DNA from: Dialister sp.
GTDB taxonomy: Bacteria > Bacillota > Negativicutes > Veillonellales > Dialisteraceae
Assembly: GCA_022722495.1 (NCBI GenBank)
Contig: JAIJLI010000003.1
Location: 1 to 40,817, forward strand
Reading direction: 5' to 3'
Length of the DNA stretch: 40,817 nt
The translations under genes were made by a program, and so were the position numbers. Shown piece by piece: positions 1 to 40,817 of the stretch (within the stretch, counting starts at the first letter, position 1; each line of letters opens with the position of its first letter). The notes below the pieces were generated by a model. The model saw only the letters and a program-made list of their open reading frames with translations, searched no databases and had not been told where the DNA came from.

Positions 1-99
1 AAACCGAATGTATTGGATACCGCAAGAACCTCGTTGCGCACGGATTTCATTTCGTCCCCGGTCAATCCGGTGAACTGCTGCGTCAGTCGTGTGGCTTCC
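1..99. repeat. Terminal direct repeat, copy 1 (circular assembly overlap)
   Basis: These 99 bases are identical to 40719-40817. The repeat lies inside one continuous reading frame (tape measure) that reads through the joined ends without a shift. This fits an overlap of a circular assembly better than a biological terminal repeat. The unique genome length is then 40,718 bp. The sequence alone does not tell whether the virion DNA is circularly permuted or cos-ended. Confidence 0.95.
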
Positions 100-803
100 A
101 TCAATCCCTTGTTGTAGTCATACCACCATTTGAATGCCATTCCTGCGCCTGCCACACCTGCCATAGCGAGGAAATAAGGGTTGGTCAATAAGGAAAGAGC
201 CGTATTTTTCAACGCACCAAACTTTACCTTTAGGTCTTCCACGGACTTTCCCATTTCCATAACCTTTCCGATTCCAGTATCATCAACAACATCAAAACCG
301 AAAAACTCGGTGTTCTGCAGGTCGTCAGCCGCCTTCATCATGGAATCGTAATAGCTACCGACACTGCGCTGAAATCTTCCTGTAGCCTCCTCAGCCTCTT
401 TCAGTTCCTCTATCAAGTCTTGGATATGCTCCTGCATCTCCTGACCCTTGGAACTCTCACGCTCGGCACGGCTCATCTCATCGTAAGCCTTGGTGACATT
501 GGAAAGCTGGGCACGCAACTGCTTCAAGCTGCCCTCCTGCTCGTTCTCTGTGCGCACGTTGTTCTGGATTTCCTTCTGCAGGACACGCACGTTGTACTGG
601 TACTCCTTGATGGTTGCGTTGATGGCTTCCGTCTGAACCTTCATTTCGTTTGTCGTGATGGTCTTGTCTTTCTCCTGCTGCTGCAAGTCCTTGATGCTTG
701 CCTTCAACTGGTCTATCTTTTCCTTGTATCTGATGATGCCATAGATTGCATCCTCGTACTTGACCTTGATGTCAAGAATCTGCTGTTTGTCTTCACTTAC
801 CAT
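1..803 (-). CDS. Tail tape measure protein, N-terminal part (continues at 40718)
   Basis: The start codon is at 801-803 (MVSEDKQQ...), 11 bases after the end of the preceding tail gene. The frame runs leftward through base 1 and continues without interruption as the frame ending at 38396; the joined protein is about 1041 residues. This part is almost all charged heptad-like helix (residues ~1-165), followed by a hydrophobic stretch near residues 210-225 (YFLAMAGVAGAGMAF) and the sequence LTQQFTGLTG that joins the distal part. Tape measure proteins set tail length and are ejected during infection. The truncated look is caused only by the linear cut of a circular map. Confidence 0.9.
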   Translation of the reverse strand, partial: MVSEDKQQILDIKVKYEDAIYGIIRYKEKIDQLKASIKDLQQQEKDKTITTNEMKVQTEAINATIKEYQYNVRVLQKEIQNNVRTENEQEGSLKQLRAQLSNVTKAYDEMSRAERESSKGQEMQEHIQDLIEELKEAEEATGRFQRSVGSYYDSMMKAADDLQNTEFFGFDVVDDTGIGKVMEMGKSVEDLKVKFGALKNTALSLLTNPYFLAMAGVAGAGMAFKWWYDYNKGLMEATRLTQQFTGLTGDEMKSVRNEVLAVSNTFG

Positions 804-814
804 AGTTTTTTCTT

Positions 815-3151
815 TTAGTTGTTCAACTCTATCATTGTAACCTCACAATATCCGCTGCTTGTTGTCTTGATTTCAAGAACTGCAAAATACGCTCCGTACT
901 GCGCAAGGTACACTGGCTTCGTTTCGTCAAAATCTAGTATATCCAAATCCGACAGATTGAGCCGTTCCGTGATTACGTGCGCCCTGGCGATACTTGCTGC
1001 AAGCTGCTTGTACTTCGTATCGAATATGTTCTGAAGGTCAATACCAAATCGAAGTGCAGCTTGCTCCTTATCCTCTCTTAGCGTCATTATTCGCTCCTTG
1101 CATCCCTTATACTCTCCACCATTCTTCATGCCGAAAGAATCCAGTGTTCTTATCGGTATGCGGTTGTCATCGCTGGCTGCAAAAGGTAGCGTCCACGTGT
1201 CCTGCTCATAGTCCAAAGTCTGGTTGCTGATTACGAGGTCTGCATCATAGTCCCCGGTTGTCTCTTCGTCTTCCTTCCACTTGTAGCGGTTGTGTTGCAT
1301 AAAGTCTGAAACGGAATACTCGCTTTTCCGTGGTGCACCTTGGCGGTCATACGGAATGAGTTTTCCGCTCCAGTTGTAGGCATTCGCCTTGTTGCTCCAG
1401 ACGCTGGAAAACATAACGAACTGTACTTGCGTGCTATTTGTCAGCTGTCTAGGGAACGAGCCAGTTATCAAAGCCAGAAACTTAATGAAGTTTGTTATCT
1501 CGATTTCAGGCAGGTTTATGCCGATAGGGAAACTTCCACCAATCGGAACGCTGTCCCCACTCTTGACGCTCGCAGTGATTTTGCCGCCATAAACGGAAGG
1601 CATGTTGACTGTGTTTATTCCGTGCATGATAGTCTCAAACGTCAGTACATCGTCCTTCTTTAGCGATATAGTGTTTGTCCCTGCCGAAAGCAAATAAAGA
1701 TAGCCATCGATAGCATATCTGCGTAGTACGACCGGGTACTTAACCTGTCCATCCTCGTACTTCAAATCTCCGAACTCGTATTCCTGCGTGGATGCCTCAC
1801 CTCCAGTAGTACTTGGTGTTGTTACGGTCATTTTCACACCCATAGGCAACTGAATCTCCGCTGCGTCTTCAAACTGATGTCTGACGTAGTATTGCACTTG
1901 CACATCAAAGGTCAGTTCGCAATCCTTCGTTATCGTCAGTTTCTGTACATCGCTGCCAGTGCTTGGTGTGACTGACGTCAATGAGTTGTTGACGGAAAAG
2001 GAAAGTGCTCCCAGTCCGTCACGGCTCTTAACGTCTGCGGTCAGATTACCGATGATTGTCTTGTCGTCTGCCTTGTTGTTGATGATAGGCACAACGAGGT
2101 TGTTCAACATCTTCTTTGCTTCATCATCCTGCCAAACGAAAGATACGCCCGACTTCCTCGCTATCCTTGACAATAGCCAGTTTACGGTCACACATGGCTG
2201 CAAGAATTTTGGATAAGTCTTATATTCGTTCACCGCCACCTCATCGCCCACGAAATCCTCTTTATTATCGCCATCTATCATTTCGTACATAGGCGTAAGT
2301 CCGGTAACGGATAGCGATAAAGTATCATAATATTCGGCAGGCGCATTCACGACAAGATACGCAGCTCTCGTCTCTCCTCTGATGGTGTATACTTCCAGCG
2401 TCTCATCTTCTCCGCTCACGGATATAACCCGCATGTACTTATCCAGTACCGCATAGCTTCTATAATCGCCCTTTCCTTGCGCTTGCACATTTGCCGTTGA
2501 TGATGGCAAGAAGGGGATGAGAGCACAAATCGTGTCCGGTGCGTTCTCTATATTTCCACTGATGTACTTTCCTACCTCTGTGCCAGTTCTGATGCGTCCA
2601 CGGCTAGGCGGGTATTGTGTCGTGGTATACTTATTCCTCTGCACCAGATTAATACCAAAGTTATCTTTACTCTCAATTCGGTATGGATTGTAATAAGCAA
2701 AGAATATCCCCTTGCTCACGGCTTCCTCCCTTGTGTTCGGTGTGTTGTACTTTTCAAAAAGCACTCTGTCTGTCACTCCCAGTTCGTTCAGTTTCATTCC
2801 GCTCTCCAGTAGCTTCGTGAACGCTGGCATTATACCCCAATAGATTGAGGTCTCGATATTTTCCTCGATGCTCAGAACGTTCAAACGTCCGTCCTTGATA
2901 ATTTGAACACCTCCACGGAAATAACTGCACTTATGGAAAATATAGGGGTATCTGCTGCCGCTCTTCGGTCTGTCCGCTTGCTGCAATACTGAAAGATTAT
3001 GCACCGTCCGTGGTAACTGGATGGTGTACGTGTAGTTTGAGGTCATTTTTGTGACGTCACGAAAAAGGTTGCTCTTGATGTCGAGCACCACATCGGTGTT
3101 CTCCGGCAAGTCCATCAAAACACCGTCAATGTAAAGTTGCTGATCTATCAT
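815..3151 (-). CDS. Putative tail tip/baseplate-like protein (778 aa)
   Basis: A long protein with no signal peptide or membrane segment, rich in beta-strand-like alternating sequence and aromatic residues. It overlaps the upstream 365-aa gene by ATGA and ends 11 bases before the tape measure start, so the genes are probably translationally coupled. Size and place in the tail module suggest a tail-tip, hub or receptor-contacting structural protein. I recognise no catalytic motif. The assignment rests on context; a distal-tail or central-fibre role is equally possible. Confidence 0.6.
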   Translation of the reverse strand: MIDQQLYIDGVLMDLPENTDVVLDIKSNLFRDVTKMTSNYTYTIQLPRTVHNLSVLQQADRPKSGSRYPYIFHKCSYFRGGVQIIKDGRLNVLSIEENIETSIYWGIMPAFTKLLESGMKLNELGVTDRVLFEKYNTPNTREEAVSKGIFFAYYNPYRIESKDNFGINLVQRNKYTTTQYPPSRGRIRTGTEVGKYISGNIENAPDTICALIPFLPSSTANVQAQGKGDYRSYAVLDKYMRVISVSGEDETLEVYTIRGETRAAYLVVNAPAEYYDTLSLSVTGLTPMYEMIDGDNKEDFVGDEVAVNEYKTYPKFLQPCVTVNWLLSRIARKSGVSFVWQDDEAKKMLNNLVVPIINNKADDKTIIGNLTADVKSRDGLGALSFSVNNSLTSVTPSTGSDVQKLTITKDCELTFDVQVQYYVRHQFEDAAEIQLPMGVKMTVTTPSTTGGEASTQEYEFGDLKYEDGQVKYPVVLRRYAIDGYLYLLSAGTNTISLKKDDVLTFETIMHGINTVNMPSVYGGKITASVKSGDSVPIGGSFPIGINLPEIEITNFIKFLALITGSFPRQLTNSTQVQFVMFSSVWSNKANAYNWSGKLIPYDRQGAPRKSEYSVSDFMQHNRYKWKEDEETTGDYDADLVISNQTLDYEQDTWTLPFAASDDNRIPIRTLDSFGMKNGGEYKGCKERIMTLREDKEQAALRFGIDLQNIFDTKYKQLAASIARAHVITERLNLSDLDILDFDETKPVYLAQYGAYFAVLEIKTTSSGYCEVTMIELNN

Positions 3152-4245
3152 AGTCTCTGAACGTTAATGTTGTTAATAATCATTTCGCACACGAAATCCT
3201 GCAAGCAAGCTGTGCTCTTCGTGTAGCTTCCTGCCTTGATTGTTACGCTCATCCACTGGTCTTCCTCTTGCGTCCAGTCTCCCCCTAGGTACATGTCAAC
3301 GACTGGGCTGCTGGCTAGGTCTTGTAACATATCGAACGTATCACTGTCAACCAACGGAGCACAAAGTTTGATTGAGTCCGTACGATCATATCCCTGCCTT
3401 CTTCCATTATCGCCATAGTAGCCGTATAGATAATCGGCTAAATTGTTGCGTATGAAACTCAGGTCGCTGGCTATCTCCCTCGTTTCCTCCCCAGCCGCAA
3501 AGAGCCAATAGCGGATGAATCCGTGACGGTCAATCCAACGCAGATAGATACCACTCTCAGCATCGTCTCTGTCGATGCGTAACAATAGTGACTGCTTACC
3601 TCCGGTGGTTAATCTGAAAGTAAGGTCGAAAGTATTGTCAAACGTTCCCTGCTGAATCTCTCCATCATAATCGTATATGTTCCAGTATTTTGCGCCACTA
3701 GGCAATATGCCTGCGTAGAAATCCACCATACCGTTAACCGGAATCTTCAGTAGCTTATTGGGTGCTCCCTCGTAACCGATTAGTAGGTTTGCGTTCAACT
3801 TGCTTAAATATATGCCAAAGGTGAACGGATAATGAGTAAACCATGTAAGCCGTTTGTAGCCGTTCCACGTCTCCCCATACTTTGGTGCGCCCCAAACCAT
3901 GTTCGTAGTGAAATCGATGCTCGCAAGCTGTACGTTTCCGGCATCGTATGCGTTGACCTCGATACCCACGAGAATGTTTAGAACGCTGGAATCATAGCTT
4001 ATTGTCCAATCATAGGCTGCATGGATACGTCCGTCAAAAAGAGCTTGCACGTATGTCTTGAAGTCCGTTATGCAACTGCCGTTCAACGTTTCCACATTGT
4101 AGGAACGTTCTATGTTGTTATATCTGATTATTACCTCAATCCACGATAGGTTGCTTCCGCTCGCCTTGATGATGCAAGGCAAGAATGCGAAGCCTACAGC
4201 GTCCGGGTATTGGACCGTGATATTGTTTTTCTCTGTCTGTCTCAT
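3148..4245 (-). CDS. Putative tail structural protein (365 aa)
   Basis: Soluble, beta-rich protein with many Tyr/Trp residues (for example the WNIYDYDGEI region near residue 190 and YLYGYYGDNGRR near 270). It overlaps its upstream and downstream neighbours by 4 bases each, between a gp10-like tail completion gene and the 778-aa tail gene. The aromatic, strand-rich composition fits a tail-tip or carbohydrate-binding component, but I do not recognise a named family. Function is inferred from position only. Confidence 0.55.
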   Translation of the reverse strand: MRQTEKNNITVQYPDAVGFAFLPCIIKASGSNLSWIEVIIRYNNIERSYNVETLNGSCITDFKTYVQALFDGRIHAAYDWTISYDSSVLNILVGIEVNAYDAGNVQLASIDFTTNMVWGAPKYGETWNGYKRLTWFTHYPFTFGIYLSKLNANLLIGYEGAPNKLLKIPVNGMVDFYAGILPSGAKYWNIYDYDGEIQQGTFDNTFDLTFRLTTGGKQSLLLRIDRDDAESGIYLRWIDRHGFIRYWLFAAGEETREIASDLSFIRNNLADYLYGYYGDNGRRQGYDRTDSIKLCAPLVDSDTFDMLQDLASSPVVDMYLGGDWTQEEDQWMSVTIKAGSYTKSTACLQDFVCEMIINNINVQRL

Positions 4246-4775
4246 ACCGTCTCATTGTTTAGTTTGATACTTCCCACCGACTGGTGGATTAATGAAATAA
4301 GCCTCTGCCCCAGCCGCTTCATCGTGTCAGGCACAACATTGCTGTATACGTCAGCCCTGCCGCCCGTCCGGTGCAGTTTAGAACCCTTGTTGGCGATGGT
4401 GTGGGCGATGGCTCCTGCCATGCTCATGTCGCCACGCTCTTGTGGTGTATACTTGTGCTGCCGCTTGGTTTTGTAGGGGATAGGTCTGCCGTGCAGTCCC
4501 TTGTCTTTCATCCACTGCCGGATGATGCCAGCAAAGCCGTATGGTATCTTGCCTGCTCTTCGTCCGGTCTCCAGCACTCCGAATGGCTTGTGTCCCCAGA
4601 GGATGGTTTCTTCCTCGCTGGGCTGCTCCACCTTTAGGCTCGCTATGGTGCGCCCCGATGCGTTCTGTCCGTTGATTCTGATGTGGTTGATGATAAGCTG
4701 CCTTGCTCTCTCCACTTCCTCCCTCATTATCATCGATGCCGCCTTGGGGTCGAATTGAATGCCTCCCTTGCTCAT
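4242..4775 (-). CDS. HK97 gp10-like tail completion protein (putative)
   Basis: 177 residues. The N-terminal half is helical and charged. It is followed by the pattern SGRTIASLKVE...GHKPFGVLETGRRAG (about residues 40-75), where a Gly-rich phrase near 'FxExGRRAG' is typical of HK97 gp10-like head-tail joining/tail completion proteins. A basic stretch follows (YKTKRQHKYTPQERG). The start overlaps the end of the 143-aa gene by 4 bases. The gp10-like family acts at the head-tail interface. The match is by pattern, not alignment. Confidence 0.55.
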   Translation of the reverse strand: MSKGGIQFDPKAASMIMREEVERARQLIINHIRINGQNASGRTIASLKVEQPSEEETILWGHKPFGVLETGRRAGKIPYGFAGIIRQWMKDKGLHGRPIPYKTKRQHKYTPQERGDMSMAGAIAHTIANKGSKLHRTGGRADVYSNVVPDTMKRLGQRLISLIHQSVGSIKLNNETV

Positions 4776-5203
4776 ACCTCACACCCTCCTATGCTCTGTG
4801 TCAGCTGAAGGGAGTACATTACGCCCGACACGATCGTGCTCAGCCGCTCGATGATGGTCTCGTAGTACTGCTGCCCTTCCAGTGGTTCAAACTGGTGCGA
4901 CTGGTTGATGGCTCGTATCATCCTCGCCCCTGCCACCTTCATGCGGTCGATGCACTCTCCGTTGTCTTCTCCATCCGCTGCCCTTGGTACGGTGTCGAGA
5001 TAAGCCAGGGCAACGTTCACGGTGTCGTATACTCTGCCGTTGCGTATCTCTGTCGTGCCGCTGGCAGGGATAATGCACACGATAGCCGGGTAGCTTAGTT
5101 TCTCCAGCTTGGTGTCCGCTGTGTCCCAGTCCTCAAAAAGGTAGGTGTAGTCTGGTAGCGTGTCTGCTGCCAACTGCTTTAATGTTTCTCTTATTGTTTC
5201 CAT
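4772..5203 (-). CDS. Putative tail terminator/minor tail protein (143 aa)
   Basis: Small soluble acidic protein starting with a helical segment (METIRETLKQLAADTLPDY), then alternating strands and helices. Its size and position directly before a gp10-like gene match the place of tail-terminator (gpU-like) proteins in siphophage modules. No diagnostic motif is visible. It lies 3 bases after the 182-aa gene and overlaps the next gene by 4 bases, so it is part of one tightly packed operon. Confidence 0.45.
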   Translation of the reverse strand: METIRETLKQLAADTLPDYTYLFEDWDTADTKLEKLSYPAIVCIIPASGTTEIRNGRVYDTVNVALAYLDTVPRAADGEDNGECIDRMKVAGARMIRAINQSHQFEPLEGQQYYETIIERLSTIVSGVMYSLQLTQSIGGCEV

Positions 5204-5205
5204 AA

Positions 5206-5754
5206 TTATCTAGATTTACGTTTCATTTCCTCTGCCTGCAACTTCTGCAGGTTCCTCTCGTACACGCTTCTCTTGTTGTCCATCTCCATGCACTTGTAGA
5301 TGCGAAGCCATGGGGTCTTCAATACTTGGTCGTGGTCGCTGATGCCCATCCTTACCGCATACCAGTCCAGCATGCCGAACAGTCCGAACCGCAGGGTATC
5401 GATGCCTGCCTCCTTCTCCAGTCTCGTTGGCTTCGCTGTGTCTGTGCTCTCGAAAAGTTTATTGATGCGCTCGACCTCTGCTGTTACCCATCCGATGAGC
5501 ATAACGACATCAACCGCCCTAGCCTGCTCCACTTCCTTGTGGCTCAGACCGAGGACGGTTGTCACTATCTGATACAGACTTTCTTCGCTGTCCGGCAGCT
5601 GGGAAAGGTCTATCAGTTGCCCGATGGAAAGTCCGTTGAGATTGTCGGGCACTTGTTTTCCTCCGACAAACGCTGGTCGTGGCTGCTTGCCGATTTTATA
5701 GCTGGTGTGTCTTGCCACTGCCAGCCAATACTTGAATGTCGTGTTATTATCCAT
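5206..5754 (-). CDS. Hypothetical protein between terminase and tail genes (182 aa)
   Basis: Mostly helical, soluble, with a basic C-terminus (QAEEMKRKSR). It starts 20 bases after the terminase large subunit. The contents (LSIGQLIDLSQLPDSEES near residues 40-58, then long helices) fit a structural or chaperone-type protein. Tail assembly chaperones often occupy this place but no frameshift partner is visible. Family not recognised. Confidence 0.5.
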   Translation of the reverse strand: MDNNTTFKYWLAVARHTSYKIGKQPRPAFVGGKQVPDNLNGLSIGQLIDLSQLPDSEESLYQIVTTVLGLSHKEVEQARAVDVVMLIGWVTAEVERINKLFESTDTAKPTRLEKEAGIDTLRFGLFGMLDWYAVRMGISDHDQVLKTPWLRIYKCMEMDNKRSVYERNLQKLQAEEMKRKSR

Positions 5755-5773
5755 ACGCTTTATATTCTTGTTG

Positions 5774-6967
5774 TTATCTTTGCCTTAATACGTGCGCCCT
5801 AGCCGTTCCGTGACTTGCTACGGATAACTTCTTCAAGGCTACGTATCGTATTGCGTCTATGCCGTGGTTAAATGCGTCTATAGGCTGGTTCGTGGTCTCT
5901 CCATCCCTTGACTTCTTCCACTTGTATTGCTGCATGTTCCCGATGATACCGTGGCTGCGTCTTGTTATGTTGATTCGGAAACGCTTCAAGATGTCGATGC
6001 CGTTGTTGATACTGTCCGCTCCCTTGGTGCTGCCGATTATCCACAGCCCTCGGTTGTGTATCTCCTGAATGCTCTTAGGCTCTGCCGAATCCGCAATGAT
6101 AAGGTCTCGTTTCGTCCGTCCTTGTTCCTTGCATCGGTCTGCGATGTCATCGTTCGTCATTCCAGGCTGGTAGATTTCTTCGTCCACCCATAACTCTCCG
6201 TGCGCCAATATAACGTGCTCCAGCGCAGTTGGGTCGTTGGTGAATCCGAAGTCCATACCCCTGCATTCCATCTTCCACTCCTCACGTGGTGGCAGCTTGT
6301 CAACGATGCCCCAGTTGGTGAAGATAAGCCCGGTTATCTTTCCGGTCAATCCTCTTGCGTAAACTCTCCAAAGTTCGGGGTCGTCAATCTCTTCAATTTT
6401 CTTGTGCTCCTGCTCAGTCAGGAATCGGTTGTTTCGGTGGTCGCTCAGGATCAGTCGGCAGTCATCCCTGCCGATGATGTTGTTGTGCACCCAAAACCTT
6501 GCACTTGGATTATAGTCGATGAACACCTGCTTTCGGGTTCGGATGGCAAGCTGCCAGAAGACTTCGTAGGGCACACCGTTCGCCTCGTTCACGAAGAGAT
6601 AGTCACGCTTTCCGTTCTTAGCGTCCTGCGCATCCTGGTAACTCTTGAACTCGATGATTGAGCCGTTCTTTCCTCTGTAGCTGCTGTCGCTCTTGTTGTT
6701 CTTGAACCAGTCCAGCAACTCTGCCCTTGAGTGCAGTATGGTGTCGAGGTCTCGCATGGCTCCCACTTTCAAGTTCGGGAGGTCTTGACCGCACACCGTG
6801 ATAATTGCCCTGGGGTGTTCAAAAGAAAGCACTATAAGACGCTGCATGATGGTGTATGTCTTCCCCGAGGACGTGCCTCCTTGGTTTACGAGAAACCTTG
6901 GCTTCACGTCCGCATTCGGGTCATACAGTTCACCAATAACGTCAAATAGTGCCATACTTTCAAACAA
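5774..6967 (-). CDS. terL: Terminase large subunit
   Basis: 397 residues. The packaging ATPase has Walker A GGTSSGKT (residues 30-37), Walker B YLFVNE (123-128) with Glu128 as the likely catalytic acid, and a helicase-like motif region VFIDYNPSARFW (148-159). The C-terminal RNase H-like nuclease has acidic residues at Asp239 (GMDFGFTND), Asp293 (IIADSAEPK) and Asp364 or Asp371 (DAFNHGIDAIRY). It cuts concatemeric DNA and drives it into the prohead through the portal. The gene follows the small subunit by 32 bases. Intact and of normal length. Confidence 0.95.
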   Translation of the reverse strand: MFESMALFDVIGELYDPNADVKPRFLVNQGGTSSGKTYTIMQRLIVLSFEHPRAIITVCGQDLPNLKVGAMRDLDTILHSRAELLDWFKNNKSDSSYRGKNGSIIEFKSYQDAQDAKNGKRDYLFVNEANGVPYEVFWQLAIRTRKQVFIDYNPSARFWVHNNIIGRDDCRLILSDHRNNRFLTEQEHKKIEEIDDPELWRVYARGLTGKITGLIFTNWGIVDKLPPREEWKMECRGMDFGFTNDPTALEHVILAHGELWVDEEIYQPGMTNDDIADRCKEQGRTKRDLIIADSAEPKSIQEIHNRGLWIIGSTKGADSINNGIDILKRFRINITRRSHGIIGNMQQYKWKKSRDGETTNQPIDAFNHGIDAIRYVALKKLSVASHGTARAHVLRQR

Positions 6968-6999
6968 TAAAAACTTAAAACAAATTTATGGTAAAATTA

Positions 7000-7605
7000 T
7001 CATTCTCTGTCCAATCCCTCACGCTCGATTACTTCCTGCTCGCTGGATGCGCACTGGTGTCCAGAGTTGATGTAGCGTACCTCGATGCCGCCTTGGAATC
7101 CTGCGTTCAGGTCGAGCACGACCTTATCCAGTCCGAGCAGCTTGCAAATCTGCGTCTCTGCCTTGATGATGATGTCTAGGTAGCGTGGTTCTCCGAATCC
7201 TCGCTTCTCGGCATCGTACATTATCGCCTTGACGGTCTCGATTGAAATCTGCTTTCCTTGCTCATCTACGACTGGCTGTCCCTGCTGGGTCGATGTCTTT
7301 TCGTGGTAGTCTTCCTTGGATTTCTCCCAGGCTTCCCACGCTTCACGTATTACCAGCTTCAACCTTGCCACCTCGCTGGTTATTTTCTCGTCCGTGTCGG
7401 TCAGTCTCTCTTCCCTCCACTCCTTCAATAACCGCTGAATGTCGCAGTGTGCCTGATTGTATTTCGGTCTGTCGAGACGTTTGCGAACCTCTGCTGTGAT
7501 TTCTCGCTCCGTCCATCCCTTGCGGTATAGGGGTGCGATAATCTGCAGGCGGTTCTCGATGTCGATTTTCTGCGCTCGATGTTTGTTGTTATTACCTTGT
7601 GGCAT
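7000..7605 (-). CDS. terS: Terminase small subunit (putative)
   Basis: 201 residues, helical, directly upstream of the large subunit. The N-terminal region (about 15-60: IAPLYRKGWTEREITAEVRKRL) looks like a helix-turn-helix that could bind the packaging site. A long helical middle (EVARLKLVIREAWEAWEKSK, about 85-105) would form the oligomerisation core. The family recognises the pac or cos site and activates the large subunit. The assignment rests on the fold pattern plus adjacency to terL. Confidence 0.8.
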   Translation of the reverse strand: MPQGNNNKHRAQKIDIENRLQIIAPLYRKGWTEREITAEVRKRLDRPKYNQAHCDIQRLLKEWREERLTDTDEKITSEVARLKLVIREAWEAWEKSKEDYHEKTSTQQGQPVVDEQGKQISIETVKAIMYDAEKRGFGEPRYLDIIIKAETQICKLLGLDKVVLDLNAGFQGGIEVRYINSGHQCASSEQEVIEREGLDRE

Positions 7606-7617
7606 ACGATTCTTGAT

Positions 7618-8862
7618 TTAAAATTTCGCTCCGTTGTACTTGTATACGATGTTTCCCTCGCTGTCTCGTTCGTCAGCTGGCAACATTGCCCCTTCAAACA
7701 TCTTGTATGGCGAGTGCGCTGCCTGCGGATTGTTCCAGCACCACTTCATGTAGTCGGCTGCGCTCATCGTGTAATACTTCGAGTACTTCTCTCTTGTTCC
7801 CAGGTTCATCGCCTTCTCCAGTCTCGCCCTCAAAAGGTTCTCTGCATCCAGCTTGATGTCGCTCCACCTCACGTATCCCTTGCGCTTGCAAATGTTCAGT
7901 GCTTCGCACATCTGCCCCCTGCTGTAGTTCCACGTTGGCGGCAATCCGCAACAACTTCCGTTGTGGCAAAGTTCCTTGAAGTGTGCGTCCGATACATAAA
8001 AGCGCATTCCCAGCTGGTCGCAAAGTTCCTTCATGTTCCTGAAGAACGGTTCTTTGACCTTGCGGTTCAGTCTCAAATAGCCGGACTGTACGCTGTACTT
8101 CTTGTAGAATGCGAGAATGTCGAAACCTGCCATCTTGCTGATGGTAGGCAACAATTCCCTCAATGTCGGGCTTCTCGTTTCCAGGCAGAAGAATTCAGTG
8201 CTCAAAGCTGTAGCCCCTCTGTTGAATGCTTCCTTGATAAGGTCGAGGTACGTTGGCGTGCTCACTCCGATGATGAAGGGTCTCAGTCTCAGCGTTGCCC
8301 CTCCTGCCCCTGCATTGGCGATGCGCTCGATGGCTTCCAGTCTTGCTTGTGGGCTTTCAACCCCTCGCTCTATTACTCTAGCCTTCTCTGCATCGCTGGT
8401 GATGATTGAGAACTTGAAGTTCCAGTTCTTCTGCCCTCTGATCAAGTCCATGTATCGCTCATCCTTGGTGAACCATGCTCCCTTGGTCGAGAAGCAAAGC
8501 GGATAGTCTATATCCTTGAAGAAGCGCAAAAGCTCCAGTGTCGTTCCGTACTTCCGTTCGAAGTTGTCGAACTGGTCGCTCATGCTTCCCCACTGCATAA
8601 CCTTGCGAGCCTTGATGTATGGCGCAAAGTCTCCACCGTGCTTGTCGGGGTCAATGAACATTCGTTTGATGCGCTCAACGCTCACGTCTTTAACCTCCTT
8701 GTGCAGGTATTCCTTCTTCTTGCTGCCAATACCTCGCTGGTTCTGAGCAAAGCAATACATACAGCCAAAGCTGCAATTATTGTAAGTATCAAAAGCCATT
8801 GGCATTGAGCAGTCGGGAAACTCGTATGTTATTCTTGGCGTGTTGCCATAATGTTCTGCCAT
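7618..8862 (-). CDS. Radical SAM protein, phage Gp37/Gp68 (DUF5131)-like
   Basis: 414 residues. A CxxxCxxC cluster-binding motif (Cys30, Cys34, Cys37, within NNCSFGCMYCFAQ) marks a radical S-adenosylmethionine enzyme. Overall layout resembles the phage Gp37/Gp68 family, whose reaction is not established as far as I know. A second Cys-rich patch near residues 295-325 (NGSCCGLPPTWNY...CEALNIC) could hold an auxiliary iron-sulfur cluster. It lies between a P-loop kinase (4-base gap) and the terminase genes, next to two ParB-like genes. The substrate cannot be read from the sequence; a role in nucleotide or DNA modification is an inference from context. Confidence 0.8.
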   Translation of the reverse strand: MAEHYGNTPRITYEFPDCSMPMAFDTYNNCSFGCMYCFAQNQRGIGSKKKEYLHKEVKDVSVERIKRMFIDPDKHGGDFAPYIKARKVMQWGSMSDQFDNFERKYGTTLELLRFFKDIDYPLCFSTKGAWFTKDERYMDLIRGQKNWNFKFSIITSDAEKARVIERGVESPQARLEAIERIANAGAGGATLRLRPFIIGVSTPTYLDLIKEAFNRGATALSTEFFCLETRSPTLRELLPTISKMAGFDILAFYKKYSVQSGYLRLNRKVKEPFFRNMKELCDQLGMRFYVSDAHFKELCHNGSCCGLPPTWNYSRGQMCEALNICKRKGYVRWSDIKLDAENLLRARLEKAMNLGTREKYSKYYTMSAADYMKWCWNNPQAAHSPYKMFEGAMLPADERDSEGNIVYKYNGAKF

Positions 8863-8866
8863 ATCC

Positions 8867-9397
8867 TCATGAATTTATTTTGTTGATGATAAAGTCTGCG
8901 ATTTGGTCTGCTGTCTGCTTCGTGGTGTCTATCGCTACAACGTCACACCCCGCAGTTTGCCATTTCTTTGCCGAGTGTGCCGATTCTCGCTGTCCCCGGA
9001 TAATATCCTTGCTCAACGTTCCGTTCGACCGTTCTGCGAGCCTTTTCTGGATTTCTTCCAGGGGTGCGTATAAGAAAATTACAATCTGCCTGTCCGCATT
9101 GAACATTGCGTGCGTCAAGTTCGGACCCCAGCATTTAAGTCTCATTCCTTCGCAAATGATGCAGTCGGTGCTCTCCAGTGCCTTCTTCACGATGTCACGA
9201 AGTATGGTCGTACCGTTCAGGTTGTCAACACCTCCGTACTTAACATCGTATCGTCCTGCAAATGCAACTCCATCCTTGGTGCTGCTTATTCCGTTCGAAT
9301 AGCTTTCGATTCCACCAAAGCTTTCTATCAGCTTTCGGGCAACGGTGCTCTTTCCGCTGGCGTTGGTTCCAATGATAAAAACACAAGTCTTTCTCAT
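8867..9397 (-). CDS. P-loop kinase (AAA/nucleotide kinase-like)
   Basis: 176 residues with Walker A GTNASGKST (residues 10-18). A putative acidic metal-binding position follows strand IICEG (near residue 100), and a LID-like basic region carries RSNGTLSKDIIRGQRES (about 127-143). This is the layout of small nucleoside/nucleotide or zeta-toxin-like kinases. It sits 4 bases before the radical SAM gene, so the two are probably co-translated. Possible substrates are a nucleotide, a modified base or a small molecule. Nothing in the sequence decides this. Confidence 0.75.
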   Translation of the reverse strand: MRKTCVFIIGTNASGKSTVARKLIESFGGIESYSNGISSTKDGVAFAGRYDVKYGGVDNLNGTTILRDIVKKALESTDCIICEGMRLKCWGPNLTHAMFNADRQIVIFLYAPLEEIQKRLAERSNGTLSKDIIRGQRESAHSAKKWQTAGCDVVAIDTTKQTADQIADFIINKINS

Positions 9398-9502
9398 ATT
9401 CGAGTTATTTTTGTTAAATTTCGCCTCTGCCGGATTGAATTGTTCAGAGCGGATAGTTTATCCATTTCAAACGTTTCTCCGACTTAAACGCTAAATTTCC
9501 GA

Positions 9503-10144
9503 CTATTCGGTTTTTTCTTTGAGTTCGTCCACATCAAAGTTGCGCTTCTCGATTGCGTCAAGTCCCAGCATATCTGCCACGGCTTGTGCGTCCTCGCTGC
9601 GGTATACGATGATGATGCGCTGCTCTTCGTCCTCTGCTGGCTCGTAGGTCGTGGCTTCCTGCTGGATTTCCCAGGGGTTCAACCCCCATCGCTGCATATC
9701 GTCCACGTCAAATGCTCCCTTTAGCTTCTCTTCATCCCAGCTGCCAAAATAGACGTTATCCTTGATGATGAACTCGTCCGTCTCTTCATCGGATAGGCTG
9801 TCAGCAATAACGACCTCTACCTTTGGCTCTGCCTTCCACTTCTCCCAGTGGCTGCAAAGCTGCTGCTTCTCTCCATCGGTCAGTTTCACGGCAACGGCTT
9901 CTATTGCGTTCCTGATAGCTTCGTTTTCCATCTGCTCGATGTTGAGCAGGGCACGGAAGCGCATGTTTCCTCCGAGGATAACTCGGTTCTCATTACAGAC
10001 GATTGGTCTCATCTGCAACATCTTCGGAAACGTCAGAATACTCTCAACGAGTTTCTGCATCTGCTGTGGCTCAATGCTGCGTGGGTTGTCTTGGTTCTCC
10101 ACAAGGTCGTGCAGGTTGATGTTCTCGATTTTATTCTTCTCCAT
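9503..10144 (-). CDS. ParB-like N-terminal domain protein, copy 2
   Basis: 213 residues with a ParB/Srx-type domain: N-terminal strand-helix LHDLVENQDNPRSI, then PIVCNENRVILGGNMRFRAL (about 48-67), where GGNMRF replaces the usual GxRR-type box. A second conserved phrase, FIIKDNVYFGSWDEE (about 129-143), is shared with copy 1 and is common in phage ParB-like proteins near packaging genes. There is no HTH or centromere-binding half, so partition is unlikely. Ser/Thr-rich nuclease or DNA-binding roles have been suggested for such stand-alone domains. It overlaps copy 1 by 14 bases. Confidence 0.8.
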   Translation of the reverse strand: MEKNKIENINLHDLVENQDNPRSIEPQQMQKLVESILTFPKMLQMRPIVCNENRVILGGNMRFRALLNIEQMENEAIRNAIEAVAVKLTDGEKQQLCSHWEKWKAEPKVEVVIADSLSDEETDEFIIKDNVYFGSWDEEKLKGAFDVDDMQRWGLNPWEIQQEATTYEPAEDEEQRIIIVYRSEDAQAVADMLGLDAIEKRNFDVDELKEKTE

Positions 10145-10904
10145 TGTCTTCCTCCTTTCCTTCTTGTCTTGGTTTCAGTTCGTCAAAGTTCCAGACGATG
10201 CGGTCGATATGATCAACTCCAAGCAGCTTGGCAAGGAATGGCTCATCGGCTGGCTTGTAGTGAATGATTACGTTCTCACGTGGCAAAACGCCATCGCCCA
10301 TTATCGTAGGCAAGTCGTCAGGAGTTAAGTCTTGCCCTTCGATTTCAGGAGGTAGTTCCCCTGCGAATGGGTCGCCATCTTGGTCGTCCTTGTCTTTCTT
10401 CTTGCACTTGCTGGTGCTGCTTGCTTCCACTGGTGCTGGGTTCCAGACTGGCATACCCCAGTTCTGAAGCTGTGCGCTGTCCCATCGGTTCGCAAGGTCG
10501 TTGAAGTCCCAGTTGCCGAAGGATAGGTTGTCTTTAATCATGAACTCCTGCTTCTGTGCTTCCGTCAAGTCTGATGCGCTCACCACGGTTACTGTTGGCT
10601 GCTGCTGCCATCCCTGCCAATACTCCATCAATGCGGCTTGCTCATCATCGGAAAGACGCTGCTCTGCATCCAGCTTCACTTGAATGCCTGCTTCGTCCAT
10701 CGTGACAATGTGCTGCAAGGCTTTCAGTCTCATGTTGCCACCCAATGCGTGGAAGGTCTCATCAACAACAATCGGGCGCAGGGTCAACATTCGTGGGAAC
10801 ACGATGATGCTCTGCACAAGCTTCTGAAAGTTCGCTTGACTTATCTCTCTAGGGTTCGCCTCATTCTCGCTGACCCTCGATAGTGCGATTTCTTCTGTTT
10901 TCAT
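10131..10904 (-). CDS. ParB-like N-terminal domain protein, copy 1
   Basis: 257 residues, paralogous to the next gene. It shares NPREIS (17-22), PIVVDETFHALGGNMRLKAL (about 45-64) and FMIKDNLSFGNWD (about 125-137). It carries an extra Lys/Asp-rich linker (SSTSKCKKKDKDDQDGD near residue 163) that copy 2 lacks. It is the first gene after the promoter at 10956, which has an operator-like palindrome on its start site. This gene therefore probably leads the packaging operon ParB-ParB-kinase-radical SAM-TerS-TerL. Confidence 0.8.
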   Translation of the reverse strand: MKTEEIALSRVSENEANPREISQANFQKLVQSIIVFPRMLTLRPIVVDETFHALGGNMRLKALQHIVTMDEAGIQVKLDAEQRLSDDEQAALMEYWQGWQQQPTVTVVSASDLTEAQKQEFMIKDNLSFGNWDFNDLANRWDSAQLQNWGMPVWNPAPVEASSTSKCKKKDKDDQDGDPFAGELPPEIEGQDLTPDDLPTIMGDGVLPRENVIIHYKPADEPFLAKLLGVDHIDRIVWNFDELKPRQEGKEEDNGEE

Positions 10905-10931
10905 TTTCTTCTTGTTTTAAGTTCGAAATTC

Positions 10932-10963
10932 ATGCTTATCTGATAAACACTGGCGCAAAGATA
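10932..10963 (-). promoter_or_regulatory. Promoter of the ParB/packaging operon with overlapping 17-bp operator
   Basis: The minus strand has TATCTTTG (10956-10963), a match to the Bacteroidetes -7 box TAnnTTTG; no good -33 TTTG is seen. Six bases further is the near-palindrome TGTTTATCAGATAAGCAT (10932-10949), which would cover the start point. The same arrangement occurs at 25841-25871. The placement suggests repression by a dimeric regulator. Confidence 0.6.
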
Positions 10964-11029
10964 CTACTTTTTTGCTTTAGTTGTTCGCTCTTTGCCCACT
11001 TTTAACTTTTTCCAACACTTCGTTTTATC

Positions 11030-11572
11030 TTATCCATCAAAGGCTCTGATGGTCTTCTGCAGGGTTGTCTGCGGTTTCTTCGGCATCACTCTGACCGGGT
11101 ATCCTGCACAGACCCATGCGAGGAGAAGTGCGTCTCTCTGGTCTTGGTTCATTCTCGGCAACTTTTGTCCTGCGCTTACAAAATAAGCAATTTCGTCCTG
11201 CGTAATTTTTCCGTCCTTGCCTTTCCAACACTTCTTTAGTGGCTTGATAATCTCGAAGGGGATATTGTAATGTTTGCAGCACTCGACAATCAAGATTCCG
11301 GTCTGATGGTTCATTCCGGTAGAGCGTCCGATGGCTGCTGCCTTGACTGCTGTCATGAATTTACCAAGCACATGCCAGTTGCTCTTGTTGAGCCAGCCGC
11401 CTTCAATAACGACCTTAATCTTTTTGCAACTTTCGTTCATAGCCTTGAGGTAATCTATCAAAGCTGGGAAGTTCATCTTATAGGCGAGAAACTTCTTGTC
11501 GTCAAAGACTGCTCCAACTCCGCTTTCCTGATTGTCGGGGTCGATTCCGATTATAACTGTTCCTTTTTCCAT
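11030..11572 (-). CDS. RuvC-like Holliday junction resolvase
   Basis: 180 residues from the Met at 11570-11572 (MEKGTVIIGIDPDN), preceded by an A-rich stretch typical of Bacteroidetes start sites. The frame is open further upstream to 11653, but that extension is low in complexity and unlikely. RuvC/RNase H-fold acidic residues are visible in IGIDPDN (Asp near 11), VVIEGG (Glu near 73) and QDQRDALLLAW (Asp near 148). The enzyme would resolve four-way junctions during recombination-linked replication or before packaging. It is the last early gene before the ParB promoter. Confidence 0.75.
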   Translation of the reverse strand: MEKGTVIIGIDPDNQESGVGAVFDDKKFLAYKMNFPALIDYLKAMNESCKKIKVVIEGGWLNKSNWHVLGKFMTAVKAAAIGRSTGMNHQTGILIVECCKHYNIPFEIIKPLKKCWKGKDGKITQDEIAYFVSAGQKLPRMNQDQRDALLLAWVCAGYPVRVMPKKPQTTLQKTIRAFDG

Positions 11573-12046
11573 TTTTTCTTTAAAGTACTTATTTTGTTCA
11601 AATTTCACGCATAAGCGTTTATTTTGTTTTGCTGGTGTAGTTTTACGCAACACCCTTTACGTGCGCATATACGTGCGCACATGCGTTATTATCCCTATCT
11701 TTCCCCTACCCCTTTCTTTCCCTTCTTTTCGGTTGCGATAGAGAAAGCTGGCAGGGATTCCGGAAGTTGTGCCTGCGCTTGCAAAATAAATGAATAACTT
11801 AATGAATGTATATGTTGCAGGGTTCTTCCTTCTTTCACCGCCAGCCGAATGAATAAAAGCATAATTTCTAACGATTTCTTTATCTTACTTCTTCATGTAC
11901 CACCTCGCTTTCTTTGTTTGTTGTCAGACTTCCAGGGATGCGTTTCCGGCTCGCCATATCTAATTTCAAGAAATGTTATAAGTTATTTGTTCTGATAGGG
12001 AGCCATCCCCTTCTGTCCTCGCTGGTTAAAAACTCTATTATTGAAC
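11573..12046. other. Long non-coding stretch with repeats between resolvase and early genes
   Basis: About 470 bases without a convincing gene; only a 25-codon minus ORF at 11880-11957 has a start and stop. It holds two direct copies of ACGTGCGCA (11659-11667, 11671-11679), a pyrimidine-rich TCCCCTACCCC (11702-11712) repeated at 26080-26090, and a small hairpin AGGG-7-CCCT (11997-12011) whose loop resembles one at 17612-17628. It could be an untranslated leader for the resolvase. Confidence 0.5.
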
Positions 12047-12352
12047 TCACGACCGATTATTCTTTTTGTTTTCTAGCAGCCATGCCAGATGCGCTGCCTG
12101 CTGCGGATTCTTGAACATGGAAAGAGCCTTCTCTACGTCCGGCTTCTTCCTCTCACGCATCGCTCTGTCGGCTACCCGGTTCTTCGTACCGTAGTTCCGG
12201 TAGTGCTTACTCCAGTACTCCTTTTGATACGCCCGGTATTTCTCGCGGTTTCTCTTTCGCCACTCTTTGGTGGCTTTCAGAATCTGTTCCCGGTGCTCCT
12301 GGTAGTACGTTCTGTTCTTCTCCCTTGTTGCGAAATCGCTCATTGCATTCAA
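12047..12352 (-). CDS. Basic hypothetical protein (101 aa)
   Basis: Very basic, helical protein with repeated YxxxxREQI/KEWRKRNREK/YRAYQKEYW phrases (residues 15-45) of the kind found in DNA- or RNA-binding tails near HNH-type proteins. An internal Met at residue 4 is an alternative start. It overlaps the Cys-rich gene upstream by up to 146 bases in another frame. The C-terminus PQQAAHLAWLLENKK looks helical. Function unknown; nucleic-acid binding is inferred from charge. Confidence 0.6.
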   Translation of the reverse strand: MNAMSDFATREKNRTYYQEHREQILKATKEWRKRNREKYRAYQKEYWSKHYRNYGTKNRVADRAMRERKKPDVEKALSMFKNPQQAAHLAWLLENKKNNRS

Positions 12353-12452
12353 GTATTACCTGATGTTCTACATATTGCTTGCGTGTCGGGCAGTATATGC
12401 CATTTAAGCAGTTTCGCCCGGTATCGCAAGCCTTGCATAATTCACTCGCCAT
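12207..12452 (-). CDS. Small Cys-rich protein, overlaps the next gene
   Basis: Starts at 12450-12452 (MASELCKACDTGRNC), five bases after the stop of the 337-aa gene. Four cysteines at 6, 9, 15 and 21 (CxxC-x5-C-x5-C) would make a small zinc site. The frame stays open to 12207 (81 aa), through 146 bases of the basic 101-aa gene. The N-terminal half looks real; the C-terminal half (EKPREIPGVSKGVLE) may be genuine overlapping coding or a chance extension. Function unknown. Confidence 0.5.
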   Translation of the reverse strand: MASELCKACDTGRNCLNGIYCPTRKQYVEHQVILECNERFRNKGEEQNVLPGAPGTDSESHQRVAKEKPREIPGVSKGVLE

Positions 12453-12457
12453 ACGTC

Positions 12458-13471
12458 CTAGAATGGCAGGTTCTCGATGTCGTAGTTTGTGCAGGCGATG
12501 TTCTCGTGTCCCTCGAATGGAATACAGTAGGCGAAATCTGCTGGTTTTCCGCTGTGGATACACAGGACTTTATATCTCCACGCATATTCATCTCCACGAT
12601 CACGGACGAAGAACGCTGGCAGCCACTTATATTTTTTGTTGCACCGTACCAGCACCTTATCGAAAGGCTTAAAGGCTGGCTGCTCCTTCGCTTCCTTCTC
12701 TTTCTTCTCCCAGATGGCGCAATGCTTATTGAATAACTCGACTTCGTTCTCTGTCGCTTCTCTCAGTACCTCATGCAAACTGATATCCAGGTCAAAGGCT
12801 TGGTCGGTCACGAACTTCTCGTTCTCGATTTCGTACTGGTTGCCGAATGTCAGCGTGTCCTCGCTCTCGTTCTTGCCGATGAGCTTGCCAATTACCATTA
12901 CCTTGCCATCCTCATCTTCCTCATCGAAAACATAGAGTTTGCCGATTTCAAACGTAAGTTTCTCCGGCTTTTCAATCTCCAGAGTTTCCCGGTTCAGCTT
13001 TCCACCAAAATGCTTCTCTAAAGTGTTGATGTAGGCATGGGCTTCATCATCGCTAGCTTTCCTAAACGTAAAAGTTATCATTTCAGATACTTCTTTGTTA
13101 TAATCTTCGAAACATTCTTTCCACAGATAATGCTTGCTTTTAAATCTTGTGTAGCGATTATCTTTAAACCCTTCAAAGATAACATGTATGTCGCAATCTC
13201 TATGAACAAGCACGTCTCCCTTCTTGAAGAACTTGCTCCAGTCTCTCATTTCGTTGGAAGGGAAAAGCAGGACTTCGCCATCTTCAAGATACTTGCCTTC
13301 TTTGTTGAAGGTGAATTCACCGTTCCTGTTTTCAGTCCCAATCGCATCCCCTGCTTCCTTGTTGGTTGCAAGCCAGGAAAGGTCTACCCGTCCGCACATT
13401 GGCGTGTATAACTCAATGCCATTTGGCATACCTTTCAAAATCTCGTAAATATCAATATCTTTATTTTCCAT
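12458..13471 (-). CDS. Hypothetical early protein (337 aa)
   Basis: Acidic, soluble. The phrase FKPFDKVLVRCNKKYKWLPAFFVRD (about 268-292) followed by CIPFEGHENIACTN near the end is a module I associate with many Bacteroidales phage and mobile-element proteins of unknown role. The N-terminal half has a similar strand pattern around KKGDVLVHRDCDIHVIFEGF (about 83-102), which may be a diverged duplicate of that module. It may bind or sense something rather than catalyse; no active-site motif is seen. Its start is 14 bases after the 102-aa gene. Confidence 0.65.
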   Translation of the reverse strand: MENKDIDIYEILKGMPNGIELYTPMCGRVDLSWLATNKEAGDAIGTENRNGEFTFNKEGKYLEDGEVLLFPSNEMRDWSKFFKKGDVLVHRDCDIHVIFEGFKDNRYTRFKSKHYLWKECFEDYNKEVSEMITFTFRKASDDEAHAYINTLEKHFGGKLNRETLEIEKPEKLTFEIGKLYVFDEEDEDGKVMVIGKLIGKNESEDTLTFGNQYEIENEKFVTDQAFDLDISLHEVLREATENEVELFNKHCAIWEKKEKEAKEQPAFKPFDKVLVRCNKKYKWLPAFFVRDRGDEYAWRYKVLCIHSGKPADFAYCIPFEGHENIACTNYDIENLPF

Positions 13472-13485
13472 GTTCTTATTGTTTT

Positions 13486-13794
13486 TTATTGTTTGTTGTT
13501 TTTGTTCTTGTTGTGATTTTCAACTACCCTTATCATTTCATCGGTTACGGTCTCGATGAAGTCAAGGCAGGAAACCTGCGCCTTGGTGTAGGCATCTGCA
13601 ACCTTCTTTGTCGGAAGCATTCTCAATGCCACGGCAGTAGCTTCTTGGTGCGTAAGCTGTAGTTCGAGGATGGATTGCAGGAAATCCAGGCTCACGGTCT
13701 CTTCTCCTGCCAGTTCTGCAAGTCTCTTAGCCTTTTTCATTATCTCTACAGACCTGCGTTTCATTTTGTGTTTGAATTCTTCGTTTACTTCCAT
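13486..13794 (-). CDS. Small helical protein (102 aa)
   Basis: All-alpha protein: basic N-terminus (HKMKRRSVEIMKKAKRLAELAG), amphipathic middle and a Lys/Asn-rich tail (ENHNKNKNNKQ). Family not recognised. The start codon at 13792-13794 is preceded within 3 bases by AAACATTCAG, one of four leader copies complementary to the predicted RNA at 23917-23984, so its translation may be controlled by that RNA. Confidence 0.6.
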   Translation of the reverse strand: MEVNEEFKHKMKRRSVEIMKKAKRLAELAGEETVSLDFLQSILELQLTHQEATAVALRMLPTKKVADAYTKAQVSCLDFIETVTDEMIRVVENHNKNKNNKQ

Positions 13795-13797
13795 GTT

Positions 13798-13807
13798 CTG
13801 AATGTTT
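13798..13807 (-). promoter_or_regulatory. AAACATTCAG leader motif, 3 bases before a start codon
   Basis: The minus strand reads AAACATTCAG directly before the 102-aa gene. Ten bases are complementary to the 5' end of the predicted small RNA at 23917-23984. Other leader copies are at 17568, 19716 and 25827. Confidence 0.5.
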
Positions 13808-13815
13808 TTTATTGT

Positions 13816-13941
13816 TTATAACTTCACTCGTCCGAGTTTAAAATAAAGTTCCAACAGTTCCTGAGTATTGAGCCAGAAGTCGGTGTTGCCAACGTAGACG
13901 TGGTGGCGATGTTCGTCCGTGATGATTTCTATCTTTTTCAT
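13816..13941 (-). CDS. Small hypothetical protein (41 aa)
   Basis: ATG at 13939-13941 gives MKKIEIITDEHRHHVYVGNT..., ending in LELYFKLGRVKL. It has a two-strand start and a C-terminal amphipathic helix, is soluble, and has a normal amino-acid mix. It fills the gap between two genes with only 15-21 bases on each side, which supports it as a real gene. Function unknown. Confidence 0.55.
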   Translation of the reverse strand: MKKIEIITDEHRHHVYVGNTDFWLNTQELLELYFKLGRVKL

Positions 13942-13956
13942 ATTCTCAATTTCTGT

Positions 13957-14151
13957 TTATAATAAAATACCGATGACTGCTGCCGTGATTGTTGCCAAGA
14001 GGAGCAATGCAACCAGAAAGCAGCCTTCAAATTTTTCTTCATTGCCTAAAGTCTTCCATTGTCGGACAGCGTCCGCAATCGTTGAGAGTGCAATAACGCC
14101 ATCCGTAGCTGCCACGATGAGCATCAAAAATGCGATCTGTTGTCTAACCAT
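13957..14151 (-). CDS. Small membrane protein with two hydrophobic segments (64 aa)
   Basis: Two predicted membrane helices (about residues 5-24 and 45-64) separated by a charged linker (RQWKTLGNEEKFEG). It lies 8 bases after the 160-aa gene in the early operon. A small early membrane protein could act in host takeover or exclusion, but nothing specific is visible. Confidence 0.55.
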   Translation of the reverse strand: MVRQQIAFLMLIVAATDGVIALSTIADAVRQWKTLGNEEKFEGCFLVALLLLATITAAVIGILL

Positions 14152-14159
14152 ATCTCTTG

Positions 14160-14642
14160 TTATTTAAAAAGTTCCTGCTGTGGGTGGATGATGTCTGCAC
14201 GTTTCTTCTTGGCTGCCCAGAGAAGGAGGTTGGTGTTCTTTGTTCCAGCACTCTTCTCCAGGTCTCTGATAATGCAGGTTAAGGCGTCTTGAACCGCTTC
14301 GCTCTCGTTACCGTAGAAGATGCTGAGGGTGTCGTATCGGCTCGGGTAGCCAGCCGGACTGTCATATCCATGCTTTCCCTTCTGTATGCTGTAGCCCCAT
14401 ATCCAGCCGAACTGGGTATTGGCGGTCATTACCTTCCATCCCCAGTTGTCTACTCCCTCTACGGAATACTCGATAACGTGCGGATTGATACAAATATCCT
14501 TGATGTTGTATTTGAAGCCTTCATGCTCTGCGACCGGCTTCTTGATGTCGTAGCCGTTATCGGTCAGCCATTTAAACCAATCGTCCGAGGTCTTGAAGAC
14601 GAGCCCTGCGGCTCTGCATTCGTGGAAAAATAATTCATTCAT
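14160..14642 (-). CDS. Hypothetical protein with C-terminal clamp-binding-like motif (160 aa)
   Basis: Mixed alpha/beta, Trp-rich (WFKWLTDNGYDI, WGWKVMTANTQFGWIWGY). The C-terminus HPQQELFK resembles the QxxLF peptide that binds the bacterial beta sliding clamp. That would fit an early gene acting at the replication fork, but this is inference from six residues. It lies 2 bases after the acidic 100-aa gene. Confidence 0.6.
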   Translation of the reverse strand: MNELFFHECRAAGLVFKTSDDWFKWLTDNGYDIKKPVAEHEGFKYNIKDICINPHVIEYSVEGVDNWGWKVMTANTQFGWIWGYSIQKGKHGYDSPAGYPSRYDTLSIFYGNESEAVQDALTCIIRDLEKSAGTKNTNLLLWAAKKKRADIIHPQQELFK

Positions 14643-14644
14643 GG

Positions 14645-14947
14645 CTATTCCCCTTTGATGTACTCAACAAGTGCCTCACGCTGCTCAGATGGCAGTGCGT
14701 CTGCGATACGCTCGGCAATCTCTTTTTGGTCTGAACTGTTCATTCTCTCGAAGGTGTCGGTAATGATGTCGGCAGCAGTTTCGTCTTCGAGATACCACAT
14801 ATTATCCTCTACCACGTCCGCTCTTTCTTCTTCTCCTGGTAAGTTCCTGAACATGTCGACCAAAAATTCCTTTTGGTCTTTATCCGATAAATTGTTGAAC
14901 ATATCCTCAAGGTCGATGTCAATGCTCTGATTATTGTATTCTGCCAT
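14645..14947 (-). CDS. Acidic helical protein (100 aa)
   Basis: Strongly acidic, made of repeated amphipathic helices with two similar halves: NLSDKDQKEFLVDMFRNLP (about 19-37) and MNSSDQKEIAERIADALPS (about 68-86). The internal repeat suggests a duplicated helical hairpin. High acidity could mean a DNA mimic or an adaptor. Family not recognised. A 97-base gap upstream holds the inverted repeat GCCCGAA/TTCGGGC (14997-15003 with 15051-15057). Confidence 0.55.
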   Translation of the reverse strand: MAEYNNQSIDIDLEDMFNNLSDKDQKEFLVDMFRNLPGEEERADVVEDNMWYLEDETAADIITDTFERMNSSDQKEIAERIADALPSEQREALVEYIKGE

Positions 14948-15044
14948 AATTCTTTTGTTTTAAGTGTTTAAAATCTGTTTGCCTTATAATTTTACCGCCC
15001 GAAGCGTGAAAACGTCCCAGAGCGGCTGATTTTGCCCTCATCCG

Positions 15045-16112
15045 TTATTTTTCGGGCTTCCAGTCGATGCCCAGCCGTTGAAGAACTCCCTTCTCGTAGT
15101 ATCTTGTCAGCGAATCCTTGGCAGGCTTATTGTTCGGGTTCTTCTTCAAGTCTTCGAGGTTCTGCTGGATTACCCACCGGAACTTGCTATCTTGGCTCTG
15201 CTGGCTCGCTGGCTGCTGACGCTTGGCTTGCTCGTAGAGTTCACCGATGCTCGGTCTTGCCGTTGCCGCAGGATCCTGCGCCTTGACTGCTGCCGATTGC
15301 GGCTGCTGGCTTGTGGCTGGCTCGTTGTTGAAGTTTCCTTCCAGCACCTTTGCAAAGTTCTGCTCATTGCCGAATATCCAATCAAACTTTCCGAGCCACC
15401 CATGCTTGTTGTTTCCGTTCATGAAATCAGATGCCATCGCAATGTCAATTACCCGGTACAGAGTTTTCACGTCTCCCTTGCATTGACGAACCCTTGCCTT
15501 GACCATCACCTTGCGGTTCTCGGTCATGAGCGTAATAGGCGGCATCGCACTCTTCGTCTCATCATGCTTGCGGTTCCAGTATTCCTTTACGGCTGCGTAG
15601 TCTATCTTTTGAGATTTCGAACCCTTGCCGCCACCGGGTGCTTCGGTCTTGACCGATGCACTCTCAATACCTTCTTTAGAAGGTTCTATATCTGTTTCTT
15701 TAGAAACATCATTAACATCTACATTATCATAAACATTATCATTTACATATACATTATCATTATCATATAAGGTTTTTGAAAAAACCTCTTGGTTTTGTTT
15801 GGTTATTTCTGAAACCTCTTGGTTTTTATCTAAACCAATTGGTTTTTGTTTATCCTCTTGGTTTTTTCTTGGTCTGCCACCCTTTTTGCCATTGGCTCGC
15901 CATCGTTCTACCTTCTCTTCGTACTTGGCTTTATTCCGTTTCATATCGTCAACGATAAAACCGAAAGCCATACGCACGACTGGTTCGAGACTGATAGTCT
16001 CCCCATCCCTTGCGTAGAGAAATATCGCTCTCGTCAGTTGCCCGAGTTGTTCATCGGTCAGCCCCTCGATAAGAGCGTAGTATGATGTGTATAAGATGAA
16101 TGAATCGTTCAT
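15045..16112 (-). CDS. Putative replication initiator (DUF6291/DnaD-like architecture)
   Basis: 355 residues. The N-terminal region MNDSFILYTSYYALIEGLTDEQLGQLTRAIF and the basic phrase RWRANGKKGGRPRKN (about 71-84) are typical of phage replication organisers of Bacteroidales elements. The middle is a low-complexity Asn/Asp/Val linker (about 115-136). The C-terminal part (about 160-240: VKEYWNRKHDE...GWLGKFDWIFGNEQNFAKVLEGNF) resembles DnaD-like helicase-loading domains. Iteron-like repeats and an AT-rich segment lie inside the gene (15722-15866), as in lambda O. It would bind the origin and recruit the host helicase. Confidence 0.7.
   Translation of the reverse strand: MNDSFILYTSYYALIEGLTDEQLGQLTRAIFLYARDGETISLEPVVRMAFGFIVDDMKRNKAKYEEKVERWRANGKKGGRPRKNQEDKQKPIGLDKNQEVSEITKQNQEVFSKTLYDNDNVYVNDNVYDNVDVNDVSKETDIEPSKEGIESASVKTEAPGGGKGSKSQKIDYAAVKEYWNRKHDETKSAMPPITLMTENRKVMVKARVRQCKGDVKTLYRVIDIAMASDFMNGNNKHGWLGKFDWIFGNEQNFAKVLEGNFNNEPATSQQPQSAAVKAQDPAATARPSIGELYEQAKRQQPASQQSQDSKFRWVIQQNLEDLKKNPNNKPAKDSLTRYYEKGVLQRLGIDWKPEK
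15716..15866. repeat. Iteron-like repeats plus AT-rich segment, candidate replication origin
   Basis: Four copies of AAACC-N4-GGTTT or a close variant begin at 15782, 15812, 15832 and 15851 (the last reads TATCC). Next to them on the left lie repeated ACATTATCAT units in a strongly AT-rich stretch (15719-15778). Iterons beside an unwinding-type AT region, inside the initiator gene, match the lambda O/ori arrangement. Coding constraint alone could make the repeats, because they encode recurring NQE residues. Confidence 0.5.
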
Positions 16113-16118
16113 GATGCT

Positions 16119-16295
16119 TTATTCTGATAATGATAATTTCTTTTCCAGCTTCCGTTTGAGCACGGTGGCCATACGGATTTTGTTCCGCTGGCTTGTGTCG
16201 GTCGGTGCTGTCACTTCCCCACCTAGGGAAATATAATTTCCTAACTGGAGAATTATATTCCTTAGGTCGGTTTTTGATATAGGAACGTTAGCCAT
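16119..16295 (-). CDS. Small hypothetical protein (58 aa)
   Basis: ATG at 16293-16295 gives MANVPISKTDLRNIIL..., ending KRKLEKKLSLSE. The N-terminal half is helical, and the C-terminal half basic (RNKIRMATVLKRKLEKK). It fills the gap between exonuclease and initiator genes with 11 bases before the former's stop and 6 bases before the latter's start. Its small size and its place upstream of the initiator could suit a replication accessory role, but this is only context. Confidence 0.55.
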   Translation of the reverse strand: MANVPISKTDLRNIILQLGNYISLGGEVTAPTDTSQRNKIRMATVLKRKLEKKLSLSE

Positions 16296-16306
16296 AAGCC
16301 CTGCCT

Positions 16307-17248
16307 TTACTTAATGAGCAATCTTCGTGCTCCCTGCACCTGCTTGATGTACTTGGCGCACGCTTTAGGATGGTCTGCCTGAAAAGCCTTGGCATCGAAC
16401 TTCTCGCTTGCCTTCGGTGCTTTCCACGTTGCCAGCATCTTTCCGTTTCCGTCCACGATGCTCTCTGCGTCCCCGAAGAACAGCTTCAAGTTGTCCTCAA
16501 TCTCATCCTGCTCGGTCTCCAGTTTCTTGTTCTGAACCTTGAGTTCCTTGAGCCTAGCAATCTGTTCAAGTATCTCCTTCGTTGCAGTCACTTCCTTGCC
16601 AGCTACATGTAGAGGAGACTTTAGGAGAACGTCTTGTGCGCTGTAGGCTGGCGGCTCTTGGTTGCCCACGATGTAGTCAAGCCAGAACTTGGTTATCTCG
16701 TCCCTCATCCATCCGAAGAATTCGGGGTCGAAGTCGATGTCACGGTAGCCGAACTCCCTGCCTGCTGTCAGCCAGGCAAGTGCTCCATCCTTGTATTCGC
16801 CAACTCCGAGGTTCATCTGTAGCTGGCAGAACCAATGCTTCGGGAGGTCGTCTGCATCTATCTGCATCTGCGTGGTCTTGCACTCTAGGATGCTCTTGCT
16901 CGCTTCGTTGTGCGTTGCCCCGGTTCTCCAGAAGGTGCGGTCAGGAGATACACGCAGATACGGAGTATCGGTGTTCGTGATGGTGTAGTCGTCAGTCGAT
17001 GCCTTGATGATGTGGCAGTGGCTCTCTCGTTTAAAGAACTGCGCCACGGCATCCTCAAGCAGATGTCCTGCGACCATCGCAAAGTTCTCAACCTTTGGTG
17101 GGTCGATACCCTTCTTGCGTCTCCACAACTGGTATGGTGTTTCCCATGGGTTCAGTCCCAGTACTGTACCTGCCTCTGATGCGCCTATTCCCTTTGAACG
17201 GTTCTGCAACCACTCCTCTCTGCTTTTATATTTAATTATCTGCTTCAT
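16307..17248 (-). CDS. YqaJ/lambda-type exonuclease
   Basis: 313 residues with the YqaJ-like recombinase nuclease core: IGASEAGTVLGLNPWETPYQLW (about 21-42), GHLLEDAVAQFF (about 61-72), acidic SPDR (about 100-103) and catalytic ECK in SILECKTTQM (about 119-128). These are the metal-binding residues of PD-(D/E)XK exonucleases. It resects double-stranded ends to give 3' tails for a partner annealing protein, most likely the 286-aa product upstream. A coiled-coil tail (about 220-255) follows the nuclease. Its start overlaps the 109-aa gene by 17 bases. Confidence 0.85.
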   Translation of the reverse strand: MKQIIKYKSREEWLQNRSKGIGASEAGTVLGLNPWETPYQLWRRKKGIDPPKVENFAMVAGHLLEDAVAQFFKRESHCHIIKASTDDYTITNTDTPYLRVSPDRTFWRTGATHNEASKSILECKTTQMQIDADDLPKHWFCQLQMNLGVGEYKDGALAWLTAGREFGYRDIDFDPEFFGWMRDEITKFWLDYIVGNQEPPAYSAQDVLLKSPLHVAGKEVTATKEILEQIARLKELKVQNKKLETEQDEIEDNLKLFFGDAESIVDGNGKMLATWKAPKASEKFDAKAFQADHPKACAKYIKQVQGARRLLIK

Positions 17249-17561
17249 TGTCTTTTATTTTTATGTTTGCGGTATAATACATTTTCGCTGCTCCAATGAT
17301 AAGCTGACGAACGAATTCATCCCTCTTCATTGAATGCACAAGTCCACTTGCGAGGATATCGGCTTTTCCGGAATAGGCAATATGGAAATCGAAGCTTTTG
17401 CCACCTTCTTTGCTTACATCCCCATTATCTTCTGCTGCAATCTGTAGAAAATTTCTTTCTTTCTCGTTTTCCTCGACCCATGTCTTGTATGCCTTGGCGG
17501 TTCTGTCAAAGTACTTGTCGATGGTGCTCTTGTGTTTCTGTTTGTTTTCTTTTTCTGCCAT
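17232..17561 (-). CDS. Hypothetical protein between recombination genes (109 aa)
   Basis: Charged, Lys-rich N-terminus, helical middle (KYFDRTAKAYKTWVEENEKERNFLQIAAED), and a C-terminal region with hydrophobic strands (KSFDFHIAYSGKADILASGLVHSMKRDEFVRQLIIGAAKMYY). Its place between a putative annealing protein and an exonuclease suggests a recombination accessory role. The leader is unusual: a stable hairpin (17586-17643) followed by TTAAACATTCAGT seven bases before the start codon. Confidence 0.6.
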   Translation of the reverse strand: MAEKENKQKHKSTIDKYFDRTAKAYKTWVEENEKERNFLQIAAEDNGDVSKEGGKSFDFHIAYSGKADILASGLVHSMKRDEFVRQLIIGAAKMYYTANIKIKDNEADN

Positions 17562-17567
17562 ATTATT

Positions 17568-17580
17568 ACTGAATGTTTAA
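17568..17580 (-). promoter_or_regulatory. TTAAACATTCAGT leader motif (best complement to the predicted RNA)
   Basis: Thirteen bases, complementary without mismatch to the predicted 5' end of the RNA at 23917-23984. It lies 7 bases before the start codon at 17559-17561, over the ribosome-binding region. Confidence 0.5.
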
Positions 17581-17585
17581 AAGTT

Positions 17586-17643
17586 GCCACGGCTTCCCTT
17601 TGTAGGTTGTGATGGGAGCCCACCCCATAGGTTGTGCCGTGGC
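17586..17643 (-). ncRNA. Structured leader RNA hairpin
   Basis: GCCACGGC (17586-17593) pairs perfectly with GCCGTGGC (17636-17643). Inside is a second hairpin ATGGG-7-CCCAT (17612-17628) between two direct copies of TAGGTTGTG. It lies in the 115-base gap upstream of the 109-aa gene, directly before the AAACATTCAG motif. A TACGTTTG promoter-like box (17652-17659) is just upstream. There is no U-run, so it is not a terminator. It may be a cis-acting element or binding site. Confidence 0.5.
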
Positions 17644-17676
17644 GGTTCGGGCAAACGTATAATATTATAAACTAAA

Positions 17677-18537
17677 CTACTTCTTCGCTGCTGTTCCAGT
17701 CTTGCCTTGACTGCGGCTCATTGCCTTCTCAGCCTTCTTCTGTGCGTTCTCGGCTGCTGCCTGCGCCTGCTGTGCGATGGCTTCCTGCTGCTTCGGCTTC
17801 TTGAAGGTCTCCTCTACTGTGGTCGTACCTTCCTTGATGGCGTTGTACACACCGGCCAGCTTCTGAATATCCTCTGCCGTGACTTCCTCGGCTGATTTCT
17901 TGCCCAGGTATTCCAGCAGCATAAGGTCTGTTACCTGGTACACTTGGAAGCAGGCTACGCAGCTCTTCCACTGGCTCTGTACGCCAGTCTGCTTGATGTG
18001 CTCCAGTGCCTTTGCCTGCACTTCCTTCACCACGCTTGCAATCAATACCTGCGGCACGACCTTGCAGATTGCGTTACGCTGGGCGATGGCCACGGCTGCA
18101 TTGCCAACCACCACCTGCATGTCCTGCGAGAAGGTGTAGCCCTTCGATGTCAGAATGCTGCGCTTCACTTCGACAGAGTAGGCAACGTTGCTCTCTAGGT
18201 CATGGCAGACGCCTTGTGCCGTGATGGTCTTGCCATCGTTGGCGATGATGCGGCCAGCGATGCGCAGGTTCTTCCAGCAGGCAGAAATGATTTCCGTGAA
18301 CCTAACACTAGGACCCTCAATAACCGATACCTGGCCATCCTTGCCCTTGCGCTCCAGATGATAGAAGCAGTTGTAGGCTACATCATCGTCCATGGCTGCC
18401 AGTGCTACCATGTTCTGCTTGCACTGCATGATGTCTCGAGGGAACTTGTGCGCTGTGGCAATCTGTCCGTCAATCTCCGAGCGGTTGATAGCTTCCAGCA
18501 TTTCGCCACCGCTCACATTGATAATTTCATTTTCCAT
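17677..18537 (-). CDS. Putative recombination/annealing protein (286 aa)
   Basis: Helical N-terminus, then VSVIEGPSVRFTEIISACWKNLRIAGRII (about 70-98), a phrase I have seen in phage proteins coded next to exonucleases. A mixed region (about 100-160) follows, then an Ala/Gln/Lys-rich tail (EAIAQQAQAAAENAQKKAEKA). The exonuclease lies two genes downstream, so a single-strand annealing role (Erf/RecT-like in function) is a reasonable inference. I do not recognise the exact family. Structured RNA lies on both sides of this gene. Confidence 0.55.
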   Translation of the reverse strand: MENEIINVSGGEMLEAINRSEIDGQIATAHKFPRDIMQCKQNMVALAAMDDDVAYNCFYHLERKGKDGQVSVIEGPSVRFTEIISACWKNLRIAGRIIANDGKTITAQGVCHDLESNVAYSVEVKRSILTSKGYTFSQDMQVVVGNAAVAIAQRNAICKVVPQVLIASVVKEVQAKALEHIKQTGVQSQWKSCVACFQVYQVTDLMLLEYLGKKSAEEVTAEDIQKLAGVYNAIKEGTTTVEETFKKPKQQEAIAQQAQAAAENAQKKAEKAMSRSQGKTGTAAKK

Positions 18538-18584
18538 AATTCGTTCTTTTTATTGTTCAACATAATCTTTTAATTAACTCTAGT

Positions 18585-18764
18585 GGAAGGCTGGGGATTC
18601 GAACCCCAGTTGATTGCTACCCCACCCTTGCCTGCTGCTGGTGGATGCCCTTCCGTTGCAGGGCGCACGCTGTCGTTTCCGCATACAACATGGTAAAAAC
18701 AACTAATTTTAGATAACCTTGAAAAATGAGTTTTGCGTGCGCCCTTTGCCCTGCCGCTGCAGGG
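18585..18764 (-). ncRNA. Structured non-coding element with a tRNA T-arm mimic
   Basis: In the 256-base gap between two genes. Three parts are visible on the minus strand: a 6-bp hairpin with AGCG loop (18749-18764); an 11-bp perfect inverted repeat AGGGCGCACGC/GCGTGCGCCCT (18660-18670 with 18735-18745) around a 64-base loop; and a 70-base domain closed by GGAAGG/CCTTCC (18649-18654 with 18585-18590). That domain holds CCACC/GGTGG and a T-arm-like CTGGGG-TTCGAAT-CCCCAG (18591-18609). It has no D-arm or normal anticodon arm, so it is not a canonical tRNA. Confidence 0.55.
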
Positions 18765-18793
18765 AGCCATATAATAATTGTTTAACATCGTAA

Positions 18794-19132
18794 TCAAACC
18801 AGTTGAGCCATAAGGCTGTCGAGCCTGCTTTCCTCGAAGGCGTCCATCGGGTCTTGGTCTGCGTATTGGCTGTTCTCTTCCATCCAGTCGTCCATCACGT
18901 CCTGATAGTTAACGCAAACCTCGATAGCTTCCTCTAGCCGCTCGCTGTCGTTGTTGCTGTTCTTGTGCGTCACGACCGCTACGTTCCCGGTTCTGTCGCA
19001 CCATACGCAGATGCCGCCTGCCTTGGTCTTGATGTCTACCCTTGCAACCGCTGGTCGCTGTGGCTCACGGTCTAACTCCAGCCAGATGGCATCGTACATT
19101 TTCGTCCTGCATTCCTCTATTATCTTCTTCAT
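18794..19132 (-). CDS. Hypothetical early protein (112 aa)
   Basis: Mixed alpha/beta protein with a strand-rich centre (PAVARVDIKTKAGGICVWCDRTGNVAVVTHKN, about 27-58, with two cysteines as CVWC) and an acidic C-terminus (DDWMEENSQYADQDPMDAFEE). It overlaps the 97-aa gene by 4 bases. Family not recognised. Highly acidic early proteins can act against host defences, but nothing here proves it. Confidence 0.55.
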   Translation of the reverse strand: MKKIIEECRTKMYDAIWLELDREPQRPAVARVDIKTKAGGICVWCDRTGNVAVVTHKNSNNDSERLEEAIEVCVNYQDVMDDWMEENSQYADQDPMDAFEESRLDSLMAQLV

Positions 19133-19422
19133 TCGTTACCTCCTCTCTTATTGAATATGTAACTTTGGAAGGTCTCACGGCACGACTTCAATACCTCGTT
19201 GTCCGTTCCGTCCAGTGGTATGAGCGGAATGTTATCCAGTGCCACGCAAAGGTTGCCTTCAAACTCTCTGTACTGGATTCTTCGCTCTGCCTCCAAATAG
19301 CACTTGTTGTTCAGTTCGCATTGCTTTCTGGTCTTGCGGTTCGCCTTCCAGTTAGTGATAAGCCAGCAGATGTCTGTGTACTTCACGATCATCCTGCGCA
19401 TATTGATTGACAACTTGCTCAT
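19129..19422 (-). CDS. Hypothetical early protein (97 aa)
   Basis: Basic, helical N-terminal half (MSKLSINMRRMIVKYTDICWLITNWKANRKTRKQCE) and a short strand-turn region (GNLCVALDNIPLIPLDG). It overlaps both neighbours by 4 bases, which supports it as a member of the leftward operon. Function not recognised. Confidence 0.55.
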   Translation of the reverse strand: MSKLSINMRRMIVKYTDICWLITNWKANRKTRKQCELNNKCYLEAERRIQYREFEGNLCVALDNIPLIPLDGTDNEVLKSCRETFQSYIFNKRGGNE

Positions 19423-19616
19423 AGGGCAATCCTCCAGACTTTTTTTATCTCGCTGCCCTCGAAAACCTTGCGGTTGTCGATTCTGCGGAACTTGACCTTA
19501 ATCTTACCAGCCTGCAACCATCTGCGCAGGGTGTTGCGATGGATGCCCAGTACCTTGCAGGTTTCTGTCATGGTGTATCTGCCTGCATCCGCTACCTTTG
19601 GTTCTTCGTTCGTCAT
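19419..19616 (-). CDS. Excisionase/MerR-type HTH protein (65 aa)
   Basis: Small winged-helix DNA-binding protein: YTMTETCKVLGIHRNTLRRW (about 14-33), then LQAGKIKVKFRRIDNRKVFEGSEI. This is the excisionase-family HTH_17 pattern, with recognition helix HRNTLRRW and a wing. A phage excisionase bends attP and directs the integrase to excision. Its presence in the early leftward operon, opposite the rightward integrase, fits induction. It could also be a transcription regulator. Confidence 0.75.
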   Translation of the reverse strand: MTNEEPKVADAGRYTMTETCKVLGIHRNTLRRWLQAGKIKVKFRRIDNRKVFEGSEIKKVWRIAL

Positions 19617-19617
19617 A

Positions 19618-19710
19618 TTAAGCCCTCCAAAAGATTAAAGTTACTAACATGGTGGCAATTACCAGGGATAATACTTCATCACTTGTGATAATCTCGATAA
19701 ACTTCTTCAT
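19618..19710 (-). CDS. 30-residue single-span membrane peptide
   Basis: ATG at 19708-19710 gives MKKFIEIITSDEVLSLVIAT..., with one hydrophobic segment (about 13-28) and the C-terminus FWRA. The stop is one base before the excisionase start, so coupling is likely. TTAAACATTCAG lies 5 bases before its ATG. Short but well placed. Role unknown. Confidence 0.5.
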   Translation of the reverse strand: MKKFIEIITSDEVLSLVIATMLVTLIFWRA

Positions 19711-19715
19711 ACGCT

Positions 19716-19727
19716 CTGAATGTTTAA
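19716..19727 (-). promoter_or_regulatory. TTAAACATTCAG leader motif, 5 bases before a start codon
   Basis: Twelve bases complementary to the predicted RNA at 23917-23984, in the leader of the 30-residue membrane peptide. Confidence 0.5.
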
Positions 19728-19742
19728 ATTGGTTCTACTTGA

Positions 19743-19985
19743 TTACTTGCGCACGGCTGCACGTCTCTTCTTAGGTGTTATCAATCCAGCTTTGATGAGG
19801 ATAACACGCACGTTTTGCTGGGTGCAACCAACACGCTGTGATACTGCGAGCATTATTCTGCTGTCTGAGGTCTCGGCAGGTGCTTTTGCTCTGAAATCTG
19901 CAAACATCGCTATGATGTTCTTCTTTCTTTCGTCCTGCTGCTTCTGCAACGGTGTTCGAAAATCATAATTAAAATTTTCTCCCAT
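19743..19985 (-). CDS. First leftward early gene, putative HTH protein (80 aa)
   Basis: Basic protein with a probable helix-turn-helix (MLAVSQRVGCTQQNVRVILIKAGLI, about 45-69) and a Lys/Arg tail (TPKKRRAAVRK). It is the first gene after the leftward promoter near 20057 and faces the repressor gene, which is the place of Cro-like or early activator proteins. It may take part in the lysis-lysogeny switch. Confidence 0.6.
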   Translation of the reverse strand: MGENFNYDFRTPLQKQQDERKKNIIAMFADFRAKAPAETSDSRIMLAVSQRVGCTQQNVRVILIKAGLITPKKRRAAVRK

Positions 19986-19990
19986 TTTAT

Positions 19991-20020
19991 TTGTATTTTA
20001 AATTATTTTCTTTATCTTTG
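19991..20020 (+). promoter_or_regulatory. Rightward promoter of the lysogeny block
   Basis: TTG at 19991 and TATCTTTG at 20013-20020 with a 19-base spacer match the Bacteroidetes -33/-7 consensus. The start point would be near 20026, giving a ~115-base leader to the repressor-like gene at 20142. Confidence 0.65.
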
Positions 20021-20025
20021 CAAAA

Positions 20026-20039
20026 GAGTTTTTAAACTC
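20026..20039. promoter_or_regulatory. Inverted repeat between face-to-face promoters, candidate operator
   Basis: GAGTTT-TT-AAACTC lies at the expected start point of the rightward promoter and just downstream of the leftward start. A second perfect 14-bp palindrome, AAAACAATTGTTTT (20079-20092), overlaps the -33 region of the leftward promoter. Both are candidate repressor sites. Confidence 0.5.
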
Positions 20040-20056
20040 GTTCTGTAATTCGGTTG

Positions 20057-20085
20057 CAAAAATACAAAAAGAAATTGAAAAACAA
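20057..20085 (-). promoter_or_regulatory. Leftward early promoter
   Basis: The minus strand has TATTTTTG at 20057-20064, a TAnnTTTG match, with a TTG about 18 bases upstream. Transcription would begin near 20051 and run into the early operon, directly against the rightward promoter whose start is about 25 bases away. Confidence 0.55.
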
Positions 20086-20141
20086 TTGTTTTGCGGTTGT
20101 TTTTAATAAGTTTTTAATTAGTTTTAAATTGATTTACAATT

Positions 20142-20498
20142 ATGAGCGGTGAAGAATTAAAGAAGTATATTAAGCGTTCGGGCTTGACAATGAGTGATGT
20201 AGCTAGAGAACTGGGTACTACACCACAGAATGTGCAGGCTCGTCTTGGACGCAAAACTATAAAAATTGATTTTATCCAAAAGATAAAGGAAATCATCGAT
20301 AGATGTGCCCCTCCACTCCCTGCTGAGATGGAAGCGGCTGTTATCGGTTCAAACGTCAATGGCTCGAACAGTTCAAACGTTTCTCAGTCAATAGGTAGTG
20401 ATGCTGCCTTGGCTGCTGAGAATAAACTGCTGCGAGAACAGAATGAGTTCTTGCAAAGTCAAGTTAAAACGCTGCTTGCCATTGTCGGGCAGAAATAA
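20142..20498 (+). CDS. HTH repressor-like protein with C-terminal coiled coil (118 aa)
   Basis: The N-terminal XRE-type helix-turn-helix MSGEELKKYIKRSGLTMSDVARELGTTPQNVQARLG (1-36) is followed by an Asn/Ser-rich linker (68-80) and a coiled coil AALAAENKLLREQNEFLQSQ (about 87-106). It has no LexA/S24 peptidase domain, so induction would not be by simple RecA-stimulated self-cleavage. It is the first gene of the rightward block and the best candidate for the prophage repressor. Confidence 0.75.
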   Translation: MSGEELKKYIKRSGLTMSDVARELGTTPQNVQARLGRKTIKIDFIQKIKEIIDRCAPPLPAEMEAAVIGSNVNGSNSSNVSQSIGSDAALAAENKLLREQNEFLQSQVKTLLAIVGQK

Positions 20499-20511
20499 TT
20501 TAGTAACTTTG
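20482..20511 (+). promoter_or_regulatory. Promoter inside the repressor gene end, giving a near-leaderless mRNA
   Basis: TTG at 20482 and TAACTTTG at 20504-20511 have the right 19-base spacing. The next ATG is at 20519, only 7 bases after the -7 box. The transcript for the 68-aa membrane protein would thus have almost no leader. Confidence 0.6.
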
Positions 20512-20518
20512 CAGCGCA

Positions 20519-20725
20519 ATGTGGATAGAAAAATTAGGCTCGTACTTCGTTGATGTGTCGAAATATATCTTGACTGGTGTCGTGATTAGTTCGCTATTCA
20601 AGGATTTCGAGGATAAAGTATTAATTTATATAGTTGGAATCGCCCTAGCCTTCCTCTGCTTGGTCGTGGGTCTCGTACTCAGCAACAAAAAGGATGGAAA
20701 GGGCAAAAAGGAAAAGGAGAAATAA
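20519..20725 (+). CDS. Small membrane protein (68 aa; DUF6722-like)
   Basis: An N-terminal amphipathic segment (MWIEKLGSYFVDVSKYILTG) is followed by a strong membrane span (VLIYIVGIALAFLCLVVGLVL, about 33-53) and a lysine-rich tail. The phrase VSKYILTGVVISSLF is one I associate with DUF6722-type small proteins of Bacteroidales; this is memory, not a search. It has its own promoter and lies in the lysogeny block, so it is probably made in the prophage state. Superinfection exclusion is one possible role. Confidence 0.6.
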   Translation: MWIEKLGSYFVDVSKYILTGVVISSLFKDFEDKVLIYIVGIALAFLCLVVGLVLSNKKDGKGKKEKEK

Positions 20726-20728
20726 ATT

Positions 20729-20839
20729 ATGGGAGTATATTTAGCTTTCTTGTTCGTGGGAGTGCCTTGTATGGTGTTCCTCGCATTCTGTCTCACTAGA
20801 AACGGAAAAAAATGGCTTAGACAAAACAACTTGCTTTAG
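20729..20839 (+). CDS. 36-residue membrane protein, tandem paralogue 1
   Basis: ATG at 20729 gives MGVYLAFLFVGVPCMVFLAF..., one membrane span, then a cytoplasmic-type tail TRNGKKWLRQNNLL. The tail matches that of the next gene (TKSGEKWLREL). It starts 3 bases after the previous stop and ends 3 bases before the next start. Confidence 0.55.
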   Translation: MGVYLAFLFVGVPCMVFLAFCLTRNGKKWLRQNNLL

Positions 20840-20842
20840 CCT

Positions 20843-20947
20843 ATGGAACTAGCAACTTTATTTATGTTCATCGGTGCGGTTATCGGCACAAGTCTCGTAA
20901 TTTGGTCTAAGACGAAATCTGGCGAGAAATGGCTGCGTGAACTTTAG
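20843..20947 (+). CDS. 34-residue membrane protein, tandem paralogue 2
   Basis: ATG at 20843 gives MELATLFMFIGAVIGTSLVI..., one membrane span, and the tail SKTKSGEKWLREL. The shared (T/K)xxGxKWLR ending with the preceding gene indicates a tandem duplication. Both are below usual gene-calling limits. Role unknown. Confidence 0.55.
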   Translation: MELATLFMFIGAVIGTSLVIWSKTKSGEKWLREL

Positions 20948-20989
20948 TTCTCGCTCCAGGTACAATATCAAATAAAATTCTAAGTAACG

Positions 20990-21436
20990 ATGAAAGATGA
21001 GGATTTCATTGAGCGGAAGGAGAAGGTTCTTCTTGCCGCCCTCGGGAAAAGCTGGCTATGGAAATCCAGCAGGTTGATAATAGGCATTATCCCTACAGTG
21101 GGTGCGCTTATAATGCTGGTTCACTGCACTCTGCTCTCGTTCGGCATTCTGGTAAAACTCACGGAGTGGATATTCGACTGCTCAATATTCGGCTTCATCG
21201 CCTGGATCATCGTCAGCCTTGCCTATGGATTCTGCTGGGTACATCGAGCGTTCGCTACCTACGGAGTGCTGATTTCGTTCTGCATCGACTTCCAGCGTTC
21301 TTTCGGGTTCGGTGTCTTGCGCCAGCCGCTGCATCTGCTGATGGTCGCCCTAGGGCTGCTGCTCTTCTTCGTCTTCATCAAGAAAAAGGCTTGGAATGAG
21401 TTCTGGGAAAGAAATATAAATCATTTAAACGATTAG
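20990..21436 (+). CDS. Integral membrane protein (148 aa)
   Basis: Four hydrophobic segments (about 24-47, 56-80, 82-105, 114-132) and a basic C-terminus (KKKAWNEFWERN). It contains GFCWVHRAF...YGVLISFCIDFQRSFGFGV, a phrase I associate with unnamed membrane proteins carried by Bacteroidales mobile elements. It lies 43 bases after the small membrane genes and 5 bases before a secreted-protein gene. Possibly lysogenic conversion or exclusion. Confidence 0.6.
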   Translation: MKDEDFIERKEKVLLAALGKSWLWKSSRLIIGIIPTVGALIMLVHCTLLSFGILVKLTEWIFDCSIFGFIAWIIVSLAYGFCWVHRAFATYGVLISFCIDFQRSFGFGVLRQPLHLLMVALGLLLFFVFIKKKAWNEFWERNINHLND

Positions 21437-21441
21437 GCAAT

Positions 21442-21930
21442 ATGAAAAAGTTAATAATGTTATTCGTGCTTGCGCTTGCGTGCGTGGGTGTGCGTTCGCA
21501 AACACTTTTATCTAGGAGTTATGACGTTTCTCCAGTTATTAGCTACACCGTTTTTGAGCCGCAAAAAGACACGGTGTATTACTGGCAGATAAACAATGTT
21601 AATTCAGCTAAGATGATTGAATCTTTCTATCTTAGGTTTCGTGGAAGAAACGAACTGCAAAGAACGCTCAAATTTCTTGTCTCACTTGAAGGTGAAGAAA
21701 AGGGTAGGACTTACAGGCTTGACGACACGATTGACGGAAATGAGGTAACAACTGGAAAGGTAGAAGGTTTCCTCTTTATCCCATCCTCAGAAGGTGTTAC
21801 CATCGAAAATAAAAAAGGGTTTCTTCCATCCTCATCATTCTATACCTACAAAAGTCTAGCTGATGTTGCCAAAGGTGGTTTTGATGAAATTAAAAGAAAG
21901 AAACAACCTCGGCAATTCGTGTTTGAATGA
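21442..21930 (+). CDS. Secreted protein with signal peptide (162 aa)
   Basis: N-terminal signal peptide MKKLIMLFVLALACVGVRSQ with likely cleavage after residue ~19. There is no lipobox (the Cys at 14 is inside the hydrophobic core), so the product is probably periplasmic. The mature part is soluble, strand-rich and charged (FEPQKDTVYYWQINNVNSAK). It is expressed with lysogeny genes, which suggests a prophage function such as exclusion or a host surface change. Family not recognised. Confidence 0.6.
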   Translation: MKKLIMLFVLALACVGVRSQTLLSRSYDVSPVISYTVFEPQKDTVYYWQINNVNSAKMIESFYLRFRGRNELQRTLKFLVSLEGEEKGRTYRLDDTIDGNEVTTGKVEGFLFIPSSEGVTIENKKGFLPSSSFYTYKSLADVAKGGFDEIKRKKQPRQFVFE

Positions 21931-22109
21931 AGTATCTTAGTCTTCTCGCCTACGAGAAATATTTGCCAGTGCTCACCCCTTCCGAGGTGGATGGGCTGCT
22001 GACTTCTCGTCCAACGCTGGCTCAGTTGCAGGACTGGTCGCAAAGATTGAATAATCATCGGGCAAGGCTGGAAAATGTTTTCAGTCGAGCCTACAAAAAG
22101 ATAAAATAA
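21927..22109 (+). CDS. Small helical protein (60 aa)
   Basis: It overlaps the secreted-protein gene by 4 bases (ATGA). Soluble, with two amphipathic helices (PSEVDGLLTSR and LAQLQDWSQRLNNHRARLENVF). It ends one base before the next gene. Function unknown; the coupling suggests it works with its neighbours. Confidence 0.55.
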   Translation: MKYLSLLAYEKYLPVLTPSEVDGLLTSRPTLAQLQDWSQRLNNHRARLENVFSRAYKKIK

Positions 22110-22110
22110 T

Positions 22111-22455
22111 ATGGAAGATAAAAATCTGATGTCCGCTGATGTGGATATAGTAGTTCGCTTCTTCTCTGCCATCGACCGCCTGAAGGCTGATGGTTGCATT
22201 GGTGGTCTCAAGACAATAACCGACCGGTATGGTCTCAACCGCTGGAACATCATGTCCCTGCGAGACGATCCTGCCGAGTATTACGGTCGTTTCCGTCCGT
22301 CTTGGGTTCAGTACCTGGTACGTGATTACCACATCAACCCATACTGGCTGCTCCTTGGCTCGGGAGAGTTCTATGCGACTGGTTTCACGTCCGAAATCGT
22401 GAAAAACCTGAATAAAAACTGCACAAGAAAAAAAACAGCCTGCATAAGTTTTTAA
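22111..22455 (+). CDS. CI-like repressor domain protein without peptidase (114 aa)
   Basis: Helical N-terminal domain with ITDRYGLNRWNIMSLRDDP (about 36-54) as a likely helix-turn-helix, followed by YLVRDYHINPYWLLLGSGEFY (about 69-89). The 'hxPxWLLxGxGxM'-type ending is characteristic of the phage CI repressor DNA-binding domain. It stops soon after, with no S24 cleavage domain. A second regulator besides the 118-aa HTH protein implies a two-component switch, or control of integrase. Confidence 0.65.
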   Translation: MEDKNLMSADVDIVVRFFSAIDRLKADGCIGGLKTITDRYGLNRWNIMSLRDDPAEYYGRFRPSWVQYLVRDYHINPYWLLLGSGEFYATGFTSEIVKNLNKNCTRKKTACISF

Positions 22456-22630
22456 TTTTCAATTATTTAGAACATACGTTATGATTTTAAGTACAACTTT
22501 ACTTGTTTTCCCAGTATTTAAAGGGGTTCTCTGATGCTGGGATAACTTGAAAATACCGCAATTATGCACAATGTTGCACAATTGCGGCTCTTAACGCTTA
22601 AAATAAACTGAATAAATACTGCACGGAATT
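22456..22630 (+). promoter_or_regulatory. Integrase upstream region with inverted and direct repeats
   Basis: CCGCAATT (22556-22563) and AATTGCGG (22580-22587) form a perfect inverted repeat. Inside it TGCACAAT is repeated (22565-22572, 22575-22582). GCGGCTCTTAACGC (22584-22597) is one of a dispersed family also found just after the integrase gene. No clear TAnnTTTG promoter is seen. The arrangement suits integrase arm or accessory sites, or an int operator. Confidence 0.45.
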
Positions 22631-23797
22631 ATGGCAACACTTAGACTATATTTAGATACAAGGGTAAAAAGGCAGGATGGTACGTTCTCCATCCGGCTTG
22701 CCGTCAACCATCACGGTGGGACTGCCTTCATATCCCTCAATCAATACTGCAAGAAAGATGAATGGGATAAAAGGTCTTGCAAGGTGCGCAAGCGTCCCGA
22801 TCGTGATGCTATCAACGATTTTCTTCTTGACCGTCTGAATTTCTATAATAGAATGATGATGAAGGCGCAATGCAGGGAAACATACCGGGGCGATATTACG
22901 GCTAGGGAACTCCGGGACTTAATCATGCTTGAAGCTGAGCCTGCAAGGGAAAAAGTAGCCCTGCTTCGAGATGGCTTCATTGCCTACGAGGGGAGAAACA
23001 TAAAAGAGAACACGATAAACAGATATAAATATACTTGGGCAAAGATTGAAGCTTTCCTAGGGAAGGAAAAAGCGGCTCTGCTTACATACGATGAGATTAA
23101 TCGGTCTTGGCTTGAAGATTTCGATGCGTTCATGGCAAAGGAAGGCTTGTCTAGGAACACCAGAGCCAGCAGGATGCTCTGTGTCGCTGCTGTCTTCAAC
23201 TTGGCGATAGATAATGAGCAAACGAAAAACTACCCATTTCGCAGGTACAGTCTCCGGCTTGAAACAACGAAAAAGCGAGATTTGTCCGTTGAGGAAATCC
23301 GCTCTATCTTCGAAGCTGGTGGTGATGAACTGGTCGACATGTTCCTGCTGATGTTCCTGCTGATTGGTATCAATGTGAGTGACTTGTTTGCCTTGACAAA
23401 TGAGAATATCGTCCGTGGAAGACTGGAATACGACCGAGCGAAGACTGGCAGGCATTACTCCATCCTTCTTCATCCAGAAGCTCTCCGAATCATCGAGAAG
23501 TACAAAGGGGAAAAGAAGCTGCTTCGTTTCTCGGAGCATTTCAGGAACGTTGATGTTGCAACGGTCATGATTAATAAGAAACTCGCAAAGGTTCGCCCAG
23601 GGCTTACTACGTACTACGCTCGCCATACGTGGGCTTCTATTGCCTTCAACATTGGTATACAAAAGGACGTGGTGTCGCTTGCGCTGGGTCACTCGTTCGG
23701 TGTCCGGGTAACTGACACCTACATCAATGCAGACTTGTCTCGAGTGGACGATGCCAACCGCAGGGTTATTGATTACGTGCTGTACGACAAAAAATAG
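22631..23797 (+). CDS. int: Tyrosine recombinase / phage integrase
   Basis: 388 residues: arm-binding-like N-terminus (MATLRLYLDTRVKRQDGTFSI), SAM-like core-binding domain (about 105-205) and catalytic domain. The nucleophile is Tyr364 (TDTYIN); other active-site residues are Lys271 (AKTGRH), Arg331 (YYARHTW) and His354 (LGHS). The usual first catalytic Arg is Asn248 (GINVSDLF), and the first His of HxxR is Tyr328. Loss of Arg I is known in the CTnDOT-type integrases of Bacteroidetes. It integrates and excises the phage; the gene is complete. Confidence 0.92.
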   Translation: MATLRLYLDTRVKRQDGTFSIRLAVNHHGGTAFISLNQYCKKDEWDKRSCKVRKRPDRDAINDFLLDRLNFYNRMMMKAQCRETYRGDITARELRDLIMLEAEPAREKVALLRDGFIAYEGRNIKENTINRYKYTWAKIEAFLGKEKAALLTYDEINRSWLEDFDAFMAKEGLSRNTRASRMLCVAAVFNLAIDNEQTKNYPFRRYSLRLETTKKRDLSVEEIRSIFEAGGDELVDMFLLMFLLIGINVSDLFALTNENIVRGRLEYDRAKTGRHYSILLHPEALRIIEKYKGEKKLLRFSEHFRNVDVATVMINKKLAKVRPGLTTYYARHTWASIAFNIGIQKDVVSLALGHSFGVRVTDTYINADLSRVDDANRRVIDYVLYDKK

Positions 23798-23826
23798 CCT
23801 TATTTCTTGCGAATTTGCCGCAGAAA

Positions 23827-23897
23827 CGGCTCAAATTGTTTTCGGGGATAGTTTTATATACTTACCACGTAAGCGGCTCAGAACGCAAAATTCGGGG
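23827..23897 (+). repeat. Paired CGGCTCA...TTCGGGG repeats after the integrase gene
   Basis: CGGCTCA is followed by TTCGGGG twice: 23827-23833/23841-23847 and 23874-23880/23891-23897. The second copy contains GCGGCTCAGAACGC (23873-23886), related to sites at 22584, 26667 and 38357. A CTTAC-CAC-GTAAG inverted repeat (23861-23873) lies between. Candidate integrase arm sites and part of attP. Confidence 0.45.
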
Positions 23898-23916
23898 TAA
23901 ATCGGGAAAAGAGCAT

Positions 23917-23984
23917 AAAAATACCCCAGCGGTGAAAAAGTCGAGCCGCTGGGGTAATAAGTGGAGACCACTTAAACATTCAGT
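23917..23984 (-). ncRNA. Predicted small RNA with own promoter and terminator
   Basis: The minus strand from about 23984 begins ACTGAATGTTTAAGTGG. A first hairpin (TAAGTGG/CCACTTA, 23958-23974) leaves about 10 bases single-stranded at the 5' end. A perfect 11-bp terminator stem TACCCCAGCGG/CCGCTGGGGTA (23922-23932 with 23946-23956) is then followed by TTTTT. The free 5' end is complementary to the AAACATTCAG motif in four phage leaders. The length is about 68 nt. It points toward the integrase gene and ends about 120 bases past its stop. Confidence 0.6.
23922..23956 (-). terminator. Rho-independent terminator with 11-bp stem
   Basis: Perfect stem with a 13-base loop. On the minus strand it is followed by TTTTTATG (23921-23914), a proper U-run. 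On the plus strand it is followed by AATAAG, so it is weaker for the integrase transcript. Confidence 0.8.
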
Positions 23985-23988
23985 GATG

Positions 23989-24020
23989 CAAAGGTACGCT
24001 TTTCCTTTGAAACCACCAAA
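23989..24020 (-). promoter_or_regulatory. Canonical Bacteroidetes promoter driving the small RNA
   Basis: TTTG at 24017-24020, a 20-base spacer, then TACCTTTG at 23989-23996 on the minus strand. There is no minus-strand gene between it and the terminator 35 bases further on, so its product should be a short RNA. Confidence 0.75.
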
Positions 24021-24188
24021 TTATTTGCCAAAAAATTTCTTCCTCAACAAATCATTGATAAATCGTGACTTGTTGGGCAATGCGTTGAGGAAAGGCATCA
24101 GGTCGTTGTCTATCTGTATGCCAACTAGCTTGACCGTTGCACCTGCACCCTTCTTCGTTCTCTTGATGTTTCTTCTATTATTCTCCAT
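24021..24188 (-). CDS. Ribbon-helix-helix-like DNA-binding protein (55 aa)
   Basis: ATG at 24186-24188 gives MENNRRNIKRTKKGAGA..., then VKLVGIQIDNDLMPFLNAL (strand plus helix 1) and NKSRFINDLLRKKFF (helix 2). This is the ribbon-helix-helix pattern with a basic N-terminal arm. An in-frame stop lies 15 bases upstream of the ATG, so the start is fixed. RHH proteins bind DNA as dimers of dimers and usually repress or guide relaxases and integrases. Adjacent to the small RNA promoter and the integrase, it may regulate either. Confidence 0.75.
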   Translation of the reverse strand: MENNRRNIKRTKKGAGATVKLVGIQIDNDLMPFLNALPNKSRFINDLLRKKFFGK

Positions 24189-24318
24189 ATCCGTGATTCT
24201 TTACTGGTTCTCCATTTACTCGCAAAAGGTTGCGCTGCTCGATCCTGCAATTCTTCGAGTACTTGCGTGGAGTGCCATCCTTCTTGCAGGTCTTGCCTTT
24301 ATATACCAGGCAAGGCAA
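24178..24318 (-). CDS. Possible small basic protein with TTG start (46 aa)
   Basis: The frame has no ATG; a TTG at 24316-24318 would give a Lys/Arg-rich product (YKGKTCKKDGTPRKYSKN...). Its stop overlaps the start of the RHH gene by 11 bases, and it lies in the same frame as the 57-aa gene upstream, after that gene's TGA. It could be a real coupled gene or a remnant of a longer protein. Confidence 0.3.
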   Translation of the reverse strand: MPCLVYKGKTCKKDGTPRKYSKNCRIEQRNLLRVNGEPVKNHGYGE

Positions 24319-24336
24319 TGAGTTGTATTCGTAGCC

Positions 24337-24510
24337 TCAATGTGAAAGAATCCAATCTTCAACCCTTATCGTATCGCAGTTGTCGCTGATATAATCGCCA
24401 ACCTTAACTGGGCTGTGCTCCGTAGCAAATTTCCTTGCCAGCATTACTCTTTCCTTCTCTGCCTTCACCCTGATTTCGTGCAGGGCTTTTCTGTACTCTT
24501 GTTCTGTCAT
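24337..24510 (-). CDS. Small hypothetical protein (57 aa)
   Basis: ATG at 24508-24510 overlaps the stop of the 155-aa gene by ATGA. The product MTEQEYRKALHEIRVKAEKE... has an N-terminal amphipathic helix and a small strand region (VKVGDYISDNCDTIRVEDW). Spacing supports a real gene. Function unknown. Confidence 0.55.
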   Translation of the reverse strand: MTEQEYRKALHEIRVKAEKERVMLARKFATEHSPVKVGDYISDNCDTIRVEDWILSH

Positions 24511-24974
24511 TGTCTTCTGTCTTTTTTAAATTGCCTATCTAACTTCGTTTTCATTCTGTTCATCTTGTGCTCAAGCCTGCCAATCTGCTTATAAGATAAC
24601 CACTCCGGCTTGATATTCAACTCCAGCCAGTACTGGCGCATTTCCTTGCAATGCCGGGCGATGCTCGGGAAATAGAGGTGTCGCTCGTATGGGTTGCGAA
24701 GGAAGTACTTGCAATCGGATAATAGACGACCAAGCATCATGTATTTATGCTTTTGTCCTTCTCCTAGACTGACAAGCCTTCCATTGTCCCCGATCCACAG
24801 CATTGCGCCTTCTCCCTTCCAATTAAAGTCGAAAGCCTTGCTTACCGGATAATAATAACCATCGAGCACTGTGCCTTCCTTGATGTCTCGCCCAATCTCT
24901 CGCAGGCAGGTTCTTCCCCAGCTGGTCGTTACCTCGACCACTGCTTGTGCTGGTATCTTGTCGTATTCCTTCAT
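24507..24974 (-). CDS. Hypothetical accessory protein (155 aa)
   Basis: Mixed N-terminal half with several Trp/Tyr residues (YYYPVSKAFDFNWKGEGAMLWIGDNGR, about 41-67) and a helical, very basic C-terminal half (QIGRLEHKMNRMKTKLDRQFKKDRRQ). Part of the leftward accessory group between lysis and integration genes, where lysogeny or anti-defence genes often sit. Family not recognised. Confidence 0.55.
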   Translation of the reverse strand: MKEYDKIPAQAVVEVTTSWGRTCLREIGRDIKEGTVLDGYYYPVSKAFDFNWKGEGAMLWIGDNGRLVSLGEGQKHKYMMLGRLLSDCKYFLRNPYERHLYFPSIARHCKEMRQYWLELNIKPEWLSYKQIGRLEHKMNRMKTKLDRQFKKDRRQ

Positions 24975-24981
24975 ATCTTCA

Positions 24982-25194
24982 TTATTTTTTCGTGAACGTA
25001 ATAGTAGTTATATTGCCGTCCTTAAAATGCTTTTCGTATCTCTTGGTTGCTTTATCATACAAGTATCCTCTCTTTATAAGATACTTCTTTCTATCTCTAA
25101 GCATCTGACTACCTTCAACGTATAAATAAGTACCCAAAACCTTAGTTGAACCATCAACCGCCTTGGTAAATGTCATAGTTTCTAAAATTTCCAT
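24982..25194 (-). CDS. Hypothetical accessory protein (70 aa)
   Basis: Small, strand-rich and basic (TKAVDGSTKVLGTYLYVEGSQ, then RDRKKYLIKRGYLYDKATKRYEKHFKDG). A hairpin with GCAA tetraloop (25210-25229) sits 15 bases before its start. It lies 7 bases upstream of the 155-aa gene. Function unknown. Confidence 0.5.
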   Translation of the reverse strand: MEILETMTFTKAVDGSTKVLGTYLYVEGSQMLRDRKKYLIKRGYLYDKATKRYEKHFKDGNITTITFTKK

Positions 25195-25209
25195 ATCTTG
25201 TTTCTTTGC

Positions 25210-25229
25210 GCTGGGGATTGCTCCCCAGC
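25210..25229 (-). promoter_or_regulatory. 8-bp stem-loop with GNRA tetraloop in the leader of the 70-aa gene
   Basis: GCTGGGGA and TCCCCAGC pair perfectly around a loop that reads GCAA on the minus strand. There is no U-run, so it is not a terminator. It may protect or regulate the message of the 70-aa gene. Confidence 0.5.
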
Positions 25230-25235
25230 TGGTTA

Positions 25236-25523
25236 TTAAAAATCACACTCGTAAGAGTATTGTTTCTTTAGCTTCTCCAAAGCGTTAGATGTAACGAAGT
25301 AAACATTATCAGAACACTCACCCTTCTTGATGCTTCTGTTCTCCTTTAGGCTCACTGGGTGGTTGAAACGTATCTCCCAACGGTTGCCAACACCTAATAT
25401 CAAGAAGTCCACTTCACGCTTGCGCTTGTCTAGTTCGGTCTCTTGGTACTCTCCACGCTTGAGGAACTTGTCTTCATCCTTAAAGTAACCTACTGCTTTC
25501 ATTCCGTTGATTGCTATTTCCAT
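25236..25523 (-). CDS. Hypothetical accessory protein (95 aa)
   Basis: Soluble, charged. Central strands FLILGVGNRWEIRFNHPVSL (about 41-60) and a C-terminal helix (NALEKLKKQYSY). It lies 17 bases after the 82-aa gene and before a hairpin. No known motif. Confidence 0.55.
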   Translation of the reverse strand: MEIAINGMKAVGYFKDEDKFLKRGEYQETELDKRKREVDFLILGVGNRWEIRFNHPVSLKENRSIKKGECSDNVYFVTSNALEKLKKQYSYECDF

Positions 25524-25540
25524 AACTCATCCCTCCTTTC

Positions 25541-25789
25541 TTACTTTGCGTATAATGTTATAATCAATCCTCTTCTGAGTGCGCAGCGGCAAGCGTCCAG
25601 ACCTGCCTTCAATGCTCGCTTGATGAACTTGTTGAAAAGTTCTGCACCTATGAGCTTCAAGATTCCGCTTACTCCTACGAGTGTGTTTATCTTCTTGCCA
25701 TCCTCTGTGCGTCCGAAGACCTTGATGCGAAAGTTTGAGTTGATAAACTTTGTAGTAAACTCTAAAACGTTTGAATTTGACTTTTTCAT
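25541..25789 (-). CDS. First gene of the leftward accessory group (82 aa)
   Basis: N-terminal strand region (NVLEFTTKFINSNFRIKVFGRTEDGKK), then a helical basic part (GAELFNKFIKRALKAGLDACRCALRRG). It has a canonical promoter (25864-25895), an operator-like palindrome on the start point, and a TAAACATTCAGT motif 38 bases before its ATG. This makes it the most heavily signposted small gene in the window. Function unknown. Confidence 0.6.
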   Translation of the reverse strand: MKKSNSNVLEFTTKFINSNFRIKVFGRTEDGKKINTLVGVSGILKLIGAELFNKFIKRALKAGLDACRCALRRGLIITLYAK

Positions 25790-25826
25790 TTTTAATTGGC
25801 TTGACCGTGTTGCCTAGGGCTTAGTT

Positions 25827-25838
25827 ACTGAATGTTTA
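25827..25838 (-). promoter_or_regulatory. TAAACATTCAGT leader motif
   Basis: Twelve bases complementary to the predicted RNA at 23917-23984, in the ~70-base leader of the 82-aa gene. Unlike the other three copies it is 38 bases from the start codon. Confidence 0.45.
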
Positions 25839-25840
25839 TT

Positions 25841-25895
25841 GTGCTTATCTCCTAAACACGATGCAAAGATATTAATATTTTTCGGTTCCACCAAA
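25841..25895 (-). promoter_or_regulatory. Promoter of the accessory group with operator on the start point
   Basis: TTTG (25892-25895), a 20-base spacer and TATCTTTG (25864-25871) form a canonical promoter. TGTTTAGGAGATAAGCAC (25841-25858) begins 5 bases further, in the same position as at the 10956 promoter. Confidence 0.75.
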
Positions 25896-25935
25896 ACTTT
25901 TCCCGAAAGATATTAATATTTTAACTTTTATTGGC

Positions 25936-25953
25936 TGTTTATGTCGTAAGCAT
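25936..25953 (+). promoter_or_regulatory. 17-bp operator-like site TGTTTATGTCGTAAGCA
   Basis: One of five TGTTTAT-N3-RTAAGCA copies. It lies about 40 bases upstream of the accessory promoter's -33 box, next to the 21-bp tandem repeats. Confidence 0.5.
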
Positions 25954-25972
25954 GGCTGTTTTTAGCTGATTT

Positions 25973-26014
25973 CGGCTATTTTCGGTACGCTTTCGGCTAT
26001 TTTCGGTACGCTTT
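25973..26014. repeat. Perfect 21-bp tandem repeat
   Basis: Two adjacent copies of a 21-base unit starting CGGCTATTTTCGGTACG (25973-25993, 25994-26014). They lie in the 398-base non-coding gap between accessory and spanin genes, preceded by related GGCTGTTT units at 25933 and 25954 and followed by an AT-rich stretch. Otherwise the gap holds the C-rich TCCCCTACCCC (26080-26090) and the terminator. Confidence 0.7.
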
Positions 26015-26120
26015 CCACACTCTATATAATAATAACCCGCACGCCTTAGTTTGAATGAATATATAATCTAACTCTCATATCCCCTACCCCTTTTCTCTCA
26101 ATGAAAAGTGTTCTCGGCAC

Positions 26121-26165
26121 AAAAATAGGGCAGAAAAACGCTCTCCTGCGCTTCCTGCCCTTTTA
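26121..26165 (-). terminator. Terminator of the late operon (bidirectional shape)
   Basis: GGGCAG (26128-26133) pairs with CTGCCC (26155-26160), with a further inner stem around GCGC/GCGT. On the minus strand it is followed by TATTTTTG, and on the plus strand by TTTT. It lies 23 bases after the spanin gene. Confidence 0.75.
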
Positions 26166-26187
26166 AAGATTGATATTATATTGAACC

Positions 26188-26709
26188 CTATTGAACTCTC
26201 TTTTTGATGCGCTCCTTTATCCAGCAAGCCGCAAAGATTGCCAGGAATAGTAATACGCAATCGCCAGCGAATAATCTTATCTTATGCCATGTGCCCACTG
26301 GCTTCTCTACCTCCTTGGTCTTGTATCGGTTAACGTAATACTTGACCTTTACGGTGTCGGTTACGAAAACATAGGTATCGCCTACGATGGTGTCTGTCTT
26401 GGTCGTTGTCTTCCATCTGGTGGTCGTAAGGTTGTGCCACCGCTCCTTGATTACGGTGTCGCCCTTGATGTACACCAGCACGCTGTCATGCTTGAATATG
26501 CTGTCGTACTGCCGGGTGTCCTGCCAGTGGATCTGCCGCTTGTTCACGCTGTCACGTCTTACACTGGTGTGTGCGCTGTCGTGATAGACCGTGTTATTTG
26601 TGGCTGATTTTGCGCAGGAACAGCCCAAAATCAAAAGTGGGGTAATTATAAGGACAGCGAAAAATAACGCCACAGAACGCAAATTTCGCCCTTTTCTTGA
26701 TTTTTCCAT
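26188..26709 (-). CDS. Putative unimolecular spanin (u-spanin)
   Basis: 173 residues: a basic N-terminus and hydrophobic signal end in the lipobox-like LILGC with Cys30. A periplasmic region (about 33-143), rich in Thr/Asp and strand-forming residues, follows. A C-terminal membrane span (about 145-164) and a basic tail (KERIKKRVQ) end the protein. An outer-membrane lipoprotein with an inner-membrane anchor is the T1 gp11 u-spanin layout. It would fuse the two membranes at the last step of lysis. It follows holin and endolysin directly. The alternative is a protein with two membrane anchors. Confidence 0.65.
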   Translation of the reverse strand: MEKSRKGRNLRSVALFFAVLIITPLLILGCSCAKSATNNTVYHDSAHTSVRRDSVNKRQIHWQDTRQYDSIFKHDSVLVYIKGDTVIKERWHNLTTTRWKTTTKTDTIVGDTYVFVTDTVKVKYYVNRYKTKEVEKPVGTWHKIRLFAGDCVLLFLAIFAACWIKERIKKRVQ

Positions 26710-26731
26710 ACTTTATTCGCTTTAATCATGA

Positions 26732-26749
26732 TGTTTATTACGTAAGCAT
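26732..26749 (+). promoter_or_regulatory. 17-bp operator-like site TGTTTATTACGTAAGCA
   Basis: Fourth copy of the TGTTTAT-N3-RTAAGCA family, overlapping the endolysin stop codon upstream of the spanin gene. No clear promoter is seen beside it. Confidence 0.4.
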
Positions 26750-27274
26750 ACTAATTTCCAAGGCTTGCTTGGCTCGCTTCAAATACTTCTCGCAAGCTGC
26801 CAGTCCGTTGTACCCTCCGTTTATCTTCCTGCGGATAGCCTTCAAGTTGTCTTGGTCTGCCAACTCGTTGCAGCCGAAAGTGTCGAATACCCACATCGAG
26901 GATTTCGTTGCTCCCAGAGAACGCTCCAGGAGTTCGGGACTGCCCACAACATCGAAGCCGCAATAATTGGCATATTTCCGGTAGTTGGCTCGCCCGGTAA
27001 TCTGTATCAATCCCCTTCCCTTGTACTTCACGCCATCGCCCTGCTGGGTGTTGCCGAGGTCTTTCCTGCCCTCGTAGGCTCTGCCGCTTGCCAGTTCCTT
27101 GGTGTATCTCAACTCTCCGCTTTCGTGGGCAATCTGTGCGAGATAGTGCGCCATCCTTAGTGGGGTATTGATGTGGAAATGCTCTGCCCATCCGTTGATG
27201 ATTGGCAGATAGGTATCTGCCCTGCTTCCTGCATTCGGCATTATCTTTATAAGTTGCGCCCTAGTTATCCTCAT
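26738..27274 (-). CDS. Endolysin, GH19 chitinase/lysozyme-like
   Basis: 178 residues. GH19 pattern: YLAQIAHESGELRYTKE (about 44-60), with Glu51 and Glu60 as probable catalytic acids, then GRAYEGRKDLGN (64-75) and KYKGRGLIQITGRANYRKY (83-101), typical of phage GH19 muramidases. There is no signal peptide, so export depends on the holin. It overlaps the holin gene by 14 bases. Confidence 0.9.
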   Translation of the reverse strand: MRITRAQLIKIMPNAGSRADTYLPIINGWAEHFHINTPLRMAHYLAQIAHESGELRYTKELASGRAYEGRKDLGNTQQGDGVKYKGRGLIQITGRANYRKYANYCGFDVVGSPELLERSLGATKSSMWVFDTFGCNELADQDNLKAIRRKINGGYNGLAACEKYLKRAKQALEISMLT

Positions 27275-27716
27275 TATCTCCTCCTTTCTTCCGCTCTTCC
27301 TTCATTATCTCGACAACCGCCTTCGCAATCTCGTCCTTATTCTCGAGGATTACCTGCATCGTGCGGTCCTGCTTGCGTATCTCTGCCTTCTCGTATGCCT
27401 TCTCCCGGATGCTCTTGAACTCGCACAGAAGAAGATACACCGTCCAGGCGATGGCGAACATAGGGAAGGGAGAGATAATGCACGTAGCCACGTCCATAAG
27501 CGAAGCGATACCGAATGTCGGGAAATACTTCTTCGCCTTGTCGCACGTCTTCTTTAGTCCAGTTGACGTTCTTGCAATATGCAGTTCCTTCGCCTTCTGT
27601 ATGCCTGCTATCAAGTCAATTGTCATCGCTATCAGAATTGTAGCGAAACAGATAAAAATTACTAGGGCGCACAGATATAGGTGGTGCACCTGAAAATCGT
27701 GAAATACTTCGCTCAT
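27261..27716 (-). CDS. Holin (phage holin family, Bacteroidales type)
   Basis: 151 residues with a first membrane span (about 13-36: LYLCALVIFICFATILIAMTI), a charged loop (KAKELHIARTSTGLKKTCDKAKK), one or two further spans (about 66-100) and a long charged cytoplasmic tail. The hydrophobic layout and a place directly before the endolysin are those of holins in this phage group. It sets the timing of lysis. Confidence 0.8.
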   Translation of the reverse strand: MSEVFHDFQVHHLYLCALVIFICFATILIAMTIDLIAGIQKAKELHIARTSTGLKKTCDKAKKYFPTFGIASLMDVATCIISPFPMFAIAWTVYLLLCEFKSIREKAYEKAEIRKQDRTMQVILENKDEIAKAVVEIMKEERKKGGDNEDN

Positions 27717-27734
27717 ATCAATTTATTTTTTTGG

Positions 27735-28220
27735 TTATTCCAATTTTTCCCAGTCAATGGTTACACCCTTTCCGATGATGTCTGCCGTCCACCTGCAGAA
27801 TGCCATACCCTCGTATCCGTCTGGATCACTGGCTACGGCAATAGCATACTGTACGCAGTCGCTCTCGGTCTTGATTACCTTTGGATAGAAGTCCGCATAA
27901 GCCATATTTGCCAAATAGAGAATATCCCCGATGGTTGCGCCCTTGGAGATTATCTCGTTGTTTGTCGCCAGCCGGATTTCGTCTACCGTCCATCGGTGGC
28001 TCGTTCCGTCTACGTTCTTCATCTGCTCGCTTGCCTTGATTGCTAGCTGCTTCGTGAAGTGGTAGCCGTGCTTGGCAACGTATGCAACATATCCGCTGGC
28101 TCCCATGAGTGCCTTGGCTGCCTTCTCGTATGGCAAGCCGTGGATGATGCCGCTCTCTTGGTGCTGGTGTCGCTCTTCCTCGCTATCGCAGGAATGGCGC
28201 AAAACGATGATTTTCTTCAT
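27735..28220 (-). CDS. Conserved phage protein of unknown function (161 aa)
   Basis: Soluble alpha/beta protein with HFTKQLAIKASEQMKNVDGTSHRWTVDEI (about 54-82), a phrase I have seen in proteins next to lysis genes of gut Bacteroidales phages. The N-terminus MKKIIVLRHSCDSEEERHQH is a strand followed by a His/Glu-rich helix. There is no assigned role. It lies 10 bases after the 156-aa gene. Confidence 0.6.
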   Translation of the reverse strand: MKKIIVLRHSCDSEEERHQHQESGIIHGLPYEKAAKALMGASGYVAYVAKHGYHFTKQLAIKASEQMKNVDGTSHRWTVDEIRLATNNEIISKGATIGDILYLANMAYADFYPKVIKTESDCVQYAIAVASDPDGYEGMAFCRWTADIIGKGVTIDWEKLE

Positions 28221-28230
28221 ATGCGCCCTC

Positions 28231-28701
28231 CTATCCTAGTTTGTCGAGTAATTGCTTGACCATGCCACGAATGCCGCTTATATCGCCCTCAAGTGCCTTG
28301 AAACGCTTTTCTGTTTCCTGCTTTTCCTTGATTGCTGGGTTCAAAGCTGCAAGCAGTTCCTCGCCCTTGGCTTTCCTCTCCTTGCTTGGCTCGTATGCCT
28401 TGATTATCTCATCGGCTTCATTTACCAATTTTCCAACTTCGGGCAAAAGGTCTGCCTTGTCGGTTGCCAGTACGATTTCGCCTGCAAAGGTAACTCCGAG
28501 GTGTTCGGGTATGGTGTAGATGGTCTGCTTTCCCTCCACCTCGATTGTTACGTCTCGCATTGACTGTCCGCTGCTGGAAATGGTTGCGATGCCAGTGTTG
28601 ATGTGCGGCTGGTTGTCTACGACCTTGCCTTCCTTAACTTCCACCGTCTGCTTGTCTAGCAGATAGACCGGGTGATTTCTCTGAATATTCTTAAATTCCA
28701 T
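28231..28701 (-). CDS. Conserved late protein (156 aa)
   Basis: The N-terminal half is strand-rich (HPVYLLDKQTVEVKEGKVVD; VTIEVEGKQTIYTIPEHLGV), and the C-terminal half is helical coiled-coil-like (SKERKAKGEELLAALNPAIK; FKALEGDISGIRGMVKQLL). This suggests a virion-associated or assembly protein. The preceding transcription unit ends in a terminator, yet no clear promoter is seen here. Confidence 0.55.
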   Translation of the reverse strand: MEFKNIQRNHPVYLLDKQTVEVKEGKVVDNQPHINTGIATISSSGQSMRDVTIEVEGKQTIYTIPEHLGVTFAGEIVLATDKADLLPEVGKLVNEADEIIKAYEPSKERKAKGEELLAALNPAIKEKQETEKRFKALEGDISGIRGMVKQLLDKLG

Positions 28702-28737
28702 AATGCGCTCTTTTTAAATAATTCGATAATAGACAAA

Positions 28738-28773
28738 AAGGGGTCTCACTGATAACACAGCGAGTTGCCCCTT
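28738..28773 (-). terminator. Strong terminator after the 276-aa gene
   Basis: On the minus strand AAGGGG (28768-28773) pairs with CCCCTT (28738-28743). The inner stem CTCGCTG/CAGTGAG extends it, and TTTTTG follows. Lies 22 bases after the stop. Confidence 0.85.
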
Positions 28774-28794
28774 GATAGATTTTGTTTAGACCGC

Positions 28795-29625
28795 CTACGC
28801 TCCAGTGGTGGTGGTCGTGGTGGTCTTCAGCTGCTGGATAATGAAACCAGTCTGCTCTCTGCGCTTGCTGTCCTCCAGCTGGATGCGAAGGTCTTGCTCC
28901 CAGTGGTTGTTCAGAACATCAACGATGCGCTGAGTATTCTCCTTGCCCGAGGTCTTCAAGTCGCAAACGACCGTCTGGATGAGGTTGCCGAGGTTACTGA
29001 AACCTCGCTCCAGCCCAGTATTGGTGTAGCAGAACCCCTGCTGCATTGCGTTGATGATGTCCTTCTGCCCCAGCTGGTTCTCGTAGCCCATACGGTTGAT
29101 GTTCTGCTGGGTTGTGCAGCAACAGTCCTTCAACTGCTGGATGATGTTGAGGTTTCCGAGGTTCGCTGCGTTGATTACTCGCTCTGCGCTGAAACCAACC
29201 TTGCCGCCTACATCCTGGATTGCTGCCTGAATGCCGCAAACAGAAGACTGCAATGCGTTGAAGTCGCAGTTCAAGTTAGCCGCCAAGACCTTCAAGTCCT
29301 GGTTGTTGCCCTGGATTGCTCCCATCAACAAGTCGCTGTTGTGGTTGTCTGCCATCTGGTTGCGAAGGCTGTCAATCTGAGACTGGATTTCGGCTCTCTG
29401 AACGTTGCCGTTCTGTCCGTTCCAGCCATCACCGTACATGAATCGGAACATTCCCAACATCATCATGTAGGCGAAAGGGTTGTTCCAACCTCCACCCATA
29501 CCACCGTTCATTGCTGCCAGCATAGTCGCTGGATCATTGTCTCTACCTCTAGCGAGCAAAGCTGCTGCTAGGTTGTCATTGCCACCGTCCCCAGTGCAAT
29601 AAACTTTCTCGATAGTGTCTGCCAT
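28795..29625 (-). CDS. Gln/Asn-rich late protein in its own transcription unit (276 aa)
   Basis: Unusual composition: a Gly/Met-rich region (NGGMGGGWNNPFAYMMMLGMF, about 40-60), many Gln/Asn residues, a coiled-coil-like middle (EIQSQIDSLRNQMADNHNSD) and a Cys cluster (LKDCCCTTQQN). It ends in a run of seven threonines. I have seen proteins of this style in gut phage genomes without an assigned role. A canonical promoter and a strong terminator frame the gene alone, implying separate, probably high expression. A virion or ejection protein is possible. Confidence 0.6.
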   Translation of the reverse strand: MADTIEKVYCTGDGGNDNLAAALLARGRDNDPATMLAAMNGGMGGGWNNPFAYMMMLGMFRFMYGDGWNGQNGNVQRAEIQSQIDSLRNQMADNHNSDLLMGAIQGNNQDLKVLAANLNCDFNALQSSVCGIQAAIQDVGGKVGFSAERVINAANLGNLNIIQQLKDCCCTTQQNINRMGYENQLGQKDIINAMQQGFCYTNTGLERGFSNLGNLIQTVVCDLKTSGKENTQRIVDVLNNHWEQDLRIQLEDSKRREQTGFIIQQLKTTTTTTTGA

Positions 29626-29674
29626 AAAATTTTGAGTTAATTACGTTGCGGAAACCAAATATTGGAATCCGCTG

Positions 29675-29706
29675 CAAAGTTACTCTGATTTTTGGCTCGC
29701 TCCAAA
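29675..29706 (-). promoter_or_regulatory. Canonical promoter of the 276-aa gene
   Basis: TTTG (29703-29706), a 20-base spacer and TAACTTTG (29675-29682), about 50 bases before the start codon. No operator-like palindrome is present. Confidence 0.8.
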
Positions 29707-29777
29707 AAGTTAGTGCATGGGTATTTATCGAATTATTGTCAAAGAACGCTTTTGGTTATTTTCTTTTTGTTTCTTGA

Positions 29778-30116
29778 TTAAACACAAATCGGCTCTACGT
29801 CCTTGTTTAGAAGGGTCGCTTGTGCCGTGGCAAGTCGATAAACTCGAGACGTGCTGATATAGGTGTAAGCCATCTTGCTCAGATGTCTCACTGCTGAAAC
29901 GGTGCGGTTCAGAACGGTCGCAGTGGTCGTAATGCTGAATCCTGCGTGTATCATCTGCTCAACGACCATACATCGTGTCATAACGAGGTTTTCTGCTCTC
30001 GACTTGCCGAGAACGTCTTCTCTCGTAATGCTCAACTCTCCGTTCGGTAGTTCAATGGCACAACACTTGATTACGTTGTCTATAACTCGCCATAGTTCTT
30101 TCTCCTTGTCATTCAT
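29778..30116 (-). CDS. DnaA domain IV-like HTH protein (112 aa)
   Basis: The region ITREDVLGKSRAENLVMTRCMVVEQMIHAGFSITTTATVLNRTVSAVRHL (about 29-78) follows the pattern of the C-terminal DNA-binding domain of DnaA (helix, 'GxSR...', helix, HTH). The ATPase part is absent. It could be a transcription regulator of late genes or bind the origin. Its late position between fibre and 276-aa genes favours regulation. Confidence 0.6.
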   Translation of the reverse strand: MNDKEKELWRVIDNVIKCCAIELPNGELSITREDVLGKSRAENLVMTRCMVVEQMIHAGFSITTTATVLNRTVSAVRHLSKMAYTYISTSRVYRLATAQATLLNKDVEPICV

Positions 30117-30173
30117 ATATAATTTATTAAAATTATTGTATATTATTATATATATTTTCGAACGAAAATTGTA

Positions 30174-30482
30174 TTATTCTGCCCCCAGCATAGAATCAAT
30201 CATTCCGTCAATGGCTTCATCGGTCATGCTCTTCTTAATAGAAGGATCTGCGCCAATTGACTTCATCATCATATCTATCCAGGGGTTGTCACTCTCCAGC
30301 GTGGATTGTATCTGCTCCTTGTATGCTTCGTGAAGCTCGCCCGATTCCTTAAAATCCAAAAGAACCGTGCGCAAGGCTTTTACAGCGTAGTTATCCATCA
30401 GCAGGGGATTGTCCCTTGCCGATGATAATTTAGTAAGAAGCACAGCCAGTGCTTCATGTAATTGTTTCTTATTCTTCTTCAT
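30174..30482 (-). CDS. Small helical protein (102 aa)
   Basis: All-alpha, with a basic N-terminus (MKKNKKQLHEALAVLLTKL) and an acidic Met-rich C-terminus (MTDEAIDGMIDSMLGAE). It lies 35 bases after the 32-aa ORF. A chaperone or assembly role is conceivable. Family not recognised. Confidence 0.5.
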   Translation of the reverse strand: MKKNKKQLHEALAVLLTKLSSARDNPLLMDNYAVKALRTVLLDFKESGELHEAYKEQIQSTLESDNPWIDMMMKSIGADPSIKKSMTDEAIDGMIDSMLGAE

Positions 30483-30516
30483 ATTGTCTTACTTTTAAAT
30501 TTCTAAAGTCAGCGAC

Positions 30517-30615
30517 TTAGAGTTCAAGTTTACCACCACAAGCATATCTTCTTGAGGTTTTAGTAACTCCTGCTTTAGGAGTTACTGGTTTTGCTCTACC
30601 AGTACTTTTTCTCAT
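30517..30615 (-). CDS. Small basic peptide (32 aa) with internal hairpin
   Basis: ATG at 30613-30615 gives MRKSTGRAKPVTPKAGVTKT..., ending YACGGKLEL. Short basic peptides ending in a YxxGGKL-like phrase occur in other Bacteroidales phages as I recall. A perfect 10-bp inverted repeat AGTAACTCCT/AGGAGTTACT (30562-30571 with 30577-30586) lies inside the coding sequence and may have a separate RNA role. Confidence 0.45.
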   Translation of the reverse strand: MRKSTGRAKPVTPKAGVTKTSRRYACGGKLEL

Positions 30616-30645
30616 AATAGTGTATTTTAAAATTTTAAAATTATT

Positions 30646-31083
30646 TTAGTTTTGCTTGTTTTGAATAAACTCTGCAATAACAAGGGTATTATCATCCTTC
30701 TTAATTAAGCGTATATAGTTAGCAAAGTTCGTTGACAAAAAATTAATATTACTAAATACTGGCTTTGATTGTATCATTTTTACTTGATACAAGAAGCTAA
30801 TACCATTATTGCTTTTACAAAAAATTAAACCTGTCAAGAAGTCTCCAGCGAAGGTTGTCTCCAGGATACCTCCTCTCGATGCCTTTTGAAACCAATTATA
30901 TACATTGATACTACGTTGTGCATCTATGAAAACAATCTGATGATTTGTAACAAATGGAATATTCGCATGTCCTTCGTTGTCTAATTCAGTTATATAAGAA
31001 GAACTATTAACAATAGCTGTGCCAAAACTTGATTTTATTTTCGTCCAAAAATGGTTTAATCCATTTAAATCTAAAAACTTCAT
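30646..31083 (-). CDS. Fibre-like protein, short paralogue (145 aa)
   Basis: The N-terminus MKFLDLNGLNHFWTKIKS matches that of the next-upstream fibre (MQFLDAIGLAYFWEKIKS), so the two share a first domain, probably for attachment to the tail. The rest differs and is AT-richer than its neighbours, suggesting an acquired or exchanged receptor-binding end. Soluble, strand-rich. Confidence 0.6.
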   Translation of the reverse strand: MKFLDLNGLNHFWTKIKSSFGTAIVNSSSYITELDNEGHANIPFVTNHQIVFIDAQRSINVYNWFQKASRGGILETTFAGDFLTGLIFCKSNNGISFLYQVKMIQSKPVFSNINFLSTNFANYIRLIKKDDNTLVIAEFIQNKQN

Positions 31084-31107
31084 ATTAATTAATTTTTAAA
31101 GTTATTA

Positions 31108-32283
31108 TTAAGCAAATAATGCATCTATTTCTCCTGTAGTTATTGCAGAGTCTGCTGTTGCGCCAGTGGCGATGCCGTTCAACTTGGTTTTGAGTGCTGC
31201 CGTGAAGTCTTCGGTCGAAAGCCCCTTTCCGCTTACCACGTCAACCTTCTTTGCTAAGGCTGCATTTACGTCTGCTGTCTTAGCATAAGGCGACAAGTCG
31301 TAGGTGGTGTTCGTGTCAGTCCATGGAACATTAACGTATGCTTTCTCTCCACTCAACTGCACTGGATAGTTTCTTCCGTTGGCTGCATAGCCTACTTGGA
31401 TACCCCCTCGTGTACCGTTGGCTGCAAGTGGAAGGGAATAGTTATTGGCATTTTCTGCAATTTTGTCCAGTTTATTCTTGTCTTGTACAGACATGAAGCC
31501 TGCCATATTTGTTGTGGCATTTTCAAATGTTATCTCTAACGAGTCATTATCATCTATATTTAAGAACTTTATACGCTGCTCCTCAATTAGTCCTTGCTGT
31601 GTATTACCAATAGCTGTTTTGTTCAATATAATGGTATGAAGGTTAACTGCATCCCTTTTCTTAGCATAATCAGCAAGGTCTACTGTAGCACGGAAATCTC
31701 CCAACTTCTCCCATTTGGTCGAATCGTACGCTGCCGAAATGTCTCCAGTGTAGACATACTCCGCATACTTATTGTTGGTGGTGTCGGAATCCTTTACGAG
31801 GTAAATGTGCCGCTTGATGTTGCTTGTAGGCAATTCGGTCACGACCTCTGCCACCGTGGTGTCGAGGTTGCCGAGGTTGGCAAGTGGCACGTTGCCGTTG
31901 GCATCGAGACCTGCGATGCCATTAGCTGAACCAATCCCTTTAACTGAACCATCTGCTATAAGAGCTTGTGCAGAGGTACCACCAATCCGAGTAAAAGACC
32001 TAGCAGTAATTAATCCTTTCTGTATATCTAAGTCATTTATTACGGTATGTCCACCATCTGAGTCTTCATCTGTATAACTCATATTTATACGAGTTGGAGA
32101 GATAGTAAGGCTTCGGTCTGAATATGATGTACCATCTATTATTCTTAATCCTGGGTCCTCATCATTATATATTTGTATAGAACCCTCAATATTTCCACCT
32201 TTCAATGAAAGGTAGTTCTTGCCTACCCAGCTTTTAATTTTCTCCCAAAAGTAAGCAAGTCCAATTGCGTCTAAAAATTGCAT
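31108..32283 (-). CDS. Tail fibre protein (391 aa)
   Basis: N-terminal FLDAIGLAYFWEKIKSWVG module, then repetitive strand and collagen-free fibre sequence: ADGSVKGIGSANGIAGLDANGNVPLANLG (about 110-138, a motif common in phage fibres) and a C-terminal helical-strand region (KLNGIATGATADSAITTGEIDALFA). The phrase DKNKLDKIAENANNYSLPLA near residue 270 is typical of fibre shafts. It would bind the host surface. It lies directly after another repeat-rich fibre gene. Confidence 0.8.
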   Translation of the reverse strand: MQFLDAIGLAYFWEKIKSWVGKNYLSLKGGNIEGSIQIYNDEDPGLRIIDGTSYSDRSLTISPTRINMSYTDEDSDGGHTVINDLDIQKGLITARSFTRIGGTSAQALIADGSVKGIGSANGIAGLDANGNVPLANLGNLDTTVAEVVTELPTSNIKRHIYLVKDSDTTNNKYAEYVYTGDISAAYDSTKWEKLGDFRATVDLADYAKKRDAVNLHTIILNKTAIGNTQQGLIEEQRIKFLNIDDNDSLEITFENATTNMAGFMSVQDKNKLDKIAENANNYSLPLAANGTRGGIQVGYAANGRNYPVQLSGEKAYVNVPWTDTNTTYDLSPYAKTADVNAALAKKVDVVSGKGLSTEDFTAALKTKLNGIATGATADSAITTGEIDALFA

Positions 32284-32302
32284 AATCTATTGTTTTAAAT
32301 TG

Positions 32303-32812
32303 TTATTTACTAGTAATATCTGTTATCTGTTCCTCCGTGATTGCTGGTGGAAAGTCCTTCGTCACGATGTCGGTCACTCTGTTTGAGATGTCCTTGTAGA
32401 TATCCGTTCCGAGTTTTTTTGCTGTCACGCTGCCGTCTCTGATGTTTCCAGTTGATATACAGTCCTCGGTCAGATGGTCGTGTTTGACCGCTCCCGGTTG
32501 TAGTTTATCTGAGGTCACACAATTGGATGCTAGGTGTCTGTTCTTTACAGAGCCATCGGCAAGCTTCGCCGCCGTTATCGCCCCATCCGCAATTTGCGCT
32601 TCCGTTATTGTTATCTTGGCGAGTTCACTCTTGATAATCCTAACGACCGCATCGTTCTCCAGTTTATCGTCCATCATGGCAAGCATCCTGTTTAATTCGA
32701 CAACGATGTCGTAAATTTCCGTGCCGACACGCACCGCTGTGTTTTCTCCAACCTGCGTTGCATCTCGTATCAGCTCTGCCATACGGAGCATTTTTTGAAT
32801 ATCCTCGTTCAT
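32303..32812 (-). CDS. Repeat-rich tail fibre/shaft protein (169 aa)
   Basis: Helical N-terminal half (residues 1-60), then about five ten-residue repeats of the form (I/V)T-xx-KLxxGxV, for example ITAAKLADGSV and VTSDKLQPGAV (about 78-135). These repeats make beta-helical fibre shafts. It starts 13 bases after the connector gene. It probably joins the capsid-tail module to the long fibre. Confidence 0.7.
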   Translation of the reverse strand: MNEDIQKMLRMAELIRDATQVGENTAVRVGTEIYDIVVELNRMLAMMDDKLENDAVVRIIKSELAKITITEAQIADGAITAAKLADGSVKNRHLASNCVTSDKLQPGAVKHDHLTEDCISTGNIRDGSVTAKKLGTDIYKDISNRVTDIVTKDFPPAITEEQITDITSK

Positions 32813-32825
32813 AGCTTATGTGCTT

Positions 32826-33404
32826 TTAGTTGCCTATTGCGTGAATGTGTGCCCTCGACCCTCGCTGTGGCTTCACTTCCCCTTTCGAGGTGAATGCCTT
32901 GAGGTATTCGAGTGCATCGGATAAATATCTCTCTGCCATATCCATGATGTCGTTGTATTGCTTGTTGTTCGATACATCTTGAACATGGTCTGAATAATCG
33001 TCTCTATGGCGTATTCCACCTACTCGGCTTATAATTGTGCCATCGGCACGAAAAAGTCTCGCATACGTGAAATAAGCGAGTGCCTTGCGTATTCCGCTTG
33101 TGTACTTCTGTACCTTGGTTTCTTCTTGGCTGCAATCTCCATTCTTATTGGTGGTGTATTCGCCACCGTCCAGGAAAGTTGCAGGCTGGAAATCGGGCAA
33201 TACTGAATCGCCCCACTCTCCCTGCTCGGTCGCTGCCTTGAACCGCTCATACCCGATGGCTGGTATGATGTTTGCATCTTCGCATTCCCGAATGTATGCG
33301 TTCACATCATCCTCATCTAGGTGTGTGCTGGTCGGTCGTGCCAGTTCTCGGAACTGATCAACCGTGATAAGTTGTTTTCTCTGTTCTCCCATAGGCTCAA
33401 TCAA
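32826..33404 (-). CDS. Head-tail connector-like protein (192 aa; DUF6712-like)
   Basis: Helical protein with VNAYIRECEDANIIPAIGYERF (about 34-55) and RKALAYFTYARLFRADGTIISRVGGIRHRDDYS (about 106-138). I associate this layout with connector proteins encoded directly after the portal in Bacteroidales phages (DUF6712-type). It overlaps the portal gene by 4 bases. It would sit under the portal ring. Confidence 0.6.
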   Translation of the reverse strand: MIEPMGEQRKQLITVDQFRELARPTSTHLDEDDVNAYIRECEDANIIPAIGYERFKAATEQGEWGDSVLPDFQPATFLDGGEYTTNKNGDCSQEETKVQKYTSGIRKALAYFTYARLFRADGTIISRVGGIRHRDDYSDHVQDVSNNKQYNDIMDMAERYLSDALEYLKAFTSKGEVKPQRGSRAHIHAIGN

Positions 33405-34579
33405 TCTATCGTGTTGTTCCCTGCCACCTCGCTGCTGATATACTTTAGCGGCTGAAGTTTGGGGTCTAGGTTCTGAATGGCTGGGTCGTGCCAGTTCTTG
33501 AAAATCTTCCTGAAGGCTCGCTCGATGAATCGCTGCTCGGTCGTCACTTCGCCTGCATAGTACTCGTAAGCGTCCTGCATAACTTGTCCGCTGAATCCCA
33601 GCTTGCCAATACGGATGGAGTAGAAGAGTTCTTGGTGGAACTGTGCGTAGATGCGCTCGATAACGCTGCTGTCGGTCACGGAAAACTCCTTGTCGAAGTT
33701 TTTTGTCGGGAAGGCGACAACCTTCGGTTCGTCTTCCTCGTTCTCCACCTCTACAGCTAAAATCTTTGCCGTGTTCTCGTCCCCTTGGAACTGCAAAAGG
33801 TCTTCATCGGAAATCATCTGTCCGCTCTCCACCTCTTCGCCTTCCTCGTTGAACTTAGGCACGCCCTTCTTGGTTACGAGCATACATGATACGAGGAAGT
33901 TGTTGCGGACGTTTCTCATCTTGACGTTTCCCAGTCCCTCATCGGTCGAAATCTCCGTGATGGCTGAATCGTAGCTGGCTGTAGGATAGATGAACTGTCC
34001 GTCTAGGCTCTGCCACAGAATCTGCCCCTTGTAGCTGTCGATGCCGCCAGCGTTCTCAATCTGTTCAAGAACGATGTCGGGGTCGGGATTGAAAATGTTG
34101 ATGCGTTCAATAGTCTTGTCGTTCACCATCAACCGCTTTCCGTTCCTCGTTTTTTTCTGCTCCCAGTCTGGATGCAGCAAGACGTGCGCCACGTTCCCCT
34201 TGTCGTCCGTCTCTTCCAGTCGGCAATTCTCAAAGGGTACGTGGCTCACGCTCGACACCTGCCCTAGAACGTTGTAGTTTACATGAAGGGCAAAGCCTCC
34301 AAAGCGTGCGAGGTCCTGCGCTACGTTTCGAAGCAAATCGTCTGCCGTGTCCCCTTGCAGGTTCATCGCCAACGCTGCTAGAATGTCGCTATCAAAGCCG
34401 TAGCCCTCAATGAATCGGGCATATCGGTTAATGCACAGCATTGCCGTACCGCTAGCTTCCGTGATGCGTGCGAGGTTCTGCGGATAAAGATTGTCATATC
34501 CGTATGCCTGCATCTTGAATCGGCTGACGTAGGAAATATCAACCCTTCGCTTTGGCTTTTTAACTGTCTTAACGTTCAT
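33401..34579 (-). CDS. Portal protein
   Basis: 392 residues. The N-terminal phrase YGYDNLYPQNLARITEASGTAMLCINRYARFIEGYGF (about 27-63), the wing/stem region with FGGFALHVNYN (near 92-102) and the C-terminal crown helices (FIERAFRKIFKNW) are typical of the portal family of these phages. It forms the dodecameric ring through which DNA is packaged. It is placed after the capsid genes, far from the terminase. Confidence 0.85.
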   Translation of the reverse strand: MNVKTVKKPKRRVDISYVSRFKMQAYGYDNLYPQNLARITEASGTAMLCINRYARFIEGYGFDSDILAALAMNLQGDTADDLLRNVAQDLARFGGFALHVNYNVLGQVSSVSHVPFENCRLEETDDKGNVAHVLLHPDWEQKKTRNGKRLMVNDKTIERINIFNPDPDIVLEQIENAGGIDSYKGQILWQSLDGQFIYPTASYDSAITEISTDEGLGNVKMRNVRNNFLVSCMLVTKKGVPKFNEEGEEVESGQMISDEDLLQFQGDENTAKILAVEVENEEDEPKVVAFPTKNFDKEFSVTDSSVIERIYAQFHQELFYSIRIGKLGFSGQVMQDAYEYYAGEVTTEQRFIERAFRKIFKNWHDPAIQNLDPKLQPLKYISSEVAGNNTID

Positions 34580-34609
34580 ATTGCTTGTGTCGTTTTATTT
34601 GTTGTTTTG

Positions 34610-35119
34610 CTACTCTTCCTTGCCTGCTTTTTCGGCTTGGTCGATGTCTTTCTTTTTGTCGATGTCTTCTGCTTTGTCGGCAGGATCTTTCCCTGCTGTA
34701 TCATCTGCACCGCTGTCGATGTCTTCTGGCTGCTGCTTGTTCTCGATGAGTTCATCGCTGGGTATCTTCTGAAAGTAGCTTTCCATGTGTGGGTACTTCG
34801 TCAGATATTCATGCGCTACCTTGTCGGTCAGGTTCTCATTAGTGAAAATCTTACCATGGTAGAAATCCGGGCAGGAAATGATAAAACCTGCCTTCATAGC
34901 GTAATTACATGTTTTTGGCATTGCCTTTTCTTTTTTGAGTTTTAGATAAATTTCAATCAAAGCATCGTGGTAACACTGCTGGCAGGTTGTCGGGACAAAC
35001 CGCTTCCGTGTTACCTCGAAATATAGAGTTTCGATTACTGCCTTGTCGGTTGCATCAAAGGGACTGTCGAAACGTGCCTTCAACTCCTCGACCTTGGCTG
35101 TTGCTTCCTCGTAGGTCAT
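34610..35119 (-). CDS. Conserved structural-region protein (169 aa)
   Basis: Helical, with TRKRFVPTTCQQCYHDALIEIYL (about 36-58), a Cys-containing phrase I have seen in several Bacteroidales and crAss-like phage genomes. It ends in a long acidic/basic low-complexity tail (EDIDSGADDTAGKDPADKAE). It lies between the putative tube gene and the portal. No established function known to me; scaffold or packaging accessory is possible. Confidence 0.55.
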   Translation of the reverse strand: MTYEEATAKVEELKARFDSPFDATDKAVIETLYFEVTRKRFVPTTCQQCYHDALIEIYLKLKKEKAMPKTCNYAMKAGFIISCPDFYHGKIFTNENLTDKVAHEYLTKYPHMESYFQKIPSDELIENKQQPEDIDSGADDTAGKDPADKAEDIDKKKDIDQAEKAGKEE

Positions 35120-35122
35120 GGC

Positions 35123-35713
35123 TTAACCTCCTACGGCTGTTGTCAGACTGGCGTACTTTGCTGCCGTGGTCTCGCTGTCTGTGTCGAAGAAGAAATAAGC
35201 TGCCTTCGGTACGCTCTCCTCTTCCAGCGTGATGAGCCAGCCGCCCTCCGTGTCGTCAGAGTACTTGTCGTTCTCGCCTGCGCTTGCCTTCAGTGCCTGC
35301 GCATATCCGAACACCTGATACTCTGCCTTTCCGTCTGCTCCCTTTGATAGGTTGCGAAGGATGATAACGAACTTTCCGTTCGCCAGTCCGTCAATGATAT
35401 TGGCGCAAACGTCAGGTGTGTTAGCCAATACCACGACTGCTACGGTGTTCTTCCAGCTGTTGCGATACGTGCCAACGGTCAGCTCGGTCTTGGTTCCAGT
35501 GAATGGCTTGCTGCCTTCCTGCCGGATGGCGTATGCCTTCTTGCCAGTCTTCAAAACCAATGTTTTAATTGTATTGCCCGCTACAACGGACTTGGTGAAG
35601 TCAATATCGTCTCGGTTGATGATAAGTCCATCGCCCTCCAGTCCCTTTGTTACTTGGTCTTCGCAAGGGATGATGATGTCCTGGGCGATAAGGCTCTCGC
35701 AAGTTGTTGCCAT
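35123..35713 (-). CDS. Putative major tail tube protein (196 aa)
   Basis: Strand-rich soluble protein with an N-terminal MATTCESLIAQDIIIPCEDQ and a central TVGTYRNSWKNTVAVVVLANTPDV. Size, composition and its place directly after the major capsid gene suit a tail tube or capsid decoration protein. No diagnostic motif decides between them. It starts 97 bases after the capsid gene, with a long hairpin between. Confidence 0.45.
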   Translation of the reverse strand: MATTCESLIAQDIIIPCEDQVTKGLEGDGLIINRDDIDFTKSVVAGNTIKTLVLKTGKKAYAIRQEGSKPFTGTKTELTVGTYRNSWKNTVAVVVLANTPDVCANIIDGLANGKFVIILRNLSKGADGKAEYQVFGYAQALKASAGENDKYSDDTEGGWLITLEEESVPKAAYFFFDTDSETTAAKYASLTTAVGG

Positions 35714-35736
35714 ATTAATTCGTTTTTAATTGTTAT

Positions 35737-35768
35737 ATCCCCAACACCGTTTTGTGGGTGTTGAGGAT
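35737..35768 (-). promoter_or_regulatory. 12-bp intergenic hairpin after the capsid gene
   Basis: CCCCAACACC (35739-35748) pairs with GGTGTTGAGG (35757-35766), extended by AT/AT, with an 8-base loop and one G-U pair. It is followed by ATATAAC, not a U-run. It may protect the abundant capsid mRNA or attenuate read-through. Confidence 0.6.
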
Positions 35769-35809
35769 TGTCAAAAATAACTTAATACTAAACTGAAAAT
35801 TTGGAGCGA

Positions 35810-36886
35810 TTAGTAAGCTGCATGGATCATGTCCTCTTCGAGGAGAGCCGTGCCAATCTTACCAGTAGCATAGAGATAGTTTCTGCGCTCCTTCTGGTCG
35901 AACCAGATGTCGAGGTCGCTGATGAGATTGTCTGCGTCTGTACCAATCATAAGGTGCTTAGGGTTGCAGAATACCGCACGGTGTGGAAGGTTGACTGTCG
36001 TTGCGCCCTTCTCGTATGCTTTAATCATTCTGTCCCAGATGCCGACACGTGCAATCTTCACTCCGTTGTAGGTCGCTACTTCGAAGCCATCGAACAACTT
36101 CTCCCATGGCATAATGTCGTGGTAGGTCTTCTTGAGGTCGTAGGTCAATGCGTCAGCAAGCGAGCGTGTCATGAGCAATACGGCATCGCTGTCGTCAACG
36201 ATACGTGTGTCTGCATCCATCAAAATGGTGTCTACAAGTGTAGTAGCCGCACCACTCTTGCGCAATGCAGAAATCTGCAATGCTGCCGTGGTCTCGCTGT
36301 TGGCTGCGATGGCGGTATGGTTCTTTGTCGCTGTGGCTGTAAAGATGCGCTTGAACAGACCATCGCAGACGTTGAAATTACTGACATCTAAGCCTGCCGT
36401 CAGCTTGCCGCCACCGCCACCTTCTTCACTTGCCAGTGTTGCTTCCTTGTCGCCAAGCCAGCCGAAACGCCAAATCATCTGCTGCATGGCTCGCTGGAGT
36501 GCATCTGCATAGATTGTCATGAAGTCGGTGCTGGTGAGGTCGCCAATGGCTGTACCAGTCTTCAGTGAATACTCTCCGATGGTTCCCTTTATTGCCTCGT
36601 AGCAAATCTTGACTGGGATTTCCCACTGTCCGAATTCCCAACGCTTCTGGGAGTTGGCGATACCCTTCTCCTCATAGGTAGGGTCGCAACCGCCACCCTT
36701 CTTACCTACCATTTCCATCTCTCCGAGAAGAGCGATAGGGTCTTTCTCTTTGACCTTCTGTATGTTCACGAATGAAGAGAAGTCTTCATCGTTGTAGAAG
36801 GTTTCCTGCACTGCATCCTTGATGCTTGCGAGGTTTTCCGGCTCGAGTTTAAGGCTCTCGAGCTGCTGTTTTGTAAATCCTGCCAT
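35810..36886 (-). CDS. Major capsid protein (HK97-fold, putative)
   Basis: 358 residues. An N-terminal helical arm (MAGFTKQQLESLKLEPENLASI), a spine/E-loop-like region near GKKGGGCDPTYEEKGIANSQKRWEFGQWEIPV (about 62-93) and C-terminal A- and P-domain strands (VATYNGVKIARVGIWDRMI) fit an HK97-type capsid subunit. It lies directly after a ClpP-type protease-scaffold gene. Maturation by that protease is likely. Confidence 0.8.
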   Translation of the reverse strand: MAGFTKQQLESLKLEPENLASIKDAVQETFYNDEDFSSFVNIQKVKEKDPIALLGEMEMVGKKGGGCDPTYEEKGIANSQKRWEFGQWEIPVKICYEAIKGTIGEYSLKTGTAIGDLTSTDFMTIYADALQRAMQQMIWRFGWLGDKEATLASEEGGGGGKLTAGLDVSNFNVCDGLFKRIFTATATKNHTAIAANSETTAALQISALRKSGAATTLVDTILMDADTRIVDDSDAVLLMTRSLADALTYDLKKTYHDIMPWEKLFDGFEVATYNGVKIARVGIWDRMIKAYEKGATTVNLPHRAVFCNPKHLMIGTDADNLISDLDIWFDQKERRNYLYATGKIGTALLEEDMIHAAY

Positions 36887-36919
36887 TATTTTCTTTTGAT
36901 TTAATGGGTTAATACTTGA

Positions 36920-38200
36920 TTATTTCTTGCCTTTTTTGTGGAGCTTGGCAAGTCTCTCCTTGATGGCGTTCTTGCCTTCCTCGACTGGGTTCACGTTGTC
37001 GCCTGCGCCCTTGCCGCTTGGCTGTCGCTGTGCAGGCTGGTAGTGGCTGCTGTAGCCTGCCAGCACCTTCTCAGCACCGCCTGCCATCTTCACGGCATTC
37101 AGGATGCGCATGTCTTCCTTGCTCTTTGCGAGTTTCTGTGCGCCTGCCAGCTGCGCCTTGGTGTCGTTCAACTGCTGTTTGAGTGCTGCTACCTGCTGCT
37201 TCAACTTGGCTACGGTTTCGTTGTCGGTGCTTGATGCGCTGCCGCCCTTACCGCCTTCACCGCCCTCATTGTCGGTGTCGTCCGTCTCCTCATCGTCTGC
37301 GGTCTGAATGTCGGTAATTACACCGTCTTCGACAACAATTGTCTTACCGTCCGGCATTTCAAAAGTTCCGTCCGGACTTGCCTTGTCGCCAACTTGCGGA
37401 TCTCCCTCTTCACGCTCAACGGTCAGAACTTGACCGTCCGATGTGTTGAGTTCCATCGCCTTTGGCTCTGCCTTGGCTTGTGGCTCTTCAACCACCTGCT
37501 CTGCTTCCTCCAGTGTCTTCACGCCCAACTTGGCGAAAATCTTGTCGAGGAGAGAAGCCTTTACTTCTGTTTTCTTCTCCATTGCTTTTGGATTTTGTTG
37601 TTTTGAATTAATAAAATTTTCGATATTGCGTTTTGATGCGCTTGCGCTGAGTGCTGGAACGGTGCTGCTGATAAGACCTAGGCGCAAAGCCTCGCTGGTG
37701 TTGATGAAGATGTCCTTATCCATCAGGGCTTGAATCTCGTCCCGGTCGCACTCGCACCGCTCTACGTATGCGTCCACCATCTTATCCTGCCACATCTGCA
37801 TTTCCTCGCCCAGGTTCTTCAAGTCCTTTGCGTTCAGCTGGTCGCCCAACCCCCAGCCAGGAACCCACGGATTGTGCAGCAGGAAGGCAGCGTTCTCGTA
37901 TGCCTTACGGCTCTCCTTTGGTGCTGCGAGCATGATGATTGTTGCCATGGATGCTGCCTTGCCCTCTACGGTGCAGGAAATCTTCTTGCCGCTCTGTCGC
38001 AGTCGGTCGTAAATCGCCCAGCCTTCAACTACAGAGCCGCCATTGCAGAAGATGCGCATATCGATGGTGTCATCATCTTTCGGTATGCTTGCTGCAAAAG
38101 CATCTATATCCTGAAAGCATACGCAGTTGCCTCCCCACCATTGATACCAAAACTTGTTGTCTTGGCTGTCGATGTCGTTGTATATTCTTAGTTTTGCCAT
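36920..38200 (-). CDS. Head maturation protease fused to scaffold domain
   Basis: 426 residues. The N-terminal ClpP/S14 protease has catalytic Ser84 (KAASMATIIMLAAP) and His109 (FLLHNPW). A middle region rich in Asp/Glu/Gly (about 245-320) is followed by a coiled coil (VAKLKQQVAALKQQLNDTKAQLAGAQ, about 325-350) and a basic tail (NAIKERLAKLHKKGKK). The last two parts look like an internal scaffold, so one gene would give protease and scaffold. It is the first gene after the promoter at 38231. Confidence 0.85.
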   Translation of the reverse strand: MAKLRIYNDIDSQDNKFWYQWWGGNCVCFQDIDAFAASIPKDDDTIDMRIFCNGGSVVEGWAIYDRLRQSGKKISCTVEGKAASMATIIMLAAPKESRKAYENAAFLLHNPWVPGWGLGDQLNAKDLKNLGEEMQMWQDKMVDAYVERCECDRDEIQALMDKDIFINTSEALRLGLISSTVPALSASASKRNIENFINSKQQNPKAMEKKTEVKASLLDKIFAKLGVKTLEEAEQVVEEPQAKAEPKAMELNTSDGQVLTVEREEGDPQVGDKASPDGTFEMPDGKTIVVEDGVITDIQTADDEETDDTDNEGGEGGKGGSASSTDNETVAKLKQQVAALKQQLNDTKAQLAGAQKLAKSKEDMRILNAVKMAGGAEKVLAGYSSHYQPAQRQPSGKGAGDNVNPVEEGKNAIKERLAKLHKKGKK

Positions 38201-38230
38201 TTAATCGTGATTTTAAGTTTTAAAACGCTG

Positions 38231-38271
38231 CAAAGATACAATTATTTTCGGTATGTTTATCTCATAAGCAG
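38231..38271 (-). promoter_or_regulatory. Capsid operon promoter with operator in the -33 region
   Basis: TATCTTTG (38231-38238) on the minus strand is a -7 match. TGTTTATCTCATAAGCA (38254-38270, plus strand) occupies the -33 region instead of a TTTG, so a regulator could repress or activate here. The whole gap to the tape measure stop (38201-38395) also holds a GCTCAGAACGC site (38360-38370). Confidence 0.6.
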
Positions 38272-38395
38272 TTAATTTTTCTAAACAAGCCCAAATTTTG
38301 CGCTCTAAGCGGCTTTTATTGCCTTGGGTGTGTAACTTTACCACCTTCAAGCGAAAACAGCTCAGAACGCGAATCTTGATAAAATAACTGTAACC

Positions 38396-40817
38396 TTAGA
38401 GCCTGCCGATATTCTCTATCGTCTGCACTCTCCGCTGGGTGCGGTTTATCTCCTCAACGCTCACTACTGGCTGTGGAGCCATCTGATACCCTCTAGCTAC
38501 AGCTGCCGCCAGCATATCCATGCCGATGTTGCTGCCTCCGTTGTTTGCTACGATAGGAACGCCACCGCCTAGCTGGTTGAATGCGGATAATATCGGGCTG
38601 AACATCGAAGTCGCCTTGGCGGTCATTACGCTCTCGCCATTGGAAAGCCTTGCCGGGATGCTGTCGCTGGTTCCAGTACCCGAGCCTTGGACGTAGCCAC
38701 CAGTGGAGAAGCCCTTGACGAGTGCTTTTGCTCCTGCAAAGGCTGCCTTGATAAGTACCATTAATGCTGCTGCACTCGCAACACCTCCCCACGACTTGCT
38801 TGCAATCTCCTTCGCCAGGATCTGTGCATAATAAGCGTTAACTGCTATTTCGATAGCGTCAAGTATTGATGTCAGCATCGATTTAAGGAATGAGTGCAGC
38901 GATTTATCCTCGCTCTCGAAAAACTCGGACAGACCGTCTCCCATGGTCTGTATCATGTCGCTCATCATTTTCAGTTGCTCTTCCGTCAAAGCTGCCTTTT
39001 TCTTGTTTGCTTCCTCTTGCTCCTTGACTTCTGCATCGCTCAAATCCTTCTGCAGCTGCTCCTGCACGGCTGCATAGTCCTTGTAGGCGTCCATCTTGCT
39101 CTGAAGGAAAGCCTTGTATCTCTCCAGCTTGGCTGTATCGTCTTCCTCTCCAGTGCCACCGCTCATGATGTCCGCATCCTTGCGTGCCTTCTCTGCGTCC
39201 TCAAACTCCTTGTTGAGTTCGTCCACAATCTCCTTTGCTTGGTTCTTCAAGTCCGCTTTCGCTTTTATCATGATGTCGAGAAGTTTTACCTGCATTTCCT
39301 GCGCCTTGTCCGCTCCGATTTGCCCTGCCGCCACGTATGCGTCAATGCTCCTCGCTACCATGTTCTTCTCCAGCTGTTCGAGGTCGTTGTTGTAGTCTCG
39401 CTCGTTGTCGTACATGCCTGCAAGGTATCGCTTCTTTGCGTCCATTACCTGCTCGTTGTACTGGAACTGGATAAGTGCAATCTGTGCCTGCAATTCCTTT
39501 TCCTGCTTCTTCCTGCGCTCTGCCTCTGCCTTGGCTTCCGCTTTCTCCTTGGCTATCTGCGCCTTTGTCTTGGCAGTGCTGCCCTTGGCTGCTGGTGTCG
39601 TTCCCTGGTTTCCGTTCGTTGGCTCGCTGCTGGTCGCTCCACCGTCTAGGTTCGCAAGCTTCAGATGGTTCAGTCTTCCGTGAACGGTGTTCTCGAATCC
39701 GTCAGCGAATGTGTTTCCTATCTCGATACCAGCATTCTTGATGTCGTGCCATGCTTCCTTGATTGTGCCGGATATATCGAACATCTCCTTGAATCCCTTC
39801 TGTGCCTTGGATAGGTCGAAAGTCACGATACCTTCGAGTATATCAAGCATGCCCTTGGCTGCAAAGCCCATCCTCTTGAATGCGTCTATTGCTAGATTGC
39901 ATACGAGCTTTATTGCATTCCACATCAAGCGGAAACTTGTGCCGAGTGTATTGATTACCCCTCGCAACAGAAGGCTGTCATTGTACCAGTCGATGAAGTA
40001 GTTGATTGCCTGCACAACTCCCTTGATAACTGCTGTAAGTGATTTCTTTGCAATCGTTGACAACTGAGCCTTCATTGTCTCGAAGCCACCCCCAGTGTAA
40101 TCAAACAGAGAAGCCATTGCGTCCTGCAATTCCTTGGTTGCGTTCAATTCGTCCTCTTGCGCCTTTGCAATATCCCCGGACTTTGCCTTCACTTTATCCA
40201 TGTTCAACTCAACGTCACCGAGCATCTCGATATACGCCAGTCCGGCATCCTCTCCCGGACCACCGAAGATGTTGGCAATTGCGCTGCCTACAGCGGCACT
40301 TGATTGTGGGAGTTCCTTCAACTTATTAGCCACCTCTTGCATAACCTGGAATGTGGTCTTGCTTCCGTTCTGCAGTTCTGTCTGTACTTGCTTGGATGAT
40401 ATACCTATTCCGTCAAGTGCAGCTGCCGTAGCGGTTGTCATTTCTCGCAGTCGTAGATTTCCTTCCTTGATGGTATCAACGCCCTTGTCGCTGAAGATAC
40501 CCTCCTTGGTCGCTTGCGTTGATATTGCCACCATTTCTTCTGCATTCAGTCCTGCTTCCTTGAAGTATCTCGGGTATTCTTTAATTGTGTCGAGGAACTC
40601 ACCGTTTGCGTTTGCACCGCTCACCAGTCCGTCTTGCATAATCTTCAAACTCTCAGAAACGGAAATGCCGAAAGCCTTGCTCATCGTATTAGCAGACTGC
40701 ATCGTCTCCGTGAATTCCAAACCGAATGTATTGGATACCGCAAGAACCTCGTTGCGCACGGATTTCATTTCGTCCCCGGTCAATCCGGTGAACTGCTGCG
40801 TCAGTCGTGTGGCTTCC
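38396..40817 (-). CDS. Tail tape measure protein, C-terminal part (continues at 803-1)
   Basis: The C-terminal ~810 of 1041 residues. It shows long helical stretches with Lys/Glu/Ala-rich coiled coil (KAQIAKEKAEAKAEAERRKK), two hydrophobic segments (IEIAVNAYYAQILAKEI and ASAAALMVLIKAAFAGAKAL near the end) and the typical tape-measure tail FSTGGYVQGSGTGTSDSIPA, then RLSNGESVM. The N-terminal part is at 1-803. Together they make a protein of normal tape-measure size, suggesting a tail of about 150 nm if 1.5 angstrom per residue holds. Confidence 0.92.
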   Translation of the reverse strand, partial: EATRLTQQFTGLTGDEMKSVRNEVLAVSNTFGLEFTETMQSANTMSKAFGISVSESLKIMQDGLVSGANANGEFLDTIKEYPRYFKEAGLNAEEMVAISTQATKEGIFSDKGVDTIKEGNLRLREMTTATAAALDGIGISSKQVQTELQNGSKTTFQVMQEVANKLKELPQSSAAVGSAIANIFGGPGEDAGLAYIEMLGDVELNMDKVKAKSGDIAKAQEDELNATKELQDAMASLFDYTGGGFETMKAQLSTIAKKSLTAVIKGVVQAINYFIDWYNDSLLLRGVINTLGTSFRLMWNAIKLVCNLAIDAFKRMGFAAKGMLDILEGIVTFDLSKAQKGFKEMFDISGTIKEAWHDIKNAGIEIGNTFADGFENTVHGRLNHLKLANLDGGATSSEPTNGNQGTTPAAKGSTAKTKAQIAKEKAEAKAEAERRKKQEKELQAQIALIQFQYNEQVMDAKKRYLAGMYDNERDYNNDLEQLEKNMVARSIDAYVAAGQIGADKAQEMQVKLLDIMIKAKADLKNQAKEIVDELNKEFEDAEKARKDADIMSGGTGEEDDTAKLERYKAFLQSKMDAYKDYAAVQEQLQKDLSDAEVKEQEEANKKKAALTEEQLKMMSDMIQTMGDGLSEFFESEDKSLHSFLKSMLTSILDAIEIAVNAYYAQILAKEIASKSWGGVASAAALMVLIKAAFAGAKALVKGFSTGGYVQGSGTGTSDSIPARLSNGESVMTAKATSMFSPILSAFNQLGGGVPIVANNGGSNIGMDMLAAAVARGYQMAPQPVVSVEEINRTQRRVQTIENIGRL
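40719..40817. repeat. Terminal direct repeat, copy 2
   Basis: Identical to bases 1-99; see that entry. Counting it twice would overstate the genome by 99 bases. Confidence 0.95.

What the first reader, a model, noticed from the sequence alone, without database searches (positions are those of the whole stretch)
23917..24020. Predicted small RNA complementary to the leaders of four phage genes
A canonical promoter (TTTG-20-TACCTTTG) fires leftward into a stretch with no minus-strand gene that ends 35 bases on in a perfect 11-bp terminator with U-run. The ~68-nt product would begin ACUGAAUGUUUAA. The exact complement, 10 to 13 bases long, occurs in the leaders at 17568, 19716, 25827 and 13798. 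Three of these end 3, 5 or 7 bases before the start codon, over the ribosome-binding region. I found no other copies of the motif. A trans-acting RNA that shuts off several early and accessory genes of the same phage would be new to me. Alternative: the motif is a general leader element, since on the plus strand the same bases sit two bases before an ATG (23986).
Basis: partly seen in the sequence, partly recalled or inferred. Interest (0 to 1): 0.85.

Follow-up and report, generated by a model that had tools for sequence, protein, structure and literature searches.

The report
Phage small RNA targets phage genes
A virus of gut-type bacteria carries a tiny RNA gene whose tip is complementary to sites just in front of several of its own genes, and in related viruses the tip and the sites have changed together, which points to a virus-built RNA switch with a different specificity in different viruses.

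Summary
The window is a circular temperate phage genome. A promoter, a predicted 68-nt RNA with a single-stranded 5' end, a hairpin and a terminator lie convergent to the integrase gene. AAACATTCAG occurs five times (0.23 expected): once as the complement of the RNA's 5' end, four times on the sense strand of gene leaders.

In near relatives motif and RNA 5' end are both kept. In more distant phages an RNA of the same build and position has a different 5' end, and leaders of orthologous genes (an 82-aa gene, the RecE-type exonuclease, the small gene before an excisionase-like gene) carry the matching complement. I count nine seed types (the ninth rests on one leader). Permutation p is 1.4e-4, 2e-5 and 1e-4 for the three gene families; picks by position alone return the same RNAs.

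Best reading: a phage-encoded trans-acting sRNA that pairs over translation starts and represses early and recombination genes, probably favouring lysogeny. Base pairing is strongly supported; transcription, repression and the lysogeny role are inferred. Phage antisense RNAs that I could check (c4, sar, OOP, aQ) act on one phage gene each. New variant of a known kind.

The parts
23989..24020 (-). Bacteroidota-type promoter, TTTG (24020-24017), 20-nt spacer, TACCTTTG (23996-23989)
   Evidence: promoter family recalled, start site inferred
23917..23984 (-). predicted 68-nt small RNA
   Evidence: fold -28.4 kcal/mol, z -6.6 against 100 mononucleotide shuffles; near-identical copies in G002, G003, G005, G006, G007, relatives in G008
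23972..23984 (-). 5' seed ACUGAAUGUUUAA; nt 1-10 unpaired in the fold (mean unpaired probability 0.97)
23958..23974 (-). first hairpin UAAGUGG-UCU-CCACUUA
   Evidence: in the second G008 copy both arms differ and a hairpin is still predicted
23917..23956 (-). intrinsic terminator: 11-bp stem and U-run
19716..19729 (-). target site ATTTAAACATTCAG in the leader of the 30-aa gene that precedes the excisionase-like gene
19618..19710 (-). 30-aa ORF ending 4 nt before the excisionase-like gene (19419-19616); possible translational coupling
   Evidence: HTH_17 domain in the 65-aa protein; 'excisionase-like' is my label
17568..17581 (-). target site TTTAAACATTCAGT in the leader of the 109-aa gene between the RecT-position and RecE-type genes
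17232..17561 (-). 109-aa target gene, no family in Pfam or PHROGs
25827..25838 (-). target site TAAACATTCAGT near the 5' end of the 82-aa gene's mRNA
25541..25789 (-). 82-aa target gene, phrog_32997 (unknown function), first gene of the operon that runs towards the small RNA
13798..13807 (-). target site AAACATTCAG in the leader of the 102-aa gene
13486..13794 (-). 102-aa target gene; in five near relatives (G002-G006) the same kind of leader precedes the 'ME.KD.DIYEIL' gene (window 12458-13471) instead
22631..23797 (+). tyrosine integrase, convergent to the small RNA, 199 nt from its promoter
16307..17248 (-). RecE-type (YqaJ) exonuclease; its leader carries the motif in G002, G004, G005, G006 and one G008 copy but has lost it here

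Best explanation
A phage-encoded, trans-acting small RNA made next to the integrase gene. Its unstructured 5' end pairs, over 10 to 18 nucleotides, with the sequence just upstream of the start codons of several genes of the same phage (the small gene before an excisionase-like gene, the RecE-type exonuclease or the gene before it, an 82-aa early gene, in some phages a helicase or the RecT-position gene) and blocks ribosome binding. The likely purpose is to keep excision and recombination genes silent in the lysogen, or to tune them early in infection. In each phage lineage seed and leaders evolve together. Shown by sequence: RNA gene structure, conserved position, matching leaders, joint change of seed and leaders. 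Inferred: that the RNA is transcribed, that it represses, that it serves lysogeny.
For: Motif 5 times against 0.23 expected. In five near relatives (RecT-position protein 94-99% identical) the leader copies of AAACATTCAG number 5, 3, 5, 5 and 6, sense to the next gene; G003's 82-aa leader has A-to-G in the motif, which keeps a G-U pair. Pattern scan of the RNA 5' end in IMG/VR: 7 hits, 5 of them in these same phages or isolates. New seeds with matching leaders: G010 17, 14 and 12 nt; L041/L128 15, 14, 13 nt, and 15 nt with one G-U; G009 12 and 14 nt, each with one G-U; L046, L157, L159, L180; L151; L163/L292 an uninterrupted duplex with score 46. Matrix of 14 RNAs and 63 leaders: score of 24 or more in 21 of 63 cognate and 7 of 713 non-cognate pairs; 82-aa gene cognate best in 11 of 12 leaders. 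Permutations, one RNA per type: 82-aa gene 7/50000, RecE 1/50000, pre-excisionase gene 5/50000. Blind picks by promoter plus terminator: 11 of 15 candidates are these RNAs and 8 of 15 rank their own RecE leader in the top 3.4%; picks by position beside the integrase: 10 of 10. Synteny: integrase convergent in 14 of 14, 82-aa gene upstream in 11 of 14.
Against: No transcript has been seen. The window's own RecE leader and that of G003 lack the motif; cognate is best in only 8 of 15 RecE, 3 of 15 RecT and 1 of 15 xis leaders and in 4 of 9 RecE and 6 of 9 pre-excisionase types. L128's RecE leader scores higher with another type's RNA (38.5 against 34). Several RNAs (L128, G009, L157, L180, L151) were noticed partly through their leader match, so the matrix and permutation values are optimistic. 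CAACAAC, half of many seeds' targets, is common in these leaders; with that half fixed and the rest shuffled, G413 is not significant (45/200), G414 5/200, G415 1/200. L189 (type 9) rests on one leader (23.0). In several types the fold hides part of the seed. For the 82-aa gene of type 1 the site is 38 nt from the ATG.
Confidence: 0.8

Rival explanations
1. The motif is a DNA operator for a phage regulator, placed at promoters and in leaders; the RNA is incidental.
For: The motif lies at the presumed transcription start of the small RNA and just after the promoter of the 82-aa gene.
Against: Most copies are inside operons 1-14 nt before start codons, and the 28 leader copies counted in the window and five near relatives are all sense to the gene while the RNA copy is antisense. 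G-U pairs are kept (G003, G009). Seeds and leaders change together while promoter, hairpins and terminator stay in place.
Confidence: 0.08
2. The motif is a general translation-initiation or leader element of the host or phage; the RNA's complement is chance.
For: AT-rich and CAACAAC-type leaders without Shine-Dalgarno are common in these phages.
Against: Each motif differs between phages of the same kind; the L041 motif is found 4 times in a 2.7-Mb genome; AAACATTCAG-N2-8-ATG is at about chance in 151 host-family genomes; the complement at the RNA 5' end recurs in nine seed types.
Confidence: 0.04
3. Pairing is real but the RNA activates its targets, or the leaders act as sponges that titrate the RNA away from another (host) target.
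For: Direction cannot be read from sequence; the site 38 nt upstream in the type-1 82-aa gene is not over the start region.
Against: Most sites end 1-14 nt before the ATG, where pairing would block initiation; repression by such pairing is documented for FopS in Bacteroides thetaiotaomicron (PMC11697453, passages).
Confidence: 0.12

Closest known systems
c4 RNA of phages P1/P7 (and sar of P22), antisense RNAs against the antirepressor gene ant
   Same: Phage-encoded, act on phage mRNA at the ribosome-binding region; c4 specificity underlies P1/P7 heteroimmunity (PMC12197685, passages).
   Different: The passages name one target (ant). Here an autonomous promoter-terminator RNA matches several separate genes, and many seed types exist among related phages.
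FopS/GibS sRNAs of Bacteroides thetaiotaomicron
   Same: Bacteroidota sRNAs, canonical promoter (FopS), 5' seed, pairing over translation initiation regions of several mRNAs, translation repressed (PMC11697453, passages).
   Different: Chromosomal, targets are polysaccharide-utilisation genes; the passages mention only a few seed SNPs among paralogs. 'prophage' is not found in that text.
RteR of the Bacteroides conjugative transposon CTnDOT
   Same: Small RNA of a Bacteroides mobile element said to act on the element's own transfer genes (recalled; only a search listing seen).
   Different: Recalled as acting on one operon by promoting termination; no comparison of sequence was made.
OOP and aQ RNAs of lambda
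   Same: Phage RNAs that affect the lysis-lysogeny programme (PMC12197685, passages).
   Different: Cis-encoded, one gene each (cII; Q).

Membership tests
trans-acting base-pairing sRNA | own promoter and intrinsic terminator, no ORF needed | tested here: met
   structure present in 15 folded RNAs; transcription itself not tested
trans-acting base-pairing sRNA | imperfectly linked targets encoded elsewhere, with conserved or co-varying complementarity | tested here: met
trans-acting base-pairing sRNA | measured change of target expression | not testable with these tools
   needs experiments
c4-type phage antisense RNA | target is an antirepressor gene (ant) | tested here: not met
   window targets have no antirepressor family: 30-, 82-, 102-, 109-aa proteins have no Pfam hit, only phrog_32997 for one; a weak sub-cutoff ANT hit (19.9 bits, cut-off 25.3) is to the neighbouring excisionase-like protein
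c4-type phage antisense RNA | pairing near the ribosome-binding site | tested here: met
   exception: type-1 82-aa gene, 38 nt
c4-type phage antisense RNA | different specificities between related phages giving heteroimmunity | tested here: inconclusive
   different specificities found; immunity not testable here
FopS/GibS | sequence relationship to the FopS family | not tested
   no FopS sequence was compared
any Rfam family | match above the gathering score | tested here: not met
   0 matches for the window; best sub-threshold matches over the RNA are Spot_42 18.7 of 80 bits and NsiR1 17.3 of 39 bits

The most novel reading that the evidence does not exclude
RNA-typed lysogenic immunity: related Bacteroidota temperate phages are divided into specificity types by the seed of one integrase-linked sRNA and the matching leaders of several early genes, so that a lysogen's sRNA silences excision and recombination genes of its own prophage and of incoming phages of the same type but not of other types, an RNA counterpart of repressor-operator immunity groups.
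Probability: 0.35. Interest if true: 0.9.

Novelty: new variant of a known kind. Interest (0 to 1): 0.8.

Why it matters
Gene control in temperate phages of gut Bacteroidota is poorly known. A multi-gene regulon of a phage run by one sRNA, with seed and targets that demonstrably change together in related phages, gives a ready natural experiment in RNA-RNA coevolution, predicts specificity types from sequence, and can be tested with simple reporters. It also marks small unknown early genes (82-aa phrog_32997, the 30-aa pre-excisionase gene) as control points of the phage programme.

Tried and rejected
Rejected: a real gene on the plus strand at 23986 (ORF length varies 75-203 aa among relatives; no ATG in L096). 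Rejected: host-wide leader element. Rejected: known Rfam RNA. Led nowhere: exact 17-mer of the RNA in viral contigs, 0 hits; DNA similarity in the phage collection, one 7% match whose locus L090 lacks the 9-mer; de novo finder on the ~50% RecT relatives L006-L011 and L019-L046: convincing pairs in L041 and L046, other low-p hits mostly inside coding or low-complexity DNA; the finder's p counts also flagged such false hits in type-1 phages and G004, and for G009 it flagged another place, not the RNA. Prophage loci L126, L127, L129, L130, L132 and L133 with 82-aa homologs: no RNA found. In one search, 37 of 47 loci with an integrase-like ORF gave no pick; four of these 37 (G009, L178, L128, L180) do carry an RNA that the rule missed. 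Nine phage records with 82-aa homologs and no integrase-like ORF (L213-L221): no such RNA except a candidate in P2559S. Rows dropped: the matrix uses 14 RNAs chosen by me; G005, G007 and the second G008 RNA were left out; L228, L246, L278, L265 and L292 were found later and are not in it. Two counts in my notebook are wrong and are corrected here: 82-aa gene 11 of 12 (not 12/13), position picks 10 (not 11).

Full report
What is there. The window's first and last 99 bases are identical, so it is a circular or circularly permuted genome. It has an integrase (PHROG and Pfam hits), a RecE-type YqaJ exonuclease, a protein in the RecT position (phrog_3657; 'RecT-position' is my label) and an HTH_17 protein that I call excisionase-like. 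On the minus strand, 199 nt from the integrase stop and convergent to it, lies a promoter TTTG-20-TACCTTTG followed by a 68-nt stretch that folds into an unpaired 5' end, a 7-bp hairpin and an 11-bp terminator (-28.4 kcal/mol, z -6.6 against mononucleotide shuffles). No Rfam family matches.

The motif in the window. AAACATTCAG occurs five times, 0.23 expected: at the RNA 5' end as complement, and sense in the leaders of ORFs 19710 (30 aa), 17561 (109 aa), 13794 (102 aa) and 25789 (82 aa), 5, 7, 3 and 38 nt before the ATG. Duplex energies -20.1, -18.8, -12.8 and -14.6; shuffled seeds do as well in 0, 0, 5 and 5 of 300. Leaders of the window's recE, recT and xis do not stand out (69, 18, 132 of 300).

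Near relatives. Eleven viral contigs encode a relative of the RecT-position protein; five are 94-99% identical (L001-L005 = G002-G006). AAACATTCAG counts by strand are 1/5, 3/1, 1/5, 5/1, 1/6 and, in an 8.5-kb second contig of the same isolate as G004, 1/0; the reversed control pattern is 0 in 6 of 6 records. The gene-leader copies (5, 3, 5, 5, 6) precede the orthologous 30-aa, 109-aa-like, RecE, DIYEIL and 82-aa genes, plus a new 91-aa gene in G006 and a tandem copy in G004. In G002, G003, G005 and G006 the single opposite-strand copy is the RNA. In G004 the opposite-strand copy is not an RNA; its isolate's RNA is on the other contig (G007). A pattern of promoter plus seed hits 7 viral contigs, 5 of them these phages or isolates. 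In G008, an 84-kb record with two copies of the RNA, one copy has quite different hairpin arms that still pair, with the same seed.

Seed and leaders change together. The 82-aa gene led to G009 (90% identical protein) and G010 (79%). G009 has no AAACATTCAG. Its 82-aa leader reads TGATTTGGTAAT and its RNA, in the same place, begins AUUACCAAAUUA. G010's leader AATAATTAATCAAATTC is a 17-nt perfect complement of its RNA; its pre-excisionase 32-aa gene (14 nt) and RecE (12 nt) match too. L041, a Prevotellaceae MAG with a 48% RecT-position relative, has TTAATCTTCAACAAC before RecE, a close form before the RecT-position gene (14 nt), a 71-aa gene (13 nt) and an 89-aa gene (15 nt, one G-U), against an RNA beginning GUUGUUGAAGAUUAA. 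RecE-anchored loci (80 kept of 99) added L157, L159, L180, L151 and L189; L046 came from the genome scan. L163/L292, one record, has a 20-letter pairing run of score 46 before an 84-aa gene.

Statistics. Pairing score: uninterrupted run, 3 per G-C, 2 per A-U, 0.5 per G-U. For 14 RNAs and 63 leaders of six gene families, 21 of 63 cognate and 7 of 713 non-cognate scores reach 24. By family the cognate RNA is best in 11 of 12 (82-aa), 8 of 15 (RecE, one of them weak at 14.5), 3 of 15 (RecT position), 1 of 15 (xis), 2 of 3 (helicase), 2 of 3 (p138). With one RNA per type, permutations give 7/50000, 1/50000 and 5/50000 for the 82-aa, RecE and pre-excisionase leaders; the cognate is row maximum in 7 of 7, 4 of 9 and 6 of 9. 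Because some RNAs were noticed through their leaders, two blind tests matter more. Promoter plus terminator alone gave 15 candidates in 12 of 114 loci; 11 are these RNAs, and 8 of the 15 rank their own RecE leader in the top 3.4% of 89 leaders, although same-type leaders of other phages were in the comparison. Promoter plus terminator within 900 nt of the integrase gave 10 picks among 17 loci with an integrase homolog, 10 of 10 these RNAs; a wider integrase search gave 47 loci and 10 picks, again only these RNAs, with 4 known RNAs missed.

Architecture. In 14 of 14 the integrase is convergent; the 82-aa gene lies upstream in 11 of 14, the 55-aa gene in 10 of 14. All 15 folded RNAs show at least one hairpin before or at a terminator stem (L151 shows the terminator only); z -3.4 to -6.6; mean unpaired probability of nt 1-10 is 0.51 to 0.98, so in several types the hairpin holds part of the seed and the first nucleotides are the free part.

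Not a host element. In the 2.7-Mb genome with L041, its TAATCTTCAACA motif occurs 4 times: RNA, two leaders, one place on another contig not followed up (reversed control 1). In 151 genomes of that family AAACATTCAG-N2-8-ATG is present in 93; rows are mostly 0-3 per strand, about what 13 fixed bases and 7 gap lengths would give (about 0.6 per genome by my estimate).

Mechanism. Sites mostly end 1-14 nt before the ATG, where pairing would block initiation. In Bacteroides thetaiotaomicron FopS represses translation in just this way (PMC11697453, passages). Targets are early or recombination functions and the gene coupled to an excisionase-like gene, and the RNA sits beside the integrase; nine phage records that have an 82-aa homolog but no integrase-like ORF lack such an RNA, except for one candidate. 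I therefore infer a brake on excision and recombination in lysogens. An untested thought: read-through integrase mRNA would carry the RNA's complement and could titrate it.

Known relatives and print. c4 (P1/P7) and sar target ant, OOP cII, aQ the Q gene (PMC12197685, passages). RteR is recalled; only a listing was seen. Searches for phage or prophage sRNAs in Bacteroides, Segatella or with self-targeting listed nothing that I recognise as this system; I saw titles and abstract starts only, and preprints and subscription papers are largely not held.

Noticed in passing
L219 (Croceibacter phage P2559S) 30533-30620 +; leaders at 14334, 28261, 34177: Phages without integrase that carry 82-aa homologs share a leader motif GAGAGCGA; P2559S has a promoter-like site and terminator whose transcript contains CGCTCTCGG, complementary to it. 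In PDS1, C1_85S2P, BKO1-3, AS73P1 and TCUEAP2 the motif occurs 7, 6, 3, 5 and 4 times, sometimes just after an ATG.
   Followed up: partly
window 25789-25840; L091-L097, L101: Behind the target site the 82-aa leader has a conserved tail AGCCCTAGGCA.CACGGT.AAGCCA, kept in L095 although the target site has changed; its role is unknown.
   Followed up: no
window 23917-23984; L094, L095, L098: Four RNAs of three seed types share TCGACTTT in or next to the terminator loop; possibly a protein site or part of an attachment site.
   Followed up: no
G008 (84-kb viral record), RNAs at 5372 and 46958: One record holds two related phage segments with same-seed RNAs whose hairpin arms differ.
   Followed up: partly
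window 13486-13807; G004 16755 and 16794: The target leader has changed gene: before the 102-aa gene in the window, before the DIYEIL gene in relatives, and in tandem copy in G004.
   Followed up: partly
L213 (Bacteroides phage BKO1-3) 13674-13979: The 82-aa homolog is annotated as ribosomal large subunit pseudouridine synthase B, whereas in PDS1 and C1_85S2P that name is on the neighbouring gene; probably a shifted annotation.
   Followed up: no
window 1-99 and 40719-40817: Identical 99-base ends: circular or circularly permuted genome, last 99 bases redundant.
   Followed up: yes
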